Assembly: GCA_020720625.1 (NCBI GenBank)
Contig: DYOH01000034.1
Location: forward strand, 1-35,327
Length of the DNA stretch: 35,327 nucleotides
DNA from: Acetofilamentum sp.
Lineage (GTDB): Bacteria; Bacteroidota; Bacteroidia; Bacteroidales; DYOH01
Direction of reading: 5' to 3'
The translations under genes were made by a program, and so were the position numbers. This document shows, piece after piece, positions 1 to 35,327 of this stretch. The notes under the pieces were generated by a model, which searched no databases, was not told the DNA's origin, and worked only from the letters and a program-made list of their open reading frames with translations. Each line of letters opens with the position of its first letter. The stretch's first letter is position 1.

Positions 1-255
1 TCGCTATACTCTATCAACATTACGATAGACGCAAAAATGGGCGTGAACTTCCGTTGCAAAACTAAAACAGGCAATTTAGAATACTACCAGGTTGCCTGGC
101 TATTATCGAATGAAAACACTTTAGAGAGAGAATTTGGTGCTTTAGAAAAAATAGACGACAATTTTCCAAAATTTTTGCTTACAGCAGACTCATTTACCCA
201 AAGCACAAATGGGATACACCATGTAAATGTATTTAATTGGTTACTTTATTCATAA
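1..255 (+). CDS. AAA-ATPase/DUF4143-type protein, C-terminal fragment (5' end outside window)
   Basis: The frame is open from the first base of the window to a stop at 253-255, so only the last 84 or so codons are visible. Features recalling the C-terminal domain of the AAA-ATPase plus DUF4143 family are the QVAWLL strand, the ENTLEREF helix, a PKFLLT strand, and the closing pattern NGI-HHVNVFNWLL. In this family the C-terminal domain resembles a PD-(D/E)xK nuclease fold and usually has an E-V-D-F motif. Here the corresponding place reads GVNF, so the acidic residue is replaced. The first ATG (37) is internal, not a likely start. The gene may be intact upstream or already a remnant, and the cellular role of such proteins is poorly defined. 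The family call is by recognition of the motif pattern only. Confidence 0.6.
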   Translation, partial: SLYSINITIDAKMGVNFRCKTKTGNLEYYQVAWLLSNENTLEREFGALEKIDDNFPKFLLTADSFTQSTNGIHHVNVFNWLLYS

Positions 256-362
256 ATCAATAAGAAATAAAAATTAACTTGTACACAAATATAAATAAAA
301 ATACAAAGGCTCCCGATTATATTCTCTGAAACCAAAAAAAAAGACAACTGACCAATATATTC

Positions 363-396
363 AAAAAAAAAACTGCTCTATAAAAATAGAAGCAGG
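363..396 (-). terminator. Intrinsic terminator downstream of the NAD(P)-binding gene
   Basis: Read on the minus strand, CTGCTTCTAT and ATAGAGCAG pair with one bulge around a short T loop and run directly into a ten-base T tract. It lies about 150 bases after the stop of the gene at 547-1173. It resembles the terminator at 1355-1378 (shared CTGC/GCAG stem base) and lies next to the decayed DUF3467 tail, so it was probably copied with it. Confidence 0.75.
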
Positions 397-411
397 CTAA
401 ATTTATTCTAT

Positions 412-516
412 TTAAAATATTATAGCTTGTGCTGCTCCTAAACCAGAAACTAAAAGATTAATTATGGGCGATTTAGTAGAATTTCGCTTACTAAATTCAT
501 TCTCGCCGAAACAAAT
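412..516 (-). pseudogene. Decayed C-terminal fragment of a DUF3467 gene
   Basis: A minus-strand reading frame here contains the residue pattern FGEN, then SPII, then GLGAAQA near a stop at 412-414. The intact DUF3467 protein at 1399-1713 ends with LGEN, SPII and GGGTAQA in the same order and at nearly the same spacing (roughly 30 residues). The nucleotide similarity continues past the stop into the following terminator. The frame is blocked by a stop a little upstream of the similar part and has no start codon, so this is a truncated relic and not a gene. It lies just downstream of the oxidoreductase gene at 547-1173, in the same orientation. It most likely arose by duplication of the end of the RNA polymerase operon. 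Confidence 0.65.
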
Positions 517-546
517 TATATCAACAAAAAATCGAAATATTTTCCT

Positions 547-1173
547 TTATTTTTTTGATATTGATGTAATTAAATTTGCTTTCATCTCTAAATTTCTGAT
601 GATATAATGCGCCACATCGGCTCTGGTTATTTGTCCGGATGGCAGTTTTCCTTGCGAAATTGATGTATAGCTTCCCGTAGCCGGCAAATTGGTTAAACCC
701 GCTGGGCGAACTATTGTGTATGAAAATCCGCTAGATATTACTAAACTTTCTTGCCTCTCGTGGTCTTTTATTACATTGCGCAAAATAAGCAGCATAGATA
801 TTCGCAGCGCAAAAGGTAATTGCTTTTTGCTATTGCCAACGCCCACAGTGCTTATCACCCAAATTCTTGCTGATTTTCCCGATTGTTTCAATGCCGAAAT
901 TACAGTTTTTGTGCCTTCGGAACGCAAGGTGGTTTTTCCGAGCGAATTATTGCCCAGCGCAATAATAATGTGATCGAAAGCTTGGGTTTCAAACACGGCC
1001 TTAAATGTTTCAATTTTAGACACATCGGCCTGTACAATATTCAATTGTGCATTGCTAATGCTAATTTTTGAAGGATTGCGCACCGCAGCAGTAACTGTAT
1101 ATTTTTCAGCCAAAGCTTGTTTCATTATTTCCGTGCCGGTTTTACCGCTTGCTCCAACTAGTAAAATATGCAT
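547..1173 (-). CDS. NAD(P)-binding oxidoreductase-like protein (atypical SDR, NmrA/BVR-B-like)
   Basis: A 208-residue protein with a Rossmann N-terminus. Strand HILLVGAS is followed by the dinucleotide loop G-A-S-G-K-T-G at residues 7-13, an AAVRNPSK segment at the end of strand 2 (the arginine suggests NADP preference), and an IIALGNNS strand near residue 70-77. The middle part carries WVISTVGVG and the end has a YTIVRPAGLT segment, both typical of the NAD(P)H-binding family that includes biliverdin reductase B and NmrA-like proteins. Length fits the family (about 200-215). The substrate cannot be told from the sequence. It is transcribed alone: the polymerase operon terminator lies upstream at 1355-1378 and its own terminator at 363-396. 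The ATG start immediately precedes the Rossmann strand, as is usual. Confidence 0.85.
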   Translation of the reverse strand: MHILLVGASGKTGTEIMKQALAEKYTVTAAVRNPSKISISNAQLNIVQADVSKIETFKAVFETQAFDHIIIALGNNSLGKTTLRSEGTKTVISALKQSGKSARIWVISTVGVGNSKKQLPFALRISMLLILRNVIKDHERQESLVISSGFSYTIVRPAGLTNLPATGSYTSISQGKLPSGQITRADVAHYIIRNLEMKANLITSISKK

Positions 1174-1268
1174 GTCGTAAATATTTGAAGTATAGGTAAT
1201 AAATGTTGATAAAAAAGGACGCCGTTGTTCGTTATCTCAAAGTAGCATTATTCATAAAAATTTTAATA

Positions 1269-1276
1269 CAAAATTA
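1269..1276 (-). promoter_or_regulatory. Possible -7 element of the NAD(P)-binding gene
   Basis: On the minus strand this reads TAATTTTG, an exact match to the Bacteroidota -7 consensus TAnnTTTG. No convincing TTG element lies 19-20 bases upstream. It would give a leader of about 90 bases before the ATG at 1173, and it sits between the operon terminator and the gene. Half-matched, so only moderately supported. Confidence 0.35.
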
Positions 1277-1354
1277 CACCTGTGAATGCTAATCGGTCTC
1301 ATTTACATCTACACTAGTCAAAGCGGAATATATACCAAACTATACCATAACAAA

Positions 1355-1378
1355 AACCTGCCCTTTTGAGAGCAGGTT
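1355..1378 (-). terminator. Intrinsic terminator of the RNA polymerase operon
   Basis: On the minus strand AACCTGC and GCAGGTT form a perfect 7-bp stem around a 10-base loop, followed by TTTTG. It lies 20 bases after the DUF3467 stop and closes the tRNA-tuf-secE-nusG-rpl-rpoBC transcription unit. Confidence 0.8.
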
Positions 1379-1398
1379 TAATATTATAAATTCATATT

Positions 1399-1713
1399 TT
1401 AAGCTTGCGCTGTTCCACCACCAAAATTGATAGGTGGAATAATGGGCGAATTATTGGTATTTATTTTACCATTCGCATCTTCGAACCGCAAAATATTCTC
1501 TCCTAATGCCTTATGAAATCTTTTGGCATTCTCCGGATTCATAATGATTCGGGAAACTACCTGGGCTTTAGGCAAGCCCGGCATGATCCTAACAAAATCC
1601 ATTACAAATTCGGAGCTGGAATGAGTAATTACCACTAAATTAGCGTAATTACCCTGTCCTATTTCCTCTTTTAGCTCAATATTTATTTGCTGTGAAACAT
1701 TCTTTTCTTCCAT
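1399..1713 (-). CDS. DUF3467 family protein at the end of the rpoBC operon
   Basis: A 104-residue soluble protein with no signal peptide or membrane segment. The pattern fits DUF3467: a strand with THSSSEFVMDF, then IMPGLPKAQVVSRIIMNPENAKRF followed by a helix ending LGEN, and a proline/glycine-rich tail. It begins 24 bases after the rpoC stop and ends just before the operon terminator, so it is co-transcribed with RNA polymerase subunits. That position is common in Bacteroidota. The molecular function is unknown. The genomic position suggests, but does not prove, a link with transcription. A decayed copy of its C-terminal end lies at 412-516. Confidence 0.88.
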   Translation of the reverse strand: MEEKNVSQQINIELKEEIGQGNYANLVVITHSSSEFVMDFVRIMPGLPKAQVVSRIIMNPENAKRFHKALGENILRFEDANGKINTNNSPIIPPINFGGGTAQA

Positions 1714-1737
1714 AAAAGATTTATTTAAAGGCGAATA

Positions 1738-4700
1738 TTAATAATCTTTTTTATGTAATGATTCGAATTCTTCCATTGATCCTACAATAATATCGGTGTA
1801 TTCGCGCAGACCTGTACCTGCGGGAATCAAGTGTCCAACAATAACGTTCTCTTTTAATCCTTCCAAACCATCAATCTTTCCACTAATGGCAGCTTCGTTA
1901 AGTACTTTGGTCGTTTCCTGGAACGAGGCAGCCGAGAAGACGCTCTTTGTTTGCAAAGCTGAACGCGTAATACCCTGTAGTACAGGACTTGATGTTGCTG
2001 GTGCGGCATCTCTTGCCTCCACAAGTTTAAGATCTCGCCTACGTAATTGCGAATTAACCTCGCGCAGTTTTCTTGGACTTACTATTTGTCCGGCACGCAA
2101 CTCAACTGAATCTCCGGCATCGAGAACTACTTTCATGCCATAGATACGGTCGTTTTCCTCCATAAAATCCCATTTATCAACCAACTGTTTTTCAAGGAAT
2201 AAAGTATCGCCAGGCTCAATTATTTGCACTTTACGCATCATTTGCCGAACTATTACTTCAAAGTGTTTATCGTTAATTTTCACACCCTGTAAGCGATATA
2301 CCTCTTGAACCTCGTTTACAATATATTCCTGAACCTTTGTTGGTCCCTGAATAGAAAGTATATCAGAAGGTGTAATTGCCCCATCAGAAAGCGGAGTACC
2401 AGCTCTAACAAAATCGTTTTCTTGCACAAGAATTTGCTTTCCTAGTGGAACTAAATATCGTTTTTCGTCTCCATTTTTGGAAGTTACAATAATCTCTCTG
2501 TTACCTCTTTTTATTTTGGCTCCAAAACGCACTTCTCCATCAATTTCTGAAACTACTGCAGGATTCGAAGGATTTCTGGCTTCGAAAAGCTCAGTAACAC
2601 GTGGCAAACCACCGGTGATATCACCAACTTTACCAATTGCCCGCGGAATTTTTGCCAAAACATCCCCACCTTTTACGTTTATACCATCATCTACAGAGAT
2701 ATGCGCTCCTACAGGCAGATTATATGTTCTTATTACTTCGTTATTGCTTTCGTCAATAATTAAAATTTCAGGATTCTTGGTTTTATCTCTCGTTTCGATA
2801 ATTACTTTCTCGCGATAGCCTGTTTGCTCATCTTTTTCTTCCCTAAAGGTTATACCACCAATTAGATTGCGATATTCAATTTTACCTTTATACTCTGTAA
2901 GTATTAATGCATTAAACGGATCCCAATCACAAACAAGCGTTCCTTTTTCAGCTTTGGTTCCATTTTTCACATAGAGTTTTGAACCATAAGGAATATTTTG
3001 CGAAGCCAATACAATTCCGGTTTTTTCATCAACAAGTTTGTATTCGCCCATACGACCCACCACAACTTCGATAGATGTTTGAGTAACTTCATCCCTGGCT
3101 TCAACCGAACGGGTTTCCTCAAACTGAACAATCCCATTGTATTTGGTTGTAATATTAGATTCGGCAGCAATATTAGAAGCAGTACCACCCACGTGGAAAG
3201 TGCGCAATGTGAGCTGAGTTCCCGGCTCACCGATTGACTGTGCGGCTATAACACCAACAGCTTCACCTTTTTGAACCATTCTTCCGGTTGCAAGGTTACG
3301 TCCATAGCATTTAGCACATACGCCTTTATGAGCTTCACAAGTTAATACCGATCGAATTTCGATTTGTTCAATAGGAGAATCTTCGATTACCTGAGCAACT
3401 TCTTCAGTAATTTCACCTCCCGAAGCAACAATTAATTCTCCGGTATTGGGATGAAATACATCGTGCACGGTAGTTCTACCCAATATTCTTTCGAATAAGG
3501 TTTCGTGAACCTCGTCGTTCTTTTTTAACTCAGTTGCTAAAATACCGCGCAATGTTCCGCAATCCGGTTCGTTAATGATAACGTCCTGTGAAACATCAAC
3601 CAAGCGTCGGGTTAAATATCCTGCATCAGCAGTCTTTAAAGCTGTATCGGCCAAACCTTTACGAGCTCCGTGAGTAGAAATAAAATACTCAAGAACCGAA
3701 AGCCCCTCTTTAAAGTTTGATAGAATAGGGTTCTCGATAATCTCGGCACTAGAAGCACCTGATTTTTGAGGTTTTGCCATCAAACCGCGCATTCCGGATA
3801 GCTGACGAATCTGCTCTTTAGATCCCCTGGCGCCTGAATCCAACATCATGTATACAGAGTTAAATCCCTGGCGATCGGTAGAAAGCTGGTTCATTAATGT
3901 AGCTGTAAGACGCGCGTTTGTATGTGTCCAGATATCAATGATCTGATTATATCTTTCGTTATTGGTAATTACCCCCATCTCATAGTTCATGGTTACCTCT
4001 TCTACTTTCTTGTAACCTTCATCTACCAGTGTCTTTTTCTCTGCAGGAATAATAACATCGTCGAGATTAAACGACAAACCACCTTTAAAGGCCATTTGAT
4101 AACCTAAATTCTTAATATCATCAAGAAAATCTGCAGTTCTTGCCGTTCCACAAAGTTTAAGAATATTTCCAATAATATCTCTCAAAGATTTCTTTGTAAG
4201 AATCTGATTGATAAAACCTGCTTCGTCGGGAACTAATTCGTTGAATATAATTCGACCAACGGTTGTCTCAATGAGCTGATGCTTTTCGGATTTTTTTAAT
4301 CCCTTGTTTATTCTAACTTTTACAACTGCATGCAAATCAACTTTTTTCTCATTATAAGCAATAATTGCCTCTTCCGATGAATAAAAAATCAAACCTTCGC
4401 CTTTTACTTTATAATCACCCTGAGAATATCTTGGTTTTGTAATGTAATACAATCCAAGTACCATGTCTTGCGATGGAACAGTAATAGGTGCACCGTTGGC
4501 GGGATTTAGAATATTATGCGATGCAAGCATTAATAGTTGTGCCTCCAAAATAGCTGCATTTCCAAGTGGTAAATGAACTGCCATCTGGTCGCCATCAAAG
4601 TCGGCATTGAAAGCGGTACATACCAAAGGGTGTAATTGTATAGCTTTCCCTTCAATTAATTTTGGTTGAAATGCCTGAATACCAAGCCTATGCAGAGTTG

Positions 4701-6018
4701 GTGCACGGTTGAGTAATACAGGATGTCCTTTCAAAATATTTTCGAGAATATCCCAAATAACGGGGTCTCTTCTGTCTACAATTTTTTTTGCCGATTTCAC
4801 AGTTTTTACAATACCGCGCTCGTTTAATTTGCGAATAATAAACGGTTTGTATAACTCAGCAGCCATATCTTTGGGCAAACCGCATTCGTGCAGCTTCAAT
4901 TCCGGGCCTACAACAATTACAGAACGTGCAGAATAGTCGACCCTCTTACCCAATAGATTTTGTCTAAAACGGCCTTGCTTTCCTTTTAAGCTATCACTTA
5001 AGGATTTTAACGCTCTGTTTGATTCCGATTTTACAGCACTTGCCTTTCTAGAGTTATCAAACAAGGAATCTACAGCCTCCTGGAGCATCCTTTTTTCGTT
5101 TCTTAAGATAACTTCCGGAGCACGTATCTCCATTAATCTTTTTAAGCGATTATTTCTGATAATAACCCTTCTATACAAATCGTTAAGATCGGAAGTGGCA
5201 AATCTACCACCATCTAATGGAACTAATGGACGCAAATCTGGTGGAATTACCGGAACAACCTTTATTATCATCCACTCGGGCTTATTTAAAACCTTAGAAG
5301 ACTGAAATGCACTAACCACCTGAAGTCTCTTTAACGCTTCTGATTTTCTTTGCTGGGAAGATTCTTTGCTGGCCTTATCTCTCAAAGTGTCGGCAAGTTG
5401 ATCTAATTCAATACGAAGCAGCAAATCAAAAATGGCTTCGGCTCCCATTTTGGCAATAAACTTATTGGGATCAGAATTATCCAGCATTTTATTTTCTTTT
5501 GGCAAAGAATCCATAATGTCGATATATTCCTCTTCCGACAGAAAATCAAGTTGTTTAATTCCTCCATCAGCGGCCTTAATACCAGGCTGAATCACAATAT
5601 ATTTTTCGTAATAGATTATCTGATCAAGTTTTTTGGTAGGTAATCCAAGAAGGTATCCAATTTTATTGGGCAATGACCTGAAATACCAGATATGGGCCAC
5701 CGGAACTACAAGTTCTATGTGCCCCATTCTTTCGCGTCTTACCTTTTTCTCTGTAACCTCTACACCACATCTATCGCAAACAATGCCTTTATATCTAATT
5801 CTCTTATACTTTCCGCAATGGCATTCATAATCTTTAACCGGACCAAAAATACGTTCGCAGAATAAACCATCTCTTTCTGGCTTATAGGTTCTGTAGTTAA
5901 TGGTTTCGGGTTTTAATACCTCGCCATGAGAACGTTCTAATATTTCCTCAGGACTAGATAGACTGATAGAAATCTTAGTAAAATCAGAGTTTGTTTTTAT
6001 ATCTCTTCTGTAAGCCAT
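1738..6018 (-). CDS. rpoC: DNA-directed RNA polymerase subunit beta'
   Basis: A 1426-residue beta' subunit, the usual length in Bacteroidota. It forms the clamp and most of the active site of RNA polymerase. The N-terminal zinc site is C66, C68, C81 and C84. The absolutely conserved catalytic loop NADFDGD lies at residues 471-477, with the three aspartates (473, 475, 477) that hold the catalytic magnesium. The bridge-helix region follows near 780-810, and the second zinc site is C820, C894, C901 and C904. All hallmark residues are intact. It follows rpoB after 54 bases and precedes the DUF3467 gene by 24 bases. The ATG start gives the typical N-terminus MAYRRDIK. No frameshift is seen. Confidence 0.99.
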
Positions 6019-6072
6019 ATAATTTTTTTTATAGCTATTTTCTAAAATATTTCAATTAAAACAGTTACTAAA

Positions 6073-9000
6073 TTACGATAGATTAACGCTTAAAGCTAAT
6101 CCGCGCAATTCATGCAGAAGCACATTTAGCGATTCAGGTATTCCGGGCTTTGGCAATGGATCACCCTTAACAATCGCTTCATAGGCCTTAGAACGTCCGA
6201 TGACATCATCAGATTTTACAGTTAATATTTCCTGCAAAATATTGGCAGCACCAAAAGCTTCGAGTGCCCAAACCTCCATTTCACCAAAACGTTGCCCCCC
6301 AAATTGGGCTTTACCGCCCAAAGGTTGCTGTGTTATAAGTGAATACGGTCCTATTGAACGGGCATGCATTTTATCGTCGACCATGTGCCCCAGTTTGAGC
6401 ATATAGATAACCCCAACAGTTGCAGGTTGATCAAACATTTCACCTGTTCCACCATCGTAAAGATATGTTTTTCCGTATTTTGGAACTCCAGCTTTAGTGG
6501 TATAGGCGGTAATTTCATCTAAGGTAGCACCATCGAAAATTGGTGTAGCAAACTTTAGTCCCAATTCCTTACCAGCCCATCCAAGAACTGTTTCGTAAAT
6601 TTGTCCTAAGTTCATACGAGAAGGCACTCCCAGTGGATTTAATACAATGTCTACTGTGGTTCCATCGGCCATAAATGGCATATCCTCGTCGCGAACTATT
6701 CTTGCTACTATCCCTTTGTTTCCATGTCGGCCGGCCATTTTATCGCCCACTTTAACTTTTCGTTTTTTGGCAATATATACTTTGGCTAACTTTATGATAC
6801 CAATAGGTAGCTCATCTCCAATAGTTACATTATATTTCTCGCGTTGATGTTTTGCCTGAAGTTCTTTCAACTTCATCTCATAATTATGAATCAAGCGCTC
6901 AATCATATCATTCTTTGACTTGTCTGTAGTCCATTTGGTTGGATTTACACTCAAGAAGTCTATTTCCTGAAGTATTTTTTGTGTAAATTTTACCCCTTTG
7001 GCGACAATCTCTGTATTGAAATAATCTTTTACCCCTTGAGAAGTTTTTCCGCTTAATACTACAAATAATTTATCCAATAAACGAGCAGTCAATTCTTCAC
7101 GTTTACGTTCGTAATCTTTGTCGAGTTTAGCGATAATCGGTTTTTCAGAATTTTTTAATTTTCTTTCCTTATTTGCCCTAGAGAATAGTTTTTTATCAAT
7201 TACTACCCCCGACAACGATGGAGATGCTTTTAAGGATGCATCCTTAACATCGCCAGCTTTATCTCCGAAAATGGCTCTCAAAAGTTTCTCTTCCGGAGTA
7301 GGATCAGATTCTCCTTTGGGAGTAATTTTTCCAATTAGAATATCGCCAGGTTTCACATTAGCGCCAATTCTAATCAATCCATTCTCATCCAAATTTTTTG
7401 TAGCTTCCTCGCTAACATTTGGAATATCTGAAGTTAATTCTTCCTGTCCGCGCTTTGTATCGCGAACTTCCAATATATGTTCATCAATATGAATTGATGT
7501 AAAAACATCATTTCGAACAACCTTCTCAGAAATAACAATGGCATCTTCAAAATTGTACCCTTTCCATGGCATAAACGCCACTTTTAGGTTTCTACCTAAA
7601 GCTAATTCTCCGCTCTCAGTTGCATATCCATCGGTTAATATTTCGCCTGACTTAACTTTCTGGCCCTTTCGTACAATTGGCTTCAAGTTAATGCAAGTAC
7701 TCTGGTTTGTTTTCTGAAATTTTGGAATGTTGTAACGTTTTACATCATCATCAAAACTAACAAACTTTTCGTCTTCGGTATATGAATACCTCACTACAAT
7801 TTCATTACCATCAACATACTCAATAACTCCATCGTGCTCTGCAGTAACCTGTATCCGGCTATCCCTGGCAACAAAAGCTTCTATTCCCGTTCCAACAATC
7901 GGAGACTCTGGATTCAATAATGGCACCGCCTGGCGCATCATGTTGGACCCCATCAGGGCACGGTTGGCATCATCATGCTCTAAAAACGGTATTAAAGATG
8001 CCGCAATAGAGGCAATCTGATTAGGAGCCACGTCCATTAAATCTATCTCATCGGGAGTTGCTAACGGAAAATCACCATCTAATCGTGCTTTGATTTTGCT
8101 ATTAACAAATTTTCCTTCCTCATCAATAATGGCATTAGCCTGAGCAATTGTGCGCTTTTCTTCTTCTTCTGCGCTCAAATATAATACGCCATCATTTGTT
8201 AAATCAACCTGACCCGTTTTAACGATCCTGTATGGAGTTTCAATAAAGCCGAGGTGATTAATTTTGGCATAAACACAAAGGGATGAGATAAGTCCAATAT
8301 TTGGCCCTTCCGGTGTTTCAATAGGACATAATCTGCCGTAGTGCGTAAAATGCACGTCGCGGACTTCGAAACCTGCTCTCTCCCTGGATAGTCCACCAGG
8401 TCCGAGTGCAGAAAGTCTTCTTTTATGAGTCATTTCAGCTAATGGATTTGTTTGATCCATAAACTGTGATAACTGGTTGGTTCCAAAAAAAGAGTTGATA
8501 ACTGAAGAAAGAGTTTTCGAATTAATTAAGTCAATAGGCGTAAAAACCTCGTTGTCGCGAACATTCATTCTCTCCCTAATTGTTCTGGCCATCCTTGCAA
8601 GCCCCACGCCAAACTGGTTTGCAAGTTGCTCGCCAACCGTTCTAACGCGCCTGTTGCTTAAATGATCGATATCATCAACATCAGTTTTAGAGTTAATTAA
8701 CTGAATAAGATACTTAATAATCTCAATAATATCTTGATTTGTAAGAATTTTTACATCAATTGGAGTCTCAAGCCCGAGCTTGGTATTCATCCTATATCTG
8801 CCAACCTCACCTAAGTCGTATCGTTTATCCGAGAAAAACAATTTATCTATAACGTCGCGAGCCGTAGCTTCATCTGGTGGCTCAGAGTTACGTAATTGTC
8901 TGTAAATGTGCAATACAGCTTCTTTTTCTGAATTGCATGGGTCTTTTTGTAAAGTATTGTAAATAATCGCATAATCAGAAGAACTGAAGTCTTCGCGGTG

Positions 9001-9879
9001 CAACAAAATCGTAGGGGCACCCGAATCTACAATTTCGTCAACATGATCTGCTTCTATAACAGTTTCACGGTCGAGAACCACTTCATTTCGTTCAATAGAA
9101 ACCACTTCACCAGTATCTTCATCAACGAAATCTTCTACCCATTTCTTTATAACTCTTGCGGCAAGTTTTCGACCAACAATTTTTTTCAATGCGGTTTTCG
9201 AAACTTTAACCTCTTCTGCAAGATTAAAAATTTCTAAAATATCTTTATCGCTTTCATATCCAATAGCCCTTAACAGCGTTGTAACGGGCAATTTTTTCTT
9301 GCGATCAATATAAGCATACATGACATTGGCAATGTCGGTGGCAAATTCAATCCACGACCCTTTGAAAGGTATAATTCGTGCTGAATATAATTTAGTGCCA
9401 TTACTGTGAACACTTTGTCCGAAGAACACTCCGGGACTTCTATGCAGTTGGGAAACAATAACTCTCTCGGCACCGTTAATTACAAATGTACCTTTAGGTG
9501 TCATGTAAGGCACAGTACCTAAATACACATCCTGAATAATTGTTTCAAAATCTTCGTGTTCAGGATCGTTGCAATAAAGCTTTAATTTAGCTTTAAGCGG
9601 AACACTATAGGTTAGGCCTCTTTCGATACATTCGTCGATAGAATATCTAGGAGGATCTACTTGATAATCAAGAAACTCTAATACAAAATTGTTTCTTGTA
9701 TCTGTAATTGGAAAGTTTTCCTGAAAAACTTTAAACAATGCTTCTTTTGTACGTTCTTCGGGAACACTGCCGATTTGAAAAAACTCAGTAAACGACTTTA
9801 TCTGCACTTCCAAAAAGTCAGGGTAATTTAGCTGATTTTTAATGGAAGCAAAACTTATTCTTGGATTATTTTGAGACAT
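6073..9879 (-). CDS. rpoB: DNA-directed RNA polymerase subunit beta
   Basis: A 1268-residue beta subunit that forms the other half of the polymerase cleft. The rifampicin-binding cluster lies near residues 463-497 (starting [13 protein letters not shown]). It keeps the D, H and S residues equivalent to E. coli D516, H526 and S531, so the main resistance positions are wild type. Other signatures are [10 protein letters not shown] near 770 and GRHGNKG near 1048. Length and start ([17 protein letters not shown]) are typical for Bacteroidota. It is separated from rplL by 100 bases that contain an attenuator-like hairpin (9915-9950), and it is followed by rpoC after 54 bases. Confidence 0.99.
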
Positions 9880-9914
9880 TTATCTCCCAATTAATTGAAG
9901 TTACACAAAATGAC

Positions 9915-9950
9915 AAAAAGGGCTAGAGCTAAAATGCTTTATATTAGCCC
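9915..9950 (-). promoter_or_regulatory. Attenuator-like hairpin between rplL and rpoB
   Basis: On the minus strand GGGCTA and TAGCCC enclose an AT-rich loop of about 19 bases, and the stem runs into TTTTTG. This is the form of a weak intrinsic terminator. It stands inside the operon, 36 bases before the rpoB ATG, the place where many bacteria partly terminate so that ribosomal proteins outnumber polymerase subunits. The long loop suggests only partial termination. Alternatively it is an RNA-processing site. Confidence 0.6.
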
Positions 9951-9979
9951 TAAACCCATAAGTAATCTAGCTTTCGCAA

Positions 9980-10357
9980 TTATTTAATTTCAACTTCGGC
10001 TCCTAATTCTTCTAACTGAGATTTTAGGGCTTGTGCTTCTTCTTTCGAAACTTTTTCTTTTAATGCTTTTGGAGCAGCGTCAACTAATTCTTTAGCTTCT
10101 TTTAATCCAATACCGGCTAAATCTTTCACTAATTTTACAATTTGTAATTTGGCACCACCGGGTGATTTCAAGATAACATCAAATTCAGTTTGTTCAACTT
10201 CTGCTGCGGCTGCACCACCAGAAACCGGACCTGCAATTACAGCTGCTGCTGCGGCAGGCTCAATACCGTAAGTTTCTTTCAATTCTTTTAGTAAGTCATT
10301 AACTTCTTTCACAGTTAAGTTTACTAATTGTTCTGCTATAGCTTTAATATCTGCCAT
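9980..10357 (-). CDS. rplL: 50S ribosomal protein L7/L12
   Basis: A 125-residue L7/L12, the multicopy stalk protein that recruits translation GTPases. It has the standard layout: an N-terminal dimerisation helix ([21 protein letters not shown]), a flexible alanine-rich hinge near residues 35-52, and a C-terminal domain starting at [18 protein letters not shown] with the [16 protein letters not shown] factor-binding helix. It lies 42 bases after rplJ. Its translation product binds L10 from the preceding gene. Confidence 0.99.
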
Positions 10358-10399
10358 TTTATAGAAATTTTTAAGTTTTTAATTTTTTTGATTAATCAA

Positions 10400-10921
10400 T
10401 TAAGATTCTTTTTCTGATAATGTTTTAAGAACACCTGTAATTCCGTTTGCACCTGACTGCATTGCAGAAATAACGTTCTTGATCGGTGATTGCAACAATA
10501 ATACCACGTCGCCAATAAGTTCTTCTCTTGATTTGATAGAAGTTAATGCATCTAACTGGTCATCACCCACATAAATAGATTCTTGAACATAAGCTCCTTT
10601 TAATACCGGTTTAGGGGATTTCTCTCTTAAACTTTTAATTAATTTTGCAGGAGCGTTTCCGGTATGAGAAAACATCACAGCGGAGTTTTCTTTTAATGCC
10701 GGTGCTAATTCAGCGAAATCTATCCCTGTAGTTTCGAAGGCTTTTTGCAAAAGTGTGTTTTTTACCACTTTTAGTGTAATTCCACTTTTGAAACATTGAC
10801 GTCGAAGATTACTTGTTTGTTCAGCATTTAAACCAGCAATATCTGTGATATAAAAATGAGGAAACTCTTTTATCGTTTCGCTGATTTCCTGAATAATAAG
10901 TCCTTTGTCTTCGCGTTTCAT
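10400..10921 (-). CDS. rplJ: 50S ribosomal protein L10
   Basis: A 173-residue L10, the stalk base that anchors L7/L12 dimers on 23S rRNA. The N-terminal RNA-binding domain (residues 1-100) includes FYITDIAGLNAEQ and VVKNTLLQKA. The C-terminal helix that binds L7/L12 follows. I chose the ATG at 10921 (MKREDKGLI), which matches the family. An in-frame ATG at 10963 would add 14 residues reading from inside the end of rplA and is unlikely. The gap from the rplA stop is only 16 bases, too small for the L10 leader that in many bacteria controls rplJL. Confidence 0.97.
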   Translation of the reverse strand: MKREDKGLIIQEISETIKEFPHFYITDIAGLNAEQTSNLRRQCFKSGITLKVVKNTLLQKAFETTGIDFAELAPALKENSAVMFSHTGNAPAKLIKSLREKSPKPVLKGAYVQESIYVGDDQLDALTSIKSREELIGDVVLLLQSPIKNVISAMQSGANGITGVLKTLSEKES

Positions 10922-10937
10922 CTTTTCTTTCTTTAAA

Positions 10938-11633
10938 TTATTCGTCGATAGATTTTGGATCAATTGAAATTCCGGGGCTCATCGTGCTTGAGATGTGTAT
11001 ACTTCTTAAATAAGCACCTTTTGCAGATGATGGTTTTAATTTCATAATGGTATGCATAAATTCTTTTGCGTTCTCTGCAATTTGAGTTGGTTCAAAAGAT
11101 ACTTTCCCAATTGAAGTATGAACAATTCCAAATTTATCTACTTTAAAATCAATTTTTCCGGCTTTTACCTCTTTAACGGCATTTCCAATTTCCATGGTAA
11201 CTGTACCCGATTTTGGATTCGGCATTAAACCTCTTGGTCCCAAAATTCTACCCAAGGCACCTACTTTGGCCATAACCGAAGGCATGGTTATAACCACGTC
11301 TACATCAGTCCATCCACCTTTGATTTTTTCGATATATTCATCAAGACCAACAAAATCGGCACCAGCAGCTTTTGCTTCTTCTTCCTTGTCGGGAGTACAC
11401 AAAACCAAAACTCTTTTTACTTTACCGGTTCCATGAGGTAAGGTTACAATACCACGAACCATTTGATTAGCTTTTCGTGGATCAACACCCAATCGTACAT
11501 CGATATCCACAGATGCATTAAACTTGGTGGTAGTGATTTCTTTCACTAGATCCGCAGCTTCAGATAGAGTATATTTCTTACTTTTATCCAGCTTTACAAG
11601 TACTTTCTTTCTGTTTTTTGAAATTTTTCCCAT
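10938..11633 (-). CDS. rplA: 50S ribosomal protein L1
   Basis: A 231-residue L1, the protein of the mobile L1 stalk that handles E-site tRNA. The segments [28 protein letters not shown] (signature near residues 115-142) and IGKVSFEP are clear. In other bacteria L1 represses its own rplK-rplA message. Here it lies 11 bases after rplK, and the only candidate site for such control is the structured stretch before rplK. Confidence 0.99.
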
Positions 11634-11644
11634 TTTCTTATAAT

Positions 11645-12091
11645 TTAATTTTTCTGAAATGGTGAATCTCCTGAAATTGTAAGACCCATACTTCTAGCTG
11701 TACCTGCCACCATGCTCATTGCTGATTCAACGGTAAATGCGTTCAAATCTGGCATTTTTGCTTCAGCAATTTGCCTTACTTGTTCCCAAGTAACAGAAGC
11801 CACTTTCTTACGGTTAGGTTCTGGTGAACCACCTTTAATACCTGAAGCTTCAAAGAGTTGAACAGCAACTGGCGGAGTTTTTGTCACAAAATCGAATGAT
11901 TTATCGCCATACACAGTAATAATTACCGGTACAACTTTTCCTACTCGATCCTGAGTTCTGGCATTAAACTGCTTACAGAACTCCATGATGTTTACTCCTT
12001 TGGCACCTAAAGCCGGACCTACGGGTGGTGAAGGATTTGCTAGTCCACCTTTGATCTGCAGTTTAATTAAAGCTGCTACTTCTTTAGCCAT
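11645..12091 (-). CDS. rplK: 50S ribosomal protein L11
   Basis: A 148-residue L11, which binds the GTPase centre of 23S rRNA and is needed for RelA/stringent-response sensing in well-studied bacteria. The N-terminal proline-rich segment [11 protein letters not shown] and the C-terminal RNA-binding end ([10 protein letters not shown], then AGTARSMGL) are typical. It is preceded by a 99-base gap that can fold, described separately. Confidence 0.99.
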
Positions 12092-12136
12092 CTCTTTACT
12101 GTTTTACTATATTTATATTTACTACACTCATTTTTA

Positions 12137-12175
12137 CCTGATATAGGAAGCTTTCGAATAATTAAATTCGTCAGG
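12137..12175 (-). promoter_or_regulatory. Possible structured leader before rplK-rplA
   Basis: In the 99-base gap between nusG and rplK, CCTGA at one end pairs with TCAGG at the other. A nested CGAAT/ATTCG 5-bp hairpin sits inside the first half. The stem ends 45 bases before the rplK ATG and is not followed by a T tract, so it is not a terminator. L1 autoregulation acts near the start of rplK in other bacteria, which makes this a candidate, but I do not recognise the known L1-site sequence. Confidence 0.3.
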
Positions 12176-12190
12176 AAAAATGCAAAATCT

Positions 12191-12742
12191 TTAATCTTTA
12201 TCCACTTGGGTAAAGGCTAGTTCTACAGGCGTTTTTCTGCCGAAAATTTTCACCATTACCTTTAATTTTTTCTTCTCTTCGTTAACCTCTTCAATAGTAC
12301 CGGTAAACCCATTAAATGGCCCGTCTATAACTTTCACATTTTCTCCAACATGAAAAGGCGTGTTAATTCCAGCATCTGTATCAGCAAGTTCGTCTACTTG
12401 TCCTAAAATGCGCTTTACTTCTGCTTCTCTTAAGGGAAGAGGATCCCCACTTTTACTATCTGCTAAAAAACCTATTACATTAGGAATATTTCGCAAAATA
12501 TGAGGAATTTCTCCTTGCATTAGAGCCTCAACCAGCACATAACCAGGAAAATAACTCCTTTCCTTGCTTATTTTTTTGCCGTTACGTATTGTATAAACCC
12601 TTTCGGTTGGAATAAGAACCTGAGAAACCGATTCTTCGAGATGAAGACTCTTAATCTCACTTTCGATATACTCTTTTACTTTCTTTTCCTTACCCCCAAT
12701 GGCTCTAATTACGTACCATTTCTTTTGTGCTTGTTCAGTCAT
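12191..12742 (-). CDS. nusG: Transcription termination/antitermination protein NusG
   Basis: A 183-residue NusG that binds the polymerase clamp and links it to Rho or the ribosome. The N-terminal NGN domain starts [17 protein letters not shown] and contains the FPGYVLVE strand. The C-terminal KOW domain carries [18 protein letters not shown]. It is 9 bases after secE. No UpxY-like features are seen, so this is the housekeeping copy. Confidence 0.98.
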
Positions 12743-12751
12743 CTGAATAGA

Positions 12752-12964
12752 TTATAATAGACTATAAACGAATCCCAAGATACCTTTCCAAAAACTGCTC
12801 TCGTTAATTCCGAAGATAAAATCCATCAGAAAAACAGTAAGTGCAATAATCAGAGATGCAACCATTACCACAATGGCACTATCCTGAAGTTCGGCCCAAG
12901 TAGGCCAGGTAACTTTGTATACCAATTCGTTTTTTACTTCTTCTAAGTATTTAATGAATCTCAT
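12752..12964 (-). CDS. secE: Preprotein translocase subunit SecE
   Basis: A 70-residue single-span SecE of the SecYEG channel. An amphipathic N-terminal helix (RFIKYLEEVKNELVYKVTWPTW, with the conserved VTWPT-like motif) precedes one membrane segment of about 20 hydrophobic residues starting near AIVVMVASLI. I chose the ATG at 12964. An upstream ATG at 13009 would make 15 extra residues encoded by the tRNA-Trp gene and is an artefact. It sits 15 bases after the tRNA-Trp 3' end and before nusG, the classic arrangement. Confidence 0.95.
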   Translation of the reverse strand: MRFIKYLEEVKNELVYKVTWPTWAELQDSAIVVMVASLIIALTVFLMDFIFGINESSFWKGILGFVYSLL

Positions 12965-12979
12965 TTTAAAAAAAATTTG

Positions 12980-13052
12980 CACGGGAGGAGCGACTCGAAC
13001 GCCCGACACCTGGTTTTGGAGACCAGTGCTCTACCAACTGAGCTACACCCGT
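12980..13052 (-). tRNA. tRNA-Trp (anticodon CCA)
   Basis: A 73-base cloverleaf. The anticodon arm is CTGGT-CTCCAAA-ACCAG with CCA at the anticodon, the T arm is GGGCG-TTCGAGT-CGCTC, and the discriminator base is G. No 3' CCA is encoded. The acceptor stem pairs ACGGGTG with CTCCCGT and leaves one T-T mismatch at pair 6:67. It lies between tuf and secE, as in other Bacteroidota, and is co-transcribed with them. Confidence 0.96.
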
Positions 13053-13098
13053 GTATAATTCCCGCAGATTTTAAGTGCCGCAGGAAAGTTTATTTCAT

Positions 13099-14286
13099 TT
13101 ATTCAAGAATTTCTGTAACCTGACCTGCACCAACTGTACGGCCACCTTCGCGTATTGCAAAACGTAAACCTGTATTAAGTGCCACTGGATATATCAAATC
13201 TACAATAATTGATACGTTATCACCAGGCATTACCATATCTGTACCTTCAGGAAGGTTAATTTCGCCAGTAATGTCAAGCGTTCTAACATAAAATTGTGGA
13301 CGATATTTGTTATGGAATGGGGTATGACGTCCACCTTCTTCTTTTTTCAACACATAAATTTCAGCTTTGAATTTTTTGTGAGGTTTAATTGAATCGGGTT
13401 TTGCTATAACCATACCACGTTTGATAGCTTCTTTATCGATACCGCGTAGTAATAAACCAACGTTATCTCCAGCTTGACCTTGGTCAAGAATTTTGCGGAA
13501 CATTTCAACACCAGTTACAACTGATTTTAAGTTTTCGGCACCTAAACCAATAATCTGAACAGATTCTCCTGTATTGATTATACCAGTTTCGATACGACCA
13601 GTGGCAACTGTACCACGACCTGTAATTGAAAATACGTCTTCAACAGGCATTAAGAATGGTTTTTCAGTTTCGCGAGGAGGAATTGGAATCCACTCATCAA
13701 CTGCATTCATTAATTCCATAATTTTGTCCATCCATTTTTCTTCACCGTTCAAACCACCTAGTGCAGAACCATGAATTACAGGAGTATTATCACCTTCAAA
13801 TTCATAGAAAGTCAATAAATCGCGAACTTCCATTTCAACAAGTTCAAGAAGTTCAGGATCATCAACCATATCAACTTTATTGATGAAAACAACAATTTTG
13901 GGTACGTTTACCTGACGAGCAAGTAAGATGTGTTCGCGTGTTTGAGGCATAGGACCATCTGTACCAGCAACAACAACAATTGCACCATCCATTTGAGCAG
14001 CACCAGTTACCATGTTTTTTACATAGTCGGCGTGACCAGGACAGTCAACGTGTGCATAGTGGCGTTTTTCTGTTGAATATTCAACGTGAGCGGTATTAAT
14101 GGTAATACCTCTTTCTTTTTCTTCTGGAGCATTGTCGATTGAATCGAAATCTCTTACTTCGCAGAACCCTTTTTTTGCTAAAACTGTAGTAATAGCAGCA
14201 GTTAAAGTAGTTTTACCATGATCTACGTGACCAATGGTACCAATATTAACGTGAGGTTTGTCTCTTGAAAATTTTTCTTTTGCCAT
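13099..14286 (-). CDS. tuf: Elongation factor Tu
   Basis: A 395-residue EF-Tu that delivers aminoacyl-tRNA to the ribosome. The G motifs are intact: GHVDHGKT at residues 19-26, DCPGHADY, and NKVDMVDD. Domains 2 and 3 follow ([13 protein letters not shown]; end [16 protein letters not shown]). I chose the ATG at 14286 ([16 protein letters not shown]), the universal start. A longer open frame reaching 14472 only translates the neighbouring tRNA-Thr and tRNA-Gly genes. The gene lies 50 bases after tRNA-Thr(GGT). Confidence 0.99.
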
Positions 14287-14336
14287 GATTAAACAAATTT
14301 TGATTCGATAAAATTTAAAGTACGCTAAAGTCTTCG

Positions 14337-14408
14337 AGCCAACGATGGGAATTGAACCCATGACCTTTTCCTTACCAAGGAAACGCTCTACCCCTGAGCT
14401 ACGTCGGC
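14337..14408 (-). tRNA. tRNA-Thr (anticodon GGT)
   Basis: A 72-base cloverleaf. Acceptor GCCGACG pairs with CGTTGGC (one G-T wobble), the anticodon arm is TTTCC-TTGGTAA-GGAAA with anticodon GGT, the T arm is ATGGG-TTCAATT-CCCAT, and the discriminator is T. CCA is not encoded. It is the last tRNA before tuf. Confidence 0.97.
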
Positions 14409-14414
14409 AACTTG

Positions 14415-14487
14415 AGCGGGCAACGAGGTTCGAACCCGCGACCTTCAGCTTGGAAGGCTGACGCTCTACCAACTGAGCTATGCCCGC
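14415..14487 (-). tRNA. tRNA-Gly (anticodon TCC)
   Basis: A 73-base cloverleaf. The acceptor GCGGGCA/TGCCCGC is fully paired, the anticodon arm is TCAGC-CTTCCAA-GCTGA with anticodon TCC, the T loop is TTCGAAC, and the discriminator is T. No CCA is encoded. It is 6 bases from tRNA-Thr(GGT), so the cluster is processed from one transcript. Confidence 0.97.
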
Positions 14488-14493
14488 TTTTTG

Positions 14494-14576
14494 TGGGGGG
14501 AGGAGGATTCGAACCTCCGAAGGCGTACGCCAACAGATTTACAGTCTGCCCCATTTGGCCGCTCTGGAATCCCCCC
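14494..14576 (-). tRNA. tRNA-Tyr (anticodon GTA)
   Basis: An 83-base class II tRNA with a long variable arm. The acceptor GGGGGGA/TCCCCCC is fully paired, the anticodon arm is CAGACTGTAAATCTG with anticodon GTA, the variable arm lies around TTGGCGTACGCC, the T loop is TTCGAAT, and the discriminator is A. It is 6 bases upstream of tRNA-Gly. Confidence 0.97.
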
Positions 14577-14601
14577 ATAAAATTGTTTATTTCAAAGATT
14601 G

Positions 14602-14675
14602 AGCCGGTGGAGGGATTCGAACCCCCGACCAGCTGATTACAAATCAGCTGCTCTGGCCAACTGAGCTACACCGGC
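14602..14675 (-). tRNA. tRNA-Thr (anticodon TGT)
   Basis: A 74-base cloverleaf. The acceptor GCCGGTG/CACCGGC is fully paired, the anticodon arm is GCTGA-TTTGTAA-TCAGC with anticodon TGT, the T loop is TTCGAAT, and the discriminator is T. It is the first gene of the tRNA-tuf-rpl-rpo transcription unit, about 40 bases after the predicted transcription start. Confidence 0.97.
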
Positions 14676-14690
14676 ATTAATTCATTAAAA

Positions 14691-14720
14691 CACCGACCTA
14701 GAACTTTTTCTAAATCGGTG
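14691..14720 (-). promoter_or_regulatory. 5' leader hairpin of the tRNA-tuf operon
   Basis: On the minus strand CACCGA and TCGGTG (6 bp), continued by TTAGAA/TTCTAG (6 bp with one G-T wobble), make a long stem with a small A-rich loop and TTTT after it. Its 5' side starts within a few bases of the transcription start predicted from the promoter at 14723-14754. The transcript would therefore begin with this stem, 15 bases before tRNA-Thr(TGT). Confidence 0.6.
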
Positions 14721-14722
14721 TG

Positions 14723-14754
14723 CAAATGTAGGGCAATTTTCTCTAAATTTCAAA
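14723..14754 (-). promoter_or_regulatory. Promoter of the tRNA-tuf-rpl-rpo operon
   Basis: On the minus strand TTTG (14751-14754), a 20-base spacer, and TACATTTG (14723-14730) match the Bacteroidota promoter (TTTG, 19-20 nt, TAnnTTTG) at every conserved base. It stands about 50 bases before the first tRNA, just beyond the hpf stop. Confidence 0.8.
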
Positions 14755-14782
14755 ATATATTTCAAATATTTTTAAAAAAAAT

Positions 14783-15082
14783 TTATTTCCCTTTAATAGT
14801 TTCTTTGTATCTAACTAATTGGCGTCTTAATGCCTCGATGCTAAGATCTGTTGCCTCTTCGAATGTTTTTGCTTGTTTTCGGGCAAATAGCTCAGATTTA
14901 GGTACGTTTAATTTAATTTCGGATACTTTATTTTCAGAATTCTCATTTTTCTCTAATCGAAGAAATACTTCTGCTCCAATTACATTTTCGTTGTTCTTTA
15001 AAAGTTTATTTACTTTATTAATTACAAAATCTTCTAATCTTGTACTTGCGTTAAAGTGTACCGAATTAATTTTAATGTCCAT
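14783..15082 (-). CDS. hpf: Ribosome hibernation-promoting factor (HPF/YfiA family, short form)
   Basis: A 99-residue protein of the ribosome-associated inhibitor family: beta strand MDIKINSVHFNAS, helix RLEDFVINKVNKLL, strand VIGAEVFLRLEKN and the C-terminal helix FEEATDLSIEALRRQLVRYKE. It binds the decoding region of idle 30S subunits in slow growth. Length fits the short form; there is no C-terminal dimerisation domain. It starts 15 bases after the xerC-like gene with which it is probably co-transcribed. Its stop lies 29 bases before the -33 element of the tRNA operon promoter, and no terminator hairpin separates them. Confidence 0.93.
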   Translation of the reverse strand: MDIKINSVHFNASTRLEDFVINKVNKLLKNNENVIGAEVFLRLEKNENSENKVSEIKLNVPKSELFARKQAKTFEEATDLSIEALRRQLVRYKETIKGK

Positions 15083-15097
15083 AAAAACCTCCTTATT

Positions 15098-15976
15098 TTA
15101 TGCTCTTGGATGAGCTTGTTTATAAACTTTTAGCAATTGTTCGTATGTGGTATGGGTATAAACTTGGGTTGCCATCAGATTGCTGTGTCCGAGCAATTCT
15201 TTTATTGCATAAATATCTGCTCCATGATTCAGCATGTGTGTTGCAAAGGTATGTCGCAATGTATGAGTGCTCATATTAGCATCACCGGTTATTTCGCCTA
15301 AAAATTTTTTTGCAATCCTATATACTAGTTTTGAATATATAGGTTCTGATTTTGAAGTTAGAAAATAATATTCAGAATGATTTACATCTACGATTTTCCT
15401 GTACCTATCATAATTTTTAAAATGAATTATGATCCTGTTTGTTATAGGTATTTGTCTTTCTTTGTCTCTTTTTCCATGAACAATAATTGTTCTATTCGGC
15501 AAATCTACTCTGTCGGTTTTAAGGGTAACCAATTCATCGAGCCTGATACCTGTTGCGTAGAGAAGTTCAAGGATTAACCTGTTGCGCGAAGTTTCAAAAT
15601 CTTCGCCTGTTGGAAAATTATCTAACTGTGCATTAAGAATATCTTTGTTTACAAATAAGGGTAAATCTTTTTCTAAGCGTGGTACTTTTAAAAGTATTGC
15701 AGGGTTAGATAGTATTTTGCCATTTTTATGAAGAAATCGAAAATATGTTTTTAGGGCAGAAATTTTTCTCGCGATGGATTTGTTTGCGATTTCTTCAGGG
15801 TAGGATTGCACCCAAAGCCGCAATACTTTTAGATTTATAACTTGAAGTTCCGGGGCGTTTTCCAACTCATTAATAAAATCGAGAAACTGCAAAATATCAG
15901 TTTTATACGATTTTAACGTATGGTGTGAGTATCTTTTTTCTAGGGCCAAATAATTCAAAAATTCTTGTATTAGCAT
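15098..15976 (-). CDS. Tyrosine recombinase, XerC/XerD type
   Basis: A 292-residue integrase-family recombinase. The N-terminal SAM-like core-binding domain (residues 1-90) has the LEKRYSHHTLKSYKTD pattern. The catalytic set is complete: R145 (TGIRLDE), K169, H238 and R241 (HTLRHTFATH), H264 (LGHSN), and nucleophile Y273 (VYTH). The C-terminal HPRA end is typical of XerC/XerD. I chose the ATG at 15976 (MLIQEFLNYL); the open frame extends to 16045 but without family similarity. Position between rpsU and hpf and the housekeeping signature suggest the chromosome dimer-resolution enzyme and not a mobile-element integrase. Confidence 0.93.
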   Translation of the reverse strand: MLIQEFLNYLALEKRYSHHTLKSYKTDILQFLDFINELENAPELQVINLKVLRLWVQSYPEEIANKSIARKISALKTYFRFLHKNGKILSNPAILLKVPRLEKDLPLFVNKDILNAQLDNFPTGEDFETSRNRLILELLYATGIRLDELVTLKTDRVDLPNRTIIVHGKRDKERQIPITNRIIIHFKNYDRYRKIVDVNHSEYYFLTSKSEPIYSKLVYRIAKKFLGEITGDANMSTHTLRHTFATHMLNHGADIYAIKELLGHSNLMATQVYTHTTYEQLLKVYKQAHPRA

Positions 15977-16066
15977 GAATGTCTTTGTAGACTTTGTAAA
16001 GAGTAAATATAATAATTTCTTTTTAGAAAAACTACAAAAAAACAATAAAAAATGCTAATTCAATCC

Positions 16067-16100
16067 AAAAAAAAAGTTTTCCATGGGAAAACTTTTTTTT
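16067..16100 (-). terminator. Terminator of rpsU
   Basis: A near-perfect inverted repeat, GTTTTCC against GGAAAAC with a 3-base loop, flanked by A9 on one side and T8 on the other. It works as an intrinsic terminator on the minus strand right after the rpsU stop at 16102, separating rpsU from the xerC-like gene. Symmetry would allow it to act in both directions. Confidence 0.85.
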
Positions 16101-16101
16101 A

Positions 16102-16299
16102 CTAAGCGTTTTCTTTTTCGTCTCTAAGTTGCTGAATATAAACAGCTTTTATCTTTTGCTCTCTTTTTCTTTCCGACGGGCTTCTAAAAGCCTGACGACC
16201 GCGGAGCTCCTTAATAACGCCAGTTTTTTCAAATTTTCTTTTGAATCTTTTTAGCGCTCTGTCTAAATTTTCGTTTTCTTTTACCGGAACAATAATCAT
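16102..16299 (-). CDS. rpsU: 30S ribosomal protein S21
   Basis: A 65-residue basic protein. The S21 pattern is clear: IIVPVKENENLDRALKRFKRKFEKTGVIKELR, then a very basic helix with RSPSERKREQK. S21 lies near the anti-Shine-Dalgarno region of 16S rRNA and aids initiation. It has its own promoter at 16325-16355 and its own terminator at 16067-16100, so it is monocistronic. Confidence 0.98.
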   Translation of the reverse strand: MIIVPVKENENLDRALKRFKRKFEKTGVIKELRGRQAFRSPSERKREQKIKAVYIQQLRDEKENA

Positions 16300-16324
16300 G
16301 ATCTAAATTTTTTTATTCGGATTG

Positions 16325-16355
16325 CAAAAATAGAAATACTTGGCGGTATCCCAAA
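16325..16355 (-). promoter_or_regulatory. Promoter of rpsU
   Basis: On the minus strand TTTG (16352-16355), exactly 19 bases, then TATTTTTG (16325-16332), a full match to the Bacteroidota consensus. It predicts a short leader of about 20 bases before the ATG at 16299. Confidence 0.75.
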
Positions 16356-16387
16356 CATATTTTGTTTTTTTTATATCTTTTTTTCAA

Positions 16388-17191
16388 TTATTTATTTGAA
16401 ATTCTATTGAAAAAGGCAAATTGCTGAGCTATACTTTGCCGCCAATAATCGTAATTATGGGCTCCTGGAGAATATTGAAAATAAACGGGTATTTTTAAAG
16501 TCATTGCTTTTTCGACAAATTTCTTGTTCATTTCAAAAAAACCATCGGCTACTCCACAGTCAATAAAAATTGGTTTAGTAAGATCTTTTAGTTTATCAAG
16601 ATTAGCATAGGCTGAGTTCTCTTTCCATGCCAGAGCATTGTTTTCATATTTTCCAAGCAGTCTTTGCAGGCCTAAATTTACTTTTCGGGCTTCCAAATCT
16701 AATGCTCCGGATGTTGAACCTGCTGCTGCAAAATATTCTTGTTTTTCAATAAATAGGTTGATAGCACCGTGCCCTCCCATGCTTAAACCGCTAATAAAAA
16801 CTAAGCTATTTGTTCTTTTGTATTTTGCATCAATATAGGGTATCAATTCGTCAATAAAATATGTTTTATATTGCCAATTAGATTGAAATGGGCTATTTAA
16901 ATACCAGGAATCATAAAAACCATCGGGGCAAACAATTACAAAGTTGTATAGATCTGCGTATTTTTGCAATTGGGCAATATCGTTCCATTGCTTATAATTG
17001 CCGCTCCATCCATGTAAAAGATATACTATTGAATAGTTTTTTTCTGCATCGTATTTGGCAGGTTTAAAAACCCACACTGTATCATTTGCCGGAAGGATTT
17101 TACTGCTCAATATATGCATTTCCTGTGCTTTGCAACTCAAATGGATTGCAATAAGCACAGAAAAAACTATGAGATGTTGTTTAAGTTTCAT
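16388..17191 (-). CDS. Exported esterase-D/FrmB-like alpha/beta-hydrolase
   Basis: A 267-residue putative esterase of the alpha/beta-hydrolase fold. An N-terminal signal sequence (hydrophobic residues 8-18, ending SCKAQ) predicts export. The C at 20 does not have a standard lipobox (HLSC), so ordinary cleavage after KAQ is more likely than lipidation. The oxyanion region is HGWSGN (60-65). The nucleophile is S137 in GLSMGG, the acid is probably D216 in GVADGF, and the base is H245 in GAHNYDYW. This layout is that of the esterase D/S-formylglutathione hydrolase and feruloyl/acyl esterase group; the substrate is unknown. It starts one base after the stop of the upstream hydrolase at 17193-18122, so the two are co-translated. 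Confidence 0.85.
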   Translation of the reverse strand: MKLKQHLIVFSVLIAIHLSCKAQEMHILSSKILPANDTVWVFKPAKYDAEKNYSIVYLLHGWSGNYKQWNDIAQLQKYADLYNFVIVCPDGFYDSWYLNSPFQSNWQYKTYFIDELIPYIDAKYKRTNSLVFISGLSMGGHGAINLFIEKQEYFAAAGSTSGALDLEARKVNLGLQRLLGKYENNALAWKENSAYANLDKLKDLTKPIFIDCGVADGFFEMNKKFVEKAMTLKIPVYFQYSPGAHNYDYWRQSIAQQFAFFNRISNK

Positions 17192-17192
17192 T

Positions 17193-18122
17193 TTAATGCA
17201 GATTATCGTTTATCCAATTTACAATATCCTGATATACTTCTTGTTTATTAATTTCATTTAATATCTCGTGTCTGGCTTCAGGATATAACTTAATTTTGAT
17301 ATTCTTTATTCTGGCTTTGCTATAATTGTCAAACACTTCGGTAACTCCTTTACCATTTGCAGACACAGGGTCTTTATCTCCAGCGCATAAAAACAGAGGA
17401 AGCTCTTTGGGGGTATTGGCAAAAGCGATGGCGCTATTAATATAAGACAAGCCTTGGGTTAGGTCGAGCATAAAGCCAATACTCATTACCATTCCACATT
17501 TCGGGTCGGCAACATATTTGTCTACAATATCATTATCTCTTGATAACCAATCAAATTCGGTTCTAGGTGGCTTATATTGTTGGTTAAATTTTCCAAAACC
17601 TGTTTGGTGCAAAAAATTATTCTTGGCCTGTTTCCCTTGAAAAGCAGCTAATGTAGCGCCAATCCATTTACCAAGAATTGCAATTGGCCCCGGATCTCCG
17701 GTAGTTCCAGAAAGCACTGCTGCCTTTACTTTCACGTCTGGCAGACTGATTAAATTTCGTACAATAAAAGAGCCCATGCTATGTCCGAGCAAGACAACAG
17801 GCAATCCGGGATTCTCTGCACTAATTATGTTTAGCAAAATCTTTGAATCTTCAATCAATTTGGTCCAACCATTTTTTTGGCTAAAAAAACCAAGTTGCTC
17901 GTTGGTTTTAGCAGAATTTCCATGACCACGATGATCATTGGCATAAACAATAAAATTATTCTGATTTAAAAACCCTGCAAAATGGCGATATCTTTCGGAA
18001 TGCTCGCCCATTCCATGGGCAATAAGTATTGCCGCCTTTGCGGGTAAGTTTTCGGGTGTCCATTTTCTGACAAAAATTTCTAATTCATCAGCACCTTTAA
18101 AAGTAAATTGAATTTCGTTCAT
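17193..18122 (-). CDS. Alpha/beta-hydrolase, lysophospholipase/monoacylglycerol lipase type
   Basis: A 309-residue cytoplasmic-looking serine hydrolase without signal peptide. Family hallmarks are IAHGMGEHSERY (residues 34-45), ANDHRGHGNS (61-70), nucleophile S115 in LGHSMGS, an acid in AGDKDPV (D249 or D251), and base H285 in EARHEIL. This is the pattern of PldB/monoacylglycerol lipases that cleave lysophospholipids or monoglycerides. Length is typical. Its ATG at 18122 directly precedes the family start. It is the first gene of a two-gene operon with the exported esterase downstream. Confidence 0.88.
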   Translation of the reverse strand: MNEIQFTFKGADELEIFVRKWTPENLPAKAAILIAHGMGEHSERYRHFAGFLNQNNFIVYANDHRGHGNSAKTNEQLGFFSQKNGWTKLIEDSKILLNIISAENPGLPVVLLGHSMGSFIVRNLISLPDVKVKAAVLSGTTGDPGPIAILGKWIGATLAAFQGKQAKNNFLHQTGFGKFNQQYKPPRTEFDWLSRDNDIVDKYVADPKCGMVMSIGFMLDLTQGLSYINSAIAFANTPKELPLFLCAGDKDPVSANGKGVTEVFDNYSKARIKNIKIKLYPEARHEILNEINKQEVYQDIVNWINDNLH

Positions 18123-18149
18123 ATCAATATTTTTTTCTGAAATTTAGTG

Positions 18150-18181
18150 GAAATTTAGCAGATATTTGCATCAATAGCAAA
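18150..18181 (-). promoter_or_regulatory. Possible promoter of the two-hydrolase operon
   Basis: On the minus strand TTTG (18178-18181), 20 bases, then TAAATTTC (18150-18157), which departs from TAnnTTTG only in the last base. It would start transcription about 20 bases before the ATG at 18122, just after the terminator of the barrel gene. Confidence 0.45.
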
Positions 18182-18188
18182 TGAAAAC

Positions 18189-18223
18189 AAAAAAAGCTGT
18201 TTGCAATAAACAGCTTTTTTTTT
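18189..18223 (-). terminator. Terminator of the outer-membrane barrel gene
   Basis: AAGCTGTTT and AAACAGCTT form a 9-bp stem with a 5-base loop, flanked by an A run and a T9 run. It lies 15 bases after the stop of the minus-strand gene at 18238-19536. The flanking runs make it symmetrical and potentially bidirectional. Confidence 0.88.
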
Positions 18224-18237
18224 AAAATTTGGTATAT

Positions 18238-19536
18238 TTACTTAGATGCAAACAAAGTAGGGGTAAAATTAATCATTAACCATGCCCATTGTGGTCTTTT
18301 TGCATTTCCGGCACCTACACCTTTTAATACTTCAAAATTATCGCTTACCATATATGTTGAGTATCCACCAACTAAAACAACTCCCTTAGTTAAAACGTGT
18401 TTAAAAGTGAAATCAATTTCGCTTCCCAAAGGTTTTTCAACAATTACTTCACCTATTTTCATCTCCTGGGCTAAACCAAAGTTGTGAAAAGTAAGATTTA
18501 CAGATGTCTTTTTAGAAAAATTGTAAGCAGCAATTGCGTTTATATCTCTGATACCTCCGGCAGGAATTGCCAGCCACATATCCATTAAACCCAAAAATTT
18601 GTGAGCTCCCCATTCGCAGGTTTGGAAAGTTTTACTTGCTTCGTCGGTATCATCGTATGCTTTTCCTGAATAAGCATCATATCCAAATCCAACTGAAAAT
18701 GCATCAGTATTATAACTTACATTGGCTGTATAGAAATTTGCTTTTAAATCGGCACCGGTTTTGGTTTTTCCTAACTGATAATAGAATGAACCATCGAATT
18801 TTATGCCGTTTGAATTAAAAAGAACGTTAGGTCCTATGGTATTGTAAACATAAAAAGTACCAGGTTTTGTAGCTCTTTGATAACCACGGGCTAATTCCAT
18901 TACATTCACTGTAAGCGCATCGCTAAACTTTTTAGAAGCAAAAAGCATAGCCATATTTTTGTAGTTATCAATAATATAATCGTCTGCTTGCATGCTATTG
19001 TAAGCCCAATCATTTGTGGCACTTGAAGTTAAAGCCAAATCTACAGTCAAACCATCTTTTTTAAACTGTAATAAGGCAGCATCGTGAGATGCACTTACAT
19101 TATTCCAATCTTTGTTGCAAAGCAACCTGTTGTCGCCATAATTAAGATCCATTCTACCAAGTTTTAATCCAAAATTTTCGGAAAAATTGTATTTAGCCCA
19201 AGCTTCTTTTACTTGAACAGGATTAATAGGTGCAGATTTTCCAAAATCGATAGTAGGAGTTTGTCCCCATGCACGAGCCTCTTGAATATTAAAGCTTGTT
19301 TCTATTTTATTGCTTTTGAAATCAATAATCAAGCGCATTCTTTGAGAAATCAGTGGCAATCCATCTTGCTCTTCTACTAATGGAATTTTATAACCGTCGC
19401 GATACTCAGCCCGGGCACGATACTGGGCAGATACTTTAAATTCGGTTTTCTCAGGTTCTTGCTTCTGTGGTTCTTGTGCGATAAGCATTTCGTTTGCCAA
19501 GAATAAAAACATTAAAATTGCGATAAACTTCTTCAT
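18238..19536 (-). CDS. Outer-membrane beta-barrel protein, alginate-export/porin-like
   Basis: A 432-residue exported protein. A signal peptide covers residues 1-20 (hydrophobic stretch, ending LIAQ). After an E/K/Q-rich linker the rest is a run of amphipathic strands rich in aromatic and alternating residues, such as YRARAEYRDGY, MRLIIDF, AWAKYNF and LKLGRMDLNYGDNRLL. It ends in a terminal strand WLMINFTPTLF. The LGRMDLNYGDNRL segment recalls the Alginate_exp barrel family, whose Bacteroidota members are mostly of unknown substrate. It is likely a diffusion channel in the outer membrane. It is a single-gene unit with its own terminator, divergent from cmk across 260 bases. Confidence 0.75.
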   Translation of the reverse strand: MKKFIAILMFLFLANEMLIAQEPQKQEPEKTEFKVSAQYRARAEYRDGYKIPLVEEQDGLPLISQRMRLIIDFKSNKIETSFNIQEARAWGQTPTIDFGKSAPINPVQVKEAWAKYNFSENFGLKLGRMDLNYGDNRLLCNKDWNNVSASHDAALLQFKKDGLTVDLALTSSATNDWAYNSMQADDYIIDNYKNMAMLFASKKFSDALTVNVMELARGYQRATKPGTFYVYNTIGPNVLFNSNGIKFDGSFYYQLGKTKTGADLKANFYTANVSYNTDAFSVGFGYDAYSGKAYDDTDEASKTFQTCEWGAHKFLGLMDMWLAIPAGGIRDINAIAAYNFSKKTSVNLTFHNFGLAQEMKIGEVIVEKPLGSEIDFTFKHVLTKGVVLVGGYSTYMVSDNFEVLKGVGAGNAKRPQWAWLMINFTPTLFASK

Positions 19537-19708
19537 ATTTTTCTTATTTAATTTTGAAATTGTTTTATGAATGCAATTTTAAAAAGAGACTGATTTATAT
19601 ACTATGATATTTATCAGTTTATTCTATTGACAATTTTGCTTTATCTAAAATTGAAATCGTTTGCAGTCGAAAAGCTTTGATTTTTAAGAAAAAAACTTTC
19701 AAATTTTC

Positions 19709-19738
19709 TTGTTATCACTCTATACTTCATTAAATTTG
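19709..19738 (+). promoter_or_regulatory. Promoter of cmk-pfkA
   Basis: TTG at 19709-19711, exactly 19 bases, then TAAATTTG at 19731-19738, a full match to the Bacteroidota promoter. It predicts a start near 19745 and a leader of about 50 bases before the cmk ATG. Confidence 0.75.
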
Positions 19739-19796
19739 TATGTTTTTTCTTTCAAAAAAGTTTCCGCAAGACAAATATTATAAAACATAAAAATAA

Positions 19797-20507
19797 ATGA
19801 ATTTGAATCTACCTGAAAAATATGTAATTGCCGTTGATGGGTATTCATCTTGTGGAAAAAGCACTTTAGCTAAAGATTTGGCAGAAAAATTAAACCTTAT
19901 ATATATAGATACGGGAGCAATGTATAGGGCAGTAACTCTATTTGCTATTGAAAATGATGTATTTTCTGATGAAAATCAAATTAATGAGCAATTATTGAGC
20001 GAAAAAATGAAGGATTTACGTATCATTTTTCGAAAAAATGGCGATTTTATTGAAACCTATTTGAATGATAGAAACGTTTCGGAACAAATACGCGGCCCCA
20101 AAGTATCGGGCAAAGTAAGTCTAATAAGCAAAATAAAATTCGTGAGAGATAAAATGGTTTCTCTGCAAAGAGAGATGGGGAAAATTGGGAAAGTTATCTT
20201 AGATGGAAGAGATATTGGTACAGTTGTTTTTCCGGATGCCGAAATAAAAATATTTATGACTGCTTCTATACAAGTGAGAACCCAAAGACGCTTTGCAGAA
20301 ATGCAGGAAAAATATCCTCAGTTAAGTTTAGATGAGGTTAAAGGGAACTTGGAAGAAAGAGATACAATTGATACTACCAGAAAAGAAAGCCCACTAAAAA
20401 AGGCCGAAGATGCTATTATTTTGGACAACTCGGAACTAAGCAGAGAAGAACAACTAAATTTGGTTATGGAAGTAATTAACAAAAATCTTTTGGAACCAAA
20501 AAATTAA
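19797..20507 (+). CDS. cmk: Cytidylate kinase
   Basis: A 236-residue (d)CMP kinase that makes (d)CDP for nucleic acid and CDP-lipid synthesis. The P loop is G15-YSSCGKST, with the C19 variant that replaces the glycine/alanine usual in proteobacteria. IDTGAMYRAV follows (CMP binding), then VSGKVSLISKIKFVRDKMVSLQRE, the DGRDIGTVVFPDA signature near residue 135-150, and an RRFAEMQ arginine lid. The long insertion typical of bacterial CMP kinases is present. It starts 52 bases after the predicted transcription start and is followed 28 bases later by pfkA. Confidence 0.95.
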   Translation: MNLNLPEKYVIAVDGYSSCGKSTLAKDLAEKLNLIYIDTGAMYRAVTLFAIENDVFSDENQINEQLLSEKMKDLRIIFRKNGDFIETYLNDRNVSEQIRGPKVSGKVSLISKIKFVRDKMVSLQREMGKIGKVILDGRDIGTVVFPDAEIKIFMTASIQVRTQRRFAEMQEKYPQLSLDEVKGNLEERDTIDTTRKESPLKKAEDAIILDNSELSREEQLNLVMEVINKNLLEPKN

Positions 20508-20535
20508 ACAATAAATCACAAAATTAAGTGGATAT

Positions 20536-21516
20536 ATGTCAAAAATTCAAAGAATTGGCGTTTTAACATCGGGAGGGGATGCTCCCGGAATGAATGCTGC
20601 CATTAGGGCAGTTGTAAGAGCCGGAATAGCCAGCGGATGCGAAGTTTACGGTATCAGGCATGGGTATAAAGGAATGATTTATGGATGGATGAAAGAAATG
20701 ACCTCTAAAGATGTAAGAAACATTATTCAAAGAGGAGGAACGATACTAAAAACGGCACGCTGCGAGGAATTTAAAACTCAAGAAGGCCGAAAAATGGCTT
20801 ACGAACAATTAAGCGCCAATAAAATAGATGCTCTTGTTGTAATTGGCGGCGATGGTTCTTTCACAGGTGCCGGTATTTTCTCAAAAGAATACGATATTCC
20901 TTGTGTGGGAATCCCGGGCACAATTGATAACGATATTTATGGAACCGATTTTACGATAGGCTTTGATACAGCTTTAAATACAGTGGTTGAAGCTATTGAC
21001 AGAATAAAAGATACAGCAAGCTCTCACGATAGAATGTTTTTTGTGGAAGTAATGGGAAGGGGTGCCGGATTTTTAGCACTTCATAGCGGAATTGCAACCG
21101 GTGCAGAAGCTATTTTAATTCCGGAAGAGAACGGTCAAGAGGAAAAACTGCGCAAACACATGCAATCTGGTGTAAACAAAAGAAAAGCGTCGAGTATCAT
21201 TTTAGTTGCAGAGGGTAATAATGTTGGTGGAGCCCAGGAAATAGCCACTAAAATGGCGGCAGAATTCCCCGATTACAGTATTAGAGTAAATGTTTTAGGG
21301 CACATTCAGAGGGGAGGTTCTCCATCTGCCTTCGACAGATTTCTGGCTAGCCGCCTTGGTACTGCTGCCGTTGAGGCATTGATGGACGACCAGCGGAGCA
21401 TAATGGTTGGATGGCAGAATCACGATGTTGTGCTGGTTCCATTCAATAAAACATTGAAAGGTACCAGAAACATTAATCAAAAATTGCTTGATGTTGCCGA
21501 TATTCTTACTATTTGA
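20536..21516 (+). CDS. pfkA: ATP-dependent 6-phosphofructokinase
   Basis: A 326-residue phosphofructokinase that makes fructose-1,6-bisphosphate. The ATP site is GGDAPGMN near residue 13. The specificity loop reads GGDGS and the catalytic loop PGTIDND. A glycine after GGD and a G rather than K before TIDND mark the ATP-using, not the PPi-using, subgroup. Fructose-6-phosphate contacts MGRGAGFLALHSG and HIQRGGSPSAFDR are intact. It is co-transcribed with cmk and ends at a terminator at 21553-21585. Length matches the bacterial A-type enzyme. Confidence 0.96.
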   Translation: MSKIQRIGVLTSGGDAPGMNAAIRAVVRAGIASGCEVYGIRHGYKGMIYGWMKEMTSKDVRNIIQRGGTILKTARCEEFKTQEGRKMAYEQLSANKIDALVVIGGDGSFTGAGIFSKEYDIPCVGIPGTIDNDIYGTDFTIGFDTALNTVVEAIDRIKDTASSHDRMFFVEVMGRGAGFLALHSGIATGAEAILIPEENGQEEKLRKHMQSGVNKRKASSIILVAEGNNVGGAQEIATKMAAEFPDYSIRVNVLGHIQRGGSPSAFDRFLASRLGTAAVEALMDDQRSIMVGWQNHDVVLVPFNKTLKGTRNINQKLLDVADILTI

Positions 21517-21552
21517 AAATATTTGTTTTTTCGAACCTACATTTTTTGTATT

Positions 21553-21585
21553 GCCGGAATCTAGTAATTTCGGCTTTCTTTTTTT
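21553..21585 (+). terminator. Terminator of cmk-pfkA
   Basis: GCCGGAA and TTTCGGC make a 7-bp stem (one G-T wobble) with an 8-base loop, followed by a T-rich tract ending in seven T. It lies 37 bases after the pfkA stop. Confidence 0.8.
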
Positions 21586-21919
21586 AAAAAAATTTATAAA
21601 ATAAGCAGAAACAAATTTCAAGTTTGTATCTGAATATAATATTTTGCTTTTGAATAATTCATCAGCATAAACAAAGCTAAAAAACAAACAAAACAAGCTG
21701 TTTTATTGGCTTCTATTTGCTCAAGCAGGCATTCCGAATGCATTTTGCTATAAGGTTGAATTGACTTTAATTTTAAACTAATCCAAAATCAATGGCTCTT
21801 GCATCTATAGCTTGCCCAAAAAATAATTGCCCGTTTATTTCAATTTGGAATATTTATAAAAAAACTAAAATTTGAGTAAGCATATACCGCAAACAATACA
21901 TGCCCTTAATGTAATCTAA
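21586..21919. other. Gene-poor spacer between the pfkA terminator and the FAD dehydrogenase gene
   Basis: No recognised gene. Two short open frames deserve mention only. A plus-strand frame of 27 codons starts at 21791 and contains a CPKNNCP motif. A minus-strand frame of about 41 codons, starting near 21742, has one hydrophobic stretch. Neither has a clear ribosome-binding site or promoter, so I treat both as chance or as remnants. No terminator for the minus-strand gene ending at 21920 is visible. Confidence 0.4.
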
Positions 21920-23485
21920 TTATATAGAAGATCTTAAATAGTCAGAAACTTTTATGGCCACTTTTTCTCCATCCATAGCAGAAGAAACAATTCCACCAGA
22001 AAATCCGGCTCCCTCTCCACAAGGAAACAAACCGTCTAATTGCGGATGCATTAGGGTTTCTTCATCTCTTGGAATTTTTACCGGGCTAGAGGTACGCGAC
22101 TCCACACCAACAACTATTGCTTCATTTGTAAGATATCCAGGCATTTTTTTTCCAAATATTTTAAATCCTTCTCTAAGACTTTGGCTAATAACCGATGGAA
22201 GCCAAAAATGCATAGGAGAGCTTACAATTCCCGGAATATAAGATGTTGGCGGTAATCCTTGAGAAATTTTACCCCGCACAAAATCATCTAATCGTTGAGC
22301 AGGGGCAATTTGCCCATCTCCACCGTTATTAAACGCCATTTTTTCGAGTTGTTGTTGATATTTTAATCCAGCTAAAGGCCCATATTGATTAAATTCGCTA
22401 AAATCTTCCATCTTAAGCTCCACAACCATACCGGAATTAGCAAATGGAGAATTTCGGTGCGATGGCGACATTCCGTTTACAACAGTTTCGTTGTCGTGGG
22501 TTGCTGCCGGAACAATAAATCCACCTGGACACATACAAAAAGAATAAACGCCTCTCCCATTTACCTGCTCTACCAAATTGTAGGTTGCCGAAGGCAAAAA
22601 TTTGCTTCTTATATCACAATGATATTGAATCGTATCGATAATAGCTTGTGGGTGTTCTACGCGCAAGCCCATTGCAAATGGCTTTGCTTCAATTTGAAGG
22701 CCTTTGTTGTGTAAAAACTCATATACATCGCGCGCCGAATGACCAGTTGCTAAAACCACGGCTTGTCCAAATATCTTATCTCCTTTTTCGGTAACTATTC
22801 CTTTTACTTTATTCTCTTGTACAATAATATCAATCATTTTAGTTGAAAAGTAAAATTCGCCACCAGCACTTATAATAGTCTCTCTAATTCTTTTTATAAT
22901 AGCAGGCAATTTATCAGTACCAATATGTGGATGAGCATCGTACAAAATATTCTCGTGCGCCCCATGTTGATGCAGAATAGAGAGAATTCGCTCTACCGAA
23001 CCTCGTTTTTTTGATCTTGTATAAAGTTTTCCATCGGAGAAAGTACCTGCACCACCTTCGCCAAAGCTATAATTTGATTCTGAGATAATTTTTTTTGTTC
23101 GGTTTATCTGTGCCACGTCTCTTTTGCGCTGACTAACATCGGCTCCTCGCTCAAAAACCAGAGGCTTAAATCCTAGTTCGATAAGCTGAATGGCAGCAAA
23201 TAATCCGGCTGGACCTGAGCCAATAACCAAAACGGGTTCTGCATTATCTACAGCTTTTATTTTTAGTTCGCTATCTTTTTCAAAGGAAGGATTTTCGTCT
23301 ACAAACACATTTACACGCATTTGCACCTTTATTTGTCGCTGGCGGGCATCGATAGATTTTTTTAAAATGCGAATAGCCGAAATTCTGCCATCTTTTACAT
23401 TTAACTGTTTGGCAATTACAGATCTGTAAATTAGTTCGTCGGATGCTTGCTTGGGCGATAAAACCAAATCGATAATTTTTTGCAT
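21920..23485 (-). CDS. FAD-dependent dehydrogenase, COG2509 type
   Basis: A 521-residue flavoprotein-like enzyme. A roughly 80-residue N-terminal domain (with the LKKSIDARQR pattern) precedes the FAD-binding GxGxxG motif G89-S-G-P-A-G94. FERG at the end of the second strand, FGEGGAGTFSDGKLYTRSKKRG, and the ATGHSARDVYEFL dinucleotide-binding strand follow. Near the C-terminus are GVESRTSSPVKIPRD and the closing FPCGEGAGFSGGIVSSAMDGEK. These segments define the uncharacterised FAD-dependent dehydrogenase family that is widespread in Bacteroidota. The substrate is unknown. It begins 23 bases after porT, and porT follows menG, so the three may form one operon. Confidence 0.88.
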   Translation of the reverse strand: MQKIIDLVLSPKQASDELIYRSVIAKQLNVKDGRISAIRILKKSIDARQRQIKVQMRVNVFVDENPSFEKDSELKIKAVDNAEPVLVIGSGPAGLFAAIQLIELGFKPLVFERGADVSQRKRDVAQINRTKKIISESNYSFGEGGAGTFSDGKLYTRSKKRGSVERILSILHQHGAHENILYDAHPHIGTDKLPAIIKRIRETIISAGGEFYFSTKMIDIIVQENKVKGIVTEKGDKIFGQAVVLATGHSARDVYEFLHNKGLQIEAKPFAMGLRVEHPQAIIDTIQYHCDIRSKFLPSATYNLVEQVNGRGVYSFCMCPGGFIVPAATHDNETVVNGMSPSHRNSPFANSGMVVELKMEDFSEFNQYGPLAGLKYQQQLEKMAFNNGGDGQIAPAQRLDDFVRGKISQGLPPTSYIPGIVSSPMHFWLPSVISQSLREGFKIFGKKMPGYLTNEAIVVGVESRTSSPVKIPRDEETLMHPQLDGLFPCGEGAGFSGGIVSSAMDGEKVAIKVSDYLRSSI

Positions 23486-23508
23486 ATTACAAATTGAATT
23501 TTGAAGAA

Positions 23509-24228
23509 TTAACCTCCAAAGTGAAAAGATAAAAAAAACTGTTGTGAATATAATTTTTTATACACCTGCGAATATTCAGTTTCATCGCGGTTTACAATGT
23601 CGAATAAGCCTTGCGAAAATTTTAATTCAACCCCAAATTTAAAGTAATTCAGATAAAAATCGGCACCAAGTCCGGTTTCGGCAGATATATCGAATCGATT
23701 TAATCTAATTTTGGGCATATCCTCTTCTTTGATTTTTTTTTGGGCAGCTAAATCCAACTTCGGGTTAATACCTCCCAACAAAAAAACCCTATAATTATTA
23801 ATTCTCTCTGATTTTAATTTAAAGAACATAGGAAATTCTACAAAACTAGATTCCAGCTTCATACTATGATAATACAAACTAGGTTCCGGACTTAATGGAT
23901 TCTCTGCCAATGTATAAATTAAATCGCGCTGAATAAAAGTAAGTGAAATCTGCGTTCTAAAATCCAGCTGATCGGCCACATTAATTGTCATAATTGGTCC
24001 CATATTAATGCCCGGATGAAGCTTAATTTCAACCCCATAAACTTCATTTAAGCTATAAAAATTATCAACATATCTCATGTGGAAACTTCCGGTATTTGTT
24101 CCAATAGTAAACCCAAAGTGAATAATCTGATTATCATAAGTTTTCAGATTTTTTATCACTTTTGATTGAGCTATTGCAGGTTGAAAAAAGAACAAACTAC
24201 AAATCAGCAAAAAAAAATATTTCGTCAT
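23509..24228 (-). CDS. porT: Type IX secretion/gliding outer-membrane protein PorT
   Basis: A 239-residue exported barrel protein. The signal peptide is MTKYFFLLICSLFFFQPAIAQ. Strands that follow include FGFTIGTNTGSFHMRYV, YGVEIKLHPGINMGPIMTI, LDFRTQISLTFIQRDLIY, SSFVEFPMFFKLKSERI and GLGADFYLNYFKFGVELKFSQG, ending QFFLSFHFGG with aromatic residues at the C-terminal strand. This matches the PorT/SprT family of 8-strand barrels needed for type IX secretion. The family call is supported by its place directly downstream of menG/ubiE, the usual location in Bacteroidota. It starts 59 bases after that gene. By homology it assists secretion of C-terminal-signal cargo. Confidence 0.82.
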   Translation of the reverse strand: MTKYFFLLICSLFFFQPAIAQSKVIKNLKTYDNQIIHFGFTIGTNTGSFHMRYVDNFYSLNEVYGVEIKLHPGINMGPIMTINVADQLDFRTQISLTFIQRDLIYTLAENPLSPEPSLYYHSMKLESSFVEFPMFFKLKSERINNYRVFLLGGINPKLDLAAQKKIKEEDMPKIRLNRFDISAETGLGADFYLNYFKFGVELKFSQGLFDIVNRDETEYSQVYKKLYSQQFFLSFHFGG

Positions 24229-24287
24229 TTTGCATTACTTTTTTGTAATAAAACTCCGAAAAACAGTAATTAGTGTATACAATAGCA

Positions 24288-25016
24288 TTATTTGGCTGTA
24301 GCTAAATATATACTTGCAATGCCAAAACTAAGTGATATGTGCTTTTGCTTACTAAATCCTGCATTTTCCAGTAGATTCATAAATTTTTCACCATGCGGAA
24401 AAGCTTCAACCGATTCCGGAAGATAAGTATATGCATCTTTATCGCGCGAGAATAATTTGCCGATAATGGGTAAAATAAACAAAGAATAAAAATGGTAGAA
24501 TTGCTTTAAAGGAAAAGCCTGAGGATAAGAGAATTCTAGAACCATAATGGGACTACCTGGCTTTAAGACCCGTCTGATTTCAGATAAGCCTTTGTGGAGA
24601 TTTTCAAAATTTCGCACACCAAAAGCCACCATGGCAGCATCGAAATGCTGATTTGGAAAAGCAAGGTTTTCCGAATCTCCATAAGCCAAAGTTATTTGAT
24701 GAAGTTTCTTTTGAGCAACTTTTTTTCGCCCAACATCGAGCATTCCTTCTGAGATATCTACCCCTGTAATATTTGCATCTGGCATATAATCAACAGCTTG
24801 TATTGCCAAATCGGCAGTTCCGGTTGCAATATCCAGTATTTGCTTCGGACTATATATTCTTAATTCGCGCATGGCTCTCTTTCGCCAGAGTTTATCAATA
24901 TTTAATGATAGAAAGTGATTCAAAAAATCGTATTTTCCGGCTATATTGTCGAACATAACAGCCACTTGTTCTTTTTTATTTCCGTCTTTATTTTTATAAG
25001 GTTTTATTGTTTTCAT
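24288..25016 (-). CDS. ubiE: Demethylmenaquinone methyltransferase
   Basis: A 242-residue class I SAM methyltransferase that makes menaquinone in the last step of the pathway. The UbiE/COQ5 signatures are present: VAVMFDNIAGKYDFLNHFLSLNIDKLWR, the SAM motif LDIATGTADLA (residues 61-71), and GVRNFENLHKGLSEIRRVLKPG, the second family signature. ADMENAQUINONE-type bacteria of this phylum use the enzyme for menaquinone, so menG is the apt name. Its start lies 22 bases after a hairpin (25031-25063) that ends the purL unit. The next genes are porT and an FAD dehydrogenase. Confidence 0.95.
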   Translation of the reverse strand: MKTIKPYKNKDGNKKEQVAVMFDNIAGKYDFLNHFLSLNIDKLWRKRAMRELRIYSPKQILDIATGTADLAIQAVDYMPDANITGVDISEGMLDVGRKKVAQKKLHQITLAYGDSENLAFPNQHFDAAMVAFGVRNFENLHKGLSEIRRVLKPGSPIMVLEFSYPQAFPLKQFYHFYSLFILPIIGKLFSRDKDAYTYLPESVEAFPHGEKFMNLLENAGFSKQKHISLSFGIASIYLATAK

Positions 25017-25030
25017 TGCGCTTTTAGTAA

Positions 25031-25063
25031 AAAATTTCCGGTCAATATTTACATATCAACCGG
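25031..25063 (-). terminator. Terminator of purL
   Basis: On the minus strand CCGGTTGATAT and ATATTGACCGG form an 11-bp stem with two G-T wobbles and a GTAA tetraloop, followed by AAATTTTTT. It lies 29 bases after the purL stop and 15 bases before the ubiE start. It may also be read as part of the ubiE leader. Confidence 0.8.
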
Positions 25064-25091
25064 ATTATAAATAATTGTAATATAAAATCTA

Positions 25092-27326
25092 TTAAGCCTC
25101 TACCAGCTCTTTTAACCTGTTATTATAAGTATTTTGTATATCTATAATAAATCCGAAGGAAATATTGTCTACCCTCAATTCGCCTTTGGTAACATGTCCT
25201 AATGCAGTAAATTCCATGTCAGACTCAATCATAAAATCAACAAATTGACTTTGTTTTTCGGGAGAAACCGAAACCAAAATCCTCCCTTGAGCTTCACCAA
25301 ACAAGAAGGCATCCACTCTAACGTCCGAATCTGAAGTAAGATCAAAACCAAATGCACCCGGCAAGGCAGATTCTACTAAACTTAGCCATAGTCCGCCATT
25401 AGAAACATCGTGTGCCGACTCTACCAAATTCCCTTTAACTAAATTCTGGATCAGCAAATTAAGTCGGAATTCCTTATCAAGGTCAAAATATGGAGGGGGT
25501 GAAAGTTTTTGTCCAATATATGAATAAAGATACTCAGAAGAATTGATATCATTGTGCGATTTTCCAATTAAAAAAATAACGTCGCCCTTTGCCTTAAATC
25601 CAATATCCTTCTGAAAACTTTTGTCTTCGAGAATTCCAAGCATTCCAATAACCGGAGTAGGAATAATCGGTTCTACTTTAGTTCCAATTGTGGTTTGATT
25701 ATAAAAGCTAACATTTCCGCCGGTAACAGGTGTATCAAATTTTCTGCAAGCAGCTCCCATTCCTTCAATAGCTCCCACAAACTGCCAATAAGCTTCGGGG
25801 TTATACGGATTTCCAAAATTCAAACAATTTGTAATAGCCAGAGGAACCCCTCCAGAGCATGCAATATTTCGGGCGGCTTCAGCCACAGCAATCTGTGTTC
25901 CGATGTATGGGTCGGCGTGCACATAACGTGCATTGCAATCTGTGGTTAGGCAAAGCGCTTTGTTTGTACCTTTTAAATTTACAATCGATGCATCGGATGG
26001 TGCATTTGTACTCATATTGTTCGTTCCCACCATGCTATCGTATTGTTCAATAACCCAATTTCTGGAAACATTATTTGGATGCTCTATTAAAAACTGAGCT
26101 ATTCTTTTTAATTCGTCGATATTTGGTTCAGGAATCTGATTAATATCAAATTCTTTGGTTTTCTGATAGTAAGCAGGTTCTTTATATTCCCTGTCGTATT
26201 GAGGAGCTCCGCCACCAAGCACAAGGCTTTCGGCAGGCACTTGAGCCACTAAATTTCCATGCCAGAAAAAATGTAGTAAACCATCGGAAGTAACATGCCC
26301 AATTTCGGTGCACATTAAGTCCCATTTATCAAACACCGCTTTAATTTTGTGTTCTTTACCCTTTTCGCCCACAATGAGCATTCGCTCTTGCGACTCTGAG
26401 AGCAAAATTTCCCAAGGCTCCATATTTTGCTGACGAAGAGGCACCCTATCGAGGTCGATATGCATTCCGCTATTGCCTTTCTCCGACATTTCGGAGGTAG
26501 AGCAAATAATTCCGGCGGCTCCCATATCCTGCATACCAATAATTGCTCCCGTGGCTTTAAGTTCCAAAGATGCTTCGAGCAAAAGTTTTTCGGCAAAAGG
26601 ATCTCCCACTTGCACCGAAGGAATATCGTCGGCTGAATTTTCGGTAATATCTGCAGATGCGAAAGTAGCTCCATGTATTCCGTCTTTTCCGGTTCGCGAA
26701 CCTACAATAAAAACCGGATTGCCCTCGCCTTTGGCAATAGCTGAAATTAAATCGTCTTTTTTCATAATCCCAACCGACATGGCGTTTACCAGCGGATTGG
26801 TATTGTAGCTGGGGTCGAATACAACTTCGCCGCCTACAACAGGCACACCAAAAGCATTTCCGTAATTCCCGATTCCTTTAACTACTCCTTTGATGAGCCA
26901 CTTTGTTCGGTCGAGATTTAAATCGCCAAACCGAAGAGAATTAAGTTGTGCAATTGGTCGGGCTCCCATGGTAAAAATATCTCTGTTTATTCCACCCACA
27001 CCAGTTGCTGCTCCCTGATAAGGTTCTATTGCGCTAGGATGATTATGCGATTCAATTTTAAAAACACAGGCCAAATCGTTACCTATATCTACCATTCCAG
27101 CATTCTCTTGTCCGGCCTCTACTACAAGATTTTTTCCGGAACGAGGCAGTTTCTTTAGCCACTTTATAGAATTCTTATAAGATGCATGTTCACTCCACAT
27201 TACCGAAAAAATGCTTAATTCGGTAAAGTTTGGTGTTCTGCCCAATATTTTTTGAATCATTTCAAATTCTTCTGCAGTTACGCCCAAGCCTTTTGCAACT
27301 TCAACTGTTACTTCCAATTGACTCAT
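25092..27326 (-). CDS. purL: Phosphoribosylformylglycinamidine synthase II (small-type PurL)
   Basis: A 744-residue FGAM synthase subunit. It holds the two AIRS-like halves: MWSEHASYKNS (residues 43-53), ESHNHPSA (92-99), GAATGVGGINRDIFTMGARP, then later GGNVSFYNQT and the Gly-rich tail. There is no glutaminase domain, so it is the small form. It needs PurQ (glutaminase) and PurS for ammonia delivery, and neither is encoded in this window. The single-chain, about 1230-residue form found in many Bacteroidetes is absent at this place. It starts soon after a possible promoter at 27353-27360 and ends in the hairpin at 25031-25063. Confidence 0.97.
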   Translation of the reverse strand: MSQLEVTVEVAKGLGVTAEEFEMIQKILGRTPNFTELSIFSVMWSEHASYKNSIKWLKKLPRSGKNLVVEAGQENAGMVDIGNDLACVFKIESHNHPSAIEPYQGAATGVGGINRDIFTMGARPIAQLNSLRFGDLNLDRTKWLIKGVVKGIGNYGNAFGVPVVGGEVVFDPSYNTNPLVNAMSVGIMKKDDLISAIAKGEGNPVFIVGSRTGKDGIHGATFASADITENSADDIPSVQVGDPFAEKLLLEASLELKATGAIIGMQDMGAAGIICSTSEMSEKGNSGMHIDLDRVPLRQQNMEPWEILLSESQERMLIVGEKGKEHKIKAVFDKWDLMCTEIGHVTSDGLLHFFWHGNLVAQVPAESLVLGGGAPQYDREYKEPAYYQKTKEFDINQIPEPNIDELKRIAQFLIEHPNNVSRNWVIEQYDSMVGTNNMSTNAPSDASIVNLKGTNKALCLTTDCNARYVHADPYIGTQIAVAEAARNIACSGGVPLAITNCLNFGNPYNPEAYWQFVGAIEGMGAACRKFDTPVTGGNVSFYNQTTIGTKVEPIIPTPVIGMLGILEDKSFQKDIGFKAKGDVIFLIGKSHNDINSSEYLYSYIGQKLSPPPYFDLDKEFRLNLLIQNLVKGNLVESAHDVSNGGLWLSLVESALPGAFGFDLTSDSDVRVDAFLFGEAQGRILVSVSPEKQSQFVDFMIESDMEFTALGHVTKGELRVDNISFGFIIDIQNTYNNRLKELVEA

Positions 27327-27352
27327 AAAGTTTACGAATTATTTTGTTTGCA

Positions 27353-27360
27353 CAAAGATA
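27353..27360 (-). promoter_or_regulatory. Possible -7 element of purL
   Basis: On the minus strand TATCTTTG, an exact TAnnTTTG match, about 26 bases before the purL ATG. No TTG is seen at the expected distance upstream. I see no purine riboswitch in the short leader. Confidence 0.4.
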
Positions 27361-27424
27361 AGAATTCCTATTGAGTAAATTAAGCTAATGTTTAAAGTTT
27401 TCGCCAAATATTACCCAGCATTCC

Positions 27425-28021
27425 TTATTTAGTACTTTTCACACTGATTATTAACAATATAACAAGGAAAATACTTATTGCATCAATAAACATGAAAGCC
27501 GAAATAGGAGGCAAAAAATAAGGCCACTCCGATGGCGGCCACCAAGCATCTGCATGCGAAATATAAATATGAATTATGATGAGCGGCCATAGAAAAAAGT
27601 AGGCGATTGATTTTTCAAAAGGTGTATCTCTTAGGCTCAGAATTAAAAGCAAAATAAACAAAATAACTAAAAAAAGAACATGCCTAATACCAGTAAAATC
27701 GTCAAAAAAAAGCAATTGTGAAAATGCAGTATGCTGAAAGTAATGTAATAGTATAACGAGGAAAATATGTAGAAAAGCTGCCATCAGCCCCGTAATTTTG
27801 TAATTCTTTTGCCAGGAATTTCTATCGCCCAAAAGGTTAGTAAGCAAATCGTTGGGAAATGCAAAGAGACCAAGCATAATAATTGATAAATAAGCCAATG
27901 TCTGTTGTAAACCTGTCCAGTATAGCAAAAAAGAATGCTCTGCGTCGACTAAATTTCTTACAAAAGAATATATAAAAATCAGCAAAAAAAGCGTAAGACT
28001 TAAAAAACCGGCTCTATTCAT
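27425..28021 (-). CDS. Uncharacterised membrane protein, ferric-reductase-like in outline
   Basis: A 198-residue protein, mostly hydrophobic, with about six predicted membrane spans. There is no signal peptide distinct from the first span. Segments KITGLMAAFLHIF and IAYFFLWPLIIIHIYISHA recall the helices of the ferric-reductase/MsrQ-like domain that bind haem through histidines. Histidines lie at 85, 93, 97, 114, 151 and 156. Only some of the expected haem ligands are in the right place, so the assignment is weak. I do not recognise the family with confidence. The preferred ATG (28021) overlaps the last 8 bases of the permease gene; an earlier ATG at 28033 would lengthen the overlap to 20. 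The overlap implies coupled translation with the permease. Confidence 0.6.
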   Translation of the reverse strand: MNRAGFLSLTLFLLIFIYSFVRNLVDAEHSFLLYWTGLQQTLAYLSIIMLGLFAFPNDLLTNLLGDRNSWQKNYKITGLMAAFLHIFLVILLHYFQHTAFSQLLFFDDFTGIRHVLFLVILFILLLILSLRDTPFEKSIAYFFLWPLIIIHIYISHADAWWPPSEWPYFLPPISAFMFIDAISIFLVILLIISVKSTK

Positions 28022-29255
28022 AGTGTAGTGCAATTATTGGATCTAATTTTGATGCTTTGATTGCCGGAAACATGCCCGAAATAATTCCTACAATCAAACA
28101 AAGCACTACACCGCCTATAATCCAAAGCCAAGGCACAATAAAAGGGCTTCCAATAAGCATAGCCACCAGATTTCCGGCTAAAATGCCTAAAATAATGCCT
28201 AAAATTCCGCCGATCTGACCAATAAAAACGGATTCGAATAAAAATTGTTGTTTAATAATTTTGGAACTTGCACCAATTGCTTTTCGGATTCCAATTTCGC
28301 GGGTTCGTTCGCTAACTGCAACCAGCATTATGTTCATTAGCCCAATAGCAGCTCCAAATAGCGTAATAACCCCTATTATAATGGCGGCAGTAGTTACATA
28401 CTTAATATTGTCGAGCAACATCTGCGCGAGGTTGTCGCTTTTATTGATGTAGAAATCCGATTCGCTACCGGCATCCAGTTTGCGAATTTTGCGAAAACTG
28501 GCTTCTGCTTCGCCTATGGCAATTTCCTGCAAGGTGCCATTATGCGGTAATATATTGATATTAAAAGACATATTAGGTCTTGAGAAATATTGTTTTACGT
28601 TAGATACCGGAATTATGCATACTTCATCTTCGTTAAATCCCATAGAGCTCCCTTTTTTACTCAGAACGCCAATAATTTTGTATTTCCCGTTTCCGATACT
28701 AATAATTTTTTGCAATGGCGATTCATTCTTAAATAATTTTCGGGCAATCGCATCGCCTATTATTACAAGATGTTTAGCCTGATTTATCTCCAAAAGACTA
28801 AAATTTCGTCCTTGAGAGATATCGTTTCCGGATGTATTCAAATAGTTCTCATCGCCCCCAATAACCCTAATATTTGGATCGGTTTTTTTATCGCGATATT
28901 TAACCGTTGCCATACCACTGCCATTTACCGAAACAGAAACCAGGGCAGGAAAGTGAAATTGCTCTTTAAATTCAATAGCCTGACGATAAGGGATATAAGA
29001 ATAATTTTTTATCCGGGAACTCCTTCCATTGATATTTACCATCAAACCTCGCTGCTGAATAGAAAAAGAATTTGCTCCCATACGCTCAAACGAACTACTA
29101 ATAGAGCCTTTTATTGCATCGGTGGCAGTTAATATGCCCACAAGTGCCATAATACCAAATGCTATGATAAGCACTGTAAGCACTGTTCGTAATGTATTTG
29201 AATTAATAGAACGCCACGAAATTTTTAGATTTTCGAGCCACAAACCTGTATTCAT
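28014..29255 (-). CDS. ABC transporter permease, MacB/FtsX type
   Basis: A 413-residue permease: a first membrane span (TVLTVLIIAFGIMALVGILTA), a large periplasmic MacB-type domain (roughly residues 55-280, beginning SSFERMGANSFSIQQRG), then three membrane spans. The VSERTREIGIRKAIGAS loop, typical of FtsX/LolC/MacB permeases, touches the ATPase. Such proteins work by mechanotransmission or lipoprotein release. I chose the ATG at 29255 (MNTGLWLENLKISWRS); a longer frame to 29300 is open but lacks family similarity. No ATP-binding subunit gene lies next to it, so its partner must be encoded elsewhere. The membrane protein gene downstream overlaps its end. Confidence 0.88.
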   Translation of the reverse strand: MNTGLWLENLKISWRSINSNTLRTVLTVLIIAFGIMALVGILTATDAIKGSISSSFERMGANSFSIQQRGLMVNINGRSSRIKNYSYIPYRQAIEFKEQFHFPALVSVSVNGSGMATVKYRDKKTDPNIRVIGGDENYLNTSGNDISQGRNFSLLEINQAKHLVIIGDAIARKLFKNESPLQKIISIGNGKYKIIGVLSKKGSSMGFNEDEVCIIPVSNVKQYFSRPNMSFNINILPHNGTLQEIAIGEAEASFRKIRKLDAGSESDFYINKSDNLAQMLLDNIKYVTTAAIIIGVITLFGAAIGLMNIMLVAVSERTREIGIRKAIGASSKIIKQQFLFESVFIGQIGGILGIILGILAGNLVAMLIGSPFIVPWLWIIGGVVLCLIVGIISGMFPAIKASKLDPIIALHYE

Positions 29256-29743
29256 CTTATTATTAAAAACTTGTAAATAAAATTTTGTTACGGATAACAT
29301 CTTTGCGCAACTTTTCCTGCTAATTTAAAAATTGTCTGTTCCACTTATTGTATTTTGATTAATTCTATATTTTATGCAAATTGCAAATGTTCTAAGGCAA
29401 TTTATTTCTAATCAAAAAAATGCGCTTAAGCATTCCCTGCTTAACAGACAAAACAAAAGTAATGATTTTTCGGGATTCTTATATTTTTCCGGAATAAGTG
29501 TTTTATAAAAAAATGTACCTAAGCAATACGAAAGCCCAGATTGGGTTGAAAATCTGGTTAAAAAAATGTAGCCTAAAAAATAAGTAGTTATTAATCAGGG
29601 TATTATTGTAGCTGGCAAATTTTTATAATTATTCTAAATTTTAGAAATAACAAAAAAAAACAATAGATATTATTACATTTTTTAAATGATAAAATCTACC
29701 TTAGCACCGGATTTTATCTTAATAAATATAATTCCTTTTGCCT
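29256..29743. other. AT-rich divergent spacer between the permease and corA genes
   Basis: No gene recognised. It contains a 15-base inverted repeat, TTCTAAATTTTAGAA, at 29632-29646. A weak hairpin at 29536-29557 (CCAGATT/AATCTGG) has no T tract after it. The clear 9-bp inverted repeat just before corA is listed separately. No full TAnnTTTG promoter is seen on either strand. Composition is strongly AT-rich. Confidence 0.5.
29688..29718 (+). promoter_or_regulatory. 9-bp inverted repeat in front of the CorA-family gene
   Basis: GATAAAATC (29688-29696) and GATTTTATC (29710-29718) are perfect inverted repeats with a 13-base spacer. The second arm ends 25 bases before the ATG at 29744. It could be an operator or a stem in the mRNA leader that hides the ribosome-binding region. 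It is not a terminator, as no T run follows. Confidence 0.5.
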
Positions 29744-30697
29744 ATGCACGAAACAAAAATTTACTATAAAACTGAAGAGAGCATAATAATAACCAACGAT
29801 TTAGATGTAATAAAAACTAACCGCGATAATATTATCTGGATTGATTTGCTTAATCCGGGCGAACTTATTAAAGATATTATCGAAGATTTTTACGATTTTG
29901 ATTTTAAAACGGATAGGGAGATAGAAGAGATTGAATCAAGTTCGAGATATTCTGAAACGCTCAATTTTATCATCATGAATACCAACTTTGCATCGCTGGA
30001 CAGCGACGACAATTTTGTATCTGATATTGTTTCGATGATGATAAGCAAAGACGTTCTGATAACGCTCAGACAATACGATTATTTTACCTTTGATGAAGCA
30101 GAACGCAAGCTAAAAATTAAACATCGTTTGCCCAAAACAGGTTTCGACGTAATGTCGCTGCTATGGGAAATCAGGATAGATTATGAGGCGGATTTGTTGG
30201 AAAATCTGACCAAAAAGATTAACTATGTTTCGCGTAGGGTTGTAGAAAGAGATTTTGATGAGGAATTGCTTGCAAAAATAAATCAGTTGCAAGAGCATTC
30301 TATGATTGTGCGCGAAAGTATTATGGATAAACAGCGCATTGTAAGTAATATTATTCGAAGCACTCGATTTCCAAGAAGGATTATGGAAAAAATGCGTATT
30401 CTGATAAAAGATATCAACTCCTTGCTCGAATATAACAAATTTAATTTTGAGCGATTAGAATATTTACAGGATACTGTATTGGGTTATATCAATAGCGAAC
30501 AAAATAAAGTGATAAAAATATTTACTGTGCTTTCGGTTATATTTATGCCGCCAACCCTTATTGCCAGTATCTATGGAATGAATTTTAAAATATTGCCAGA
30601 ACTAAATTGGCAACTTGGATATCCTTTCTCTCTTTTACTAATGGTAAGCTCTTCGCTGGTTACGCTTTTATATTTTAAACGCAAAAAATGGCTTTAA
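29744..30697 (+). CDS. CorA-family magnesium/divalent cation channel
   Basis: A 317-residue protein. A long cytoplasmic alpha/beta and helical domain (residues 1-250) has the coiled stalk helices typical of CorA. Two C-terminal membrane spans follow. The signature is YGMNF in ASIYGMNFKILPEL near residue 280, which lines the pore mouth. The end carries basic residues (KRKKW). I chose the ATG at 29744; a TTG at 29738 would add two residues only. The gene has no close partner and overlaps the 3' end of the GGGP synthase gene by 4 bp. Transport of magnesium is the usual role; cobalt or other ions cannot be excluded. Confidence 0.9.
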   Translation: MHETKIYYKTEESIIITNDLDVIKTNRDNIIWIDLLNPGELIKDIIEDFYDFDFKTDREIEEIESSSRYSETLNFIIMNTNFASLDSDDNFVSDIVSMMISKDVLITLRQYDYFTFDEAERKLKIKHRLPKTGFDVMSLLWEIRIDYEADLLENLTKKINYVSRRVVERDFDEELLAKINQLQEHSMIVRESIMDKQRIVSNIIRSTRFPRRIMEKMRILIKDINSLLEYNKFNFERLEYLQDTVLGYINSEQNKVIKIFTVLSVIFMPPTLIASIYGMNFKILPELNWQLGYPFSLLLMVSSSLVTLLYFKRKKWL

Positions 30698-31437
30698 GCA
30701 GAATACAAATCTTTTACTGCTTTTATTTGATGGCTTATATCTGGTTCTTTTTCGAATATTGTTCCTAATACAACCATATCCGCACCTGCCTTAAACAAAT
30801 TTTCAATAGTGGCAGAATCTTTTATACCACCGCCTACGATAATAGGAAGTTGAGAATTTGCCCTTACTGTTTTTACCATTTCTGTGGGCACAGATAATAA
30901 TGCACCACTTCCTGCTTCAAGATAAATTACTTGAAAGCCAAGCATTTCTGCTGCCATTGCAGTAGCAACAACAATTTCTGTTTTATCTCGTGCAATAGAT
31001 TGTGTATTACTAATGTACTCTACTGTGCTGCGTTTACCTCCGTCAACCAAAATATAAGCGGTGCTTATGGTTTCTATGCCACTTTTTCGGATAAATGGAG
31101 CCGCCAAAACATGATTTCCTATCAATAAATCGGGATTCCTACCGGAAAGAAGAGACAGCAATAAAATTGCATCGGCCGAAAAATCCAGCTGAAGCAAACT
31201 TCCGGGGAATAAAACCACCGGCAAATCAAGGTATTCTTTGATTAGTTCTTTGGTTTCGGATACCGATTCGGTAACCAAACTTCCTCCAAGAAAGATAAAG
31301 TCTATTGGCGCATTTTTTAAACTCATCAATCGCTCCCGTAGTAAATTCTTGTTTAATTTACCCGGATCTATAAGCACGGACACGAGCTTTTGATTGTTCT
31401 TAAAAGCCTGATAAATGGTTAGAAAAATATTTGTCAC
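30694..31437 (-). CDS. Geranylgeranylglyceryl phosphate synthase-like protein (GGGPS/PcrB family)
   Basis: A 247-residue TIM-barrel prenyltransferase that joins a prenyl diphosphate to glycerol-1-phosphate. Signatures are LVSVLIDPGKLN (strand 1 with the catalytic aspartate), DFIFLGGSLVTE, VVLFPGSLLQLDFSADAIL, LLSLLSGRNPDLLIG, and DGGKRSTVEY. The phosphate-binding tail follows: YLEAGSGALLSV, PIIVGGGIKDSATIENLFKAGAD. Bacteroidota carry this bacterial group, and I cannot tell from motifs which prenyl length is used. It is encoded 6 bases after the phosphopantetheinyl transferase gene. Its stop overlaps the corA end on the other strand by 4 bp. Confidence 0.9.
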   Translation of the reverse strand: MTNIFLTIYQAFKNNQKLVSVLIDPGKLNKNLLRERLMSLKNAPIDFIFLGGSLVTESVSETKELIKEYLDLPVVLFPGSLLQLDFSADAILLLSLLSGRNPDLLIGNHVLAAPFIRKSGIETISTAYILVDGGKRSTVEYISNTQSIARDKTEIVVATAMAAEMLGFQVIYLEAGSGALLSVPTEMVKTVRANSQLPIIVGGGIKDSATIENLFKAGADMVVLGTIFEKEPDISHQIKAVKDLYSA

Positions 31438-31443
31438 AAAAAG

Positions 31444-32076
31444 TTAATTTGTTGCCCCCCAAACAAGCATATAATTATCATCCATCGACGAATAATTTAA
31501 CTCACACTCTTTCTGCTCATTATCATTTAATATTTTGCCTTTAATCTTGCCTTCATCTTTTAATCTAAAAGGCTCTACTCTAAGCTGATTGGCAAAATTG
31601 AGCTGTTTCTTTCCGTGAATTTTGTAAAGTGCTTCTTTGGCGCACCAATGTACGTGCAAACTGTGATCAGGAAAAGAAGGATTAATATTTTGATACTCGT
31701 CGTCGTGTAAAAAGCGTGGTACTACTCTGTATATTTTATCGCTCATATACTGTATATCTACTCCCACATTTGATTTAAGGCTTAACACAATAGCTACATA
31801 ATCTTTTGAGTGAGAAATACTTATACTGTATGGAGAAAATGCCAGATGGGGTTTTCCGTTGCGATCGTAGAAAATCTGTGCTTTTTCGCCAACTAGCTTA
31901 TTTAAAAGTACTCGTGCAGCCAGTTTTTCTTTGCGCCTTTTAGGATTCTTATACTTCTGTAACTCAAAAATCTGATCGGCAGTTAAGAAGACTTCCAATT
32001 CTTCGTTGGTTTCTGCAACCTGCCAAACACCAAGAATAGTGTAGCTATCCAAATTTCGTTTTAAATATAAGCCCAT
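31444..32076 (-). CDS. 4'-phosphopantetheinyl transferase, Sfp/AcpS superfamily
   Basis: A 210-residue two-domain (Sfp-like) enzyme that loads phosphopantetheine on carrier proteins. Motifs are ISISHS at residues 85-90, the magnesium-binding GVDIQ with D107, and WCAKEALYK with the K-E-A at 147-149, all intact. The ATG at 32076 starts a plausible N-terminus. It has its own promoter (32100-32131), and the GGGP synthase gene follows after 6 bases, so they form a two-gene operon downstream of gldD. In Bacteroidota the gene beside gldD-gldE is often of this type; its carrier protein is not visible here. Confidence 0.9.
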   Translation of the reverse strand: MGLYLKRNLDSYTILGVWQVAETNEELEVFLTADQIFELQKYKNPKRRKEKLAARVLLNKLVGEKAQIFYDRNGKPHLAFSPYSISISHSKDYVAIVLSLKSNVGVDIQYMSDKIYRVVPRFLHDDEYQNINPSFPDHSLHVHWCAKEALYKIHGKKQLNFANQLRVEPFRLKDEGKIKGKILNDNEQKECELNYSSMDDNYMLVWGATN

Positions 32077-32099
32077 TTTATGTATTTATATAAACCAAA

Positions 32100-32131
32100 C
32101 AAAGGTAAACAGGTTTAATCAATAAATCAAA
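32100..32131 (-). promoter_or_regulatory. Promoter of the PPTase-GGGPS operon
   Basis: On the minus strand TTTG (32128-32131), 20 bases, then TACCTTTG (32100-32107), a full match to the Bacteroidota consensus, about 24 bases before the ATG at 32076. A hairpin (32136-32155) lies immediately upstream. Confidence 0.7.
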
Positions 32132-32135
32132 TCTA

Positions 32136-32155
32136 TCATTATGCGTACATAATGA
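32136..32155 (-). repeat. Short inverted repeat beside the PPTase promoter
   Basis: TCATTATG and CATAATGA pair perfectly around a CGTA tetraloop. It lies after the gldD stop and directly upstream of the -33 element of the PPTase promoter. No T tract follows in the gldD direction, so a terminator role is weak; an operator for a regulator is the alternative. Confidence 0.45.
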
Positions 32156-32169
32156 AATTTGCAAGCATT

Positions 32170-32748
32170 CTAATGATTATACGTATTTCTCCAGTATAAA
32201 GTTTCGTAAATCATTTTCATATCTTGTTTAATATATTCTACAACCGGATTTAAAGAATCGCGGTTTGCCGATTGATTAAAGTATAATGCGGCTCTAAAAT
32301 AGTGGTTTACACTATCGGTAACAAAAAATTGTATTTGAGACGCAGCATTTCCTTCTATGTCATAAAATGTACCAAAAACTCTGTTTTCTGCATTATAAAT
32401 CGGAATTTCTTCTATAGCATCTGCTTTTACTGTGTGTTTGTAGCTTAAATCGTAAGTATCGTTGAGTAATTCCTGCAAATTATTTTTTACTTTGTGATAA
32501 CTGATATGAATTTCGGCATTAAAAACCGGATAATGCAGATTTAACCATTCCGCTTGTGCGTTTGGCCCTTGATCTTTTATTAGCTGCACCATAGCCGGAA
32601 TTTTAAATCCATAAGGAAAACTATCGGGTAAATTGAGATACTCCTTGGGCGGCAATGCTATGCGAAAATACCCTCTCGGACGTGGTATTTCAACTTCATT
32701 ACAAGCGCTCAAAAGGAATAAGCTCAAAAGGAAGACCAGTTTTTTCAT
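32170..32748 (-). CDS. gldD: Gliding motility lipoprotein GldD
   Basis: A 192-residue lipoprotein. A signal peptide of type II ends at C16 in the lipobox LSAC. The GldD pattern follows: IPRPRGYFRIALPPKEY, then AEWLNLHYPVFNAEIHISYHKV, and later FGTFYDIEGNAASQIQFFVTDS with the RAALYFNQSANRDSL end. In flavobacteria GldD is needed for gliding and for type IX secretion. I chose the ATG at 32748, as it begins the signal peptide; an upstream ATG at 32811 has no family support. It follows gldE by 77 bases and precedes the PPTase unit. Confidence 0.92.
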   Translation of the reverse strand: MKKLVFLLSLFLLSACNEVEIPRPRGYFRIALPPKEYLNLPDSFPYGFKIPAMVQLIKDQGPNAQAEWLNLHYPVFNAEIHISYHKVKNNLQELLNDTYDLSYKHTVKADAIEEIPIYNAENRVFGTFYDIEGNAASQIQFFVTDSVNHYFRAALYFNQSANRDSLNPVVEYIKQDMKMIYETLYWRNTYNH

Positions 32749-32825
32749 GTTGGTGGTTCTTATAGAAATTTCGGATTCTGAATGTATTCTCAGTTTTTGA
32801 TTATCTACCATTGGAGCAATTTTTT

Positions 32826-34133
32826 TTAGGTAATTTTTTTACATACCCTTATTTTTTTTATCCTTCGGTGATCTAACTGCTCGGCTGTTAATTCCAGGTC
32901 GAGTACAAGTAGTTTCTCCCCTTTTTTGGGAAATTCACCTTTAAGTTCTAAAAATAATCCTGCAATGGTATCAGCATCTCCTTTAATATCTTCAAAGTGA
33001 CTAGAATCTAGTTCAAGTAATTTAAAAATATCGTAAAGCAAGGTTTTACCTTCAAAAATATAGGTATAATTATCAATTTTCTCATAATCAACTTGTTCGT
33101 CGTCGAATTCGTCGTTCATTTCGCCAACAATCTCCTCCAGAATATCCTCAATAGTAACCAATCCATTTACGCCTCCATACTCGTCTACAACAATGGCCAT
33201 GTGGATTTTTTTGGTTTGAAATTCTTGAAGCAATTCGTTAATTTTCTTGGTTTCCGGAATAAAATAAGGATCACGAAGCTTGGCTTGCCAATCGAATTCG
33301 ATGTCGGAATCCAGGAAAGGGATTAAATCTTTGGTAAATAAAATGCCTTTAATATTGTCGAAGGTATCTTCATAAACGGGCATTCTGGAAAACCCATTAG
33401 AATTTACCACATCTATTAAGTCATTAAATTTCATACCATAAGGCACAGCCACTACATCAACTCTTGGGGTCATAACCCCGTTTGCATCGATATTGCCAAA
33501 GGAAACAATTCCCTTTAAAATTCTTTTATCCTCTTTATTTACATCGTCGGCAAGTTTTAAAGCCTCTGAAAGAACATCCACCGAAATTGGATTTTTATAC
33601 TTATCGAAATATCGCTCTATTACCGATGCAATGCGAATCATTAGCAAACTAAATGGTTTAAATAGCTTGTCTAATGCGGAAAGCGTTATAATAAAAAATG
33701 AAGCAAATTTGAGAGAGCTAACATTTGCATAAATTTTTGGCATTATTTCGCCAAACAATAAGAGTAAAAAAGTAACTACTACCACCTGAATAAGAAAAAC
33801 GAACCATTCCGGAGCATTTGCAAAATCAAAAATATTTTCGAGCAGATAGGTTGAAACTAATACAATTGCAATATTCGCAAAATTATTGGAAATTAGAATC
33901 GTAGCCAGTGTTTGTCTTGGCTTTGATATGGCAGCCAAAATAGCCTCCGTTTTTCTGGTTCTATTGCTTTTGAGTTCGTCGATTTGAGCAGGCGAAAGTG
34001 AAAAAAGTGCCACTTCTGTTCCTGATACAAGGGCAGAAAAAAGCAACAGGATTATTAAAACAAATAATCCTATCGCCATATTTATCGTAAATTCATTTAG
34101 TACAAGCGTTGCCGCTTCCGGGTCGGGATTCAA
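32826..34133 (-). CDS. gldE: Gliding motility-associated protein GldE (hemolysin/CorC family)
   Basis: A 435-residue membrane protein. About four N-terminal spans form the DUF21/CNNM-like domain (starting near [20 protein letters not shown]). A pair of CBS domains (around the [13 protein letters not shown] and [27 protein letters not shown] segments) and a C-terminal CorC_HlyC domain follow. This layout is shared with magnesium-export CNNM/CorC proteins, but the neighbour gldD marks it as GldE, a conserved partner in gliding and type IX secretion. It is 47 bases after ssb. Whether it transports an ion is unknown. Confidence 0.9.
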
Positions 34134-34180
34134 AACAAAGTTGATTTAGTTAAACAATTCAGCTATTGATGCACTCTTCA

Positions 34181-34648
34181 TTAAAATGGGAGATCATCAC
34201 CATCGTTCAGTTCAGAGATATCATTATATCCAACTTCGGGAGTCTGAACAGAATTTTCTGTTTTGGTAACTGGTTTTTGATTATTTTGATAATTTGTATT
34301 TTCAGTGTTACCCTGACCTCCCTTTGAACCGAGCATTACCATATTTTCGGCTTCTATTTCGGTTGTATATTTTGTTACTCCATCTTGTTCATAAGAGCGG
34401 TTGCGAATTCGACCTTCAACAAAAATAGGATCTCCTTTTTTAACGTATTTTTCAACAACCTGAGCCAAGCCTCTCCAAAAGTTTACTCTATGCCATTCAA
34501 CTTTTTCGATTTTGTTGCCATCTTTATTAGTGTATGATTCGTTAGTAGCCAATCGCACTGTTGCTACAGTTACTCCACTTTCCAAATTGCGTACTTCGGG
34601 GTCTGCCCCTACGTTTCCAATTAGCATTACTTTATTTAATCCTGCCAT
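34181..34648 (-). CDS. ssb: Single-stranded DNA-binding protein
   Basis: A 155-residue SSB. The OB fold (residues 1-105) starts MAGLNKVMLIGNVGADPEVR and includes the WHRVNFWRGLAQVVEKYVKKGDPIFVEGRIRNRSY strands. A glutamine/asparagine-rich linker and the acidic tip DDLPF follow, which recruits repair and replication proteins. It protects single-stranded DNA in replication and repair. It lies between mogA and gldE; the ssb-gldE-gldD order is common in Bacteroidota. A promoter half-match lies just before it (34668-34675). Confidence 0.96.
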   Translation of the reverse strand: MAGLNKVMLIGNVGADPEVRNLESGVTVATVRLATNESYTNKDGNKIEKVEWHRVNFWRGLAQVVEKYVKKGDPIFVEGRIRNRSYEQDGVTKYTTEIEAENMVMLGSKGGQGNTENTNYQNNQKPVTKTENSVQTPEVGYNDISELNDGDDLPF

Positions 34649-34667
34649 AGTTAAGTTAATTTGAATG

Positions 34668-34675
34668 CAAATTTA
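34668..34675 (-). promoter_or_regulatory. Possible -7 element of ssb
   Basis: On the minus strand TAAATTTG, an exact TAnnTTTG match, 19 bases before the ssb ATG. The -33 place holds only a T run (10 T), not a clean TTG, so only partly supported. Confidence 0.4.
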
Positions 34676-34713
34676 ATGATAATGTTCAAAAAAAAAATTT
34701 CTAAGGTTTAATT

Positions 34714-35229
34714 TTAATGAAAACTTAATCCATTTATCGTAAATAGAGCATGTTCGGTAATTGGCAAAATTTCGTTTAAATACTCGTTCACAGCTTTCAC
34801 ACTTCCGGGCAAGGTAAATACAAGCGTATTTTCAATAAGCCCGGCAACCGACCAGCTGAGTAATGCATGAGGTATTTTTTGGCCATACTTGGTGCGAATA
34901 TGCTCCATAATTCCAGGTATTTCTTTACTTAGCATGGATTTAACAACCTCTGGTGTAAAATCTCTTGGACCTAATCCGGTTCCTCCTGTTGTAAAAATAA
35001 TATCAAATTGCAGCTCTACGAATCGTCTGAGCATGGATTTTAGCATTTCGGCATTATCGGGCAATAATTGGTATTCGAAATTTGTTTTTCGATGATTTTT
35101 GGAATAATATTCCATGCATCTCTCCTGAATTTGAGGTCCGCTCGTATCTGCGTATTCGCTCTTGCTGGCTCTATCGCTAAGTGTTATTACCGCTATATTA
35201 AGGATCCGTGGAATATGCTCAAACTCCAT
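34714..35229 (-). CDS. Molybdopterin adenylyltransferase (MogA/MoaB family)
   Basis: A 171-residue protein that adenylates molybdopterin for metal insertion. The MogA/MoaB fold is shown by the ILNIAVITLSDRASKSEYADTSGP start, IIFTTGGTGLGPRDFTPEVV (the MPT-binding signature), and the C-terminal LPGSVKAVNEYLNEILP segment. Length fits. I chose the ATG at 35229; a TTG at 35238 would add three residues. Upstream, in the same frame to a TAG at 35281-35283, are residues (YIIAQVLKAGEI and on) that resemble the end of a MOSC domain, so this may once have been a MOSC-MogA fusion. It is 65 bases before ssb. No other molybdenum gene is in the window. Confidence 0.85.
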   Translation of the reverse strand: MEFEHIPRILNIAVITLSDRASKSEYADTSGPQIQERCMEYYSKNHRKTNFEYQLLPDNAEMLKSMLRRFVELQFDIIFTTGGTGLGPRDFTPEVVKSMLSKEIPGIMEHIRTKYGQKIPHALLSWSVAGLIENTLVFTLPGSVKAVNEYLNEILPITEHALFTINGLSFH

Positions 35230-35238
35230 TCCTGCCAA

Positions 35239-35327
35239 TATTTCGCCAGCTTTTAGTACTTGTGCAATAATATATTGAGTCTAGTCTAAAAACCCTGCCA
35301 GCGTTGATTTTTATAAAATGCTGTAAC
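35239..35327 (-). pseudogene. Possible broken MOSC-domain tail upstream of mogA
   Basis: Between 35239 and 35280 the frame that enters mogA reads TQYIIAQVLKAGEI, like the closing strand of MOSC domains. It is cut by TAG at 35281-35283. A different frame at 35286-35327 reads through to another TAG (35286-35288). The tandem AGTCT at 35278-35287 accounts for the frame difference: removing one copy aligns the two frames, though a TAG would remain. Only about 30 codons are visible, at the window edge. Weakly supported. Confidence 0.3.

Follow-up and report, generated by a model that had tools for sequence, protein, structure and literature searches.

Our analysis indicates that the RNA polymerase operon at this Acetofilamentum locus is followed by a genuine duplicate of its own end, decayed, ordinary in kind and apparently specific to this lineage, and that an oxidoreductase-like gene lies between the intact end and the copy. 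The degraded copy occupies positions 504-363 of the window, by which we mean the whole stretch of 35,327 nucleotides that was analysed, and its counterpart is the end of the DUF3467 gene at 1482-1402 together with the terminator that follows it. Moreover, duplication and insertion sit at a place that is rearranged within the genus.

Results

Unless stated otherwise, the features described here lie on the minus strand. Two long ORFs which we take from their sequences to be rpoB (6073..9879, 1268 aa) and rpoC (1738..6018, 1426 aa) precede an intact DUF3467 gene (1399..1713, 104 aa; Pfam PF11950, 7.2e-27), the only DUF3467 gene found in the genome, where a search at E ≤ 10 returns it as the one match. 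An intact intrinsic terminator (1354..1379, 11 pairs) lies 3' of the rpoB-rpoC-DUF3467 genes and is separated by a spacer (1174..1353), the putative promoter site, from the start of an NAD(P)H-binding oxidoreductase-like gene (547..1173; PF13460, 2.6e-38), which is the only convincing gene between the two copies. A TAnnTTTG match in the spacer, at 1276-1269, is at chance level (as many occur in 105 of 200 shuffles). Next comes the relic proper (424..504), corresponding to the last 27 DUF3467 codons and reading ENEFSKRNSTKSPIINLLVSGLGAAQA, with 12 of 27 residues and 52 of 81 bases in agreement with the intact gene, and then the relic terminator (363..395), a bulged hairpin at 373-395 with ten T at 372-363, recognised by folding and by motif count. 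The frame of the relic (546-424) happens to be in frame with the oxidoreductase, straight after its TAA stop, as chance would give in one case in three.

On the plus strand, positions 1..255 encode the C-terminus of a convergent gene that belongs to a multi-copy family and is truncated at the contig edge. Its relatives are open frames of 381-447 aa at several places in the same genome, two of them with a GQRR(V/A)GKS motif that we assume to be P-loop-like. Elsewhere in the window, the mechanical ORF at 13099-14472, presumably elongation factor Tu, begins inside the tRNA genes at 14336-14487, and its true start lies further in.

A preliminary description of this DNA had proposed that 363-516 holds a degraded DUF3467 C-terminus and a hairpin similar to that of the intact gene, and had called for a nucleotide alignment of the two ends; such an alignment confirms the proposal, with similarity above that of any shuffled sequence. 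We aligned 363-620 with 1340-1760 on the minus strand under a strict and a loose local scoring, each against 2000 dinucleotide shuffles. The strict score is 43 (shuffles: mean 22.5, maximum 37) and the loose score 44 (mean 16.7, maximum 30), so that none of the 2000 shuffles reaches the observed value under either scoring. Of 1322 further window segments of equal length, counting both strands, the best scores 29 strict and 22 loose, and a set of 1942 segments drawn from the window and from other loci in its genome peaks at 23, against 44 for the relic. In the strict alignment, which pairs 1462-1371 with 484-391, 68 of 96 columns (90 of them ungapped) are identical, and the copies thus differ in 28 columns, 6 of these being gaps.

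The signal is concentrated in the coding part. For the core at 425-484, picked after the alignment had been seen, 44 of 61 columns are identical and 0 of 2000 shuffles reach the score, while the post-stop part with the terminator is weaker when taken alone (matched by 34 of 2000 shuffles). The loose alignment extends further on both sides, the added parts being not significant by themselves, and the in-frame protein match runs slightly past the DNA alignment, up to 504. Neither flank shows significant similarity to its counterpart: for the upstream flank 485-546, the extension score is equalled or exceeded in 68 of 300 shuffles and the local score in 1477 of 2000, and for the downstream flank 256-372 the figures are 57 of 200 and 1681 of 2000. 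An ungapped repeat finder did not return the pair. No further copy of the relic was found in the genome among the 40 of 139 candidates that were scored; the next best match of that search is a 35-base stretch (E 0.004) which matches window positions 545-578, outside the relic. The claim that order, orientation and spacing agree between the copies also holds, the distance from a GCT alanine codon to CCTGC, counted by eye, being 25 nt in the intact end and 27 nt in the relic.

At the protein level the relic matches the intact tail without gaps in one open frame, and 1 of 1000 base shuffles reaches its score. It has no stop codon at the place of the DUF3467 stop, and the core alignment contains one gap per side; both fit a loss of coding constraint. 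Matches are spread evenly over the three codon positions (17, 18 and 17 of 27), as expected in the absence of protein constraint. The relic escapes a profile built from 102 DUF3467 proteins, with locus L118 excluded (score -1.8), and a Pfam search with its 27 residues finds nothing, because only the variable C-terminal tail was copied; for the same reason the label "DUF3467 C-terminus" rests on similarity to the gene of the same genome. As a side observation, the DUF3467 matches in L118 (genome G004) and L109 (G043) each contain one TAA, where the match perhaps merely overruns the stop.

The two hairpins are likewise related. A CTGC...GCAG hairpin with a T-run, a motif defined after the copies had been seen, occurs only twice in the 35 kb window, once 3' of each copy, which supports a common origin. 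The intact hairpin folds at -15.7 kcal/mol (z -5.05) and persists when folded in an 81-base context. The relic hairpin folds at -9.1 kcal/mol, with 5 of 200 shuffles folding as well, and is followed by ten U; in an 86-base context its 5' arm instead base-pairs with relic sequence lying upstream, and this structure (-15.2 kcal/mol) outcompetes the hairpin. A consensus terminator scan does not list the relic hairpin at 373-395, presumably because of its bulge, and the same minus-strand scan finds no terminator-like site from the oxidoreductase stop up to there. On balance we favour the relic hairpin as the putative terminator of oxidoreductase transcripts.

To place the relic among other DUF3467 genes we compared it with 103 DUF3467 3' ends: those of the window, of genome G002 and 100 others of the 112 genomes of the order with a match (10 low-ranked ones being left out), and of G001, the congener. 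The closest end is the window's own, with a strict score of 43 (next 33) and a loose score of 44 (next 24), and the end of the congener's gene reaches 32 and 22. The duplication therefore looks lineage-specific. A second DUF3467 3' end was sought in direct orientation 100-3000 bases downstream of 102 loci, window included, with 60 shuffles each (L160 was dropped for its short downstream sequence). None of the 101 other loci shows one within up to 3 kb, the best z among them being 3.3 against 8.7 for the window, though more decayed copies could escape such a search. Downstream sequence amounts to at least 3000 bases in 86 of the 103 loci and at least 1000 in 97.

Nor was the oxidoreductase found downstream of DUF3467 in any of the 102 other loci (up to about 5 kb, sometimes less), which supports an insertion or rearrangement here. 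The preliminary description had suggested looking in close relatives for a second DUF3467 copy or a missing oxidoreductase; in the loci sampled, which include that of one congener, neither a second DUF3467 end nor the oxidoreductase was found. Close relatives of the oxidoreductase are rare. At E ≤ 0.001 there are matches in 28 of 119 genomes of the order, yet apart from the window's own genome only one of them, G019, which belongs to another family, has a close relative (71% identical, locus L003). This relative does not lie beside DUF3467 but next to what we take from its sequence to be a metallophosphatase-like gene, and the next best match, after these two genomes, is 34% identical. At E ≤ 1e-30 the gene is found in 3 of 395 genomes of the class, the window's own included. 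Its composition is unremarkable (G+C 39.6%; third-position G+C 35% versus 31% in rpoB/rpoC and 33% in the permease described below) and gives no sign of recent transfer.

Comparison with the congener locates a synteny breakpoint at the same place, as conserved DNA order stops at 1398, adjoining the DUF3467 stop. In the congener (L175, G001:C423) CorA lies 3' of DUF3467, while in the window it occupies 29738-30697, its relative orientation being reversed. CorA is thus 28 kb from DUF3467 here, and the block with the rpo genes is rearranged within the genus. We considered whether DUF3467 and CorA were parted by a simple reciprocal inversion that left a piece of DUF3467 at the second junction, and rejected this: set against the window's DUF3467 end, the relic and the corresponding end in the congener, the sequence before CorA (29301-29745) reaches loose scores of 15-21, where the yardstick is the loose shuffle maximum of 30 from the relic alignment. 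The congener's relative of the permease gene that adjoins CorA in the window lies on another contig and beside another gene, presumably, by its sequence, nicotinate phosphoribosyltransferase. Since the second junction has no counterpart in G001, the history was probably more than one inversion, and window and congener seem to be more than one rearrangement apart.

Discussion

How could such an arrangement arise? We propose that a single duplication in this lineage would have copied about 140 bases, comprising the last 27 or so DUF3467 codons and the intrinsic terminator, and that it probably accompanied a rearrangement where the RNA polymerase operon ends. The oxidoreductase gene would have come to lie between the two copies, in whichever order duplication and insertion took place. 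The outer copy, having no coding role, would decay evenly over codon positions, while its hairpin and T-run would still be recognisable and would most likely serve as a terminator for the oxidoreductase. We regard this account as a whole, a single lineage-specific partial duplication with the oxidoreductase between the copies and the relic decaying, as quite probable; controls back the duplication itself, and we infer the terminator role and the rearrangement as its cause. Of the two origins that the preliminary description had offered, the first, duplication of an operon end, has good support in order, orientation, spacing, closeness to the genome's own gene and even decay; the other, an insertion beside it, finds support as an insertion or rearrangement, the PF13460 gene not having been found downstream in 102 other loci.

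Integrating elements that enter at gene 3' ends supply a fresh end and displace the old one, and one may therefore ask whether what we see as the relic was once the gene's original end, pushed outward by incoming oxidoreductase DNA that brought a new 3' end with it. Such a history would explain why the copied part consists only of the gene 3' end and terminator, why the oxidoreductase sits exactly between the copies, and why its close relatives are rare in the group. However, there is no integrase-like or recombinase gene between the copies (the element may have lost it), and the repeat finder lists no exact direct repeat of at least 10 bases at the junctions or elsewhere in 256-1760 (ungapped seeds of 8). 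Nor does the sequence past either copy resemble the congener's post-terminator sequence (381 and 325 of 500 shuffles do at least as well), so that neither copy can be called the original. We judge this displacement unlikely, and the specific version in which an incoming single-gene cassette captured and regenerated the operon end, the displaced tail now being the cassette's terminator, decidedly unlikely. Horizontal transfer of a foreign piece of a DUF3467 operon end together with the oxidoreductase would suit the patchy distribution of the close oxidoreductase relatives, the nearest of which is in another family of the order. Yet of all the DUF3467 ends sampled the window's own is the nearest to the relic, and the DUF3467 end of G019 (L138) scores only 20 loose and 19 strict against it, which makes this origin very unlikely.

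Two trivial explanations should also be weighed. The window makes up one complete contig of a genome assembled in 143, and the relic lies 363 bases from the contig end, a setting in which an assembly artefact might be suspected; but an assembly duplicate would be nearly identical, and divergence in more than a quarter of the aligned columns renders an artefact highly improbable. As for chance similarity in AT-rich sequence, G+C is indeed 27% in 363-546 and the post-stop part is weak alone, but against the failure of every shuffle by two scorings and of every control segment, in the window and beyond it, to reach the observed score, we give chance hardly any credence.

The duplication reading also compares well with what is known in bacteria, where partial gene duplication followed by pseudogene decay is a familiar phenomenon. 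As in such cases, a fragment of the gene's 3' end lies close to the intact gene in direct orientation and shows similarity beyond chance, lost coding constraint, even decay and its own paralogue as closest relative; unlike them, the two copies are parted by an unrelated gene, and a terminator is part of the fragment. The likeness to integration at gene 3' ends is that the 3' end is repeated on both sides of an extra gene, whereas the repeat here is imperfect and decayed and encloses no integrase-like gene.

The wider idea that intrinsic terminators are spread by short duplications gains no support from the survey, in which the window alone had a second copy. The first ORFs downstream of DUF3467 fall into 82 clusters among 97 loci, window included, so that order is little conserved, but with no control gene as a standard these counts give no evidence of a special hotspot. 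A limited literature search found DUF3467 named in one paper and, on terminator duplication and displaced gene ends, returned nothing to the point.

Thus we view the locus as the scar of a rearrangement at the end of a housekeeping operon. It may also be an example, in a single case rather than as a general route, of how a newly placed gene gains a terminator from a duplicated operon end.
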